Positions 1 through 53,050 of a stretch of DNA of 53,050 bases are shown here, one piece after another. The number at the start of each line of letters is the position of its first letter. Positions within the stretch are counted from its first letter, which is position 1. Location of the stretch: positions 1 through 53,050 of IMG/VR virus record IMGVR_UViG_3300005095_000123. One strand, given 5' to 3'. Origin of the DNA: a virus. Under the pieces are notes generated by a model, which was not told the DNA's origin, did no database searches, and worked only from the letters and a program-made list of their open reading frames with translations. A program made the position numbers and the translations under genes.

Positions 1-40
1 GCCCGCCCTCCCCTATGATGGCCAGGGGGCCTATACCTAG
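1..40 (+). CDS. 3' end of the gene that runs off the right edge (if circular)
   Basis: If the last base of the window is joined to the first, the reading frame of the gene starting at 52869 stays open for twelve more codons and ends at TAG (38-40). The stop lies inside a hairpin, as expected at an operon end. This depends on the contig being circular or terminally redundant, which the sequence alone cannot prove. Confidence 0.45.
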   Translation, partial: PALPYDGQGAYT

Positions 41-45
41 GCCCC
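26..45. terminator. Hairpin between convergent transcripts
   Basis: GGGGCCTA and TAGGCCCC form an 8-bp GC-rich stem with a TACC loop. It lies where the rightward right-end operon (across the junction) and the leftward operon ending at 143 converge. No clear T-run follows on either strand, so it may be a processing or attenuation hairpin rather than a strong intrinsic terminator. Confidence 0.4.
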
Positions 46-75
46 GCCGGCCTCTTCTTAACTTGTCCGAAAAAT

Positions 76-91
76 TTCCAAACGTTTGGAA
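76..91. repeat. Genome-wide 16-bp palindrome, copy 1
   Basis: Perfect copy of TTCCAAACGTTTGGAA, intergenic, flanked by AT-rich bases. It lies between the ends of the two convergent operons. See copies 2-12 and the finding on this motif. Confidence 0.95.
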
Positions 92-142
92 TGTTACTAT
101 TGTCGCTATCGTGCCAAGTAGGAGTTCGGTTTGGATTTAACT

Positions 143-559
143 TTAGTCCGCCGGGCGGGCTATGAGAATGTCGTCCGTGCATAGAAGGAGGGCCGGGCCG
201 GTCGTCGCCTCTATGAGGCCGGGCTTGCCGGACACCGTTACCTTTACCGGGGCCGTCGGACGGCAGGTAGTAAGAACCCTGGCCCCGGCCATGACCTTCA
301 CGTCCCGCCCGCCGTTTACTGTGCAAAGCCTAAGATCCCCTACCTGCTTAGAAGAAAAAGGAATACAACACCTCTCTCCGAAAAACGTCTTCTCGCAGGT
401 CTTCTCCGGCGTGGCCGTGAAGTCGAAGAACGTGTTTCGATAGAGCACGGTCCACGGCCCGGCCAGGTCCGTTACGTCAAAGGAGAATACCTTTACCACC
501 AAAGCCATCAACAAAACGAAGAGAATCATGATAACCATGAACGTGACCTTCCTTCTCAT
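143..559 (-). CDS. Membrane-anchored hypothetical protein
   Basis: A 138-residue protein, last gene of the leftward left-end operon. After a basic MRRK start, residues 7-26 form a long hydrophobic segment (signal anchor or uncleaved signal). The rest is a soluble domain rich in Val, Thr and Cys (two adjacent Cys near residue 64, others at about 55, 79, 99 and 127), which suggests disulfides outside the cytoplasm. The start is well supported: AAAGGAGG lies 6 bases before the ATG. It is separated from the other leftward genes by the 1-kb repeat array, so it may have its own promoter, which I could not identify. No family recognised; a surface or superinfection-exclusion role would be a guess. 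Confidence 0.75.
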   Translation of the reverse strand: MRRKVTFMVIMILFVLLMALVVKVFSFDVTDLAGPWTVLYRNTFFDFTATPEKTCEKTFFGERCCIPFSSKQVGDLRLCTVNGGRDVKVMAGARVLTTCRPTAPVKVTVSGKPGLIEATTGPALLLCTDDILIARPAD

Positions 560-615
560 AAAGCCTCCTTTATTTTTTGGTAACGCTCGTGCATCATGGG
601 TTGCTATCTGCGCTC

Positions 616-1612
616 GGCACGCTTATCTATGTAGGATTTCTTTAGTCTAGCGGCCCGCTTCCTCTTTATGGGCCTCTACTTGTCGCCAGGCCCGCTAATA
701 TATAACGGGTTGCTTCAAAGGTTCGGCCCGCTTGCTATAAATGGGTGCCTGCATCACTTCGGCACGCTTTAAAGCGCGTGGTCTCCTCTTACATAACGGC
801 TCGCTAATGAGAATAGGGTTTCTTTAGGATATTGGCCCGCTAAACCTTTTTGGTCTCCTTACTTAGATTGGGCTCGCTACCTGAAATCTGGAGGCTCAAT
901 CCCACCGGCACGCTGTTTACCCAAGGACTCCTCGCATCGTAGCGGCACGCTGGTCAAGCATAGGGCGTCTCCCGATCTTCGGCTCGCTTGGTCCGTGCGG
1001 ACTGCTAGGACTTAACGGCCCGCTAAAATAACTAGGTCTTCTCAAATTCAGCGGCACGCTAAATAGCATACGGGCTACTTGATTCCCACGGCCCGCTCGG
1101 AGAAGCAGGGTATCTAAATTCTGGCGGCCCGCTAGTCAAAGAGCGGATTGCTTAACTTCCATGGCTCGCTTTTTCCGAAACGGGTTACTTAGTTTCCATG
1201 GCACGCTTCTCTACATAGGGAGTCTAAATCGAAACGGCTCGCTATGCCAATCGGGTCCCTTACATTCCACAGCTCGCTTTGTAAACTCCTGGTAGCTTGA
1301 TTTCCAAGGCCCGCTTCTGTAAACCGGTCATCTAAAGTTTAACGGCTCGCTCCGGCCTTTTAAGGGTAACTTGGCACCGACGGCCCGCATCTGTCCCTTT
1401 GGTTTACTCTACTAAATAAGGCACGCTGGGTCACCGTCGGCCTCCTTTTGCCTTTAGGCACGCTAGATATTGTCGGTTATCTTTGTGGCCCGTCGGCTCG
1501 CTTTTTGTCGTAGGTGGTCTAGCGCACAACGGCCCGCTATGATCTGTCGGTTATCTTCGAGAAGCGTGGCCCGCTTCAACATAGCCGGTCCTCTACCCTC
1601 TCTCGGCTCGCT
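616..1612. repeat. 28-unit degenerate array, period about 36.6 bp
   Basis: GGCNCGCT (N = A, C or T; two units have one mismatch) occurs 28 times, starting at 616, 652, 689, 725, 761, 798, 834, 871, 907, 944, 981, 1017, 1053, 1090, 1126, 1163, 1200, 1236, 1271, 1308, 1344, 1382, 1420, 1457, 1495, 1531, 1568 and 1605. Steps are nearly always 36-37 bp, mean 36.6. About midway between neighbours sits a weaker GG-N4-CT box, so the GG..CT scaffold recurs about every 18.3 bp with strong and weak boxes alternating. Bases between boxes are unrelated from unit to unit. The period is not a multiple of three, and no gene or credible ORF fills 560-1635. An array of protein-binding sites (partition centromere, packaging site or iterons) is the most natural reading; it is not CRISPR, because the conserved part is only 8 bp. 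Confidence 0.9.
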
Positions 1613-1635
1613 CTTTTCGGTTGGGCACCTGAATA

Positions 1636-1776
1636 CTAGCGGCGCTTCTTTTTCTTTCGCTTCATAGTCTTGACCTTGGCCTTCGACCAAAGTCTCTTAC
1701 CCTTCTTCGTTCTCTTACTCCTTAACAGGGCAACCGCCTTCGTCCGCCCTCCACGAGGGCCTTCCTTCTCCTTTAT
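1636..1776 (-). CDS. Lys/Arg-rich open frame following an in-frame UGA
   Basis: Directly after the TGA (1777-1779) of the preceding 43-residue gene, the same frame stays open for 46 codons to TAG at 1636-1638. The translation is strongly basic and ends in a run of Lys and Arg, like the other two small proteins of this cluster. It has no ATG, GTG or TTG start near its beginning; the only ATG is ten codons before the end. It may be the C-terminal half of a UGA-readthrough product, a separate gene with an unusual start, or a decaying gene. A purine-rich AAAGGAGAAGGAAGG lies just after the TGA. Confidence 0.4.
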   Translation of the reverse strand: MKEKEGPRGGRTKAVALLRSKRTKKGKRLWSKAKVKTMKRKKKKRR

Positions 1777-1908
1777 TCAAACAAGAACTTTTCGTCCCGG
1801 CTTCTTCGGAACGTCAACGTAGCGGTAGTCCTTACAGCCCCGACGAGTGGCTAGCTTCTCCCTTACATATTTGCCCGTCTTGTAGCGGTAGTATTTTGTT
1901 GTCGCCAT
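1777..1908 (-). CDS. Small basic protein (43 residues)
   Basis: Starts at the ATG of a TAATG overlap with the upstream 86-residue basic protein, so it is probably translated by coupling; GAGGAAGAAGAAG precedes it. The 43 residues are rich in Lys, Arg and Tyr (start MATTKYYRYKTGKYV, end PKKPGRKVLV) with a single Cys. No family recognised. With its neighbours it forms a run of small basic proteins next to the TerS-like gene, so nucleic-acid binding (genome condensation or packaging) is plausible but inferred. Its stop is UGA and the frame continues open and basic for 46 codons. Confidence 0.6.
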   Translation of the reverse strand: MATTKYYRYKTGKYVREKLATRRGCKDYRYVDVPKKPGRKVLV

Positions 1909-2168
1909 TACTTCTTCTTCCTCTTCTTATTTGCCTTTAGAAACTTGGCCGCAAGATTCGCCCTCTTCCTGGTCTTAGGGTTGGGAGATCTCTTACCCTC
2001 TTCGATGCACTTCCACGTCACCTTCTTGTAGCCTTTACGCTGACAGTAGCGCCGGAAAGCTCCCTCGGTCCCCTTGCGCTTGATCTCCTCCTTTACTTCC
2101 TGCATCCACTTCTCTTTACTCTTCCGGCTTGACCTCGATGACCGGCGGGTCTTTTTTCGTTGGGCCAT
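1908..2168 (-). CDS. Small basic virion/DNA-binding-like protein
   Basis: An 86-residue, Lys/Arg-rich protein. AAGGAGGA seven bases before the ATG at 2168 fixes the start. The N-terminal 20 residues are an Arg/Ser/Lys tail. The core has a recognisable pattern, KWMQEVKEEIKRKGT then FRRYCQRKGY, VTWKCI, and TRKRANLAAKFLK near the C-terminus. Short proteins with a similar order (KW.Q, G..F..YC...G, VT..CI, TR.RA..A) occur in tailed phages and large DNA viruses without a settled function; I give this from memory, not from a search. It overlaps the end of the TerS-like gene by 53 bases and is coupled to the next gene through TAATG. Confidence 0.7.
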   Translation of the reverse strand: MAQRKKTRRSSRSSRKSKEKWMQEVKEEIKRKGTEGAFRRYCQRKGYKKVTWKCIEEGKRSPNPKTRKRANLAAKFLKANKKRKKK

Positions 2169-2637
2169 TTCCGTCCTCCTTCGGTCCTTTTCCTCTATCT
2201 TGCCCGTCATCGGCCAAGCCTTCAATCTGAAACACGACCAGGTTTTGCTGGCCGCCTGCCTGCTTCTCACGTAGGAGCCCCTCTATCTTGGCCAGGAGCT
2301 CAAGCGCTTGAATCTTCTCCTGGGGCTTCGTCTTCGGATTCTCTACGATCCGCCGAATCTCCGTTACGAAGTAGTCCTTGCTTACGTTCTGCCGAAGCAC
2401 TATCACTTCCCGGTCGAGGGCGATGGCCTTCTTTACGATCTCCTCTTGGAGCCACTTTAGGGCTGTGGCCCGGCGGACGCCGGCCACCTTGCAAGCCTTG
2501 CTCAGGTCCCCGCCGGTGATCGTAAGGGCTCGGACGAAGGCCCGCTTCTTCTTGCCGAGCCTACGAAAGACCTTCTCCCGCTCTACGAGAGCATCTACTA
2601 TCTCAGTCGGCGCAAGGCTCGTTGGCAATGACGACAT
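2116..2637 (-). CDS. Terminase small subunit-like protein
   Basis: A 173-residue protein with an N-terminal helix-turn-helix region (residues 28-60: AFVRALTITGGDLSKACKV, then RATALKWL), followed by a helical segment (EIRRIVENPKTKPQEKIQALELLAKIEGLL) of the kind seen in small terminases, and an acidic/Pro-rich tail. Small terminases bind the packaging site as a ring and hand DNA to the large subunit. The start at 2637 has AAAGGAG at good spacing and overlaps the AAA+ gene by 35 bases. It lies about 8 kb from the large terminase gene but only 0.5 kb from the 28-unit array, which could be its binding site. Alternative: a transcriptional regulator with a similar HTH. Confidence 0.6.
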   Translation of the reverse strand: MSSLPTSLAPTEIVDALVEREKVFRRLGKKKRAFVRALTITGGDLSKACKVAGVRRATALKWLQEEIVKKAIALDREVIVLRQNVSKDYFVTEIRRIVENPKTKPQEKIQALELLAKIEGLLREKQAGGQQNLVVFQIEGLADDGQDRGKGPKEDGNGPTKKDPPVIEVKPEE

Positions 2638-4003
2638 AGCCTTTCTCCTTTATGAGAGCATAGGTCCCCTGATCCATTTGAACGACTGGCGTGATCTTTC
2701 TCATCGCATCCGAGATGGCCTGCGTCAAATTGGCCCTCTTTGTCATTATCGCATCGAGTATTCCGTCGTTGATGGCCTGCTCTATCTCCGCCCCTGTGAG
2801 GGATTCGGAGACGGCCACCAATGCCTCCACGTCTATCTGGTCCCGCTTGGCCTTCGGAAGATTAAGGGCCTTGAGCTTTATCTTGATGATCTCCTCCCTC
2901 TCCGAGGCGAAAGGTGCGTCGAGAAAGAAGATCTTATCAAGACGACCGGCCCGTAAGAGCTCCGTGGGAATACGTGTGAAGTCGTTAGCCGTGAAGATGA
3001 AGAAGACCGGGGCCTGTGTCTCCTGCATGAAGAATAGGAGTTGCGAGAGCATCCGGGCCATGACCCCGGGATTGCCCATCGAATTGTAGCCGGAAAGCTC
3101 CTTCTCCACCTCGTCTATAAGGACTACACACTCGCCGACCCGCTCTATCGTAGAGAGGGCCTGGCGGAGATTGCTCTCTGAGTTCCCTATGTAGGGATTG
3201 AGCAAGGCCCCTATATTCAAGTGGAGAAGGGGCCGCCCTAGTTCATTAGCCACGGCCTTGGCCGAAAGAGTCTTTCCCGTCCCCGGCCATCCAGAGAGGA
3301 GCATCCCTCTCGGAGGCTTTAGTCCTAGCTTCCGCAATCTTCCGAAGTTCTTGAAGTAGAACTTGACCTTCTCGATATACTTCTTGAGTCTAGGAAGCCC
3401 GCCTATGTCGGAGAGCGTCACGTCAGAGCGGATCGTGTTAAGCAGACGGCTGGCATGAATTATCTTCTCCTTGGCCGTGCGCAGGATCTCCGGGTCGTTC
3501 TTGACAAGATAGATCGCCGTGATGCTCTCGACTTCCGTAAGGGAAAGTCCTACCAGCTCTCGGGCTATCTCCTCCGCCGTCTTCTTGTCTAAAGCAAACC
3601 CATCCTTTATATATGCGACGATTTCTTCCTCGGTCGGCGGAGGAAGTTCGTAGGAGACGAAGAGCGTCTCGGCCCCCTTCGGTAGCTCCATACCTATGTT
3701 GACTATATGGGCGTGCTTGCCACGGGCCTTACGGTAGAACTCTATGAGCCCCGGCCCGCCCTTCAAATTGTAGGTGATTACGGCACACGGGGCCTTGCGC
3801 AGGGCCTTGATGATAAAGTCGTCGTCAACGAACAGAGGATCACGACCACCGTCCACGCACTCGAGTCCGCCTTTGGTCATGAAGTAAACAGAGCCCATAG
3901 ACACGGCCTCGAAGGCTTCTCTTACTTTCTGTTCTGCGTGGATCGGATCTGCCGTGAATATCTGGATTAGCGGACAATCAGCCTTGAAGAATTGCTCTAA
4001 CAC
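2603..4003 (-). CDS. AAA+ ATPase
   Basis: A 466-residue ATPase. The N-terminal half (1-200) has a Rossmann-like pattern without a P-loop. The C-terminal half is a classical AAA module: Walker A GWPGTGKT at about 239-246, Walker B VVLIDEVE at about 293-300, a sensor segment FIFTANDFTRIP, and an arginine-finger-like LLRAGRLDK at about 350, followed by a helical lid. It resembles the FtsH/proteasomal-ATPase type of remodelling ATPase, but no protease domain is attached. The start is GTG at 4003 with GGAGG six bases upstream, inside the end of the RHH gene (26-base overlap). Placed between TerS-like and RHH genes, it may remodel a DNA-protein complex or the head; substrate unknown. Confidence 0.85.
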   Translation of the reverse strand: MLEQFFKADCPLIQIFTADPIHAEQKVREAFEAVSMGSVYFMTKGGLECVDGGRDPLFVDDDFIIKALRKAPCAVITYNLKGGPGLIEFYRKARGKHAHIVNIGMELPKGAETLFVSYELPPPTEEEIVAYIKDGFALDKKTAEEIARELVGLSLTEVESITAIYLVKNDPEILRTAKEKIIHASRLLNTIRSDVTLSDIGGLPRLKKYIEKVKFYFKNFGRLRKLGLKPPRGMLLSGWPGTGKTLSAKAVANELGRPLLHLNIGALLNPYIGNSESNLRQALSTIERVGECVVLIDEVEKELSGYNSMGNPGVMARMLSQLLFFMQETQAPVFFIFTANDFTRIPTELLRAGRLDKIFFLDAPFASEREEIIKIKLKALNLPKAKRDQIDVEALVAVSESLTGAEIEQAINDGILDAIMTKRANLTQAISDAMRKITPVVQMDQGTYALIKEKGYVVIANEPCAD

Positions 4004-4571
4004 CTGCGCCCTCCTTTTCTTCCTCCCTTATCCCGGCCAGATAGGACGACACGGCCCGGATGATCGCCTCCTTCCTCGACAAGTCGAGCTCCTCGGCGAG
4101 CGAGTCTATCAGCTCGGCCTCGTCCTGCGTAAGAGTGAGCGACATTCGGACGAAACCGTCTTTCTTCTCTCCGTAGTTTACTTGGAGCCAATTCTTGAAC
4201 TCCGCATAAGACATCTCTCTTGCGAGATGCAACATCTTATCCAGCTCCTCTCTTACGAGATGGATCTTCCCAAGGACGACCGCCGCCTCCTTGAACTTCG
4301 TCCAGTTTATTTCTTCAAGGTCTTTCGGCGTCAGTCCGTAATCACGCATTATCTCTCCGATCTTTACCATATACATGAAATACGAATACGACACCGGTAG
4401 CTGAAGCTCTACATATTCCCTGATCGTGTCGTAGCCCATCGCCCTCCATCCACCAAGCGAATAGAAAGCATAGGCGATCTGTGCTTTTTGATACCACGCC
4501 TTTGTTTCTATACGCATTACTTCTTTGAGCTTATCGCTAAGTGTTATTGCATTGTTCGTCTTGTCCGCCAT
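3978..4571 (-). CDS. Protein with C-terminal ribbon-helix-helix-like domain
   Basis: A 197-residue protein. The first 140 residues are helical and rich in Tyr/Trp (KAWYQKAQIAYAFYSLGGW, then YDTIREYVEL); this part resembles plasmid and phage proteins that scan helical repeats, but I cannot name it. Residues about 140-180 (RMSLTLTQDEAELIDSL, then LSRKEAIIRAVSSYL) fit a CopG/MetJ-type ribbon-helix-helix: one beta strand that enters the major groove and two helices. Such domains serve as repressors or centromere-binding adaptors and bind tandem sites. The start has GGAGG eight bases upstream. It is overlapped by the AAA+ gene, and the 28-unit array lies in the same leftward operon region, so it is a candidate array-binding protein (inference). 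Confidence 0.65.
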   Translation of the reverse strand: MADKTNNAITLSDKLKEVMRIETKAWYQKAQIAYAFYSLGGWRAMGYDTIREYVELQLPVSYSYFMYMVKIGEIMRDYGLTPKDLEEINWTKFKEAAVVLGKIHLVREELDKMLHLAREMSYAEFKNWLQVNYGEKKDGFVRMSLTLTQDEAELIDSLAEELDLSRKEAIIRAVSSYLAGIREEEKEGAGVRAILQG

Positions 4572-4592
4572 CTTGTCCTCCTACCAATTCAT

Positions 4593-5042
4593 TCAAAATT
4601 CATTCAAAATTCTTTCAGCTTGTCTTCTATCTAGCAAAGGGAATACCGTTGACTCTACGATAGAGAAGTCGAACATGGACGCCAGATGGTCGAGCGAGCT
4701 GTATATGTCTCTCAACCCGTGGTAGATAATGAACTCGATGAATCTGTCGTCAACAGTCCTGCGTAGGCAAAATAGAGTCTTTCCGTCAGGCGTCCAAAAC
4801 AGCTTGTTGCATTTCTCCGTGTGGCAAAAGTTCTTTTTGATTAGACGCTTGATTATGTTCCTGGTAAGCGTCGCCGGCGACACGGCCCGCCGAATGTCAA
4901 CCGGCTTCCCGTTTATGATCCCGAACTCCACGAATCCTATCTTGAACAGCCGTCCGGGGGCCTTCTTTCGGTAGGGCTGTTCCTCGCACACCATGGCCAC
5001 GGTGTCCTCTGATAGGCGTGGGTCGAGGACGACTGTGGTCAT
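4593..5042 (-). CDS. Hypothetical protein (149 residues)
   Basis: No family recognised. The start at 5042 (MTTVVLDPR) is chosen because it lies just after the stop of the upstream gene; an alternative GTG lies nine codons upstream, and GGAAGG sits about 20 bases from the ATG. Residues 60-85 contain CHTEKCNKLFW and a TPDGKTLFCL strand, possibly a small metal or beta-ribbon motif. The C-terminal 50 residues are helical. The last codons contain a short tandem repeat (ATTCATTCAAA twice, about 4587-4610), unusual within the window and next to the ribosome site of the following gene. Confidence 0.6.
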   Translation of the reverse strand: MTTVVLDPRLSEDTVAMVCEEQPYRKKAPGRLFKIGFVEFGIINGKPVDIRRAVSPATLTRNIIKRLIKKNFCHTEKCNKLFWTPDGKTLFCLRRTVDDRFIEFIIYHGLRDIYSSLDHLASMFDFSIVESTVFPLLDRRQAERILNEF

Positions 5043-5052
5043 CACGGAGAGA

Positions 5053-5439
5053 CTATTTCCTTCCACGCCCGGCCCTCCTGCGGTAGGCAATGAACGCCAG
5101 GCACCCGGCACCTACGAGAATAAGAGTAGGCGGGGCCGGGACCGGTGCGGTCTCAGGCTCGTCATTTCCAAACGTTTGGAAATTTCCGAATCTGTTCGGC
5201 GAGAATCCGTAGGCCCGGCGGTGGCAGGACGAACACTCCGTCCATCTGGGACAATGATTAATTCCGAACAGAAACTCCCTAGTAGGATTGGGATTGATCT
5301 CTATAGCCAGCGTAGATAGAGCGTTGCCGAGGAGCCACTCCACGGCCTTGGCGTTCTCCTCCACTCCGCCGGCCACCGAAATCTCGCTATATAATAGAAG
5401 GATTGCAAAAATCATGCCTAACGCTTTTTTAATTCGCAT
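5053..5439 (-). CDS. Secreted protein with CxxCH motif and PEP-CTERM-like tail
   Basis: A 128-residue protein with three export-related features. Residues 1-23 form a signal peptide (basic start, hydrophobic core, SVAGG cleavage-like site). Residues 69-73 read CSSCH, the c-type haem attachment motif. The last 30 residues read VPAPPTLILVGAGCLAFIAY followed by an Arg/Lys cluster, closely resembling a PEP-CTERM sorting tail (VPxP, hydrophobic helix, basic end). A copy of the genome palindrome encodes NFQTFG at 87-91. The protein could be a membrane-attached mono-haem protein, or the CxxCH could be a metal site or chance. It overlaps the upstream gene by 22 bases. The function for a phage is unknown; the tail would need a host exosortase to be meaningful. 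Confidence 0.6.
   Translation of the reverse strand: MRIKKALGMIFAILLLYSEISVAGGVEENAKAVEWLLGNALSTLAIEINPNPTREFLFGINHCPRWTECSSCHRRAYGFSPNRFGNFQTFGNDEPETAPVPAPPTLILVGAGCLAFIAYRRRAGRGRK
5166..5181. repeat. Genome-wide 16-bp palindrome, copy 2
   Basis: Perfect TTCCAAACGTTTGGAA inside the CxxCH/PEP-CTERM-like gene, read in frame as F-Q-T-F-G. Symmetry extends outwards as ATTTCC...GGAAAT. Confidence 0.95.
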
Positions 5440-5777
5440 AAGCGTCTCTCTATCTCCTCTTTGATTTTTTTCTTTGGGATGTTTACGAGATCGAAGAAGA
5501 CGAGATCATCAATCTTCTTCGATAGTCCTTCTATCTCCCAGAATAGGCGGCGACGGTGGTTCTGATAGAACGGCGATTCGCCCGTCTCCTCCAGATACTC
5601 GAGGTCCTGGAAGACGGACAAGACCACCGCATTGACGAGCTTCTTGACACGCTCCACGTCCTCCTTCGGAGGAGTGTGCCGTTGATGCCACTCATAGAGG
5701 ATCGGCACCCACGACCGAAAGGAGAACGGGTCGTCGGAGAACTTACCTTCCTGGTAGAACTTCTTGATGATGCTCAA
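5418..5777 (-). CDS. Hypothetical helical protein (119 residues)
   Basis: Starts at TTG (5777) within a TTGA overlap with the upstream stop, the TTG counterpart of the ATGA overlaps common here; no ATG is available nearby. It is mostly helical and charged, with an early FSFRSWVPILYEWHQRH segment and a Lys-rich C-terminus. No family recognised. It is translated between the short early gene at 5774-6004 and the exported protein at 5053, with overlaps on both sides, so it belongs to the same leftward early operon. Confidence 0.65.
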   Translation of the reverse strand: MSIIKKFYQEGKFSDDPFSFRSWVPILYEWHQRHTPPKEDVERVKKLVNAVVLSVFQDLEYLEETGESPFYQNHRRRLFWEIEGLSKKIDDLVFFDLVNIPKKKIKEEIERRLCELKKR

Positions 5778-6004
5778 TGAATGGCCTCCGAGTTCTCAAG
5801 CGAAGCCTTGGTCTTTTCAAGATCGAGGAACTCTCGAACCATCATAACGGCAAGGGGCATGATGTCCTTATCCCGGGCACCTGCACGGCAAATAAGAAAC
5901 AGGGCCGCCGCAAACAGCTCATCCCCAGAGAGCTCCTCCGGCTCGTCTATGCGGACAACGACGTGATCGTCCTTCTTCTCCGTGTAGAGCGTGATTCTCT
6001 TCAT
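5774..6004 (-). CDS. Short early protein (76 residues), first gene of left operon
   Basis: The first gene after the leftward promoter at 6024-6052. The start is at 6004, not the longer in-frame GTG upstream, because AAAGGAGG lies 6-7 bases before this ATG and the promoter overlaps the longer version. The protein begins with a strand pattern (MKRITLYTEKKDDHVVVRI) followed by helices containing an AAALFLICRAG segment. No family recognised. Its position directly behind a sigma70-like promoter that shares an upstream 16-mer with the right-end operon suggests early expression. Confidence 0.65.
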   Translation of the reverse strand: MKRITLYTEKKDDHVVVRIDEPEELSGDELFAAALFLICRAGARDKDIMPLAVMMVREFLDLEKTKASLENSEAIH

Positions 6005-6023
6005 GTCGCCCTCCTTTCGTGAT

Positions 6024-6052
6024 CTTCTACCACGGGAGAGGACAAAAGTCAA
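6024..6052 (-). promoter_or_regulatory. Sigma70-like promoter of left operon
   Basis: Leftward TTGACT (6047-6052), a 17-bp spacer, then TAGAAG (6024-6029). It sits 20 bp before the start codon at 6004 and is preceded upstream by the 16-bp element at 6060-6075 that also precedes the right-end promoter. Confidence 0.6.
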
Positions 6053-6059
6053 GGAAATG

Positions 6060-6075
6060 CAAGAACTTTCTGCGG
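6060..6075 (-). promoter_or_regulatory. Shared upstream promoter element, copy 1
   Basis: Read leftward: CCGCAGAAAGTTCTTG. The identical 16-mer lies at 51708-51723 in the same orientation to its gene. Here it ends 7 bp before the -35; at the other locus it overlaps the -35. Likely an operator or activator site (inference). Confidence 0.65.
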
Positions 6076-6138
6076 AAGGCCGGCGTCGCCGGCGGCTACT
6101 GTTTGAAGGCGGTAGTGGGCGAAACCCTGTTTTCTTTT

Positions 6139-6165
6139 ATTACTGATTCCGAAGGAATCAGTAAT
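6139..6165. repeat. Perfect 12-bp inverted repeat with GAA/TTC triloop
   Basis: ATTACTGATTCC and its exact complement are separated by only GAA (top strand). It abuts the next hairpin (6166-6186) and lies at the downstream end of the structured RNA region. It could be a second leftward terminator or RNA end-protecting hairpin, or a single-stranded DNA structure: a GAA triloop closed by C-G is exceptionally stable in ssDNA. Confidence 0.85.
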
Positions 6166-6582
6166 AAAAATGCCGAAGGCATTTTTATTTCGGAGTTTTC
6201 TATGTCTGATTTTCAGACGGACTTCTCCTTAAATCCCCCTATTGGATTGGTCGCCGAAGGCGACCTGGATGGTGGTTTCTACCAACCCCGAAGGCACGTT
6301 GAACTCGCTCGTTATGCCCTACCGGACACCCGGTTACCGTCGGTTGCCTCTACCGAGGCAACACGACTAAAAGCCTAGGGAGGAGTCGCAAGGTTTCTCT
6401 ATCTCTCTAAAAACCAGGGAAGGCATCTTGCGGGCGATCACCAGTAGGCAAGGCCCTACTGGTGAGCAAGGCCCGTAAGTGGGAGGGTTACAGAACCGTA
6501 AGGCTAAACGACATCGGTAAGGCTCTACAAGGCAGGTAGGCTCTTCCTCTATCCCCCTTCCCTCACCCTCCTCCCCCACCCA
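6166..6582 (-). ncRNA. Candidate structured non-coding RNA, about 415 nt
   Basis: A leftward RNA would start near 6582, after a promoter with consensus hexamers. It opens with a very G/A-rich leader (about 6582-6540). Hairpins follow: TCACCAGTAGG with its complement (11 bp, about 6439-6466); CGCAAG/CTTGCG enclosing GGTTT/AAACC; GTTGCCTC/GAGGCAAC within GTCG/CGAC (about 6339-6367); ACCGG/CCGGT; GGTCGCC/GGCGACC with a 3-nt loop (about 6249-6265); GTCTGA/TCAGAC with a 3-nt loop; and finally AAAAATGCC/GGCATTTTT with a 3-nt loop (6166-6186), which looks like an intrinsic terminator. GCCTTRC/GCCTTCGG boxes recur. Frames crossing it lack ribosome sites. I do not recognise a known class (no tmRNA, RNase P or group I hallmarks). 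The true 3' end could be further left, beyond the 6139-6165 hairpin. Confidence 0.6.
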
Positions 6583-6587
6583 CCACC

Positions 6588-6615
6588 ATTATACAGGCGA
6601 AAAATACCTTGTCAA
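6588..6615 (-). promoter_or_regulatory. Perfect-hexamer sigma70 promoter, leftward
   Basis: On the minus strand TTGACA (6610-6615), a 16-bp spacer, and TATAAT (6588-6593): both hexamers match the consensus exactly. No start codon with a ribosome site follows for over 500 bp, so the likely product is the structured RNA. It would be the strongest recognisable promoter in the window. Confidence 0.8.
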
Positions 6616-6619
6616 GTCC

Positions 6620-6669
6620 GAAATTCGGCGATTATAGCTGATTATTTTACTTTCGCTTAGCCGAATTTC
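6620..6669. repeat. AT-rich stretch with 10-bp inverted repeat
   Basis: GAAATTCGGC (6620-6629) and GCCGAATTTC (6660-6669) flank a 30-bp AT-rich loop. The surrounding 6600-6745 is the most AT-rich non-coding DNA in the window. With the HU-like gene and hairpin cluster beside it, it could be an unwinding element of an origin; alternatively an operator above the RNA promoter. Confidence 0.5.
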
Positions 6670-6749
6670 TTTTTTCTAACTTTCTTGTAGAAAATTAACT
6701 ATTGTAGGATAAAGGCAAATTCACCGTATTTTTGTTTTCGATTGGGTCG

Positions 6750-6765
6750 TTCCAAACGTTTGGAA
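6750..6765. repeat. Genome-wide 16-bp palindrome, copy 3
   Basis: Perfect TTCCAAACGTTTGGAA, intergenic, between the AT-rich stretch and the terminators behind the HU-like gene. Confidence 0.95.
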
Positions 6766-6774
6766 ATAAAAAAT

Positions 6775-6801
6775 GGGGAGCCGTCGGGGCGTCGGCTCCC
6801 C
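6775..6801 (-). terminator. Leftward intrinsic terminator (third of three)
   Basis: GGGGAGCC/GGCTCCCC (8 bp) followed on the minus strand by ATTTTTTATTT. The last of three stacked hairpins downstream of the HU-like gene. Confidence 0.75.
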
Positions 6802-6857
6802 ATGAGGAAGGAGGCGAGGAGGTTTGGTATGTCGAGGAAGTGTCTATGCAAAAGTTA

Positions 6858-6878
6858 GGCCCGCCGGGGAGGCGGGCC
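6858..6878 (-). terminator. Leftward GC-rich hairpin (second of three)
   Basis: GGCCCGCC/GGCGGGCC stem with a 5-nt loop, followed on the minus strand by TAACTTTTGC. The T-run is short, so it is a weaker terminator. Confidence 0.5.
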
Positions 6879-6940
6879 TAGTTGGGTAGGGGAGGGATGG
6901 AGGACACGGGGCTATGTTCCTAGGCTAGCAAATAAAAAAG

Positions 6941-6963
6941 GCCCCCGCCACAATGACGGGGGC
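6941..6963 (-). terminator. Leftward intrinsic terminator of the HU-like gene
   Basis: A 10-bp stem (GCCCCCGTCA with TGGCGGGGGC, one G-T pair) and 3-nt loop, followed on the minus strand by CTTTTTTATTT, 30 bp after the HU stop codon. Confidence 0.85.
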
Positions 6964-6992
6964 GAGGTGCCATGCCGTCGGCTTGTTGACAC

Positions 6993-7304
6993 TTAGAGGT
7001 ATTTACGCAAGACCCTTGACGCCTTGAATCCGATCGTCCTGTAGGGCTTTACCTTTTGGACTCCGCCCGTCAAGGGAGTCTTGACAGTCTTCCTTCTATA
7101 CTCCCGGGGGTAGAACTTACCAAACTTCGGGATTTTGATTTGGGCGCCCTCCTCTATGATCTTCTCCTCTACCTTGTTAATGAACATACGAATGATGGCG
7201 TTCACGGCCTTGGTGGTGACGCCGAGAGCCTTGTTATGGAGCTTGGTCTCCTCGGCGATCTCTCGGGCGATGTCAGTTATGGTGTAGGATTTTTGCTTGC
7301 TCAT
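6993..7304 (-). CDS. HU/IHF-family DNA-bending protein
   Basis: A 103-residue member of the bacterial histone-like family. The N-terminal helices (ITDIAREIAEET, then AVNAIIRMFINKVEEKI) and the strands KIPKFGKFYPREYRRKTV match HU/IHF. The usual arm-tip RNP is replaced by KTPLTGG, and the C-terminal helix (FKASRVLRKYL) is typical. Such proteins bend DNA in replication origins, recombination or packaging complexes. The start at 7304 is supported by AAAGGAGGA eight bases upstream; the longer in-frame version would include its promoter. It is a monocistronic leftward gene with a promoter carrying a 12-bp inverted repeat and three downstream terminators, so it seems insulated from its neighbours. 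Confidence 0.9.
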   Translation of the reverse strand: MSKQKSYTITDIAREIAEETKLHNKALGVTTKAVNAIIRMFINKVEEKIIEEGAQIKIPKFGKFYPREYRRKTVKTPLTGGVQKVKPYRTIGFKASRVLRKYL

Positions 7305-7332
7305 GTCGTCCTCCTTTCCGTTTGTGTGCTCT

Positions 7333-7361
7333 ACTTTACCTGTAAGTTCTAGATCTATCAA
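7333..7361 (-). promoter_or_regulatory. Promoter of the HU-like gene
   Basis: Minus strand TTGATA (7356-7361), a 17-bp spacer, then TAAAGT (7333-7338), 28 bp before the start codon. One arm of a 12-bp inverted repeat fills the spacer and the other lies just upstream of the -35. Confidence 0.65.
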
Positions 7362-7381
7362 CAAAAATAAGAACTTACAGG
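7339..7381. promoter_or_regulatory. Candidate operator: 12-bp inverted repeat
   Basis: CCTGTAAGTTCT (7339-7350) and its exact complement (7370-7381) are 31 bp apart centre to centre, about three helical turns, and bracket the -35 of the HU promoter. They also lie upstream of the divergent rightward operon. The arm core AAGTTCT recurs in the shared 16-mer at 6060 and 51708, suggesting the same or a related regulator. Confidence 0.65.
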
Positions 7382-7388
7382 GAAGGGC

Positions 7389-7416
7389 TTGCATCCGTCG
7401 AAAAAGCCGTTAAACT
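7389..7416 (+). promoter_or_regulatory. Possible promoter of the long rightward operon
   Basis: TTGCAT (7389-7394), a 16-bp spacer and TAAACT (7411-7416), 30 bp before the start at 7447. It is a modest match, proposed mainly because a rightward operon must start here. Confidence 0.4.
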
Positions 7417-7446
7417 TTCAGGGGAAAACAAGAATAGGAGGAGACG

Positions 7447-7722
7447 ATGGAGCCTGCATTTTTGTTTGTATTTACGTGTTTTGGGGCGTTTGCGGGGCAA
7501 GTTAATTTGGATCACACAAATAATGATGAGCTAGTGTTGGATAATCCGGCCATAATAATGTTACGTGTGGGTCGGTCTGAAATTTTGCCTATAGGAAAGA
7601 CCCGTCTCCATATTTCAAGGAGACAGATAATCGGACAATGCAATATGCCCGAGGACGTGGAAAAGCAGTATCGCATGGAGCTGTTGGGGCTTAAAGGAGG
7701 AGCTAATGGTCATAGGAAGTAA
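7447..7722 (+). CDS. Hypothetical protein (91 residues)
   Basis: The first gene of the long rightward operon. AGGAGGAG lies 4-6 bases before the ATG. Its hydrophobic N-terminus (PAFLFVFTCFGAFAG) could be a signal or membrane segment; the remainder is soluble. The codons are visibly AT-richer than in the following genes, which may mark a recent acquisition. It ends 17 bases inside the dCTP deaminase gene and supplies that gene's ribosome site (AAAGGAGG). No family recognised. Confidence 0.6.
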   Translation: MEPAFLFVFTCFGAFAGQVNLDHTNNDELVLDNPAIIMLRVGRSEILPIGKTRLHISRRQIIGQCNMPEDVEKQYRMELLGLKGGANGHRK

Positions 7723-8230
7723 GCGCATCGAGCACCTTCTAGATATTGGCGTCTTGGTCATCAATCCCCGACCAAGGCCGGAGGCCATTCAGCCGGCCTC
7801 AGTTGACCTGCGACTCGGAGACCAGTTCCGGGTTATCTCCAAGAACGGGTCTATTATCGATCCATCTAAAGGAGCGGCATACGAAGAGGTCTCCGGGGTA
7901 TCTGAGTTCGTCCTCTATCCCCAAGAATTTTGTTTGGCCCACACCATAGAGGAGATAAAACTCCCTGTGGAGTTGATGGCCTCTCTCGAGGGGCGATCCT
8001 CTATCGGCAGGATGGGTCTATTCATTCACAACGCCGGCCACGTTGATCCCGGGTTTCACGGGCAGTTGACCCTGGAACTGTTCAACGCCGCCCCGGTTCC
8101 TATTCGCCTCTATCCCGGGATGCGTATTTGCCAGATAGTTTTTCAAGAGGTGAAGGACGCCCACTTCTATCGAGGAAAGTATCTCGGACAAAGAGGGGCG
8201 ACGCCGAGTAGGATATACAAGGACTTTTAA
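7706..8230 (+). CDS. dcd: dCTP deaminase family protein
   Basis: A 174-residue enzyme of the Dcd/dUTPase trimer family, converting dCTP to dUTP (or, in bifunctional members, to dUMP). Signatures: QPASVDLRLG (29-38), EGRSSIGR (95-102) at the nucleotide-binding site, HVDPGFHGQLTLELFN (112-127) with E124 in the catalytic-base position, PGMRICQI (138-145), and a C-terminal YLGQ..ATPSR that closes over the triphosphate. The family's usual length is about 170-195. The gene would feed dUTP/dUMP for dTTP synthesis. This is notable because the phage DNA polymerase carries a uracil-glycosylase domain. Start ATG at 7706 has AAAGGAGG upstream. I cannot tell mono- from bifunctional by eye. Confidence 0.9.
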   Translation: MVIGSKRIEHLLDIGVLVINPRPRPEAIQPASVDLRLGDQFRVISKNGSIIDPSKGAAYEEVSGVSEFVLYPQEFCLAHTIEEIKLPVELMASLEGRSSIGRMGLFIHNAGHVDPGFHGQLTLELFNAAPVPIRLYPGMRICQIVFQEVKDAHFYRGKYLGQRGATPSRIYKDF

Positions 8231-8231
8231 G

Positions 8232-8576
8232 ATGCCAAAGAGCCCTAAAGAGACCGAGTATCAAAAGCTCATAAAGACATACATGGAGACCAATGGGTTC
8301 CTTGTCCTCCGCATCCCGCCCTCTATCTACACGAACATGAAGGGACTTCCAGATCTCGTATGCATCAAGGAGGGGTTCCACGTATGGATAGAGGTCAAGA
8401 AGCCAAAGGGCAAGCTCTCGAAGAAACAGGAAGAAGTAATCTCGAAGATGCGTGAGGCAGGAGCCCTTGTCTTGATCTCCTACGGATTCAACGAGGAGGC
8501 TCTGGCAGAGGTAGTTGCCAAGGTAGATAAGATGATAAAACTTCTCCAGAAAAAACTTGAGAGAGGAAAGAAATAA
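8232..8576 (+). CDS. VRR-NUC-type endonuclease
   Basis: A 114-residue PD-(D/E)xK nuclease of the small stand-alone VRR-NUC type common in phages: GLPDLVCI (38-45) and HVWIEVKKPKGKLSKKQ (50-66) give D41, E54 and K56, and the late segment ALVLISYGFNEEAL matches the last strand and helix. Such enzymes cleave branched or junction DNA during recombination or packaging. It starts one base after the dCTP deaminase stop and is coupled to it. Its 3' end overlaps the antisense SpeD-like gene by 89 bases. Confidence 0.85.
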   Translation: MPKSPKETEYQKLIKTYMETNGFLVLRIPPSIYTNMKGLPDLVCIKEGFHVWIEVKKPKGKLSKKQEEVISKMREAGALVLISYGFNEEALAEVVAKVDKMIKLLQKKLERGKK

Positions 8577-8880
8577 GATGGTCGATACGGTCTTTGAACG
8601 GGCGACACGAAGATATTTCGAGGCGTGCGAAGTTGTTTTCTGGCCAGGTGTGGATGTAAACGTGGCTCTCCACCAAGATAAGGCCAGCGCTTATGCCGAA
8701 GTCGCCTTTATATCCGTGTTGCGTCGGCATAGGAAATTGCTTTATTACCAGGGTCTCCTTTACCGGGGTCATCCCGATGATCTCCGCCGACCGGACGACG
8801 GCCAAGCGAATGATGTCGGCAGAGGAGAGGGCGTCCTTGTCGGCCCCGGTGATGTTGGCAAGGAAGAGCCCGCCGTCCAT
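8488..8880 (-). CDS. speD: S-adenosylmethionine decarboxylase (SpeD)-like proenzyme
   Basis: The hallmark LVESHVYIHTWPE of prokaryotic AdoMetDC is present. S72 would be the cleavage serine that becomes the pyruvoyl group, with H77 and C92 (in FARLEISSC) as the other conserved catalytic residues. Family members make decarboxylated SAM for spermidine synthesis; some phage and bacterial relatives decarboxylate arginine or ornithine instead. The start at the ATG at 8880 fits the family N-terminus; a GTG 12 codons upstream is possible, and neither has a good ribosome site. It is the only leftward gene inside the rightward block, overlaps the nuclease gene tail to tail, and lacks an obvious promoter. 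The sense ORF over it is a shadow. The C-terminal 20 residues are Pro/Leu-rich and non-standard. Confidence 0.8.
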   Translation of the reverse strand: MDGGLFLANITGADKDALSSADIIRLAVVRSAEIIGMTPVKETLVIKQFPMPTQHGYKGDFGISAGLILVESHVYIHTWPENNFARLEISSCRPFKDRIDHLISFLSQVFSGEVLSSYLPWQLPLPEPPR

Positions 8881-8908
8881 AGTAAAATGATTAAGGAGGG
8901 TTAGGGGT

Positions 8909-9367
8909 ATGTCCACTTTTTTTCAGAACCTACGGCACTTTTCGCCTCATGAAAGATGGGGCGACCCGAACAAGATGGATCATTTGCTCCTACTCGTCCT
9001 AGATGAATTGAGGGAGCAGTATGGATCTCCTTTTATAATCCACGAAGGTTATGCCACGTCGGGCCACACGCCCAGGTCTCTCCACTACGTAGGGAAGGCC
9101 GTGGACTTCCATCCCAATGATGATCGGTCCCCGGAGGAGCGCCTCTATCAAATGGCCGAGGCCCTATGGCGGGCGAACCAACGGTTCATTGAGGCCGGGA
9201 TAGACCTGGGGGTTATTTGCCGGTTGGGTTGGTATCCAGAGTGGGTCAATCCAGGGTTTCATTTGGACGTGGCCGGACGACCCCTCTATTGGGTCCGCCG
9301 TGGGGATCATTATTACTACTACGGTATGCTGGAGAAGTTGATCTATGCCGAAGCTGAGCGTGTGTGA
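8909..9367 (+). CDS. M15-family peptidase (endolysin)
   Basis: A 152-residue single-domain peptidoglycan peptidase of the M15/VanY-like type. Zinc and catalytic positions are visible: SLHYVGKAVD (57-66) gives H59 and D66, and GFHLDV (116-121) gives H118; FSPHE (11-15) is the family's usual N-terminal start. It cuts peptide cross-links of the host wall at lysis. AAGGAGGG lies eleven bases before the ATG. It has no signal peptide, so it would need the holin-like gene at 10383 for export. Ends 23 bases inside the next gene. Confidence 0.9.
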   Translation: MSTFFQNLRHFSPHERWGDPNKMDHLLLLVLDELREQYGSPFIIHEGYATSGHTPRSLHYVGKAVDFHPNDDRSPEERLYQMAEALWRANQRFIEAGIDLGVICRLGWYPEWVNPGFHLDVAGRPLYWVRRGDHYYYYGMLEKLIYAEAERV

Positions 9368-9698
9368 TATTTGGGATTTTCCCGCCGAGTTCGAGGGGGC
9401 GGTGATCGTCCACGAGAAGCAACGGGCGATCGCCTCTATTCCGGCCAAGTTTTATCGCAAGGGGCCTACGCTCCGCATTGTCCTCGAGAAGGACTGGGAA
9501 GGAAAATTCGGGAAGGAGAAGCTCTATCTCGGTATTAAATACCATGACGGTTTCCGCCCGTTTTTTATCCATCTCCTCGGGCGACCAGGAGACCGTCTGT
9601 TGTTGAAAAAGGATTTTGCGATAGTCACGGCCTCGGACGAGGCCGGAGTAAACCTATTAGATATAAAGGAGGGCACGGGAGATGAACGGAAGACTTAA
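9345..9698 (+). CDS. Hypothetical protein (117 residues)
   Basis: No family recognised. The sequence alternates strands and turns (AVIVHEKQRAIASIPAKFY, then LRIVLEKDW, KLYLGIKYHDGF), suggesting a small beta-barrel or beta-sandwich. It overlaps the endolysin gene by 23 bases and the following IS110-like gene by 17, so it is certainly part of the rightward operon. Confidence 0.65.
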   Translation: MPKLSVCDIWDFPAEFEGAVIVHEKQRAIASIPAKFYRKGPTLRIVLEKDWEGKFGKEKLYLGIKYHDGFRPFFIHLLGRPGDRLLLKKDFAIVTASDEAGVNLLDIKEGTGDERKT

Positions 9699-10341
9699 AA
9701 TCTTGACCAGTCTGCACTTTCAGGTCCAAAAGAACCGCATTCGCTTCAACAACGCATCAAAGGCGTTGGAGCGGGAAGGGCTCGGAGACGAGCGTGTGAG
9801 GGAGATTTATGAGGCGATCATTGACGACCTTCTACGGGCCGAGCGTGAAATTCAAGAAGAGATGATGATAGAGCTCAATGAAGAGGAGATCTATACCGAG
9901 TGGCTCAAGAAGGTTAAGGGTGTCGGACCCGTGATGGCGGCTTGGCTGGTAGGCTGGCTCGACCCGGAGAAGGCCGACACCGTGTCGGCCTTTTGGAAGT
10001 ATTGTGGCCTGCACGTGGAGGACGGACAGGCCCCCCGCCCCCGCAAGGGACAAAAGATAAACTGGAACCCGAAGCTCAAGGCCAAGTTGATGGGAGTGTT
10101 GGCGCCGTCATTCCTGCGGTCGAAATCTCCCTACGCCGACTTCTACTATCAATACAAGGAGAGGAAATTAAACCTGGGATGGAAGGAGGGTCATGCGCAT
10201 TTTGCGGCCCTTCGTTACATGGTAAAACAGTTCCTCAAGGATTTGTGGGTTACGTGGCGGGAGATGCTCGGTCTTCCCGTGCGCCCGCCCTACCACGTGG
10301 AGAAGCTCGGCTTGCACGATCACGCCCCGAAAGTGGCATGA
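9682..10341 (+). CDS. IS110-type transposase C-terminal-domain-like protein
   Basis: A 219-residue protein. Residues 78-93 (VKGVGPVMAAWLVGWL) and the following FWKYCGL, KLKAKLMGVL, SPYADFYYQYKE and HAHFAALRYMVKQFL match the order of the Transposase_20 domain that forms the C-terminal part of IS110/IS116/IS902 recombinases (a helix-hairpin-helix-like region). The N-terminal RuvC-like DEDD domain of those enzymes is absent; residues 1-75 are a helical coiled region instead. So it is probably not an active transposase but a phage protein using the same fold, perhaps to bind structured DNA. No terminal repeats flank it. It sits between lysis genes in an intact operon. Confidence 0.65.
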   Translation: MNGRLKILTSLHFQVQKNRIRFNNASKALEREGLGDERVREIYEAIIDDLLRAEREIQEEMMIELNEEEIYTEWLKKVKGVGPVMAAWLVGWLDPEKADTVSAFWKYCGLHVEDGQAPRPRKGQKINWNPKLKAKLMGVLAPSFLRSKSPYADFYYQYKERKLNLGWKEGHAHFAALRYMVKQFLKDLWVTWREMLGLPVRPPYHVEKLGLHDHAPKVA

Positions 10342-10382
10342 TCGTTGCAACAAAATAATAAAAGTAAAAGGAGGATCGTAGT

Positions 10383-10634
10383 ATGGCTGATGTATTGGAA
10401 CAGAAAAAGGAAGAAACTATTGTAAAGAAGGAAACCAAACCCGGATGGAAGACAACTGAATTTTGGACCAGCCTCGGGGCTTCCGGCGTCGGGATTTTGA
10501 CGACCCTGGGTGTGTTGACTCCCGAGCAGGCCAACACCGTTGTTCAAGCCATCGGGCAGATCGTCGGAGGGATTTTGGCCGTGGCCCCGATCGTCGGCTA
10601 CGCCATTTCCCGGGGACTGGCCAAGAAGGTGTGA
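10383..10634 (+). CDS. Holin-like small membrane protein
   Basis: An 83-residue protein. A charged N-terminus (Lys/Glu-rich, 1-20) is followed by KPGWKTTEFW, then a hydrophobic segment (about 28-46) and a second one (about 53-76) ending in a short basic tail. This two-segment layout, with a helix break at PEQA, is common among phage holins or holin-like proteins encoded near endolysins; the endolysin lies 1 kb upstream. AAAGGAGG lies eight bases before the ATG. Assignment rests on topology and context only. Confidence 0.6.
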   Translation: MADVLEQKKEETIVKKETKPGWKTTEFWTSLGASGVGILTTLGVLTPEQANTVVQAIGQIVGGILAVAPIVGYAISRGLAKKV

Positions 10635-10639
10635 TGGAT

Positions 10640-10655
10640 TTCCAAACGTTTGGAA
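10640..10655. repeat. Genome-wide 16-bp palindrome, copy 4
   Basis: Perfect TTCCAAACGTTTGGAA in the 36-bp gap between the holin-like gene and the winged-helix-like gene, immediately upstream of the latter's ribosome site. Confidence 0.95.
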
Positions 10656-10670
10656 AAACCGGAGTGAAAA

Positions 10671-10973
10671 ATGCTTAGATTGTCGGCCCGCTGTATCGAA
10701 GTCCTTACGAAGTTCCGCAAGGCACCTGATTATTTCTACGTCCTGGTTCTCCTCTACAAGAGCATGGACAAGGACGGATCGGTGCCATGCACGGCCAGGG
10801 ACGGCCAGCGGGCCTACGACGAGATAGTCAAGCAGTTAATAACCTTGGGGATTTTGATAAAGCATCGGGGCAGGTGTTACTTCAATCCCCAGTATGTAAG
10901 TGTGGCGAGGAACGGAGCCGATGGCACGTCAACGGGAGCTAGTAGAGCTATCTATCGCATACCCACCGTTTGA
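10671..10973 (+). CDS. Winged-helix-like (RepL-like) DNA-binding protein
   Basis: A 100-residue protein. VLVLLYKSMDKDGSV, YDEIVKQLITLGILIKHRG and CYFNPQYV follow the helix-turn-helix plus wing pattern seen in RepL-type plasmid initiators and phage regulators, where the GxYFxNPxY strand closes the wing. The start at 10671 has GGAG seven bases upstream. Copy 4 of the genome palindrome lies directly before it. It may regulate the packaging genes that follow; a replication role is less likely so far from the replisome genes. Low-specificity fold, moderate confidence. Confidence 0.55.
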   Translation: MLRLSARCIEVLTKFRKAPDYFYVLVLLYKSMDKDGSVPCTARDGQRAYDEIVKQLITLGILIKHRGRCYFNPQYVSVARNGADGTSTGASRAIYRIPTV

Positions 10974-11235
10974 GACGTTTCTGCCGGCCCCCCGTATAAT
11001 CCTGGCGGCCCCGGTCCACGTCTCCAACGTTTCGGATCTACTCCGTTATTTTGAGAAGCTGGGGATAACGGCCCGCTACGACACGCAACGCCGGGCCATC
11101 GTCTTTTGGGAGAACGGCCAGGAGAAGACCGCCTTCGTCGGCAAGCACTATATCGTCCTCATAGACGGCCAGGTTGACGTAATGCGGAAGGAGACTTTCA
11201 ACCGGAAGTTTATTCCGGTAAAGTGCCTGGTATGA
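10921..11235 (+). CDS. Hypothetical protein (104 residues)
   Basis: Starts at an internal ATG (10921, MARQRELVELS), preferred over an upstream GTG in the same frame because of a nearby GAGG. It overlaps the previous gene by 53 bases and ends in an ATGA overlap with the large terminase start. The sequence looks like two small alpha/beta repeats (DLLRYFEKLGITARYD, then AIVFWENGQEKTAFVGKHYIVLIDG). No family recognised. Confidence 0.6.
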   Translation: MARQRELVELSIAYPPFETFLPAPRIILAAPVHVSNVSDLLRYFEKLGITARYDTQRRAIVFWENGQEKTAFVGKHYIVLIDGQVDVMRKETFNRKFIPVKCLV

Positions 11236-13130
11236 GAATCCTTCGTTATTCTTTCCGTTCAGTTCCGACAATCAAGCGTTTTGTTCTTTCTCGCAAAAAG
11301 TATAAGTATCTACAAGGACCGGTAGGATGCCTCCCCGGCGATGCCGAATTTTTAACCCCTACTGGATGGAAGCGTATAGATTCTTATGAGGACGGAGACT
11401 TTGTAGCTCAAGTGGATTGGGAAAATAACAAAGTTTCTTTTGTAAAACCGACCGCCTATATTTCTGCGCCGGCAGATAAATGGATCGTTTTTGATCGGGG
11501 AGATTTTGTTATGAAGGTCTCCCCGGAACATAGAGTTGCTTTTCTTGACGAGAACGAAAAGCTATTCGTTATTCCCGCCCGTGATTTTTTGCTGTTCGAC
11601 GGCCTGTTGTCTCTTATTTTTCTAATTAACAGGGAGGAATACGGGATAGAGTTTTTTGTTCCGAAGTTCGTTCTCGGTAGCGTGTATAAAGTAAAAATAT
11701 TTGAAGAGGAACCTAAAGACCGGGAGAAAAAATATTGCTTTGAAGTTCCTACTTCTTTATTCCTCGTGCGCCAGAACGGAAAGGTTTTTGTAACAGGAAA
11801 TTCAGGGAAGTCTAGTGGCTGTGTTTTCCATCTTTTCTACTATGCTATGCAACAACCGCCTAACGTTAATGGAGTTAGACGCACACGTTACGTCATCGTT
11901 CGTAATACCTATCGCCAGTTGCAAGACACGACAAAGGTGACCATAGACGAGTGGCTCGACCCGTCTATCGCCAAGTGGAAAGAAATGAAGTCCCTTTATG
12001 AGATCAAGTTCGCCCTCAAAGACGGTACAACGGTCGAGTCCACCTGGCTCCTACGGGCCTTGGACAATCCCGATCACGTTCGGAACCTTTTGTCCTTGGA
12101 AGTGACGGGGGCCTGGTTCAACGAGGCCCGGGAGATACACCAAGACATCTTCGAGGTTATGCGGACGAGGATAGGGCGCTTCCCGCCGGCCAAGGACGGA
12201 GGCCCCGACTATCCTTTTATTATTCTTGACTCCAACCCGCCGGACACGGACCATTGGCTCTACAAGCTCTTCGAGGAAGCGCCGAAGAAGGACCCGAAGG
12301 TGGCCGAGCTGTTCGAGGCGTTCTATCAACCGTCCGGTCTATCACCGGAAGCCGAGAACATAGAGAACCTTCCTCCCCGATACTACGAGGAGTTGTGCAT
12401 CGGGCAGGACGAAGACTGGATTCGTGTTTACGTCCACGGTGAATACGGCTTCCTCAAAGAGGGGAAGCCCGTATTCTCTGCCTATCGGGACAAGCTCCAC
12501 CTGGCGGACGAGGAGCTCATGCCCATTAGGGGATACCCTCTTATAATCGGAATGGACTTCGGCCTTACGCCCGCCACCGTGATAACACAGAAAATAAAGA
12601 ACCGCCTATACGTCCTCGACGAGGAATATACGCTCGAGCCGACGGATCTCGAGACCTTCGTCAACGAGCAATTGATTCCTCGCCTAACGGAGCGGAAGTA
12701 TTTGGGGATGGACACGATAATCATAGGCGACCCGGCGGGGACTACCCGTTCCCCTACGGACGGACGGACGTGCGTGGCCGTGCTAAGGCAGTATTTCCCT
12801 CGGGTTTATGTCGCCTGGACGAACGCCATCAACGAGCGGATAAGGGCCGTTAACGAATATCTCACTCGGATGGACGGAGACGAGCCGTGCTTCAAATTGT
12901 CTCCTACGTGCAAGTGGCTCCGACAGGCGTTGAATGGTAAATACTATTTTCAAAGGAAGCGGGGATCGAAGGGCGTTTACAGCGACGTTCCGGTGAAAAA
13001 CGAATATTCGCACGTCGCCGACGCCCTACAGTATGCGGCAATGGGTTATCGGCCCAGCTACAATATGGTAAAGAGACCGGAAACAGCTCCTGGCGGAGGT
13101 AAGCGAGTTGGCTTCGACGCATTCGTATGA
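11232..13130 (+). CDS. terL: Terminase large subunit, interrupted by an in-frame intein
   Basis: The 632-residue precursor starts at ATG 11232 in an ATGA overlap. The Walker A loop is split: GPVG before, SGKSSG after, a 158-residue intein. After splicing (474 residues) it has the ATPase core (RYVIVRNTYRQLQDT, and VTGAWFNEARE with the Walker B/catalytic Glu region) and the C-terminal RNase-H-like nuclease: IIGMDFGLTPATV, IIIGDPAGTTRSPTDGRT and SHVADALQYAAMGY supply the acidic metal ligands. It is the motor and headful nuclease that packages DNA into the prohead. It is followed directly by the portal gene (23-base overlap). TerS is not adjacent but lies in the left arm. Confidence 0.93.
   Translation: MRILRYSFRSVPTIKRFVLSRKKYKYLQGPVGCLPGDAEFLTPTGWKRIDSYEDGDFVAQVDWENNKVSFVKPTAYISAPADKWIVFDRGDFVMKVSPEHRVAFLDENEKLFVIPARDFLLFDGLLSLIFLINREEYGIEFFVPKFVLGSVYKVKIFEEEPKDREKKYCFEVPTSLFLVRQNGKVFVTGNSGKSSGCVFHLFYYAMQQPPNVNGVRRTRYVIVRNTYRQLQDTTKVTIDEWLDPSIAKWKEMKSLYEIKFALKDGTTVESTWLLRALDNPDHVRNLLSLEVTGAWFNEAREIHQDIFEVMRTRIGRFPPAKDGGPDYPFIILDSNPPDTDHWLYKLFEEAPKKDPKVAELFEAFYQPSGLSPEAENIENLPPRYYEELCIGQDEDWIRVYVHGEYGFLKEGKPVFSAYRDKLHLADEELMPIRGYPLIIGMDFGLTPATVITQKIKNRLYVLDEEYTLEPTDLETFVNEQLIPRLTERKYLGMDTIIIGDPAGTTRSPTDGRTCVAVLRQYFPRVYVAWTNAINERIRAVNEYLTRMDGDEPCFKLSPTCKWLRQALNGKYYFQRKRGSKGVYSDVPVKNEYSHVADALQYAAMGYRPSYNMVKRPETAPGGGKRVGFDAFV
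11328..11801 (+). other. Mini-intein inside TerL (158 residues)
   Basis: Begins with CLPGDAEFLTPTGWKRI (block A: nucleophile Cys, CLxGD motif), has KVSPEHRVAF as block B with its His, and ends VFVTGN followed by the +1 Ser (block G). The usual penultimate His is Gly, a variant found in some active inteins. There is no room for and no sign of a homing endonuclease. The inserted DNA is visibly AT-richer than the flanking terminase gene. Insertion splits the Walker A loop between Gly and Ser-Gly-Lys, a favoured intein site. Confidence 0.9.
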
Positions 13131-15126
13131 AGAGACCCGGGAGGAAATAAGGCAAGAGCAGGAATACGAAGAGCGGATAAGGGTCCTCCATCCGCTCGTG
13201 GAATTTATCAACGACGCCTTTACGAAGGCCCGGGACGCAAAGCGGCCCATCGAAGAGCGGATGCTCGAGTGCCTGCGGGCCTTCAAGATGCAGTATTCCG
13301 AGGAAAAGCTCGCCGCCATTAGGGAGATCGGCGGCTCCGAGGTCTATCTTCCGCTTACCAATGTAAAGGCCCGAGCGCTTAAAGCTTGGCTTAACGACGT
13401 TTTCTTCCGGCCCGGGGAACCGCCTTTCGACATTGAACCATCCCCCGTCCCTACTCCAACAGAGGCCACCGAGGAGAAAATAGGTCAAGGGCTCCAGGAA
13501 GATTATTCCGAGATAATGCAAAAGGTGGCCGAGCTCCAGATGCTCTCCGGCGGACAGATAGACGTTTCCGCCATTTTGGAAAAGATGGAGGGCATCTCCT
13601 TTACGGACGAGTATATGCGCCGAGTGGAGGAGAGGGTAAAGGAGCTCGCCGAGCAGGAGAAGAAGAGGATAGACGACCAGTTCACCGAGGGAGGGTTTTA
13701 CGAAGCCCTGGACCACGCCCTCTTAGACATCGCTATTTTTCCATGCGCCATCATAAAGGGTTCGGTCCCTCGGAAGAAAAAGATCTTCGACAAGAAGAAG
13801 CAGGTCGTCGAAAAGGTCATTCCTACCTTTAACAGGGTTTCTCCCTTCGATATTTACCCCTCGCCAACGGCCACGGATTTTTCAGATTACGTCATAGAGA
13901 TCCTCCATCTCACTCCGGCGGACCTGGCCTCCCTGCGAGGCGTTGACGGCTACAACGACCAGGCCATCAAGAACATTCTCGAGCGCTACGGCGACGACGG
14001 TTACGAGATCCCCGACACGATGGGGACTTCCCGTTGGGATCTCGAAGGAAAGAAGAGAACGGACGCCCCTCTTATTGATGTTATCGAGTTCTGGGGAGAG
14101 GTCCCGGGACGTATTCTCGACGACGTTGAACTTGTTACCCTCGACCGGACCGAGGTGGAGATAGAGCCTGACGAGTATTATTCCGTTCAGGTTCTTATAG
14201 TTGACGACGAGATCCTCAAGTGTGTCTTAAATCCCGATCCTTTCGGGGAAAAGCCATACGCCAAGGCTAGTTTCGTCACCATCCCCGATTCTTTTTGGGG
14301 TCAATCCCTGGCCGAGGTTCTCCTTGATCTGCAAGAGGCCATAAACGCCCTGGCCCGGGCAACGATAAACAATGCAGTCCTATCCTCCGGCCCGATGGTC
14401 GAGAGGAACATAGACCGTATTCCTCAGTCCGAGGAGAAGGCCATCCTTCCTTGGAAAATCTTTGATGCCACGACGCTCGGCTTCAACGAGGCCCCTGCTT
14501 ATCGGTTCTATCAGCCTCGGCTTACATCTGCGGCCTTGGTCCAGGTAATCGCTTACTTCTTGAAGTTGGCCGACGAGCTCTCCGGCGTTCCGGCCTATGC
14601 TCACTCGGACGTGACGAGCGGGGCCGCCGCCCGGACCGCCGCCGGCCTACAAATGTTGATGCAGTCGTCAAGTAAAGGTTTGAAGCAGGTGGTAAAGGCG
14701 ATAGACGAGGGGATCATAGCGCCCATCGTTCGCCGGCAGTATTACATGAACGTCATAGATTTCTACGGTGTGGGCGAGGAAGTGCCGGACCTCAATATCC
14801 GGCCCAAGGGAACCGAGTATCTGCTCGAAAGAGAGGCGCAGACCCAGCGCCTACTCGAGCTCCTGAATCTCACCAATAATCCGACGGATCTCCAGCTCCT
14901 CGGCCAGGAAGGCCGTAAGATGCTCCTCGAACGGATCTTCAAGAACTTCGGCGTGGAGATTCCGTTCGACACGCAAATGAAGGAGATGGTGGACGAGCTT
15001 ACGGCTCAATTGTCTCGGATGCAGGCGGCGCAGACGCCGAAACCGGCCCAGAACATCGAGACGGTCCCCGGTATGGCTGGACAAATGAGGGCCGAGTCCC
15101 TACAAATGAGTGGGTTCAAGAAATGA
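13108..15126 (+). CDS. Portal protein
   Basis: A 672-residue protein directly after the terminase. It starts at TTG 13108, chosen because GGAGGT lies seven bases upstream and no other start fits. It has the features of podovirus/P22-like portals: a helical N-terminus, KARALKAWLNDVFF, a long central region with IKGSVPRKKK and FDIYPSPTATDFSDY, a FWGQSLAEVLLDLQEAINAL stretch typical of the stem/crown, SGAAARTAAGLQMLMQ, and a C-terminal helix with barrel-like repeats. Portals form the dodecameric ring through which DNA enters and leaves, and nucleate head assembly with scaffold and coat. The assignment combines context with family-like motifs. Confidence 0.88.
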   Translation: MASTHSYEETREEIRQEQEYEERIRVLHPLVEFINDAFTKARDAKRPIEERMLECLRAFKMQYSEEKLAAIREIGGSEVYLPLTNVKARALKAWLNDVFFRPGEPPFDIEPSPVPTPTEATEEKIGQGLQEDYSEIMQKVAELQMLSGGQIDVSAILEKMEGISFTDEYMRRVEERVKELAEQEKKRIDDQFTEGGFYEALDHALLDIAIFPCAIIKGSVPRKKKIFDKKKQVVEKVIPTFNRVSPFDIYPSPTATDFSDYVIEILHLTPADLASLRGVDGYNDQAIKNILERYGDDGYEIPDTMGTSRWDLEGKKRTDAPLIDVIEFWGEVPGRILDDVELVTLDRTEVEIEPDEYYSVQVLIVDDEILKCVLNPDPFGEKPYAKASFVTIPDSFWGQSLAEVLLDLQEAINALARATINNAVLSSGPMVERNIDRIPQSEEKAILPWKIFDATTLGFNEAPAYRFYQPRLTSAALVQVIAYFLKLADELSGVPAYAHSDVTSGAAARTAAGLQMLMQSSSKGLKQVVKAIDEGIIAPIVRRQYYMNVIDFYGVGEEVPDLNIRPKGTEYLLEREAQTQRLLELLNLTNNPTDLQLLGQEGRKMLLERIFKNFGVEIPFDTQMKEMVDELTAQLSRMQAAQTPKPAQNIETVPGMAGQMRAESLQMSGFKK

Positions 15127-15317
15127 GAAAAATTTTGAAGAGTCTAAGAATCGGATCTCCCGAAGTGTTTGAACGCTTCGTAGAGGAATTGGAGGCGGAG
15201 AAGGCAAGGCTTCTATCTTCTCTTCTTACTTGCAAGGATTTTTCGGAGATTCGTTTTTTGCAGGGGCGCTTATTCTCGTTAAACAAAATCTTGGAGGAAG
15301 CAAAAAATGATTCATGA
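15123..15317 (+). CDS. Small helical protein (64 residues)
   Basis: Starts in an ATGA overlap with the portal gene and overlaps the next gene by 11 bases. It is almost entirely helical and charged (VEELEAEKARLLSSLL, then LFSLNKILEEA), a short coiled-coil hairpin. No family recognised. It is probably a minor virion or assembly protein, judging by position only. Confidence 0.6.
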   Translation: MRKILKSLRIGSPEVFERFVEELEAEKARLLSSLLTCKDFSEIRFLQGRLFSLNKILEEAKNDS

Positions 15318-15639
15318 AGAGTGCGCCCTTCACTCCTACTTGGAGCGCCAGATAGAGGAAAACAAAAAGAGACTTATCGAACTCGAGGCCGCTATTCATT
15401 CGGAGCTTGCCGCCCTACGGAGGGCCATAGACGAAGGCCACCGTGAACTTTGTCGGGAGATCTCCGAGCTGAAAGAGGCGGTAGCACAATTGAACGTTTC
15501 GGAGCATTCCAAACGTTTGGAAAAACTGGAGGAGAGAATTCTTGAAAAGGTGGGGCGGAAGGAGATCGCCCTTATCTTCACGGCTATTTCGTTTTTTCTC
15601 AGTCTGGTTTATCTCATAATTAGGTTGGTCGGGAGATGA
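15307..15639 (+). CDS. Coiled-coil protein with C-terminal membrane helix
   Basis: 110 residues: residues 10-85 form a continuous heptad-like coiled coil, residues 88-107 (IALIFTAISFFLSLVYLIIR) a single membrane helix, then a short basic end. A tail-anchored coiled coil in this position may be a spanin-like or membrane-docking protein. The genome palindrome (copy 5) lies in its reading frame and encodes SKRLE within the coiled coil, where it fits the helix without disruption. Overlaps both neighbours. Confidence 0.65.
   Translation: MIHEECALHSYLERQIEENKKRLIELEAAIHSELAALRRAIDEGHRELCREISELKEAVAQLNVSEHSKRLEKLEERILEKVGRKEIALIFTAISFFLSLVYLIIRLVGR
15507..15522. repeat. Genome-wide 16-bp palindrome, copy 5
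   Basis: Perfect TTCCAAACGTTTGGAA inside the coiled-coil membrane protein gene, read as S-K-R-L-E. Confidence 0.95.
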
Positions 15640-15980
15640 CGAGGGACTTTTTCGCCGGCGACACGGTAAAGATTCGGATTTATTTGAAGGACAAGAACGG
15701 GAACCCGATCTCCGTGGACGGGTTCGAGTTCGTTGTTACCATGAAGAAGAGGCCGACGGACCCGGACGAGGAGGCCGTAATCCAAAAGATAATCAACGCC
15801 ACGGACAACCCGGACGACCCGCAGGGGTTTACGGAGATAGTCCTTGAGGCTTACGAGACTCGACTCATTCCGGCAGGTGAGTATTTCTACGACGTGCAGA
15901 TGAAGTCGGACACCGGCGACGTAAAGACGATCCTCTATGGAAGGGTCCGGGTAAAGCAAGACGTGACGCATAGGACGTAG
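15636..15980 (+). CDS. BppU-N-like Ig-fold virion protein
   Basis: A 114-residue beta domain. It opens with FFAGDTVKIRIYLKDKNGNPISVDG, and continues FEFVVTMKKRP and AGEYFYDVQM, closely following the pattern of small Ig-like domains at the N-terminus of baseplate (BppU-like) or fibre proteins: GDT, strand, DxxGxPI, strand. Likely a virion surface or tail accessory protein. ATGA overlap with the preceding gene. Confidence 0.65.
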   Translation: MTRDFFAGDTVKIRIYLKDKNGNPISVDGFEFVVTMKKRPTDPDEEAVIQKIINATDNPDDPQGFTEIVLEAYETRLIPAGEYFYDVQMKSDTGDVKTILYGRVRVKQDVTHRT

Positions 15981-15982
15981 AG

Positions 15983-16423
15983 ATGGATTGTTTTCCTTTA
16001 CCGGAAGCCGAGTATTTGATCGTGTGTATCGAAGAGCCGGTCATCGAGGTGACCGTGGATACCTTATGCGTGGCCGGCACGGAGGGCGGATTGGCGAGCA
16101 AGCTTCAAACCGAAATTCGGGCCGCAGATCTTCCTGTCGGGACGACCCCGATCATCGTCGGAGCACTTCCTACGGACGGGACGGTTCTTTCTGTTTTTGT
16201 TGATATTCTCGAGCCGTTCCCGGAAGGGACGACGATGACGATAGGGACGGACGCCGACCCGGCTATGTTTGTCTCCTCCGACCTGGTGGCGATGTCGGTT
16301 CCGGGAACCTATGAGATAAATCTCGACAAGGAATACGAGGGTTCGCCGATCACGAAGATTTTTGTGAGCCTGCCCACGGCCTCTACCCAGGGGAAGGCCC
16401 TGGTTTCGATAATCCTTATGTAG
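15983..16423 (+). CDS. Virion structural protein (146 residues)
   Basis: A beta-rich protein with many Gly, Thr and Val, starting two bases after the previous stop. The C-terminal 90 residues (VGTTPIIVGALPTDGTVLSV onwards, ending GKALVSIILM) form a compact repeat-free beta domain of the sort found in head decorations or fibre modules. A short Cys-containing N-terminal arm may attach it. No exact family recognised. Confidence 0.55.
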   Translation: MDCFPLPEAEYLIVCIEEPVIEVTVDTLCVAGTEGGLASKLQTEIRAADLPVGTTPIIVGALPTDGTVLSVFVDILEPFPEGTTMTIGTDADPAMFVSSDLVAMSVPGTYEINLDKEYEGSPITKIFVSLPTASTQGKALVSIILM

Positions 16424-16435
16424 GAGGAAAGCGTT

Positions 16436-17260
16436 ATGGCCACGGTTTACGGAAACTGGCTGGGGACCATGAAGCAGATCTTTAAGATCGGGGGTCCCCT
16501 GGGAAAGGGATTCAAGCTCATTACCGAGGGGCTCGCCGCCGTCGATGCGGACGACAACCTTATCAACTTGCAGATAGAGCGAGCGGCCCAGGACGACCAC
16601 GCCGCTACGTGGCTCGACGTGAAAGAGGCCGGCGTCCTGGTGGAGTTCGCCATTGACGGGAACTCTCCGCCGTCCCCCGGCACGAACTCCGGTTCTTACG
16701 GTATCGTCACGACCGCCGGCGGGTCCTATCAGGCCGGAGAGATCTACTACGACGACGGGTCTCAGCTCCGGTTGGTGGCCACGTGGAAAGGCCAGCATAT
16801 TACGATCGGAAATTCCGACCTTACGGGGAGCGACCTATCCTTCCAGGCAAACGGCGTCTATGCGGCGCACTCGGCGTCTCCGCCCTACGACTGGACCCTC
16901 AAAGGAGACGGTGCGCCGGAGCAAATAGGATACATCCGCTTCATTGAGGTTCCCATCGGGACAAACTCTTCCTACCAGAGCACCACGGCCATCCCCGATG
17001 GATCCCGGATAGTGAAGGTGGAGACGAACGTGACAACCCCTTATTCCTCCGGGGCGACCGTGCAGGTGTCCTTGGAGACCGGTGTTATCTTACAGCCGAC
17101 GGACGAGAATTATCCGCCGGAGGCCGACCTTTACGTCTCCGATCTCTATACGGTTGTTGGTTCCGGGCAGGGTGGAAAGGTAAAGGTGGACATCGGCGGG
17201 GGACCGACCGCCGGTGAGGGAATGGTCCTCGTGGCCTATATTGAAAGGACGCTCGTGTAA
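16436..17260 (+). CDS. Virion surface/fibre-like protein (274 residues)
   Basis: AGGAGGAAAG precedes the ATG. The N-terminal 60 residues (WLGTMKQIFKIGGPLGKGFK, then INLQIERAA) look like an attachment domain. The middle (about 60-150) is Gly/Ser/Thr-rich and beta, with SSPGTNSGSYG-like turns and YYDDGSQLRLVATWKGQ. The last 110 residues repeat the beta style of the preceding protein (IPDGSRIVKVETNVTTPYSSG). The modular layout suggests a fibre or head decoration. Precise role unknown. Confidence 0.6.
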   Translation: MATVYGNWLGTMKQIFKIGGPLGKGFKLITEGLAAVDADDNLINLQIERAAQDDHAATWLDVKEAGVLVEFAIDGNSPPSPGTNSGSYGIVTTAGGSYQAGEIYYDDGSQLRLVATWKGQHITIGNSDLTGSDLSFQANGVYAAHSASPPYDWTLKGDGAPEQIGYIRFIEVPIGTNSSYQSTTAIPDGSRIVKVETNVTTPYSSGATVQVSLETGVILQPTDENYPPEADLYVSDLYTVVGSGQGGKVKVDIGGGPTAGEGMVLVAYIERTLV

Positions 17261-17532
17261 TGCCTTGGCGTAATTTGACCGGGACATCGAGGAGTTCTTT
17301 TCGGTTTGCGTTCGGCAAGGCCGAGGTTGGTGCCCTCGAGCCCGACCGCCTCTACGGCAAGGACGAACGTAATTACTCCCGGGATCTCATTCGGCACAAC
17401 CCGAAGTGGAAGCTGGATGATTTTGAATATCAGCGTGTAGAGCGTAATGAATATCAGCATTTTCCTGTTATGGATCTCGGCGAAGGGGCCTACGTCGAGA
17501 TGGAAGAAGGAGGGATAATTGAGATTGGATAA
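17260..17532 (+). CDS. Hypothetical protein (90 residues)
   Basis: Starts at the ATG of a TAATG overlap with the preceding virion gene. It is charged, with few hydrophobic stretches, including FAFGKAEVGALEPDRLYG and an acidic C-terminal YVEMEEGGIIEIG. No family recognised. It is likely translated by coupling; its last codons contain an AGGAGGG ribosome site for a possible tiny downstream ORF. Confidence 0.55.
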   Translation: MPWRNLTGTSRSSFRFAFGKAEVGALEPDRLYGKDERNYSRDLIRHNPKWKLDDFEYQRVERNEYQHFPVMDLGEGAYVEMEEGGIIEIG

Positions 17533-17605
17533 AGGCGACGTGTGTATAGTCCTGGCCGTCTTAGCGGCCATGCTCCGCGTTTTTCTAATCTTCATAAGGA
17601 TGTAA
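17525..17605 (+). CDS. Possible 26-residue membrane peptide
   Basis: A TTG start overlapping the stop of the previous gene opens a frame of 26 codons. After a short charged start (LDKGD) it is one hydrophobic helix containing an internal Arg, ending just where the ribosome site of the next gene begins. AGGAGGG lies about eight bases upstream. Single-helix peptides of this size occur as phage lysis or regulatory peptides. The evidence is only frame, hydrophobicity and spacing, so it could be chance in an 83-bp gap. Confidence 0.35.
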   Translation: MDKGDVCIVLAVLAAMLRVFLIFIRM

Positions 17606-17615
17606 GGAGGGTAAG

Positions 17616-18245
17616 ATGCCCACTACCCCGTCTTATTTCATATTGGTTCCCGGAGCATCCCTTGCCTTCACTCCGCCGGAGGGCAAGGTGGTGGTTTTTC
17701 ACGACGGGCAAAAGCTTGTCACGAAAGACGCCACAGGACGCTCTACGGCCTGGAAGGCCATTCAGATTTCTACCACGGACGACGTAATAAACATGACCGA
17801 CCCGCAGATCCTTCCTACGACCAACATAGATTTCAATAACGACGAACTGGGGGAATGTTTCGAGGTCGGGGACGACTATGTAAATATAGTGGCCACGGGT
17901 GTTTATGCTTTGTCCTATGGGATACGAATGGAGTATGCTCTTTGGACCGATAGTTCTTGGATTAGGTGTGCGTGTTACGGTCTGTTTGTATTTAATGGTT
18001 CTGTGGTGGAGGCCACCAGACAGATGGGTTATGCCCGCGCCGCAGACGCAAGCAGAGATGCCTTGCGATATACGGGAAGCTCTTTGGCTCGGTATTTTAT
18101 TCGTGTGGATACGGTTCCTTTTAAGGTCCAATTGGCCTCTGCGTTCTTGCGTGAGGACGGAACGACCACTTCCGATCCGGATAATAGCAAGATAGTCAAA
18201 ACCCTTGCCGGTTCCTTTTTTAATATAGAGTTTCTGAGCCTATAA
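17616..18245 (+). CDS. C1q/TNF-like jelly-roll virion protein
   Basis: A 209-residue protein with TAAGGAGGG upstream. The C-terminal 140 residues follow a jelly-roll pattern used by phage fibres and decoration proteins: YVNIVATGVYALSYGIRM, YGLFVFNGSVVEATRQMG, a long connecting loop, VKQ-type strands (FKVQLASAF) and a final GSFFNIEFLSL strand. The GVYxLSYxI then FxNGSxV order is typical of C1q/TNF-like domains. The N-terminal 60 residues may form an attachment arm. Probably a host-facing or head-decoration protein. Fold assignment is by eye. Confidence 0.5.
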   Translation: MPTTPSYFILVPGASLAFTPPEGKVVVFHDGQKLVTKDATGRSTAWKAIQISTTDDVINMTDPQILPTTNIDFNNDELGECFEVGDDYVNIVATGVYALSYGIRMEYALWTDSSWIRCACYGLFVFNGSVVEATRQMGYARAADASRDALRYTGSSLARYFIRVDTVPFKVQLASAFLREDGTTTSDPDNSKIVKTLAGSFFNIEFLSL

Positions 18246-18273
18246 CGAAAAAATAGAATAAAGGAGGAAATTT

Positions 18274-19218
18274 ATGTTGCCGAAACAGGTCCAAGAGATG
18301 GCGGATAAGGCTTCCGAGCTTCTCGAAGGGTTCGGAAAGGACCATCCGCCTGCGGACGTTGACGATCCCGACGGGGTAGCCCCCGAAGAGGGAGACACCC
18401 CGGAAGAGCCGGAGGCGGAGCCCGTCGAGCCCTCGGAGGAACCGGAGGGCAAGGAGCCCGAAGAGCCGGAGGACCAGGAGGACAAATGGGAGCACAAATA
18501 CAAGGTGCTCAAAGGAAAATACGACAAGGAGGTTCCGGCTCTACACAAGGAGATCAAGCGTCTCCGGCGTGACAACGAAGAGCTCAGGGCACGCATTGCC
18601 CTGCTCGAACAGATGATTACGCAGATGCGCTCCGTCCAGGAGTCTCCGGAACAGCCGGAGGACGAAGAGGACGAGGCGCTTCGTTCTTTGAAAGAGAACT
18701 ACCCCGAGATCTACACGGCGATCTCGAAGTTGTTGGAGAAGAAGATCAAGCGGGAAGTGGAGCCGAAAGTCGCCAGGACTGCGGACGAGATCTTCTATGC
18801 GCAGTTGACCGCTCTGGTTCCCGAGTGGCAGAAATTGAATGTTGATCCTGATTTTCTCGATTGGCTCGATGAGCGTGATCCCGTGTCCGGGTTTACCCGG
18901 AAACAGCTCCTCCATATTGCCTATGAGAAGCGGGACGCTCAGGCGGTAGCCAATTTCTTCAAGAAGTATTTGGAGGAGCAACGAGGGACCGAAGAGCCCG
19001 AGCCGGCCACTCCGCCGCCGGCCACCAAGGCCGTTGCGCCGCCAGCCCGCCGGACCAAGAAGAGCGGGAAACCGACGAAAAAGATCTGGAAGCAGAGCGA
19101 AGTAGAAGCGCTCTACAAGAAGGCGGCGCTCGGAAAGATAGATCCAAACGAGTGGAAGAAGCTCGAAAAGGAATTGGTGGAGGCGGCATTGGAGGGCCGG
19201 GTGCTATACGGAAAATAA
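18274..19218 (+). CDS. Capsid scaffolding protein
   Basis: A 314-residue protein just upstream of the coat gene, as scaffolds usually are. Residues 20-75 are an acidic Pro/Glu-rich arm, 80-120 a basic coiled coil (KYKVLKGKYDKEVPALHKEI, then LRRDNEELRARIALLEQMI), 130-240 a helical body, and 240-314 a basic Pro/Ala/Lys tail with a final helical segment, plausibly the coat-binding end. The KVLKGKYDKEV motif before a coiled coil is seen in many phage scaffolds. It guides prohead assembly and leaves the head before packaging. AGGAGG precedes the ATG. Confidence 0.8.
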   Translation: MLPKQVQEMADKASELLEGFGKDHPPADVDDPDGVAPEEGDTPEEPEAEPVEPSEEPEGKEPEEPEDQEDKWEHKYKVLKGKYDKEVPALHKEIKRLRRDNEELRARIALLEQMITQMRSVQESPEQPEDEEDEALRSLKENYPEIYTAISKLLEKKIKREVEPKVARTADEIFYAQLTALVPEWQKLNVDPDFLDWLDERDPVSGFTRKQLLHIAYEKRDAQAVANFFKKYLEEQRGTEEPEPATPPPATKAVAPPARRTKKSGKPTKKIWKQSEVEALYKKAALGKIDPNEWKKLEKELVEAALEGRVLYGK

Positions 19219-19238
19219 TTTTCTAGGAGGTAAGAACG

Positions 19239-20174
19239 ATGCCTATTCCCGGCACGCCAGGAACGCCTGATTATACTTATAAGACCGGAACCGGCTGGAT
19301 TCCTATTGTCTTTGCCGGTAAGACTCTTGAGAAGTTCTATGCGAAGACCACCGTCGCCAACATCACGACCACCGATTACATCGGTGAGTTGAAACGCCAA
19401 GGCGACACGGTGGTCATTCGCACGACCCCCTCTATCACCATTAAGGATTACAAGAGGGGCCAGACGCTCGACATTGAGTTTCCCGAGGCCCCGTCTATCG
19501 AGCTCACGGTCAATCGGGCGAAGTATTTTAACTTCGCTATGGACGACATCGACCAAGCGATGACCGACATCAATTGGTTGGACAAATACGCCGACGATGC
19601 CGCCCAACAGATGAAGATTGTTATTGATCGGGAGTTCTTTGAGGACATCGTGTCCTATCCCGATCCGGCGAACGTCGGCACCAGCGCCGGTAAGGAGACC
19701 GGGCTCTACAATCTGGGAGCCCCGGGATCTCCGATTACCCTTAACCGGGACAACGTTCTCGATTTCATTGTTGATTGCGGAACGGTTCTCGACGAGCAGA
19801 ACTGCCCGGACGAGGACCGGTGGATCGTTCTTCCGCCTGCCGTATTCAACCTGATTAACAAGAGCGACCTGCGGGACGCTTCGTTCTCCGGTGATTCCAA
19901 ATCCCTCATTCTCCGGGGCGGGTTCACCGGGAAGATGCTCGACAGGTTCGCCATCTACGAGAGCAACCTGCTCTTCAAGGTCCCGGACGAGAACGCCTTT
20001 TACATTCCGTTCGGTCGTCGTGGGAGCCTCGTCTATGCCGCCATCCTGGAGAAGACCGAGCGGTATCGGCCCGAGAGCACCTTCGCCGACGCCATGAAGG
20101 GATTGCTCGTCTATGACTGGGCCTGCATCTACCCGGCCCATCTCGGCATGGGCTACGTGACGGTTGCTCCGTAA
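19239..20174 (+). CDS. Major capsid protein
   Basis: A 311-residue protein between scaffold and small head proteins. The N-arm (about 1-45) is followed by beta strands with DTVVIRTTPSITIKDYKRG and EAPSIELTV (E-loop-like), a helix with DDIDQAMTDINWLDKY and AQQMKIVIDREFFEDIV (spine-helix-like), RWIVLPPAVFNLIN (P-domain), GFTGKMLDRFAIYESN and a C-terminal YPAHLGMGYV strand. These features match HK97-fold coats of short-tailed phages. AGGAGGT lies nine bases before the ATG, and a strong hairpin follows the stop, as expected for the most abundant virion protein. Confidence 0.88.
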   Translation: MPIPGTPGTPDYTYKTGTGWIPIVFAGKTLEKFYAKTTVANITTTDYIGELKRQGDTVVIRTTPSITIKDYKRGQTLDIEFPEAPSIELTVNRAKYFNFAMDDIDQAMTDINWLDKYADDAAQQMKIVIDREFFEDIVSYPDPANVGTSAGKETGLYNLGAPGSPITLNRDNVLDFIVDCGTVLDEQNCPDEDRWIVLPPAVFNLINKSDLRDASFSGDSKSLILRGGFTGKMLDRFAIYESNLLFKVPDENAFYIPFGRRGSLVYAAILEKTERYRPESTFADAMKGLLVYDWACIYPAHLGMGYVTVAP

Positions 20175-20180
20175 ATGATC

Positions 20181-20201
20181 GAGGGGCCGTGACGGCCCCT
20201 C
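20181..20201 (+). terminator. Hairpin after the capsid gene
   Basis: GAGGGGCC/GGCCCCTC with a GTGAC loop, 6 bp after the capsid stop. There is no T-run (TTGAATAAAG follows), so it is probably a partial terminator or mRNA-stabilising hairpin that sets coat levels above downstream genes. Confidence 0.55.
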
Positions 20202-20226
20202 TTGAATAAAGAATAGGAGGTCTGAG

Positions 20227-20682
20227 ATGGCTACTTACGATATTTCTGGGGGCGCTAACGGCTATCCCTGGAAGGGTCAGGGGGCCTGCTTTTGTCTCGA
20301 AAGGAAGGTCGTCTTTCCCAACAACGTCGCCCAGGGAGACCAGTTTATCCTTTTCAATGTCCCGAAGGGGGCGACGATCTTCAAGTATGAGTTGATCGTC
20401 GAGCGCCCGGACGAAGGGGCTTCTTCCTGCACGGTGAGTCTCAAGAAGGACGGGACTTCTTTGTCCACCGTGGACGCCACAGGTAAGAACACCAAGGTGA
20501 TGACTCCGGCCATGCTCGAGGTGATTACTTCCGATGTGGAGATCTCTATGGGTGTGGACGCTCTTACGGTGACCGATCCCAATAAAGATCGGGCAATCGT
20601 GACCGCCAGGGTATTCATTATCGGAATGGCTTACAGCGACGAGGCCAAGGACAACACCATCAACGTGGTGGCTCTTACCTAA
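20227..20682 (+). CDS. Head decoration-like protein (151 residues)
   Basis: Directly after the coat gene with AGGAGG before the ATG. It is a beta-rich single domain: QFILFNVPKGATIFKYELIV, CTVSLKKDGTSLSTV and AIVTARVFIIGMAYS alternate with Gly/Asp turns. Position after the coat and size suggest a head decoration or cement protein. The sequence does not identify a family, and a tail accessory role is possible. Confidence 0.55.
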   Translation: MATYDISGGANGYPWKGQGACFCLERKVVFPNNVAQGDQFILFNVPKGATIFKYELIVERPDEGASSCTVSLKKDGTSLSTVDATGKNTKVMTPAMLEVITSDVEISMGVDALTVTDPNKDRAIVTARVFIIGMAYSDEAKDNTINVVALT

Positions 20683-20697
20683 TGAAGGAGGATAAAA

Positions 20698-20907
20698 ATG
20701 GCCTTGGTTCTTATTCGTAGGAAAGACGGTTACGTTTTTTGGGGTCCGTCGAGCAAGGTGGACAACGAGGAATTTTTCCTCGTAAAAAAGGAGGAGAAAA
20801 AGGATGGCGAAACGCCGTTGCGGAAAGAACCGTCGCCGGCAAGGTCGGCGGTCAAAAAAGAAGAAGTGAAGGAAACCCCCAAGCGGGGTCGCCCTAAGAA
20901 GAGCTAA
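20698..20907 (+). CDS. Small Lys-rich protein with AT-hook-like end
   Basis: 69 residues: an N-terminal beta hairpin (LVLIRRKDGYVFWGP) and a long Lys/Glu-rich disordered tail ending TPKRGRPKKS, which is an AT-hook core (RGRP flanked by Lys). AT-hooks bind the minor groove of AT-rich DNA; the same motif occurs three times in the ssDNA-binding-like protein at 48152. AGGAGG before the ATG. Followed by a GC-rich hairpin. Possibly a DNA-binding head protein. Confidence 0.6.
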   Translation: MALVLIRRKDGYVFWGPSSKVDNEEFFLVKKEEKKDGETPLRKEPSPARSAVKKEEVKETPKRGRPKKS

Positions 20908-20912
20908 AATCG

Positions 20913-20932
20913 GGGGCCGGGAAACCGGCCCC
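20913..20932 (+). terminator. GAAA-loop terminator-like hairpin
   Basis: GGGGCCGG/CCGGCCCC stem with a GAAA tetraloop, followed by TTATTTC. It lies between the head genes and the lipoprotein gene. The T-tract is modest, so partial termination is likely. Confidence 0.6.
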
Positions 20933-20952
20933 TTATTTCATAAGGAGGGATG

Positions 20953-21378
20953 ATGCGCAAGTTTTCCGTTTTCCTTTTTGTCTTATGTTTGGTTGGGTGT
21001 GCGTCGTTCGGGGGACGACAGGCTTACGACACGACAATCTCTGTTTATGCCCGGGCGGCTCTCCTCTACGACATGGCCGCAAGGACGGCGGCCCGTGCCT
21101 GCATCCTCCACAACGTCCCGGAGGAGAAGTGCGATGAATGGGGTCGTGTCTTAGAGGAGGCCCGCCGGACGCTCCTGGACTACGGCAACTTTCTCGACGC
21201 CATGTTGGCTCTGGAGCCGACGCCAGAGTGCTTAGAACGGACGAAGATCTGCACGACGGAGGAATGTCGGCAGAGAAACCTTCAAATTTGTTATGAGCAA
21301 CAGATGGTTCGTTACAGTCGGGCCATCGAGCGGACCATCGGCGCTCTCAAAAAAATCATAGAGGAGGCACGGGGATGA
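20953..21378 (+). CDS. Lipoprotein (possible outer-membrane spanin-like)
   Basis: The second of two adjacent ATGs is preferred because AAGGAGG then has four bases of spacing. Residues 1-15 form a type-II signal peptide ending LVGC (lipobox), so the mature protein would be lipidated at Cys and exported. The mature part (about 125 residues) is helical with several Cys (CILHNVPEEKC, CLERTKICTTEEC, QICYEQQ), probably two disulfides. Helical lipoproteins in phages are often outer-membrane spanin subunits or exclusion proteins; the context next to small head and adaptor genes does not decide. It supports a diderm host. Confidence 0.65.
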   Translation: MRKFSVFLFVLCLVGCASFGGRQAYDTTISVYARAALLYDMAARTAARACILHNVPEEKCDEWGRVLEEARRTLLDYGNFLDAMLALEPTPECLERTKICTTEECRQRNLQICYEQQMVRYSRAIERTIGALKKIIEEARG

Positions 21379-21590
21379 GCGAAAAGTCAACAGAAGCCCT
21401 TATCATTGAATCTCTTATAACCTTGTTGTCCATGTTTCCGACCCTCTTGCAGATGTTTCAGAACAGAGGGGCCTTGACCGAAGAGGACATCCGCTATTAT
21501 CGGGAGCGGATAAGGGTTATTCAGGAGACGAGTCTCCGATCGTTCGATAAATACCTAGAGGAAGCCAGGGAGCTTTACGGTGACGGTTAG
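21375..21590 (+). CDS. Small protein with hydrophobic helix (71 residues)
   Basis: Starts in an ATGA overlap with the lipoprotein. Residues 8-28 (ALIIESLITLLSMFPTLLQMF) form an amphipathic or membrane-seeking helix, followed by a charged helical tail. Being coupled to a lipoprotein, it could be its inner-membrane partner, though it has no long periplasmic region. No family recognised. Confidence 0.55.
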   Translation: MSEKSTEALIIESLITLLSMFPTLLQMFQNRGALTEEDIRYYRERIRVIQETSLRSFDKYLEEARELYGDG

Positions 21591-22200
21591 AGAACTCATC
21601 GAGTATGCCCGGATGCTTCTTCAAGACCAGGAGGATCCGTTTCTCTGGCACGACCGGGAACTTCTGGCCTACTTCAACGACATCTGGGGCTTCTTCGTCC
21701 GGGAAGTAAAGGCCCTGCGCTACGAGGGATCGTTCACGACCGTGGCCGACCAAAAGGATTACGAACTTCCCGTGTGGCCTATCCTGGTTTACGGGGTCGT
21801 CCGGGACAACGAACGGCCCCTGGCCAGGGTAGATAAGGAGATTCCGGCCAAGTGGAGTGAGACGACCGGAACGCCCAGGTATTTTTCGGTCCATGAAAAT
21901 TTCTTTCGTCTTTATCCGACACCGGACAAGGAATACGTAATTTCCTATAAGGTGGCTCCTCGGTTGATGGCTCCGCTCGACTATGAGGACCAGATTCCCC
22001 TCCCTGACGGAGATGCGCCGTCCCTGGTCCACGGCATCCTTTGGAAGGCTTATCAAAAGATGGATCACGAGGCTTACGACCCGAAGGCCGCCGACATGAA
22101 TCGGAATCAATTTCTGGCTTTCATAGGACAGATGAAGCAGGCAAACATATTTGCGTCGTGGCCGGCCTATCCCTCCCGGGTGCATAGGGGGCTCTTGTGA
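21580..22200 (+). CDS. Head-tail adaptor protein
   Basis: A 206-residue protein starting at GTG 21580 within the end of the previous gene. MTVRELIEYARMLLQDQ, then LWHDRELLAYFNDIWGFFVREVKAL, is the typical N-terminus of podovirus adaptor proteins that ring the portal (SU10/P22 gp4-type). The middle (FTTVADQKDYELP, FRLYPTPDKEYVISYKVAP) and the late ILWKAYQKMDHE...AADMNRNQF helices also fit. It links the portal to the tail nozzle. It ends in a GTGA overlap with the next tail gene. Confidence 0.75.
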   Translation: MTVRELIEYARMLLQDQEDPFLWHDRELLAYFNDIWGFFVREVKALRYEGSFTTVADQKDYELPVWPILVYGVVRDNERPLARVDKEIPAKWSETTGTPRYFSVHENFFRLYPTPDKEYVISYKVAPRLMAPLDYEDQIPLPDGDAPSLVHGILWKAYQKMDHEAYDPKAADMNRNQFLAFIGQMKQANIFASWPAYPSRVHRGLL

Positions 22201-23180
22201 GGAGAGGGCGTTATCTCGAACAGCCGATAGCCGCCTTCAAACCCATGCGCTTTCTGGGAGAAGGGAATTATCCCTATCCCTATTTTCAGTTGGACCTTGA
22301 TCTCGACAAGGACGGTGTTCTTCGGGCGAGGCCCCGCCTCAAAAAAGTAATTTCCGCCGAGAAGCCCCATTCTCTTTTTTCCTATCGAGGATTCCTCTTC
22401 TACGTGTCCCAGGGAAAGCTCTATCTTTACGGTGGAGTTGACTCGGCGGAGATAGCGGACATCGGCCCGGACGAGACCCTTTATTATGTCGGCATCGCCC
22501 ACGTGGTTTATATGTCGAATCGCAATTGGCAGGGCATTTTCGATTTCCAAACGTTTGGAACGAGGCCGTTCCCGACAAAGGAAAAAATCGTCCGGCAATT
22601 CTTACCGGACATAGGGGTTCCCCTTGAGGAGGCCGACTTCGAGACGCTTCCGCCCTTGGACTTCCTTACGTTCCACCAGGGGCGACTCGTGGGAGCCAGG
22701 GAAACGACAGTAATTTTTTCGGAGACGGGATTCTACGAGATGACCCGGCCTTTCTATTATATAGAAATAGGAGAGCCGGTAACGATGGTGGCGAGCGCCC
22801 TGGACACCCTATACGTGGGGACGAAAACCAAAACGGTGGTGGTGACCGGGCCGTTGACCAATCCGTCCTACCGGGAAGTCCCGGTAGGGGCCGTGAAGGG
22901 GACGCTCGCTTACAAGGCGGTAAAGGGAGTTAAAATTCCGTTCTGGGCCACGCTCACGTCTATCGTGGCGGGCCTGCCTGGAGGAGAGATAAAGCCTATG
23001 AGCAAGGAATTTTTTGACTTGAGGTTCGACACGGAGGGCAAGGGAGCCGCCGTATCGTCCGAGCACGACGACCGTGTGATAATGTCCGTGCCGCAGGCCC
23101 CGGACCGGGCGAAGGTAACGGACGATTTTATCTGCGAAGTGGTAAGAAAGGGCTCCGTAAGGAAGGCCCTAAAACAGTAA
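22197..23180 (+). CDS. Tail nozzle/stopper-like beta-propeller protein
   Basis: A 327-residue protein starting at GTG in a GTGA overlap with the adaptor. It is rich in short strands with aromatic turns (SLFSYRGFLFYVSQGKLYLYGG, then TLYYVGIAHVVYMSN, GRLVGARETTVIFSETG, ASALDTLYVGTKTKTVVVTG) that repeat about every 40 residues, the look of a beta-propeller such as those forming podovirus tail nozzles. Its position directly after the adaptor fits. Copy 6 of the palindrome encodes DFQTFG between two propeller blades. No sequence family identified beyond this. Confidence 0.55.
   Translation: MRRGRYLEQPIAAFKPMRFLGEGNYPYPYFQLDLDLDKDGVLRARPRLKKVISAEKPHSLFSYRGFLFYVSQGKLYLYGGVDSAEIADIGPDETLYYVGIAHVVYMSNRNWQGIFDFQTFGTRPFPTKEKIVRQFLPDIGVPLEEADFETLPPLDFLTFHQGRLVGARETTVIFSETGFYEMTRPFYYIEIGEPVTMVASALDTLYVGTKTKTVVVTGPLTNPSYREVPVGAVKGTLAYKAVKGVKIPFWATLTSIVAGLPGGEIKPMSKEFFDLRFDTEGKGAAVSSEHDDRVIMSVPQAPDRAKVTDDFICEVVRKGSVRKALKQ
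22545..22560. repeat. Genome-wide 16-bp palindrome, copy 6
   Basis: Perfect TTCCAAACGTTTGGAA inside the nozzle-like gene, read as F-Q-T-F-G. Confidence 0.95.
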
Positions 23181-23200
23181 GGAACTAGGAGGAGAAAAAA

Positions 23201-23716
23201 ATGAATATCGCTTTTGCAAGATTTGAATGGACTTTCGAGGCGGAGAGGAACGGAAAGACATTGTGGACCGAGCAGGGGAAGAACATCGTCACCTACGAGG
23301 GCCTCAATTATATGCTGAACGCATCCTTCAAGGCCGGGACCCAGGAGACGGCCTTCTATGCGTCTATGTTCAAGAACAACGTCGTGCCGGCCCTTACCGA
23401 CACGGCGGCCACGGCCCTCGGCTCCGGCGGACTTTATGGAGAGGTGACGGACGACGACATGGAGCCCCTCACCAACCGCCCGCAGGTTATCTGGGGTGAC
23501 GTGACCGACGGAGTGGTGGACAACGCCGACAACCGGCTGGAGTTCACCTGTGTTGCTTCATCCCTTACGCTCTATGGTGGATTCCTCACTACCACTCAGC
23601 CGAAGCTCGACACGAGCGGGAAGCTCATTTGTGCCAAACGGTTTGAAGTCCCCAGAACCCTTATTCAGAATGACATTCTTTATGTTATCGTGCGGATCGT
23701 CTTGGTGAGCGGTTAA
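23201..23716 (+). CDS. Tail/virion protein (171 residues)
   Basis: AGGAGGAG precedes the ATG. The sequence follows a pattern common in phage virion proteins: an N-terminal WTFEAERNGKTLWTEQGKNI, then VTYEGLNYMLNASF, then an outer domain with YGEVTDDDMEP and a final strand pair ending VIVRIVLVSG. The first part (E..R.G..LW.E...N.VT..GLNY.L) is widespread in short-tailed and siphophage genomes as a small structural protein without a firm name. It ends in a TAATG overlap with the next gene. Confidence 0.6.
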   Translation: MNIAFARFEWTFEAERNGKTLWTEQGKNIVTYEGLNYMLNASFKAGTQETAFYASMFKNNVVPALTDTAATALGSGGLYGEVTDDDMEPLTNRPQVIWGDVTDGVVDNADNRLEFTCVASSLTLYGGFLTTTQPKLDTSGKLICAKRFEVPRTLIQNDILYVIVRIVLVSG

Positions 23717-24045
23717 TGCTTCGTAAGAGTATTTTTGGCGTTCAAGTAAGGACGCAAATAAGGTCTTGGGAGGAGAATCTCCCGGACGTAAGCAATTTTG
23801 TCCGGGGCACTTTTTCCGGGGAAGTGATCCCGGTCGGTCCCTCCGCCTTTCTTAGATATGAGCGACGCCCTCAATGGAGGGCGTCTTTGCAATTGGGTAA
23901 TCGTCCCGAATACACGGACGCTTTACGGTCGTGCCTCCAGGATACGGAGACCTTTTCTTTCTGTGGGGCCGGGAACTGTAAGGCCGTCGTGATGCAGTTA
24001 GGTCGGGAAATCAATCTTAAAAACGTAACGATGACCTGTTCATGA
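23716..24045 (+). CDS. Hypothetical tail-region protein (109 residues)
   Basis: Starts at the TAATG overlap and ends in ATGA with the next gene, so it is part of a coupled tail operon. It is mixed alpha/beta with two late Cys (SFCGAGNC) close enough to form a disulfide or metal turn, and a C-terminal LKNVTMTC. No family recognised. Confidence 0.55.
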   Translation: MLRKSIFGVQVRTQIRSWEENLPDVSNFVRGTFSGEVIPVGPSAFLRYERRPQWRASLQLGNRPEYTDALRSCLQDTETFSFCGAGNCKAVVMQLGREINLKNVTMTCS

Positions 24046-25481
24046 TAGATCGTCCTTTAGTTATAGACCAGTCCTTATTCAACGGTCAGGCCCACACCGA
24101 TTGGTGGATCGAGTATGCCTCTCGGTGGACGGAGGCGGATTGTCTTGACTGCACGGACCCCGTTGAGATCACGGAGAACGAGCCCATCGGAGTTGACGGC
24201 CTATTTACGGGACCGGAAGTAAAGACCCCGGTCGGGCCTCCTCCAGGAAAGCCCCTATCTGGGATAATAGCCCCGGATGTCCCGGAGGACCGCAGAGGCT
24301 ATTGGGCGGCCCAGATGAAGGGGCTTCTTCCTTACTTCCGCCGGCTAATAGAGGACGCCTACGCCGATTCCTCCATCGTAGAGAGGGACGCAATATTTTT
24401 TTCCGAGCTCCATGCCGGTTCTCTATCCCGTCTTTTCAAAGAAATTTCCTACGTGAAAAACGACGGGGCCGTGTGCGAGTTGGTCGTTTCTGGAAGCAAC
24501 GAGATCCCACAATCTCTATGGGGAGCGTTGCGGGAAGGGTATGATCTGTCCTACGTGGACGGGTTTACTTCTTTTGCGGATGCTGACGGAGTATCTCCGG
24601 CGGACTTCTTTGTGACATGGCCTTTGTCTCCTGGAGCCCGAGCCATCTTAGGGGTAAATGCTTTTTACGTAGGAGATTCGACCGATTTTGTGTTTTCCAG
24701 GGGGGAGAACATCCTGGCCCGTATAGATAGGGCATCTTTTTCCGTTACCGGACAGCTCCTTTGCGGAAAAAGGGAGCCCGACTTGGCCCTGGGACACGGA
24801 TTCACGGAAAATTATTTTTGGCTACTTTACGGAAAGACCGAAACCGCCTTAGGGGATACGGAGAAGCTCATAGTTCTGGAGAAGTCGGACATCGAGACGG
24901 CTATGGATTCGGAAAGCGCCCACCTTTATACGGAGGAATTTTATTTTCCGGCGAGGATTTTTCTTACCTGCTTCGAGCACAACGGGCGTTTCGTAGCCGT
25001 GTTTTTGCAGGCCGGAGTAGAGGACGACGGAAACGAATACCGCTATTTAGTATTTGTTGATCTTTTTAATCAGGCGGTAATTTCCACGTTCAAGATAAAT
25101 ATTTCTGCTCTTATGCAGGAGGCGTGGGAGCTCGCGCCGGACACGACGAAGGGCTCCTGCTTCATTTTCGGGACCGACATCACTCCTCGAGGGACCGGAT
25201 TCGAGTTTGTGGCCTCTGTTAGCCTTTCTGTTTGCCATTCCAGTCGGACGCTAAACGCCTTCTTTCATTTTGTAGAGGGCGATGCCGGGCAGGAGTATCC
25301 TCACGACTACGGGACCGGAGTAGGGATGTTTTTGCGGAACATCTATGAGGTCAGTCCCCGCTACATGGCGTCGTGCATAATCAAGGACTACTACGACACA
25401 GACGAGGATAAGCGTTATCTTGTGGTTATGGGGTATGCTCCGGGAGCAATTGCTCCTATTGGCTTGATTCCGGGGGAATAA
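24042..25481 (+). CDS. Large tail-region protein (479 residues)
   Basis: ATGA-coupled to the preceding gene. The N-terminus (VIDQSLFNGQAHTDWWIEY) is followed by a Pro-rich linker and a beta-rich body with alternating aromatic strands (FFVTWPLSPGARAILGVNAF, then NFVFSRGENILARIDRASF, YLVFVDLFNQAVISTFKIN). It is the first of four similar-looking large proteins (24042, 25482, 26948, 31446) that together probably build the tail hub, collar or fibres. No catalytic motif seen. Confidence 0.5.
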   Translation: MIDRPLVIDQSLFNGQAHTDWWIEYASRWTEADCLDCTDPVEITENEPIGVDGLFTGPEVKTPVGPPPGKPLSGIIAPDVPEDRRGYWAAQMKGLLPYFRRLIEDAYADSSIVERDAIFFSELHAGSLSRLFKEISYVKNDGAVCELVVSGSNEIPQSLWGALREGYDLSYVDGFTSFADADGVSPADFFVTWPLSPGARAILGVNAFYVGDSTDFVFSRGENILARIDRASFSVTGQLLCGKREPDLALGHGFTENYFWLLYGKTETALGDTEKLIVLEKSDIETAMDSESAHLYTEEFYFPARIFLTCFEHNGRFVAVFLQAGVEDDGNEYRYLVFVDLFNQAVISTFKINISALMQEAWELAPDTTKGSCFIFGTDITPRGTGFEFVASVSLSVCHSSRTLNAFFHFVEGDAGQEYPHDYGTGVGMFLRNIYEVSPRYMASCIIKDYYDTDEDKRYLVVMGYAPGAIAPIGLIPGE

Positions 25482-26948
25482 ATGGGCGTCGAATATATCC
25501 TTGTCCCTCTTGACGACGGGCCGCTCACCTTCGAGACGGACCTGGATTCTATATTCAATTATCCAGACGCCACCGTTGTATTTGATCTTCTCGTAGGGCA
25601 AAGCACTTCTTTTTCTTTCGAGGCCGACGCTTCGGACGATGTTTTTCCTCTTAATTATCCCGCCGTAGAAGAGGAAACGTCCACGACGGACGAGTTATTC
25701 CTTCCGAACTATCCGGTAATTGACGAAACCGTCGATACCGTTTTTCGAGAAGGAGTTTCCTCTCCCTATGATCCCATTTTGGGAGAGCTGGTCTTTTTCA
25801 ATGATGATTTTCCTTACACCTATTTTGTAGGGGATCTTCTCGAGTATGTCCTTTACGGTGTGGACGCCTATTACGATACGCTTATCTTTGGATTCGATTT
25901 TGAAGAGCGTATAACGTGTGCGCCCGAGTGTTTGATAGAAGTGTTTTTCATGCTCGATTTTTCGGCGCAGATCTTGTGTGAGCTTCTTTCGGACTTAACC
26001 TGGTTGTTCGGAGAGAGTTTGCGTCTTGTCCACGACTGCACGGCCTACGCCGTCTTGGAGAAGATAATTTCGGAGCAGGTGTCGGCGACCGGGGAGTGCG
26101 CCGGCGGGCGCTCGATCGAGGAGACCGCCGAGGAAGAGGTGACCCTCACGTTCTCCCTATCTGAGAGCGTTCAAGCCCTACTCGATGCCGTCGTCAAGTT
26201 CAGGGCCGAATGCTCGGCGTTCCAAACGTTTGGAAATGACCTGGCCTATACCGTAGAGGTCGGAACTGAATGTCTCATCGAGCATATTGCTTCCCTGGTG
26301 GCCCAGGCCACAATAGGATTGGAGATGGAGGAGCAGGCCGCCGCCGTTCTTCTCGGATCGGCCACGGCCTCTACCGAGTGCCTCATTCAGGTAATCAAGG
26401 AGCTCCTCTGCGACGACGAGGTGCGGGCCTCTCTGGATTTCCTCGGGCAGGCGGCTCTACTGCAACGGTTGACCGACTCCGTAAGAGTCTTCAAGGATTG
26501 CGAGCTCACCCAGGGAGTCGTTTGTTACGGCAAGTTTCGCCCCTATCAGCCGACCGTGTGCCTGCGAACGGAGATAAAAGGGGCCTCGTTCTACTCCTTC
26601 AATTTCTCTTCCGCCGTAGAGCACGACGGAACCCTCTACTTTGCCCTGGAGGACGGGATATATATGGAAGAGGAAGCGTCTGATTCCGGGGAGCTGGTCT
26701 TTTCCGGTCATCTTTCGCCTGGCGGACTGGTCCGCACGGACGCCGTGTTTGTTGACGGGGAGGTCGACCGCAATCCATATTTGATACAAAGGGTAGAGGG
26801 CTACACCAAGCTCTATGAGTTCGAGGGAAACAAGGTGCTTTGCGCCAGGGGCCTGCGGGGCCGGAAGCATCTTTATGCGACCGGCAAGTGGCGGGAGATC
26901 TATTCGATGCTTCTTAGGTTCTACAAGTCCGTAAGGAGGCTAAAGTAA
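25482..26948 (+). CDS. Large Cys-containing tail-region protein (488 residues)
   Basis: Begins immediately after the previous stop. Residues 1-140 are acidic beta segments with repeated D(D/E)xFPxNYP-like turns (DDVFPLNYPAVEEE, then TDELFLPNYPVIDE), suggesting short internal repeats. The middle is helical with recurring PECLIE/TECLIE/TECLIQ Cys motifs about 60-160 residues apart, an unusual regularity. The C-terminus is beta and basic. Copy 7 of the palindrome encodes AFQTFGN. Likely a structural tail or fibre protein; function unknown. Confidence 0.5.
   Translation: MGVEYILVPLDDGPLTFETDLDSIFNYPDATVVFDLLVGQSTSFSFEADASDDVFPLNYPAVEEETSTTDELFLPNYPVIDETVDTVFREGVSSPYDPILGELVFFNDDFPYTYFVGDLLEYVLYGVDAYYDTLIFGFDFEERITCAPECLIEVFFMLDFSAQILCELLSDLTWLFGESLRLVHDCTAYAVLEKIISEQVSATGECAGGRSIEETAEEEVTLTFSLSESVQALLDAVVKFRAECSAFQTFGNDLAYTVEVGTECLIEHIASLVAQATIGLEMEEQAAAVLLGSATASTECLIQVIKELLCDDEVRASLDFLGQAALLQRLTDSVRVFKDCELTQGVVCYGKFRPYQPTVCLRTEIKGASFYSFNFSSAVEHDGTLYFALEDGIYMEEEASDSGELVFSGHLSPGGLVRTDAVFVDGEVDRNPYLIQRVEGYTKLYEFEGNKVLCARGLRGRKHLYATGKWREIYSMLLRFYKSVRRLK
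26220..26235. repeat. Genome-wide 16-bp palindrome, copy 7
   Basis: Perfect TTCCAAACGTTTGGAA inside the Cys-containing tail gene, read as F-Q-T-F-G. Confidence 0.95.
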
Positions 26949-28318
26949 TGTTTTGGGCCGGCCACTTCGACACGATAGGCCGAGGGAAGTGTCCTCTTTC
27001 ACTTTCCGGCTTGGCCCTTCCGCCCTACTTCGTCCAGGACGGAGACGACGAATACAAGAATATATTTGTGCGTAACGTCCTTCTAAAGGACTACATACAC
27101 GATTGTTTTATCGATGTCCCGGTTTATACGTTCGTCCAGCCGCCTACTTTTCAGGCCGCCGTTTTTGTAAATTACGACGAGGTTTTCGTAGCGCCGAAAC
27201 CGGAGTTGGGCTCTACGGTGACGCTCTATTACGGGACATCCGACGAGTGCCCCAACTCCGATTATGGGTTTAGGGTTTCCCGGGATACGGTTTGGCCGGA
27301 TGGGTCCTTATACACGTCCCTTGGGATCACCGGCGTGAAGAGCATCGTCGGAGTAGGGGATGGAAACGTAACGGTTTCGATAGGTAACCGCATATATGTT
27401 ATTTACTGGCCTTTCTCCGAGGTCAATTATTCGACCGTCCCGGATGATCACGGACAATGCATTCAGGCCCCGGCCGCCGAGGCTCTAAAGACGGGGACCG
27501 CCCTGGAGCCCAGGATTGTGGTTCTTGCGGATGAGCACGACGACTACGACTTCGGACGGGGATGGGTTCTCTACGAGCCGGACACCGGCGACTGGATCGT
27601 AGAAGGCGTTTATTCCCGCTACGACCCATCCACCGATCAATCTATGATCTACTACAAGAGGACCACGGAGGTAAGGGAATACGGGCCGTTTGACGGGCAG
27701 GTGCTATTTGCGAGTCGGTATAGCTTTGACCCGGATCGAATTTTGAAGCCCGCCTACGAGCCGGACCTTCTATTGGTAGCCACAACGAAGGCCGTCATCC
27801 ATATAGTAGAGGGCGGGTTGGACTCCGCTTATTACCCTTCCTATCCCGTGTGGGGGCATTATTTGGGTTTTGCTTTTCGGGACAGGGCCGTCAATCCCGA
27901 CAGCGGCGAAGAGGAGGATGTAATTCTCGAATACGGGATAAACTATACGGAGCAACTCTACGTCTTCGACGCCGACGGGAATTGGGAAGTTCTACGCCCG
28001 ATAGATTATTTCTACGGGGATTTTTCTCACCCCGCCCTACCTTCTGGGATAAAATTCAGGGCCATTTGGGACGATCTTTGCCCTTATTATCACGTAGATA
28101 CGGTCGAGATTTACCATCCCCCGTTTTTCGTTAAAAATAATAAGGTTTATACTAAGTTCCTTTATGAGGGTAACACTTATCCCACCACAAAGTTATTAGG
28201 AGATTTTCAGGAAATAATCCCCCGCAATCCGGCGATAGTGGTGCAGGACAACAAAGTAATTCCCGTAGTCGGTTACTGTAAGCGTTATTTTGCTCCGTGG
28301 AATAGGATCTGCTTCTAA
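26948..28318 (+). CDS. Large tail-region protein (456 residues)
   Basis: Starts in a TAATG overlap and ends in TAATG with the next gene. It is almost wholly beta, rich in Tyr, Asp and Val (GRGKCPLSLSGLALPPYFVQ, IYVIYWPFSEVNYSTVPDDH, LIYEPDTGDWIVEGVYS-like repeats), again resembling a propeller or beta-sandwich tail protein. It shares its overall look with 24042 and 31446. Receptor-contact or structural; no motif decides. Confidence 0.5.
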   Translation: MFWAGHFDTIGRGKCPLSLSGLALPPYFVQDGDDEYKNIFVRNVLLKDYIHDCFIDVPVYTFVQPPTFQAAVFVNYDEVFVAPKPELGSTVTLYYGTSDECPNSDYGFRVSRDTVWPDGSLYTSLGITGVKSIVGVGDGNVTVSIGNRIYVIYWPFSEVNYSTVPDDHGQCIQAPAAEALKTGTALEPRIVVLADEHDDYDFGRGWVLYEPDTGDWIVEGVYSRYDPSTDQSMIYYKRTTEVREYGPFDGQVLFASRYSFDPDRILKPAYEPDLLLVATTKAVIHIVEGGLDSAYYPSYPVWGHYLGFAFRDRAVNPDSGEEEDVILEYGINYTEQLYVFDADGNWEVLRPIDYFYGDFSHPALPSGIKFRAIWDDLCPYYHVDTVEIYHPPFFVKNNKVYTKFLYEGNTYPTTKLLGDFQEIIPRNPAIVVQDNKVIPVVGYCKRYFAPWNRICF

Positions 28319-29784
28319 TGTCGTGTGAATTCAAAACCCCTACTCCGCCTACGTTGGCGGACATAAAAACTACTCTCGGCGACGTGACGTTGCCCGGGGA
28401 GTTTTCTTTTTCGTTCGCCCTCCCGGATTTTTCGGAAGAGGAGATTCCCGAGCGTCCTGCATTCCTCCGGGTCCCCGACCCACCGGACCTTCGGAAATAC
28501 ATAGAGGAGCTCCCCCTACCCGCCGGCGACGACTTTTACGATGATTTTTTGCGTCGGGTCATCGCCGACGTAAAGCTTTTACAGCGCCAGATTCTCCGTA
28601 AAATCCTTTCTACTTACACGGAAAAGTTTTTGGAAAGCCGCTCGAAGGAGGCGCAGAGAAATTGGAGCGTAATGGACGGGGCCGCCGAGTATGCTTACTA
28701 CACCTTGCAGAGGAGCGTCCTGGAGGACGTGAGGGCCGCCGAGGCGGAGATAAAGCAGAGGATACTCGATCGGTTGGACAAAGCCGCCAAGGATCTTTTT
28801 TCTCTATTTTTGCGGGAGGATGCCGCCAGGATAGAGGTATTGCAGATGGAGTCGCAGATAAATCAAGCCGAGAGGGAGGCGTCTCTACGACGTTTTCGTT
28901 CCCTGGTGGATGCGGCTCTTGCGGAGGGGCGGGCCGTCGTTGCGGAGCTCCGGGCCAAGGTGGCCGCCGCCCGGGAAGTTTATATGCAGAACAGGAAGGC
29001 CATCATGGAGGCCCGTGTGCGGTTCGAGCGGGCGCTTGCGGAGATAGAGAAGGCCGATCTTGCCAATCAGGAGAAGGCCATTGCGTTCGAGCTTGCCGCC
29101 GCCAACGTGGATCTTTTGTTGATGATGGCCGAGATGGAGCTCCTACGAAGGGAGATAGTCGCCCTGGAGGGAAAGAAGTATGCGGCCCTCCTCGGTGTTT
29201 TTGCGGCGGAGATAGACAAGGCCAGAGCCGCTATCGAGCTCTTTCAAATTCCCTACCGCCTGGCCGCCGCCGAGCTTGCCGTTGCCGACGCAAAAATAGG
29301 GGCGCAGAGGTCTTTGTCCCGCCTCAATGCGGCCAAGCTTTCCCTATTGGAGCAGGAGGCCAGGACGGAGATCGCTAAGCTCAGCGCCGCCGAGAACGTG
29401 AACCGCTCCCGCCTGGCCGTCCTCGAGGAGAAGATCAAGGAATATCAGACCCGGATAGGGGCTCTTCTCGGCAGGTTCAAGGCGGGCGTGGCGCACGAAG
29501 AGGCCGCCCAGATTTACGACTTTTCCTCTTACATTTTAAATGAGCTCCTACCGAGGCTCCGTCAGGCTTACATAGAACGGGACGTTCTGCGGGCGGAGCA
29601 CCGCCTAGCGATGGCCGATCTACGGGTAGCGGCGGAGAACTGGGAGGCCCGGGAGAACTACCAGATGATTACTACCGCCGGCGAGAAGCTGGGGACGAAT
29701 GCGAAGACGAGGGAGATAGCACGTGCTACGATAATTGCGAACGCCCGGGTAACGGCGAATCTCATTCACGTGGTAGGAGGGTAA
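28318..29784 (+). CDS. Long coiled-coil virion protein A (488 residues)
   Basis: An N-terminal Pro-rich arm (EFKTPTPPTLADIKTTLGDV and PAFLRVPDPPDLRKYIEELP) is followed from about residue 75 by 400 residues of nearly unbroken Ala/Glu/Arg/Leu helix (EAEIKQRILDRLDKAAKDLF, AELRAKVAAAREVYMQNRKA, and so on). It is probably an elongated trimeric or dimeric rod. The next gene has the same architecture, so the two may be ancient paralogues forming a shared fibre or an internal ejection rod. TAATG and TAAATG junctions to its neighbours. Confidence 0.6.
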   Translation: MSCEFKTPTPPTLADIKTTLGDVTLPGEFSFSFALPDFSEEEIPERPAFLRVPDPPDLRKYIEELPLPAGDDFYDDFLRRVIADVKLLQRQILRKILSTYTEKFLESRSKEAQRNWSVMDGAAEYAYYTLQRSVLEDVRAAEAEIKQRILDRLDKAAKDLFSLFLREDAARIEVLQMESQINQAEREASLRRFRSLVDAALAEGRAVVAELRAKVAAAREVYMQNRKAIMEARVRFERALAEIEKADLANQEKAIAFELAAANVDLLLMMAEMELLRREIVALEGKKYAALLGVFAAEIDKARAAIELFQIPYRLAAAELAVADAKIGAQRSLSRLNAAKLSLLEQEARTEIAKLSAAENVNRSRLAVLEEKIKEYQTRIGALLGRFKAGVAHEEAAQIYDFSSYILNELLPRLRQAYIERDVLRAEHRLAMADLRVAAENWEARENYQMITTAGEKLGTNAKTREIARATIIANARVTANLIHVVGG

Positions 29785-31446
29785 ATGAGCACGTGGATCA
29801 TCCTTCCCGAACCGGACGTTTCCTTTACGCCGTTCGAGGCCGAGTTCACCGGCGGATGGGAGTGCTCCCTCGACAATCCTCCTTTCTTCGAGACGGCCTT
29901 CCGCATCACGGCCCCGGCCATCCCAGACGCCCCGGAACCGGAGATGGAGTGGAAGGTTTATCTCCCTCGGGAGCTGACAAAGCCCTCTTTACGACCCCCC
30001 GAGCGAATAAGCATTCCGTTCTTTACGGTCCCGGAGGCTCCGGAGCTCACGCACACGGAGATAGGGGAACCGCCTACACCGGTTGACGTGGTGGTTGACT
30101 GGCCGGACGTGACCTTCGAGGACGTAGATTTTTCCTTCCCCATCGTCTCGACGCCTACCCGGATAGAGGTGAAGCCGATAACGCTTGACGCCGAGATGGA
30201 GGTCCTCCCGGAGATACCTACGATCCCGGCGGACCCGTCGCAGGTCATTTCCAAACGTTTGGAATGGGCCGTTGACCGGTTTTCCCTGGACGACCTGAAA
30301 GCACTCCTCGAAACCCTTACGGCCAAGGAAGCCAGGTTCGGATTTCCTTTTTCCTTCCAGGGACGGGCGAAGGAGTGGCTGACGGCCAACCTTTACGAGA
30401 TAGACCGAGAGTGGAAGGCCCTCATAGACGACATTCCGGCTGAATTTTCGCCGGAGGTCCTGCGGCAGATAGCCCTCGAGAAGATAAAGTTAAAAATTCA
30501 GGAATGGCTCATTCGGGTGCGGGAGGAGGCGGCCCGCTACGATTATCAGGTAAGCGTCGTGGACATCTATAATAGAGGCGTGGGCGAGCGCCTCGCCCTT
30601 ATGGTCCAAGAATACGAGACGCTGATAAATGCCAGGATACAAGCTCTCGCCGACGCCCTCGACAATTTCATGGGGCTCAGCGAGCTGGAGATGTTTTCTA
30701 TTCGTGTGCGGTCGGCGATGCTCAAGCTCAAGGCCAAATACGCCAATGAAATAACAAAGATTCAGCGGACCGTGAACGCCATTAATCGGCAGATGATCGG
30801 GCTTTACCGAAATGCTTTATCTTTGGTCACGCAGATGGCCGACATTTGTTCGCTGGCCGCCAAGAAGGCGGCGCTCCAGGCCCGCTGGGATTCGACGGCC
30901 TTGTCGTTGCAGGTGGAGCAGGCCCGCTACGCCGAGCTGGACGCCCGCCGGCAGGCCCTCCTCTACGAGTCCGAGACGATAGGGTTGGACTACGGGATCT
31001 TGAACGAACGGGCCGACTTGGCCCTGGAGCAATACGAGGCGTCGCTCGAAGAGCTTGCGGCCAAGCACGAGACCCTTCTTGAAAGCTTCAATTTGTTGAA
31101 GACAACCGCCGACTTGTTGGAAGAGAAGGCTCTTACCGAGAGGGATGCGACGCAGGCGTCGGCCCTGCGGGCGCACGCAAGCCTTGTCCGTCAGGCGGCC
31201 TACGAATACTTGAACGCCATGCGGGTCATCTCGAGCGTAACGGGGTCCTGCGCCTACTATGCGGCGGACCTGCAAGCGGCGGCCAGGGAGATAGAGGCCC
31301 GGACGAACGCCGCCTTGAAGCGGACGGAGGCTTACCAAGACTCGAGCCTCATAAGGGATTGGCTTTACAGCCACGGCGTCATCGCCGCCCAGAATATTCT
31401 TTCGGAGGCCAATATTACGAGCCGACTGGTAGAGGTCTATGAATAA
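29785..31446 (+). CDS. Long coiled-coil virion protein B (553 residues)
   Basis: Same layout as the preceding gene: a Pro-rich beta arm (1-150, with PEPEMEWKVYLPRELTKPS and PPTPVDVVVDWPDVTF), then about 400 residues of helix (RQIALEKIKLKIQEWLIRVR, LNERADLALEQYEASLEEL). Copy 8 of the palindrome encodes SKRLE at the arm-to-helix transition. It ends in a TAATG overlap. A virion rod or fibre shaft, inferred from shape only. Confidence 0.6.
   Translation: MSTWIILPEPDVSFTPFEAEFTGGWECSLDNPPFFETAFRITAPAIPDAPEPEMEWKVYLPRELTKPSLRPPERISIPFFTVPEAPELTHTEIGEPPTPVDVVVDWPDVTFEDVDFSFPIVSTPTRIEVKPITLDAEMEVLPEIPTIPADPSQVISKRLEWAVDRFSLDDLKALLETLTAKEARFGFPFSFQGRAKEWLTANLYEIDREWKALIDDIPAEFSPEVLRQIALEKIKLKIQEWLIRVREEAARYDYQVSVVDIYNRGVGERLALMVQEYETLINARIQALADALDNFMGLSELEMFSIRVRSAMLKLKAKYANEITKIQRTVNAINRQMIGLYRNALSLVTQMADICSLAAKKAALQARWDSTALSLQVEQARYAELDARRQALLYESETIGLDYGILNERADLALEQYEASLEELAAKHETLLESFNLLKTTADLLEEKALTERDATQASALRAHASLVRQAAYEYLNAMRVISSVTGSCAYYAADLQAAAREIEARTNAALKRTEAYQDSSLIRDWLYSHGVIAAQNILSEANITSRLVEVYE
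30249..30264. repeat. Genome-wide 16-bp palindrome, copy 8
   Basis: Perfect TTCCAAACGTTTGGAA inside coiled-coil protein B, read as S-K-R-L-E. Confidence 0.95.
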
Positions 31447-32948
31447 TGCTTTCTCCGAGGAAGCTGTTATTCGAGCACCGGCCCGTCTCTTACTTGCGGA
31501 CCGCCCGCCTCTTGAATTTTGATTATTCTCTTTCGTCACCTACCGTAGGGATCTCTCCCGTTGACCTGATTTTTTACGACGACCCAGAATTCTCGAGAAC
31601 CGTGGCCATCTTGGAGCAGAATTTCTCGATAGACGGGATCTCTTTGAAGATGCATCCGCAGGGATACCGCTACGTCCAGAGGTATAACCCCGACTATTAC
31701 CAAGGATCCTTAGAGCCTTATCCTCATTTGCAGTATTTGTGGAAGGACGAAGGGCCGGTCTTCTTTGCCGTGGGCGTAGGGGTGATGGCGCATTGGGCGG
31801 AGAACGCTCCGCACGACTCGACGCTCATCGGACACGCCTTGGTAAGAGGCTTGTCAGATACGGATTATCCGTCGTGGCCGCCGTGCGTTATGCAACAATT
31901 TCCGTATTTGGTGATGTCCCCGGAAAACACAGAGTTCGTAAAGATAGAGCGGGAAGAGAGCTCTTACCTGGGATGGTATAAGCCTTTCGTCGTCATAGGG
32001 GAGCGGAACGACAAATACTGTGAGCTTTTCTTCGGAGGGGACGAGACGGAACTGAGTGACGAATACTGGCCCCTATTGTCCATGAACTCGACCAAGACCG
32101 TCGGCAGAACCCTGTTTTTGTTTTCTTTTCACACCTACGCCCCGGATCGAGAAGACATAGAGGCCGAGGAGATTTTCGTGCCCTACAACATCCTCGATCG
32201 AGGGAACGCCGTTGGTTCTTACGAGACGAAGGTTTTGTGGGAATCTTTCGGCCCGGACGACGTAGGTAAATATTATTGCTATCGCAATTCTTTTCGCATT
32301 TGGGAGCCCATCGGATTTTTTCTCCTATTCAATCAAGAATACATCCTGAAATTCATAGGGACTTGGTTCGGGCACTATGCGGACACCGCCGCAGATTCTT
32401 TGTCGTGGGGCTATGCTTTGTTTTCTTATTACGTTTTGGACGAGGACTACTTCGACGAGCTCGGCGTTTGGCGGGGATGGGACCAGCTTCATTTATGCTT
32501 CGACGGAGTGGGATGTTCTCCGAGTGTAGTCCTCTCGGCCATAGACACGGGAGGATCAATCGGTTACGAGGACGGCGTTTTTACGTTCGTCACCTATTGT
32601 CCTCGATGGATAGAGAACCGTTATTTTCCTTCTTGTTGTGCTGTTAACCGTTGGTATAAGGAAGGTTACGTCCACGTGGACGAGACCGACGAGGCCCGGC
32701 GGGCCAGGGTCCAACTCTTTTGGGACGCCATTCAAAATGAGGATCTCTCCGTTTTCGACGAGATAGCGACCGGGACCTACCCTTACGACGACGATGGAGA
32801 AAAATATACAAACGACGACAACAATTTCTGGGAGGCCAATGTCGGCGGATTGATCCTCGATCATCCTCTATTCGATTTTTCGGTGGAGACATGGGAGACG
32901 AAGAAAGAAGAAACTTACCACGCCATCCGGTCCCTATTGGGGACGTAG
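31446..32948 (+). CDS. Large tail-region protein (500 residues)
   Basis: Starts in a TAATG overlap. Beta-rich and strikingly aromatic (Tyr, Trp, Phe), with SYLRTARLLNFDYSLSSPTV, RYVQRYNPDYYQGSL, CVMQQFPYLVMSPENTEF and YFPSCCAVNRWYKEGYVHV. The high aromatic content suits a receptor- or surface-contacting virion protein. The C-terminal 60 residues overlap the next gene by 58 bases in another frame. No family recognised. Confidence 0.5.
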   Translation: MLSPRKLLFEHRPVSYLRTARLLNFDYSLSSPTVGISPVDLIFYDDPEFSRTVAILEQNFSIDGISLKMHPQGYRYVQRYNPDYYQGSLEPYPHLQYLWKDEGPVFFAVGVGVMAHWAENAPHDSTLIGHALVRGLSDTDYPSWPPCVMQQFPYLVMSPENTEFVKIEREESSYLGWYKPFVVIGERNDKYCELFFGGDETELSDEYWPLLSMNSTKTVGRTLFLFSFHTYAPDREDIEAEEIFVPYNILDRGNAVGSYETKVLWESFGPDDVGKYYCYRNSFRIWEPIGFFLLFNQEYILKFIGTWFGHYADTAADSLSWGYALFSYYVLDEDYFDELGVWRGWDQLHLCFDGVGCSPSVVLSAIDTGGSIGYEDGVFTFVTYCPRWIENRYFPSCCAVNRWYKEGYVHVDETDEARRARVQLFWDAIQNEDLSVFDEIATGTYPYDDDGEKYTNDDNNFWEANVGGLILDHPLFDFSVETWETKKEETYHAIRSLLGT

Positions 32949-33598
32949 CGCAGGCGTTCAAGGGTCCGCACCACCTTTTATGGAAGCTCCGGGCGGGCCT
33001 TGAGGACGAGATGGGCCTCGGCCCCTACGTCCCGGCGATGGGCGAGGTCTATACGTTCTCCGACGCCAAGGGGCAGGTCTCCGGACATGCCTTATTCCTC
33101 GGCGGCCTGGCCGCCTTGAAACTAAAGGAGTATTCGGTAGAACTTCCGCCGGAGCTACAATGCGGGCCTCATTCGGTAATTTCCGGCTATCCTTACTGCT
33201 TCTACATTTATCCCATCCGTGTGCGGTGTGCGCATGGCCACCACTTCATAGGCGTGCAGATTTTCCGCCTCGTTGGCCTGGACAAGACCGGGAGGGAAAA
33301 GGAACTGCGTCCGCTGGTCGTGGGGCACTTCCCCTACAATCCAGGGGACTGGCCCTACGTTCCCCTCATAGACTGGCCTCGGACGGTAAAAACCTACGGT
33401 ATGATTCCCCTAATTCACTCCCTCTATAAGAAGGTAGAGGGCTGGGAGAACATGAATTATCATGAACGAGAGATGGTAAAGAAGTATGTAGCGGAGAAGA
33501 AGGAATCTCCGACGCAGGACGATTACGAGAAGCAGGCCGCCCTCGGCCTGTATTGGTTTCGTTTACTACCTTACGCAATAGTCTTGGAGGAGGAGTAG
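32891..33598 (+). CDS. Hypothetical protein (235 residues)
   Basis: Starts at ATG 32891 (GGTGGAG upstream), 58 bases inside the previous gene. It is globular, with FKGPHHLLWKLRAGLEDEMG, ALFLGGLAALKLKEYSVELP, CGPHSVISGYPYCFYIYPIR and a CAHGHHF cluster of His and Cys that may bind metal, then a helical tail. It is the last gene before the internal-protein block. No family recognised; virion protein by position. Confidence 0.55.
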   Translation: MGDEERRNLPRHPVPIGDVAQAFKGPHHLLWKLRAGLEDEMGLGPYVPAMGEVYTFSDAKGQVSGHALFLGGLAALKLKEYSVELPPELQCGPHSVISGYPYCFYIYPIRVRCAHGHHFIGVQIFRLVGLDKTGREKELRPLVVGHFPYNPGDWPYVPLIDWPRTVKTYGMIPLIHSLYKKVEGWENMNYHEREMVKKYVAEKKESPTQDDYEKQAALGLYWFRLLPYAIVLEEE

Positions 33599-33600
33599 TA

Positions 33601-34089
33601 ATGGCGGCACCGGTCCAAGGATTGCCATACGCAATAGATTGGGATGCTTTGAGAAACCTGATGCGGGAAAAATACACGATGCGCTACGGGTCGGTCGGTC
33701 CCCGGGACGCCTTACGTAGCGCTCAGGCGTCCTACTATCAGCAACAGGCCGCCGCCATCCCCGTGCAGACGGCCACCGAGGCCGACTACCGTAGGGCCTT
33801 GGCTCAGGAAGCCCTTACGAGGGCGGAGGATCTCATTCCGGCCCAGGCACAGGCGACCAGGGCCAGGGCCGATTATCTTACCGCCGGGGCCTTGGGCGAG
33901 CAGGCCCGTGCTACGTTGCTTATTCCCGCCCAGGCGACGGAGACGATGGCGAGGGCCAAGATGGCCATTCCTATGCAAGCCCTGGGAACGATGACCTCGA
34001 TTACGTCGGCCATCAATCAATGGATACACCCCGACGTGCTCATGGGTCTCGGCGACATAACTGAGCTCTTCCTTGGAGGTTTGAAATGA
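33601..34089 (+). CDS. Ala-rich helical internal virion-like protein (162 residues)
   Basis: GGAGGAGGAG precedes the ATG at 33601; the earlier in-frame start would overlap the previous gene and lacks a ribosome site. It is Ala/Gln-rich and helical with degenerate internal repeats: AAAIPVQTATEADYRRA, then EDLIPAQAQATRARADYL, then TLLIPAQATETMARAKM, then AIPMQALGTM, each about 30 residues apart. This repetitive helical build is typical of internal (ejection) proteins of podoviruses. Coupled to the next gene by ATGA. Confidence 0.6.
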   Translation: MAAPVQGLPYAIDWDALRNLMREKYTMRYGSVGPRDALRSAQASYYQQQAAAIPVQTATEADYRRALAQEALTRAEDLIPAQAQATRARADYLTAGALGEQARATLLIPAQATETMARAKMAIPMQALGTMTSITSAINQWIHPDVLMGLGDITELFLGGLK

Positions 34090-34664
34090 GGAGAACGGCG
34101 CTTCCTACCTTTGAGCAGATAAGTGCACAGGCCGTCCCCGACTGGTGGGGCTACGTCGAGCCCGCAATTCAAGGCGCGGCCCTGCGGATGCAGGAGCAGA
34201 TAAATCCCGTGGGGATCATCATGACCCGCCAGCGTAGGGCGAGGGGCGAGATGCCGTTCTCTCCCGGGACGGCGGCCAATCCCTGGGCCAGGGTGAACGA
34301 GCTCCTGCGCCATCCGGCCATGAACCCCCAGGCCGCCAAATACGTCCTTGACTACGTAACGATGCTCTCCCGGGCGACCGCCGGCGACAGTCAGGCCCTT
34401 CTTGAGGTAGCCAAGCAATGGGACGCCCATCTAAAGGCCATGCTCGACGCCTTTACGAGGGAGACGGACCCGGAGAAGAAGAACGCCCTTATGGGCCAGA
34501 TAGGAAAGCTAACCAGGGTGCGTAACATTCTTTATCAGCGCCTCGGTGTTCCGGTAGAGGCCCCGGCCATGCCGGGAGGCGCTTTGCCGTCACCCATGCC
34601 CGCCGGGCCGCAAGCCGGAGGAGCCATCCCTATCAACCCGCAAACCGGTCTTCCGTTGCGCTAA
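34086..34664 (+). CDS. Internal virion-like protein (192 residues)
   Basis: ATGA-coupled to the preceding Ala-rich protein. Helical with WWGYVEPAIQGAALRMQEQI and VLDYVTMLSRATAGDSQALLEVAKQW, then a Pro/Gly/Ala-rich C-terminal tail (GGALPSPMPAGPQAGG). Together with its neighbours it forms the likely set of ejected proteins. No family recognised. Copy 9 of the palindrome begins two bases after the stop codon. Confidence 0.55.
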   Translation: MRRTALPTFEQISAQAVPDWWGYVEPAIQGAALRMQEQINPVGIIMTRQRRARGEMPFSPGTAANPWARVNELLRHPAMNPQAAKYVLDYVTMLSRATAGDSQALLEVAKQWDAHLKAMLDAFTRETDPEKKNALMGQIGKLTRVRNILYQRLGVPVEAPAMPGGALPSPMPAGPQAGGAIPINPQTGLPLR

Positions 34665-34665
34665 T

Positions 34666-34681
34666 TTCCAAACGTTTGGAA
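34666..34681. repeat. Genome-wide 16-bp palindrome, copy 9
   Basis: Perfect TTCCAAACGTTTGGAA filling the 27-bp gap before the giant virion gene, adjoining its GGAGG ribosome site. Confidence 0.95.
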
Positions 34682-34691
34682 CGGAGGAGTC

Positions 34692-37600
34692 ATGGCCGAG
34701 GAAAAATGGGGAGAGCTGATTAGAGAAGCCCAGAAAAAGGGCATAGACATCAATCAATATATCCTCGAAGGCGTCCCCTATGAGACCCTAAAGAGCTACG
34801 TCGAAAAGATCCCCACCAAACGTGGAGTTCTCGGCGAATTCACCGCCGGGATGGGCCGGGCCGCCCTGGCCGTCGGAGAGGGCGTGGCCGGTCTCGGAGA
34901 GATGCTCCGCATTCCCGGGGCGGAGAAGGCCGCCGAGTTCTTCGAGGAGAAGAAGAAAGCCCTCGCCCCGGCCCCGGACATAGGACTTGCGGCCAAGGTG
35001 GCCGGCTACGTCGGCGAGGCCATTCCCATGTTGGCCGGTGCCTTTCTGGCCCCGGAGGTGGCCATTCCGGCCTTCGGCCTCGAGGCCGCCGGCGAGATCT
35101 ACCACGAACAGCCGGGGGAGAAGAAGTCCGCTCTGCGTGCCCTCGGAGCGGGGGCCGTCGTAGGGGCCGCCGGGGCCATCCCCTACGGGAAGATAGCGGG
35201 TAAGGCGGGCATCCGGGCCGTGTCCCGTGCGGCCACCAAAAAACCCTTCGAGGCCCTGGCCAAGGCCGCCGCTACCGCCGAGAGAAAGGTTCCCCTCAAA
35301 GTGCAAAAGAACATTGCCTACCGCCTGGCCCGCCAGGCCGGGGAGAAGGTGGTCTCCGAAGGTGTAGCGGGGGCCGCCGCCCGGGAGGCCGCATCCCTTC
35401 CCTTAACCTTCTATGGAATGAACCTGGCCTATGAATACGGCCTTACCGGCCAGGCGTCCCCCAGGGATCTCGCCGCTTTCTTCATAAACACCCCGGAGGG
35501 GCGTAGGGAACTACTCGCTCAGGCCATCCTCGGTGCCTTCTTCGGTGCCGGCGGAGAGGGCGTAGAGCGCCGCCTCGGAAAAAAGCCCCTCGAGAAAGAA
35601 ATCCCTACCGAAAAGCCCAGGAAAAAGATCCCCTACGACCGGAAGCTGGTAGAGGAAAAAATAAGAGAAAAAATCTATAAAATGTCCGACGAAGAAATAG
35701 AGAGGTATTTGACCGAGATCGCCTCTAAGCGTCGGGAAAAAATAGTAAGCGACCTAGAAAAATCCTTACGGGAATTCATAAAGTTCGACAATTTGCCTCC
35801 TGTAGAGCGGGATGCAGTAAAGAAAATTTTAAAGGAGTATGCGACCGCCCTCGAAAAGACAGTTTCCGGGATAGAGGCCGAGAGGGAATTGCCTACGCTT
35901 GCCCGCCGGCGGGAGGAGGTGGCCCGGGCCGCCGAGAGGATAGAGCCGGAGAGGATCGTAGAGGAGGCGGTCAAGGAGGTGGAAGCGCAGGAGCCTCCGA
36001 AGCCCCTCGACAAGGAATTTTTACGGGCCATGAAGAAGCTCGAAGAGGGGAAGGTGGAGGGTGAGGGAATTCTCATTCCCACCGAGTTCGGGCTTCTTCC
36101 TCCGGGCGAGGCCGAGAAGAGAAGGGTCCTGCTCGAGGCCCAGCAAGCGCTGGCCAAGCCCCCGTTCGAGAGGACGGCAGAGGATCTTCTCGCCATACGT
36201 AAGGCTAACGAGCTCGGCCTCGAACCACAGGTCCTCACGCCGAAGCAGGAGCCTCCGAGGGAGAATGTATCTCTTATCATCCCGGAGGAAGCGGACAAGC
36301 CCTATCGGAAGATAAGGGACGTTCTGCCGGAGGAGGAGCGCCGGCGGATCATAGAGACCTTCGACAAGATAGCAGACAGGCGTCGGCGGGAAGTCGTCGT
36401 TGACACGGGCCGCAAGCGCATTCGTCTGGTCAAGAAGGCCCGACCGGAAGAGGTGCAGGCCGTCAAGGCGACCGCCCCGGAGCCCGTGGTAGTGGAGAGC
36501 ATCCTCTCCAAGTTCGCCAATCCCATAGAAGAAGGAAAAAGGAAGTTTAGAGTCGAGCTCCCGGAAGGGGAGCGGGAAGTGGCGAAGATGGCCGCCGAGT
36601 GGGCCATGAACTCCTTTTACAACATAGGTAAGCGGACGCTCTTTCCCGAGTGGGCGAAGAAGAGGGGATGGACGCTAAAGGACATCGAGCGGTCCGTAAA
36701 CAAGTTCAAGGAGGACCAGCCCCTTACCAAGAAGGAGTGGTCCATCGTAAAGACTCTTCTTGAAAACGCTCCTTGGGACAAGATTCGGGCCTACGAGGGG
36801 AGGCCCGTGGTGGGAGAGCGGATAGTAGGAGCGCCGGAGGAGATTGCTCCGAGGGAGATAACGCTCGACCACGTGGCCCGGGAGATAGCCGGGGAGACGC
36901 CGGATGCAGTCCGCCGGCGGACCGCCGAGATGATCTACGAGGTGGCCTCTCAATCTCCGTTTTCTCCTACGGCGGCGGTGCAAAAGCTCTTGCAGATCCT
37001 TCCGCCCCGGATAGCGAAGACCCTTCATGCCTATGCCCGCAATCCCGAAAAGTCCAGGATAGGCGAGATCATCAAGAGGATTACGTCGGAGGACCCGACG
37101 GACGAGGCCGTGAGGGCCGAGCTGATAAACGAACTCGAAGGAGAACTTCGTCGCTGGAGCGATAAGATCTTCACGGCCACGGACTACGAAAATCTGCACC
37201 AGTTGGCGAGGGAGAATCCCATTCGGGTCCTCGAGGGGCTGGAGCGTCTGCGTGAGCGCTACACTGGGATCAAGACCGACCCCGAGGTCTATCGTGGGAT
37301 CATGGAGGATATTCAGCGGGCCGTTGACGAGGCCAACGAGGCCGTGCGCCGGATGCTCGAGGAGAATCCCGCCTTCGACTTCGGCATAGCCGACATTGTG
37401 GAACGAAAGCCGGTCGAGTGGACGACGGTCGGGCCGTTCGTGGCCGTAAAGGTTCCGCTACTAAAGATAAAACACGGAGTCCCGTTGGAAGAGCGGACGG
37501 ATTATAACTTTCTCCGCCGCTACCTGGAGAATCTGGACATGGAGAACCCGGTAGATGCGGCGACGGCGGAGGACGTGCGGCTCGCAATGATGGATCTCGA

Positions 37601-40600
37601 AAAGTTCCCGTCCATGTCCATAGACTTCGACGAGGCCGTTTTCGTCTTCGATCCCCAGGGAAAAATAGCGGACAAGGAGACGCTCAAGAAAGCCCTACTC
37701 AACGAGCTTCGGGCCGTAAATCCCGGGGTTAAGTTCAACAAGAGCGTCGAGAAGCTCCTAGACAACATACGGGTTATCGGGCCGGAGGAGTATATTCTCT
37801 TTCCCCGGGACGCCGATACCGGGCGAGTGGATCTCGCCACCTACTTGAAGAACACGGTCAAGGCCGCTCAATTCGAGGCGGCCAAGCCCCGGATAGTCCT
37901 CCTCGAAGAGAAGATCCCGCCGGCCATGAAGCCGGAGGACGTAGAGGCCCTCCTCTACCATGAGGCGAAAAAGAGGTTCGCCGACCTGGTTCGCCTGGAG
38001 GTCTTGAAGAAGGACGCCCCCACGGCCCAGATGATCATCCAAATGTTTGGACCGAGGGTCGCCGGTCTTACGGCGATCGTAAGGGACCGGCCCACGGTGG
38101 CGGTTCTTCTCAATGACCATACGAACCCCATAAAGACCCTCTTCCACGAGCTATTTCACGTGGCGGCCCACCACTTCACGCCGGAGGAAGTAAGGGTCTT
38201 CGAGAGGAAGTGGGGTAAGAACTGGGAGGAGACCGCCGCCGAGGAGTTTGCAAAATACCTTTGGCAAAAGGACTATCAGCCGGAGCCCTGGTATAGAAAG
38301 GTCTTCAACGTTCTCAAGGACTACTATGAGCGCCTCACCAATGCCCTACGTGGCATAGGGTTCGAGAGCACGTATGGGGTCTTCGATCGGATAGATCGAG
38401 GAGACTTCATTGCGAGGATAAGGGAGGAGCGGAAGTGGCCCGGTCGCCAGAACATCTCCGAGCACTACCGTGATCTCGCCCTCCGGGACATCGTTTCGCT
38501 CTTGCCGGACGAGGAGGTAAAGGTTGCCCTACGTGAGGCCGACCAAGAGGCGTTCGTCCTACCGTCGCAGGAAGAGTTGAAGGAGACCATGAAGCCCGGG
38601 CGCTTCGTGGACACGGCCAAGTTCTTCCTGGCCGATATGGTCTCTGCGGCCAAGATAGCCTTCGGGAAGAAGTATCCGTTTTGGTATAACTTCATTACGC
38701 CTTCCTTCGTAGCCAAGAAGAACGAGGCCGTGGCCGCCGTTTATCGGCTCCTCGAGAGGTCGGCGGTAAAGGCCAACGAGATCGTCATGGAGGGCTACGA
38801 GCCCGTCTATGCCCGCTACAAGAGCCTTTCCGAGGTGCAGGCCAAGGCGTTCAACAAGATCGCCTATTGGGCGGGCGTGAAGCAGAGGGTTCTTTCCTTG
38901 GAAGAGATGCGGGCCATCGCCCGCCGGGAGGGCTTCAAGCTCTCCGAGCGTGAGCTCCAGGAGATAGAGTCGGTATTCAGGGCCTATAAGAAGTTCGGGG
39001 ACTATCTCTTCGTAGAGCAGTCGAAGGCGATTTTCACGAGGATTCTCGCAAGCCATAAGAGGGACGTGTCCGATATGAACTTCGCCCGCCGGATAGCGGC
39101 GGACTACCGCCTGCTTGATCGTTTCCGACAGGAGTTTAAAGATCTTCCGCCGGAGGAGGCGGCGGACCGGGCCTTCTTCAAGGCCGTCGATTATCTCAAG
39201 GGGATAAACGACGAGCTCGGCGTCATCATCGAAAAGTTCTTCGTCCACGAGGATCGTCTATGGGGCGACACGGACCCCAGGGCCGAGGCCCTCGGCAAGC
39301 TCAAGAAGCTCCGGGAGAAGATAGCCGCCGAGGCCCCGGAGCTCCTCGAATACTACGACAATATCTTCTCTCTTTTCGATCGCTACGAGAACTACTGGGA
39401 GAACCTGCGCAATTTCTTCTACGCTCCTCGGGTAAGGGAGGGCGGAAGGTATGAAGTCCGGGTGATGAAGAAGGTGGACAAGGAGACCTACGCCAAATAC
39501 ATGGGCCTCGATCCGGCCACGCTCCCGGACGACCGGCCCTACTATATCCTTGCCGGCTACTACACGACGAAGAAGCGGTTGTCGGACTCGGCGGAGCAGG
39601 TGGAGAAGCAGAGGATCGTAGAGGCGTTAAAAAGGAAACTCGGCGAGGACGTTCTCGTTACGGAAAACACGGTAGAGCGCAGGGAGGTCTATTCTAGTGG
39701 CAAAGAATGGATCGTTTTGCACGGGCGCATCCCGGAGAAGGAAACCCTTAGCCTTACGAGGGCGATGGAGCTCTCTCCGACGGAGCTCTTTGAGGTCATT
39801 CATCATCTTTTATCGCAAACGCCGGAAAACCCCGAGATAGAAAGGGAAGTATCGAAGTATTTGAAGACGGCGGCGGACCGTCTGGTCGCCCAGTTCTCCT
39901 ATGCGAAGGCCCGGCAGTTAAGCCGAACCATTCTTCCTACGGACATCCCGGCGATCATGGGGTTCTCCGAGGACGTGGTGGGGACCTTCAACCGCCACGT
40001 CATCAATATGGCGAACTTCATAGCGAACTCCTACTTCCTGGCCGACTACATTCCCTTACGGACGCATTCGGCCTTCAAGCAGGTCATAGACCCGGAGACC
40101 GTTCAATTCTTGAACCGCTGGGTCTCTATGGTAACGGCCCCGTTGAACGAGACGGCCCGGTTCGTCTATAAGACGAGGGCTCTCGCCGCCTTCTACTTCT
40201 TGGCCTTCCGGGTGAGTTCGGCGGCCATAAACCTTTCTTCCATCATGACCACGGCCATCCCGGAGCTTTCGGCCTACGTCGAGGCCGTGAAGGGGGAGGC
40301 CGGACTCATTCCGAAGAGACGGCGGGTGCCGCACCACAAGAACGTCGTAAAGGCCGCCGGTGCCTGGAAGAAGGCCGTAGCGGACATCGTTGACTTTTGG
40401 CGGAAGCCGGGGACGCAAAAGCTCTCCCCGGAGGAGAAGGCCATGCTCGACACCCTCCGCAAGGAGGGAATCGTCGCCCCTATGTTTCTGAATACGATAA
40501 GGATGGAGGCCCTGGGGGCCTTCGGCAGGAATCTCCAGTCCTTCATGGACATGGGAATGATTCCCTTCCAGTTCACGGAAGAGAAGATGAGAGAGGCCGG

Positions 40601-41651
40601 GGCGCTTGCCGCCTACCGGATCTTCCGTGAGCGTGGCCTCAATCACGAAGAGGCGATAAACCAAGTCCGTCAGTATATTCGGGACGCCTTCTTCGACTAT
40701 ACCCGAATAAACCGCTACTGGTGGACGAACCCCGGAAATACGCTCGGCGCAATTTTGAACATCCCTACGACCCTCGGCGGGTTCATGTTCAATTATTTGT
40801 CCTGGCTGATAACGGGCCTCCACGAGACCGGTGGTGGGATTTATCTCGATAAAGCATTGCTTTCGTTCGCCGCCTTTGCGGCCCTCGGCGGAGCCTTCTC
40901 CATGCCCTTCGTAGGGGATATGCTCGATGCCGCCGAGAAGCTGTCTAAATTGATGGGGCATCCGGTCATCGTTCGGAAGAAGATCGAGAACGTGATGAGG
41001 GATCAATTGGGAGACGGGATAACGAAGGCCCTCCTCTACGGCCTTCCCCATGCGGCGGGGATCGTTGACTTCGGAGCGGCCCTTCGGGTAGAGCTTCCGG
41101 TCCCGAAGTCCCTTACGCCCGACGACCTTTTCAACTGGTTCTTCGGCGTCCACGCCACGGAGTTCAAGAGGTTGTCGAAGGCGTGGGAGAGATACCGCTA
41201 CGGGGATTACTGGGGAGCGCTGGCCGCCGTGGTCCCCTCGATGGCCCTATCGAACGCCCTGGAAGCCCTCAAGCTTTACGAAGTAGGGATGGAGACCAGG
41301 GGCGGGACGCCCATAAGGGATCTTGAAGGGCGGATATTCAAGCTCACGGCCCCGGAGGCGGCGTTGAAGGCCCTGGGCTTCCGTCCGGCCCGCCTGGCCG
41401 AGATGCAGGATCTCCTCTACACGTCGAAGAAACTATCGGCCATTCTCAAAGAGGAGAGGTCCGAGCTCCTTGCCAGGTGGCTCAGAGCCCGGACCCCGGA
41501 AGAGCGCAACGAGGTCATGAAGGAAATAACGGAGTTCAATCAAAGGATCGCCCGATTCAAGGGCATCGTCAGGCCGATAACCGCCGAGTCCCTACGGCGG
41601 AAACAAAAGATAGACCCGAACCGGATGATACGGACCGTTCCGCTCATATAA
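34692..41651 (+). CDS. Giant internal virion / large polyvalent protein with metallopeptidase motif (2319 residues)
   Basis: The longest gene, 13 percent of the window. Residues 1-60 are helical; 60-290 contain Ala/Gly-rich membrane-active-looking segments (AKVAGYVGEAIPMLAGAFLA, ALGAGAVVGAAGAIPYGKIA); 300-900 are highly charged helix. At 1152-1156 HELFH with AAHH and a downstream ETAAEEFAKYL (E1184/E1185) form a zinc-metallopeptidase signature. The rest is helical, with a hydrophobic AAFYFLAFRVSSAAINLSSIM stretch around 1840 and further ones near 2060-2090. This mosaic matches large polyvalent proteins of podoviruses, which are packed in the head, ejected with the DNA and carry effector domains. 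GGAGG precedes the ATG. Virion location is inferred. Confidence 0.8.
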   Translation: MAEEKWGELIREAQKKGIDINQYILEGVPYETLKSYVEKIPTKRGVLGEFTAGMGRAALAVGEGVAGLGEMLRIPGAEKAAEFFEEKKKALAPAPDIGLAAKVAGYVGEAIPMLAGAFLAPEVAIPAFGLEAAGEIYHEQPGEKKSALRALGAGAVVGAAGAIPYGKIAGKAGIRAVSRAATKKPFEALAKAAATAERKVPLKVQKNIAYRLARQAGEKVVSEGVAGAAAREAASLPLTFYGMNLAYEYGLTGQASPRDLAAFFINTPEGRRELLAQAILGAFFGAGGEGVERRLGKKPLEKEIPTEKPRKKIPYDRKLVEEKIREKIYKMSDEEIERYLTEIASKRREKIVSDLEKSLREFIKFDNLPPVERDAVKKILKEYATALEKTVSGIEAERELPTLARRREEVARAAERIEPERIVEEAVKEVEAQEPPKPLDKEFLRAMKKLEEGKVEGEGILIPTEFGLLPPGEAEKRRVLLEAQQALAKPPFERTAEDLLAIRKANELGLEPQVLTPKQEPPRENVSLIIPEEADKPYRKIRDVLPEEERRRIIETFDKIADRRRREVVVDTGRKRIRLVKKARPEEVQAVKATAPEPVVVESILSKFANPIEEGKRKFRVELPEGEREVAKMAAEWAMNSFYNIGKRTLFPEWAKKRGWTLKDIERSVNKFKEDQPLTKKEWSIVKTLLENAPWDKIRAYEGRPVVGERIVGAPEEIAPREITLDHVAREIAGETPDAVRRRTAEMIYEVASQSPFSPTAAVQKLLQILPPRIAKTLHAYARNPEKSRIGEIIKRITSEDPTDEAVRAELINELEGELRRWSDKIFTATDYENLHQLARENPIRVLEGLERLRERYTGIKTDPEVYRGIMEDIQRAVDEANEAVRRMLEENPAFDFGIADIVERKPVEWTTVGPFVAVKVPLLKIKHGVPLEERTDYNFLRRYLENLDMENPVDAATAEDVRLAMMDLEKFPSMSIDFDEAVFVFDPQGKIADKETLKKALLNELRAVNPGVKFNKSVEKLLDNIRVIGPEEYILFPRDADTGRVDLATYLKNTVKAAQFEAAKPRIVLLEEKIPPAMKPEDVEALLYHEAKKRFADLVRLEVLKKDAPTAQMIIQMFGPRVAGLTAIVRDRPTVAVLLNDHTNPIKTLFHELFHVAAHHFTPEEVRVFERKWGKNWEETAAEEFAKYLWQKDYQPEPWYRKVFNVLKDYYERLTNALRGIGFESTYGVFDRIDRGDFIARIREERKWPGRQNISEHYRDLALRDIVSLLPDEEVKVALREADQEAFVLPSQEELKETMKPGRFVDTAKFFLADMVSAAKIAFGKKYPFWYNFITPSFVAKKNEAVAAVYRLLERSAVKANEIVMEGYEPVYARYKSLSEVQAKAFNKIAYWAGVKQRVLSLEEMRAIARREGFKLSERELQEIESVFRAYKKFGDYLFVEQSKAIFTRILASHKRDVSDMNFARRIAADYRLLDRFRQEFKDLPPEEAADRAFFKAVDYLKGINDELGVIIEKFFVHEDRLWGDTDPRAEALGKLKKLREKIAAEAPELLEYYDNIFSLFDRYENYWENLRNFFYAPRVREGGRYEVRVMKKVDKETYAKYMGLDPATLPDDRPYYILAGYYTTKKRLSDSAEQVEKQRIVEALKRKLGEDVLVTENTVERREVYSSGKEWIVLHGRIPEKETLSLTRAMELSPTELFEVIHHLLSQTPENPEIEREVSKYLKTAADRLVAQFSYAKARQLSRTILPTDIPAIMGFSEDVVGTFNRHVINMANFIANSYFLADYIPLRTHSAFKQVIDPETVQFLNRWVSMVTAPLNETARFVYKTRALAAFYFLAFRVSSAAINLSSIMTTAIPELSAYVEAVKGEAGLIPKRRRVPHHKNVVKAAGAWKKAVADIVDFWRKPGTQKLSPEEKAMLDTLRKEGIVAPMFLNTIRMEALGAFGRNLQSFMDMGMIPFQFTEEKMREAGALAAYRIFRERGLNHEEAINQVRQYIRDAFFDYTRINRYWWTNPGNTLGAILNIPTTLGGFMFNYLSWLITGLHETGGGIYLDKALLSFAAFAALGGAFSMPFVGDMLDAAEKLSKLMGHPVIVRKKIENVMRDQLGDGITKALLYGLPHAAGIVDFGAALRVELPVPKSLTPDDLFNWFFGVHATEFKRLSKAWERYRYGDYWGALAAVVPSMALSNALEALKLYEVGMETRGGTPIRDLEGRIFKLTAPEAALKALGFRPARLAEMQDLLYTSKKLSAILKEERSELLARWLRARTPEERNEVMKEITEFNQRIARFKGIVRPITAESLRRKQKIDPNRMIRTVPLI

Positions 41652-41934
41652 TCCGATCCTTCTTGAGCTTCCTGTTCAACTCTTGCAGGCGCTTTACGAG
41701 CGCTTTGAACTTGCTTTTCGGAAGCTCGTAGTAGGTGTGTCTCTTCTTGCAGTTCTCACAGAAATAGCGCCTGCGGGTGTAGCGCAGGCCCTTCCTGCCG
41801 TAGTAGGGAAAGCGAAGCTCGAACTTCATAAGGGTTCCGCAATCCGGACACGCCGGATGTGGTGCGTGATACTTCTTTCAGAGCCAGTTCAAGAACTCTA
41901 TAAAGCGCCTATTTTTTTCCGTAATTTCGCCCAT
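41644..41934 (-). CDS. Zinc-ribbon protein interrupted by an in-frame UGA
   Basis: From ATG 41934 (GGAGGAA six bases upstream) the frame reads MGEITEKNRRFIEFLNWL, then UGA (41880-41878), then continues open to TAA at 41644: KKYHAPHPACPDCGTLM and on to RRYFCENCKKRH and a basic helical tail. The two CxxC pairs, CPDC and CENC, make a complete zinc ribbon, but only if translation passes the UGA: no ATG, GTG or TTG lies between it and CPDC, and the internal ATG at 41829 would lose the first pair. The 5' part overlaps the polymerase end; the 3' end overlaps the giant virion gene by 8 bases tail to tail. Readthrough, an unusual start or a nonsense mutation are all possible. Confidence 0.5.
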
Positions 41935-44333
41935 GAGTATTCCTCCAATTCTCCGTCGTATTCTTTCAGGTCGGCCCAGGAGCGTCCGCAGGACCCGTCG
42001 GACTCTACCTTGTAGCCGACCTTTATTCCAAAATGCTTGCGGACGTAGGCCGGAGCCCCCTGCTCGAGGGCAAATTTTAACAGGCCCATCGCCCGCGGGA
42101 ACTCCTCCTCCGGCCCGTAGAAGCGGATGTCGTCGTGAATGAACACCCGCATCCTCGACCGAAGGCCGAGCTTTTTCGCCCACCGGTTGAATAAATAGCC
42201 TCCTATGAGGCCCAGGTCCGAGGAAAAATTCTGGATTATGAAATTGATGGCCTGCCGCCAGGCTCTTTCCTTTTCAGCCTTGGTCATCCGATCGAAGTTC
42301 GGGAAACGTCTCTTCCTACCCAAGACCCCCCGGACGTATTTGTAGCGGGAGAGTATCTCCCACACCTTGTTGTGAAATTTAACGATCTCCGGGTAGGCGG
42401 CGAAGAATTTTTCGACCTTTTCCGTCGCCTCCTCGAGGCTCATGTCTATGCCGTAGTCCACGAGGGCCGTCCGCTGGACCGTCCGAGGCGTGCCCCGGTA
42501 GATGAGTCCGAAATTGATGGGCTTGGCCGCCTGACGCATTTCCTTCGTTACTTCCTCCTCCGGCACGCCCGATATAAATGAGGCCGTAAGGCGGTGCGGG
42601 TCCTTACCGGTGGCGAAGCATTCTAGGAGCAGGGTGACGCCGGCCAGCCAGGCCATTATTCGCAGTTCGGACTGTGAAAGGTCTCTGCTCCCTATCAGCC
42701 ATCCCTCTGGGGCAACAAATACTTCGTTTATCTTTTCGAGGTAGGGGAGGCCCCGCTTAGGTATATTCTGCATATTCGGGTTGAACGAGGCCGTCCTACC
42801 GGTAACCGTCCGCCACAGGACGAAGTTCGGATAGATCTTCCGGCCACGGAGCCTCTTCTCTACGCCTTTCAAATAGGTTCCTAGGAGCTTCTCCAGCTTC
42901 TTAATATGGATGTATTTCTTGACGATCTCATTGTCGCCGTAGTGTATTTCGAGGTCGTCGGCGCTGAGTGCCGGAAGACCGCTACCCGTGTAGGCAAAGG
43001 GCTTTAGCCGGAGCCCCTTCGGATGCGTAAAGAACCACTCCCGGAAGAGCCGGTCGGTCGTTATCTTCAACCGTCCTTCGTATTTCTTCGCCAGCTCTTT
43101 CGGCAGGTGTTTGAAGAGCTCGGCGGTCTCCTCGATGATCTTTTTCTCTATGAAGCGGATGTTTTCTTTCAGCTTCTCCACGTCCACGTCTATACCGGCC
43201 ATAGACATTTCGGCGAGCAGGTCCGTTATCGGCAGGACGAACCGGACCCAATAGCGGTAGAGGAGGGGATCTTTTACTAGCTTCTTGTGCATCTTTATGA
43301 AGGAGTCGTAGGTGGCCCGGGCGTCTATGCCCGCATAGGCCACCAACTGATGCCGAGGCATTTGCGACGGGGTGTGCCGCAGGCCGCCGGCCACGTCCTT
43401 GATGTTGTTCCATTTTGTATAAGCCGAGGCGATGTTTTCCAAAGAGATGTCCATATTCTCGTCGAGGAGATGGGCCATAGGGAACAGGTCTATCCAGCGT
43501 GGGCCTTTGTAAGGGATCTTGAGGGCCTTACAGGTCTCCTCTTCGACGGGGCGGTTGGCCACGACGAGAAGCCGACCCGGCTTCACCACGTTTCGGAGGG
43601 ACTTTTCCATGTTTTCTCCGTCGGCTACGACAACCGTTTTCCTCTCTGTGGCGAAGGAAAGGGCATAGACCCTGCGCCTACCGTTTTCTTCCTCGAACTC
43701 CGAGTCGAAGGCGACCACCTTGGCCGCCGTCCAGTAGGGACGTTTCAGGTCTATCACGTCGCACTTCGTCTCCGCCTCGGAGATCTCCTCGCCGAGAAGG
43801 GGCCGAAGAACGGCCTTCAAGTCGTTTTTCCAGATGGCCATAAGGGAGGCCGGCTTTCCCATGCGGATCAAGTAGGAGGGATGGAAGGCCGCCCCGGCCA
43901 GGTATCCGCCGAGGTCGAACAAGCGTCCCCGGGCGTCCTTATAGGCCGCTCTCGGTATGACCGCCCTGGAGGCTATCTCCCCTAAACAGAGGACAACCTT
44001 CGGCCCGACGATCTCGATGCATTGCCGGATGTTGTCCTTACAGGTCTTTACGGCCTTCCTTATGTCCGCTTTTTCCTCTATGACGCAGAGACAGGCGTTC
44101 GTAATCGAATACTTCTCTCGGCCCAAGCCGGCTATCTCCTCCAGGGTGCTCATGAGGAGCTGACCGGATTCCCCTACGAAGGGCCGGCCCGCCCTTTCCT
44201 CGGCCTTCCAAGGGGCCTCTCCCACGATCAACAGGTCCGTGCCGGGCCGGAGCTCCGGCGGGACCTTTGGAAACCTGTTATAAGCGGCGCATTCCTTACA
44301 GCGCAGTTTGATCTTAGGCTTGCTCGTCGACAT
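41898..44333 (-). CDS. polA: DNA polymerase I-type with N-terminal uracil-DNA-glycosylase domain
   Basis: 811 residues in three parts. Residues 10-180 resemble family-4 uracil-DNA glycosylase: CKEC (12-15), VGEAPWKAEE..GRPFVG (37-54), TN (78-79), C98, C105 and FHPS (150-153), with cysteines placed as in the Fe-S enzymes. Residues about 200-380 are a 3'-5' exonuclease: DSE (210-212) and a late YAGID are visible, the middle motif is weak. The C-terminal half is a family-A polymerase: DLSQSELR (about 551-558), KPINFGLIYRG (about 604-614) and HDD at about 731-733 in place of the usual HDE. It is the replicative polymerase of the leftward replication operon. GGAGG before ATG 44333 fixes the start, inside the end of the nuclease gene. 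Confidence 0.92.
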   Translation of the reverse strand: MSTSKPKIKLRCKECAAYNRFPKVPPELRPGTDLLIVGEAPWKAEERAGRPFVGESGQLLMSTLEEIAGLGREKYSITNACLCVIEEKADIRKAVKTCKDNIRQCIEIVGPKVVLCLGEIASRAVIPRAAYKDARGRLFDLGGYLAGAAFHPSYLIRMGKPASLMAIWKNDLKAVLRPLLGEEISEAETKCDVIDLKRPYWTAAKVVAFDSEFEEENGRRRVYALSFATERKTVVVADGENMEKSLRNVVKPGRLLVVANRPVEEETCKALKIPYKGPRWIDLFPMAHLLDENMDISLENIASAYTKWNNIKDVAGGLRHTPSQMPRHQLVAYAGIDARATYDSFIKMHKKLVKDPLLYRYWVRFVLPITDLLAEMSMAGIDVDVEKLKENIRFIEKKIIEETAELFKHLPKELAKKYEGRLKITTDRLFREWFFTHPKGLRLKPFAYTGSGLPALSADDLEIHYGDNEIVKKYIHIKKLEKLLGTYLKGVEKRLRGRKIYPNFVLWRTVTGRTASFNPNMQNIPKRGLPYLEKINEVFVAPEGWLIGSRDLSQSELRIMAWLAGVTLLLECFATGKDPHRLTASFISGVPEEEVTKEMRQAAKPINFGLIYRGTPRTVQRTALVDYGIDMSLEEATEKVEKFFAAYPEIVKFHNKVWEILSRYKYVRGVLGRKRRFPNFDRMTKAEKERAWRQAINFIIQNFSSDLGLIGGYLFNRWAKKLGLRSRMRVFIHDDIRFYGPEEEFPRAMGLLKFALEQGAPAYVRKHFGIKVGYKVESDGSCGRSWADLKEYDGELEEYSWAKLRKKIGAL

Positions 44334-45027
44334 TTGCATCCTCCCCAAAACAGAGCTTCACGTAGGGGCACTTCTTGGCCCGGCCCCATTGCGTCTTACA
44401 CGTCCGGGGCGGGAACCATCCGTCCTTCACCACGGAAACCACCTGCCGCAGGCGCAGGCGGTATTCCTTTTGTATCTTCGGGTCCTTGGGGACCCAAAAC
44501 GGCTTGAGGATCTCCGTTGTCTGCTGTTTGGGGATATAGACGACGAAGCCCCCGGACGTGTCGAAGTCCCGCTTCAATAGGTCTCCGAGGAGCAGATAGT
44601 ATTGCAACTGCCACTTGTGGGGGACCAGGGGCTCTTCGAGCCCGACGAAATCCTCTTTCTTGATGCTCTTGCACTCGACGACGTAGCGCCCTCCAACGGA
44701 GACGAGGAAATCCGGGTTCCCGCAGATGTAGAGGTCCTTCACCCGAAGGAACATCGGCTTCGTGGATTTCCCTTCGAGAAGTTCCTTTACGAGATCTTCG
44801 AGCACTCCGCCTATGCGGAACGTGAGGAGGGTCGTCGGAGGGAAGGACTGCTCCGGGGCGTAGGGTAGTCCCCGCTCGTAGGCGATCGCCAGACGCCGGG
44901 GACAGAAATCATAAAGGTCGTGGGCGTGCAATTCCAAACGTTTGGAATTCCTCGTCGAGGTTCTATTCCTCTGAGCGTAGAGGTTCTTCGTCGCCCTCTG
45001 TATCAGCTCTTTCTCGAGATCCTTCAT
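44314..45027 (-). CDS. Cas4/AddB-like Fe-S exonuclease
   Basis: A 237-residue PD-(D/E)xK nuclease with the Cas4 layout: an N-terminal Cys in HAHDLYDFCPRRLA (C42), active site GNPDFLV (D106) and VVECKSIK (E118, K120), HKWQLQYYLLL (QhxxY motif), and a C-terminal triad C210, C220, C226 (CPYVKLC) that with C42 would hold a 4Fe-4S cluster. It is likely a 5'-3' ssDNA exonuclease in phage recombination; no CRISPR array or other cas gene is present. GGAGGAG precedes the ATG. Copy 10 of the palindrome encodes SKRLE just before the first motif. Confidence 0.88.
   Translation of the reverse strand: MKDLEKELIQRATKNLYAQRNRTSTRNSKRLELHAHDLYDFCPRRLAIAYERGLPYAPEQSFPPTTLLTFRIGGVLEDLVKELLEGKSTKPMFLRVKDLYICGNPDFLVSVGGRYVVECKSIKKEDFVGLEEPLVPHKWQLQYYLLLGDLLKRDFDTSGGFVVYIPKQQTTEILKPFWVPKDPKIQKEYRLRLRQVVSVVKDGWFPPRTCKTQWGRAKKCPYVKLCFGEDANVDEQA
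44932..44947. repeat. Genome-wide 16-bp palindrome, copy 10
   Basis: Perfect TTCCAAACGTTTGGAA (extended to AATTCC...GGAATT) inside the Cas4-like nuclease gene, read as S-K-R-L-E. Confidence 0.95.
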
Positions 45028-45343
45028 TTCTCCTCCTCTTATAGATGGAGTAGAACAACCTGTCCTTCGTCAGCACAGCGGCCAGGAAATCTAAGGTCTT
45101 GAGCAGAATCGAGACCTGTTCCAGCGTTACTTCTTCCTCCTCGACCCGCCTTTCTACGTAGTCGAGGAGACGGCGTATGAGGTCGAGGAGCGTCTTGACG
45201 TGTCTCTTCTCCGGCTTGATCCGCCGGTGGGTCCGCTCCACGACCCGGAGGCCCATGAGGTCTATGAGCATGGCCTCCGTTAGATCCACTATCGAGAAAG
45301 CTAATTTCTCGTCTTCGGTGAGTTCTTGCTGTTTTTTCGCCAT
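44963..45343 (-). CDS. Small helical protein of the replication operon (126 residues)
   Basis: GAGG five bases before ATG 45343. Helical throughout: KLAFSIVDLTEAMLIDLMG, HVKTLLDLIRRLLDYVERRV, VTLEQVSILLKTLDFLAAVL, then a charged disordered tail. It overlaps the upstream resolvase gene by 43 bases and the downstream nuclease by 65, so it is co-translated with recombination genes. No family recognised. Confidence 0.6.
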   Translation of the reverse strand: MAKKQQELTEDEKLAFSIVDLTEAMLIDLMGLRVVERTHRRIKPEKRHVKTLLDLIRRLLDYVERRVEEEEVTLEQVSILLKTLDFLAAVLTKDRLFYSIYKRRRNEGSRERADTEGDEEPLRSEE

Positions 45344-45747
45344 AGCGCCTCTATTTGCTTGTCCACAAGGAAGAAAGGAAATTCCTTGGCCGCCGAAAAG
45401 AACTTTCCGGCCCTATCCCAAATCCCCTTCACTTCCACGAAAACCCCATAAGAGGGAAGAAAGAAGTCGGGAACATAGACGTGTTTTTTGAGGCGGATCA
45501 CGTAGGGCTCATGCTCGACGGGCGTGTGCGGGGCGAGGAGCCCGTAAACGCTTTGCTCGAGCTTGGAGCAAAAGGCCCTCGTGATGGGATACCGCTCGAG
45601 GTTGTAGTAGCGGGGGCCGTAGCCCTGGGCCTCCAGGTAGGCGACGAAGCACTTGGCCGAGCAGGTGGGCGGGTAATATTGAGCTCCCCGCAAATTTTTG
45701 TGGATAAATTCCCTCCCGCAAATAGGACACCTCTTTACGACTGCCAT
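45301..45747 (-). CDS. T7-endonuclease-I-like Holliday junction resolvase with zinc finger
   Basis: 148 residues from ATG 45747 (AAGGAAA upstream, 13-base overlap with recA). Residues 1-35 hold CPIC (7-10) and C29/C33, a small zinc finger. Residues 60-115 match T7 endonuclease I: SKLEQSVYGLL (E64), HVYVPDFFLPSYGVFVEVKG with D94, E105 and K107, the metal-binding residues that cut four-way junctions. In T7 this enzyme resolves branched DNA before packaging; the zinc finger is an addition. Placed between RecA and the Cas4-like nuclease. Confidence 0.85.
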   Translation of the reverse strand: MAVVKRCPICGREFIHKNLRGAQYYPPTCSAKCFVAYLEAQGYGPRYYNLERYPITRAFCSKLEQSVYGLLAPHTPVEHEPYVIRLKKHVYVPDFFLPSYGVFVEVKGIWDRAGKFFSAAKEFPFFLVDKQIEALWRKNSKNSPKTRN

Positions 45748-52868: not shown

Positions 52869-53050
52869 ATGCTCGTATTTAAGAAAAGAGATGGACTTTA
52901 CGTCATAGAGGAGACCGGGGAGGTCTCTGTCGGCGGTGCGTGGAGTGCGTTGATAAACGAAGGGAAGACGGAGGAATACACGTTGGAAGTATGGGTGCAG
53001 TTTCGGCGTCCGCACGACAAGGAAGAAATAACGATTGCCGAATGCACTCC
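52869..53050 (+). CDS. Hypothetical protein, running off the right edge
   Basis: Starts at ATG 52869 with AAAGGAGGG upstream; 60 codons are visible. MLVFKKRDGLYVIEETGEVS, then TLEVWVQFRRPHDKEEITIAE, reads like a small beta domain. The frame is still open at base 53050; joined to base 1 it continues twelve codons to TAG at 38-40, giving a protein of about 73 residues. No family recognised. Confidence 0.55.
   Translation, partial: MLVFKKRDGLYVIEETGEVSVGGAWSALINEGKTEEYTLEVWVQFRRPHDKEEITIAECT

What the first reader, a model, noticed from the sequence alone, without database searches (positions are those of the whole stretch)
616..1612. 28-unit binding-site-like array with a 36.6-bp period and alternating strong and weak boxes
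GGCNCGCT recurs 28 times at 36-37 bp, with a weaker GG-N4-CT box halfway. Only these boxes are conserved; everything between differs, so it did not arise by recent duplication and must be maintained by selection on box and spacing. 36.6 bp is about 3.5 helical turns, so neighbouring strong boxes face opposite sides. It occupies 1 kb of otherwise gene-free DNA in a very compact genome.
Basis: seen in the sequence. Interest (0 to 1): 0.92.

Follow-up and report, generated by a model that had tools for sequence, protein, structure and literature searches.

The report
Phage array of 29 split guide RNAs
The 1-kb repeat array is not a set of protein-binding sites but a bank of 29 short two-part guide RNAs of the recently described TIGR-Tas kind, used by a small phage protein (encoded 8 kb away) that probably binds matching DNA; the system type is known, but what such phage-encoded, nuclease-less versions target is still an open question.

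Summary
The array is real, far beyond chance, and slightly larger than described: 28 strong and 29 weak boxes at 584-1644, i.e. 29 units of 36-37 nt. It is a dual-repeat TIGR (tandem interspaced guide RNA) array. The same two-box, 36-nt architecture with unrelated spacers occurs in about 110 other viral loci; where a Tas gene is present the array lies within 1 kb of it, and the box reads AGCG-N-GCC on the Tas strand (68 of 68). In the window the guide strand is therefore the minus strand: edge repeat AGCGNGCC, spacer A, loop repeat AG-N4-CC, spacer B. The cognate protein is encoded at 9682-10341 (+): a 219-aa solo Nop-domain protein (TasA) whose sequence and predicted fold match solved TasR and TasH, with no nuclease domain. 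The centromere/packaging/helical-phasing reading is not supported: a related phage keeps the TerS-like, AAA+ and RHH genes but has neither array nor TasA. Unusual here: the array is 8 kb from tasA in an oppositely oriented gene block, and its loop repeats are the least conserved of 55 comparable arrays. No self-targets and no convincing outside targets were found. Known kind, new member; target and role remain open.

The parts
584..1644 (-). Dual-repeat TIGR array, 29 units of 36-37 nt (edge AGCGNGCC / spacer A / loop AGN4CC / spacer B); 28 full edge repeats, half-edges at both ends
   Evidence: strand from 68/68 homologous loci
1641..1644 (-). 5' truncated edge repeat (CGCC on minus strand), start of the pre-tigRNA array
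   Evidence: sequence; [quoted passage not shown]
584..587 (-). 3' truncated edge repeat (AGCG on minus strand), end of array; no terminator seen, followed within about 28 nt by the start of the next minus-strand gene
1605..1612 (-). First full edge repeat on the guide strand (AGCGAGCC); processing expected at AGCG|NGCC
   Evidence: cut position inferred from PMC12045711
1623..1630 (-). First loop repeat on the guide strand (AGGTGCCC)
9682..10341 (+). tasA: 219-aa solo Nop-domain protein, expected effector that binds the tigRNAs; no nuclease domain
   Evidence: phmmer to TaTasR 9mty E=9.6e-27 and TasH 21kl E=2.2e-17; AlphaFold2 pLDDT 94, Foldseek top hits TasR/TasH; only Nop hit in the window, open frame starts at 9667 so nothing is fused upstream
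143..559 (-). Gene directly downstream of the array on the guide strand (138 aa, hydrophobic N-terminus, unknown); flank, not part of the system
2116..4571 (-).

Best explanation
The array is a dual-repeat TIGR array of 29 guide units, transcribed leftward (minus strand) and expected to be cut in the middle of each edge repeat (AGCG|NGCC) into 36-37-nt tigRNAs: NGCC - spacer A - AGN4CC - spacer B - AGCG. A dimer of the phage's own TasA (9682-10341) should hold each RNA through the AG (box D) and CC (box C) motifs of the two repeats, with the extra C3-G6 pair marking the edge repeat. Spacers A and B (about 9 nt each, anchored at box C) would then pair with opposite strands of a DNA target 5'-B + rc(A)-3'. 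As TasA has no nuclease, I infer that it occupies and bends the target and so blocks transcription or replication of another mobile element or of a host gene. Shown here: array architecture, guide strand by homology, the TasA gene and its fold, absence of a fused nuclease, absence of self-targets. Taken from the paper: processing, RNA binding and two-strand targeting, shown there for other Tas proteins. Inferred only: that this array and this TasA work together, and the silencing role (about 0.45 on its own; the stated confidence is for the identity as a TIGR-TasA guide array).
For: Unit anatomy equals the published one: two alternating 8-nt repeats, ~9-10-nt unique spacers, 36-nt period, half-edges at both ends. 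A pattern scan for three strong boxes brought in 120 stretches of viral DNA; 110 loci carry parsable two-box units, 1212 units in all, with consensus edge AGCGAGCC and loop AGN(3-4)CC/CCA and different spacers. 75 of the 110 also encode a Tas homologue, always within 1 kb, and in 68 of 68 scorable loci on the strand that reads AGCGNGCC (same by tblastn, 66/66). The isolated Microcystis phage Mvi-JY20 has the same arrangement, TasA followed by a GCGAGCC / CGAAACCC array and a terminator. The window encodes exactly one Nop protein, matched by sequence to TasR and TasH and by fold to their cryo-EM structures. No self-target above mispaired-spacer controls, as expected for guides against other DNA.
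Against: The array is not next to tasA (8.0 kb, in an oppositely oriented gene block), unlike all 75 loci where both were found (within 1 kb); cognacy rests on tasA being the only Nop gene in the window. There is no terminator after the array. Loop repeats are unusually degenerate (0.28 bits per inner column against a median of 1.40), which could mean a decaying array, although box C/D bases and unit length are intact in nearly all 29 units. No genuine target was found. Expression and processing cannot be seen from sequence.
Confidence: 0.93

Rival explanations
1. The boxes are DNA-binding sites for a phage protein (RHH, TerS-like or AAA+), forming a centromere or packaging site phased on the DNA helix.
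For: Iterated boxes at near-constant spacing, with TerS-like, AAA+ and RHH genes next door.
Against: The same array type occurs in about 110 viral loci, beside Tas genes. A related phage contig keeps TerS, AAA+ and RHH homologues but has no array. The period equals a processed tigRNA. The RHH gene has its own operator-like repeat (4586-4617), and a separate dispersed palindrome is a better candidate genome-wide site.
Confidence: 0.03
2. It is a TIGR array, but a decaying or orphan one, no longer used by the distant TasA.
For: Unlinked from tasA, lowest loop conservation of 55 arrays, no terminator.
Against: All 29 loop units keep AG at the start and C at position 7 of the box, 26 of 28 edges are perfect, and unit length is held at 36-38. 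Random decay would hit the boxes as often as the loop interior. Arrays about 5-9 kb from the Tas gene also occur in contig IMGVR_UViG_3300041409_000460.
Confidence: 0.12
3. Same machinery but a regulatory role: TasA-tigRNA complexes control the phage's own genes or genome arrangement.
For: TasA lacks a nuclease; the paper lists gene regulation and integrase aid as possible roles.
Against: No tigRNA matches the window better than mispaired spacer controls (best 16 of 18, same as controls), nor do 1241 pooled units match their own loci above controls.
Confidence: 0.12
4. CRISPR or mini-CRISPR array carried by the phage.
For: Unique spacers between repeats; non-coding.
Against: Repeats are 8 nt in two alternating classes with ~10-nt spacers, unlike the 25-36-nt repeats of CRISPR; no Cas effector or adaptation gene was seen among the window proteins scanned (the one Cas4-like hit is a PD-(D/E)XK nuclease in the replication block); no Rfam match in 1-2700.
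Confidence: 0.01

Closest known systems
TIGR-TasA dual-repeat systems (Faure et al. 2025, PMC12045711; e.g. Flavonifractor plautii FpTIGR)
   Same: Alternating edge and loop repeats, ~9-nt spacers, 36-nt unit, truncated edges at the array ends, solo Nop-domain effector
   Different: Array 8 kb from tasA and oppositely oriented to it; 29 units (most often 5-15 in the paper); loop interior almost unconserved; no terminator after the array
TaTasR (PDB 9mty) and TasH of Salicola phage CGphi29 (PDB 21kl, 9w04)
   Same: Nop domain homologous over residues 48-213 (TasR) and 11-210 (TasH); TM-score about 0.7-0.8 on the query
   Different: No RuvC or HNH nuclease; repeat boxes AG...CC instead of TasR's UG...CCA
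TIGR locus of Microcystis phage Mvi-JY20 (PP438412)
   Same: TasA homologue (39.7% identity over 65%) with the same array class (GCGAGCC edge, CGAAACCC loop); an isolated phage
   Different: Array directly downstream of tasA with a terminator and about 9 units; loop mostly conserved
IS110-family recombinases with bridge RNA (IS621 8wt6/8wt9, ISCro4 9t56)
   Same: Same Nop-like RNA-binding domain (Foldseek TM 0.61-0.64 on the query)
   Different: No DEDD recombinase domain, no transposon, array rather than a single bridge RNA; the weak Pfam Transposase_20 hit is this shared domain, not a transposase

Membership tests
TIGR-Tas (dual-repeat) | Two distinct alternating 8-12-nt repeats separated by ~9-nt (up to 12) spacers | tested here: met
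   8-nt edge and 8-nt (two of 7 nt) loop, inter-box lengths 9-12
TIGR-Tas (dual-repeat) | Unit length about 36 nt | tested here: met
   36-38 nt, mean 36.6
TIGR-Tas (dual-repeat) | Box motifs shared between edge and loop repeats; extra pair in the edge repeat only | tested here: met
   both AG...CC; C3-G6 in the edge only (it does not vary, so there is no covariation evidence)
TIGR-Tas (dual-repeat) | Unique spacers | tested here: met
   no duplicated spacer 9-mer
TIGR-Tas (dual-repeat) | Nop-domain Tas protein in the same genome | tested here: met
TIGR-Tas (dual-repeat) | Array begins and ends with truncated edge repeats | tested here: met
   CGCC at 1644-1641 and AGCG at 587-584 on the minus strand
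TIGR-Tas (dual-repeat) | Array upstream or downstream of, and close to, the tas gene (typical, not defining) | tested here: not met
   8.0 kb apart; 22-877 bp in 68 other loci, none above 1 kb in 75
TIGR-Tas (dual-repeat) | Rho-independent terminator after the array (typical, not defining) | tested here: not met
   no minus-strand terminator-like site in 1-2700
TIGR-Tas (dual-repeat) | Processing to 36-nt tigRNAs bound by Tas and guiding DNA binding | not testable with these tools
   needs RNA sequencing and biochemistry
TasA (versus TasR/TasH) | Solo Nop domain, no N-terminal nuclease | tested here: met
   219 aa, all-helical model, open frame begins 5 codons before the start
RHH/ParR centromere or terminase pac site | Array retained with the RHH/TerS/AAA+ genes in related phages | tested here: not met
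   the relative keeps the genes, has no array
CRISPR array | One class of 25-36-nt repeats, Cas genes | tested here: not met

The most novel reading that the evidence does not exclude
The guide bank has been uncoupled from its effector gene: a long array placed in a different transcription unit, on the opposite strand, with loop interiors freed from nearly all conservation, serves TasA in trans. That would mean TasA reads only the AG/CC boxes and unit length, that guide dose can be timed separately from the protein, and that arrays diversify by a route other than copying whole units.
Probability: 0.3. Interest if true: 0.6.

Novelty: new member of a known kind. Interest (0 to 1): 0.45.

Why it matters
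TIGR-Tas is a recent RNA-guided system whose natural targets, array growth and (for TasA) mode of action are stated as open by its discoverers. This phage gives 29 natural guides with a nuclease-less effector of only 219 aa and an array whose degenerate loops act as a natural mutagenesis experiment: what is still conserved (AG, CC, the edge pair, 36-nt length) is probably what TasA needs. The roughly 110 loci gathered here also fix the guide strand for this repeat class and give 1212 guide pairs for target searches.

Tried and rejected
Protein-binding or packaging array: rejected. Coding tandem repeat: rejected, stops in all frames and a non-triplet period. CRISPR: rejected. Self-targeting: 29 guides against the window in both spacer orders with gaps 0-3, no excess over A(i)/B(j) mispaired controls; 1241 pooled guides against 1.22 Mb of loci, no excess. 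Targets in two related phages: none above controls. Exact 9+9 targets of five guides (units 1, 4, 12, 18, 25) in IMG/VR: 3, 1, 0, 1 and 13 stretches; where inspected (units 1, 4, 25) they are scattered contigs or copies of one sequence (9 of the 13 for unit 25), so not distinguishable from chance. Shared spacers with other arrays: one 9-mer, 0.5 expected. DNA relatives of window 1-8000 in named phages: none. TasA-bearing mycobacteriophage KyMonks1A: no dual-repeat array seen by eye upstream of its tasA. Rfam: nothing in 1-2700. My first assumption that the + strand was the guide strand was wrong and was corrected.

Full report
OBSERVATION. The array exists as described and a little beyond. On the + strand, GGCNCGCT occurs 26 times exactly at 36-38-bp steps between 616 and 1612, plus two copies with one mismatch, 28 in all; weaker GG-N4-CT boxes sit halfway at 17-20-bp steps. 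Half boxes at 584-587 (CGCT) and 1641-1644 (GGCG) extend it to 584-1644, 29 units of mean 36.6 nt. Chains of GGN4CT at 17-20 bp reach 20 members here; the longest in 100 shuffles was 4. No spacer repeats and no frame is open across it.

WHAT IT IS. A scan of viral contigs for three strong boxes at 36-37 bp returned 120 stretches. Parsing gave 1212 two-box units in 110 loci, with different spacers everywhere and one consensus: AGCGAGCC alternating with AGN(3-4)CC or CCA when read on the opposite strand. [quoted passage not shown]

STRAND. In the loci with a Tas homologue, the array reads AGCGNGCC on the Tas strand in 66 of 66 cases by tblastn and 68 of 68 by profile. In Microcystis phage Mvi-JY20 the array follows tasA and ends at a terminator in the same direction. 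In the window the guide strand is therefore the minus strand, the same as the flanking genes 1777-4571 and 143-559.

THE EFFECTOR. The window encodes one Nop-domain protein, 9682-10341 (+), 219 aa. Pfam and PHROGs name it IS110 transposase-like, which reflects the shared RNA-binding domain. By sequence it matches TaTasR (9mty, E 9.6e-27, residues 48-213) and TasH (21kl, E 2.2e-17). A 38-sequence alignment gave an AlphaFold2 model with pLDDT 94, and Foldseek puts TasR and TasH structures in the first eleven places, IS110 recombinases next. The open frame begins 5 codons before the start codon, so no nuclease is fused: it is a TasA.

WHY NOT A PROTEIN-BINDING ARRAY. The nearest relatives found are a 17-kb fragment (TerL 62%) and a 60-kb contig binned as a Cloacimonadota MAG (MCP 56%). 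The latter keeps TerS-like, AAA+, RHH, terminase, portal, capsid and replication homologues but no Tas and no array. The array is thus an accessory of this phage, not part of its packaging or partition set. The 36.6-bp spacing is explained by RNA length and needs no helical phasing.

WHAT IS UNUSUAL. (1) Array and tasA are 8.0 kb apart and oppositely oriented; in 75 other loci where both were found the distance is below 1 kb. 35 array loci showed no Tas in the DNA fetched, and contig IMGVR_UViG_3300041409_000460 has arrays about 5 and 9 kb from its detected Tas gene, so distal arrays are uncommon rather than unique. (2) The loop interior carries 0.28 bits per column against a median of 1.40 and a minimum of 0.60 in 55 arrays, while AG and CC are kept. 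[quoted passage not shown] it also suggests that the units are old. (3) 29 units is at the upper end; the paper gives 5-15 as most common. (4) Edge position 5 varies (A, G, T), and the first spacer base after CC is almost never C.

TARGETS. From the 8-nt 3' overhang reported for TasR I derived the target order 5'-B + rc(A)-3' and tested the other order too. No self-target exceeded A(i)/B(j) mispaired controls in the window, in 1.22 Mb of pooled loci or in the two related phages. Five guides scanned against IMG/VR gave hits not distinguishable from chance. Spacer GC is 41% against 55% for the window; across 64 loci spacer GC tracks contig GC (r 0.74, mean offset -0.08), which would fit targets that share the host's composition.

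MECHANISM. Most likely: leftward transcription, mid-edge cleavage by a host RNase in the presence of TasA, loading on a TasA dimer, two-strand pairing with a DNA target, and blockage without cleavage. Shown: array, strand, effector, fold, absence of a fused nuclease, absence of self-targets. Taken from the paper for other members: processing, RNP, two-strand targeting. Inferred: cognacy of the distant pair and the silencing role.

VERDICT. A real feature with a known explanation: a new, unlinked and loop-degenerate member of the TIGR-TasA systems.

Noticed in passing
window 76, 5166, 6750, 10640, 15507, 22545, 26220, 30249, 34666, 44932, 47650, 52842: A perfect 16-bp palindrome TTCCAAACGTTTGGAA occurs 12 times exactly, dispersed over the genome both between and inside genes (mean 0.38 matches expected even with 3 mismatches allowed). 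The related phage contig QMNM01000001 lacks it but has its own 14-bp palindrome TGAAAACGTTTTCA 16 times, with the same AAACGTTT core. Looks like a genome-wide operator or parS-like site that co-evolves with a conserved binder (RHH protein?).
   Followed up: partly
window 4586-4617: Three direct copies of the 11-mer AATTCATTCAA directly upstream of the RHH gene start (4571), an operator-like site.
   Followed up: no
L132 6329-11709: In the related 17-kb fragment the terminase large subunit and portal ORFs are interrupted relative to the window (795 and 997 aa against 635 and 672), consistent with inteins.
   Followed up: no
window 48259-48475: Low-complexity tandem repeats (60-bp and 15-bp units) inside the gene 48152-49168, whose protein has an AT-hook match.
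   Followed up: no
L133 8476-8810 (PP438412): Isolated Microcystis phage Mvi-JY20 carries an unannotated TIGR array of about 9 units with a terminator right after its TasA gene; with a known host it is a good system for target searches.
   Followed up: partly
L134 5435-5767 (MN369760): 76 Mycobacterium phage records match the TasA query; in phage KyMonks1A the 330-bp gap upstream of the gene shows inverted repeats by eye rather than a dual-repeat array, possibly a stem-loop TIGR array.
   Followed up: no
IMGVR_UViG_3300041409_000460 (L058, L029, L080): A viral contig with several TIGR arrays spread over more than 10 kb and one detected Tas gene.
   Followed up: partly
spacers of all array loci: tigRNA spacers are purine-rich on the guide strand (A 32%, G 28%, pooled over spacers A and B). 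As A and B pair with opposite target strands, this would point to a constraint from the RNP rather than coding-strand bias if it holds for each spacer class apart.
   Followed up: no
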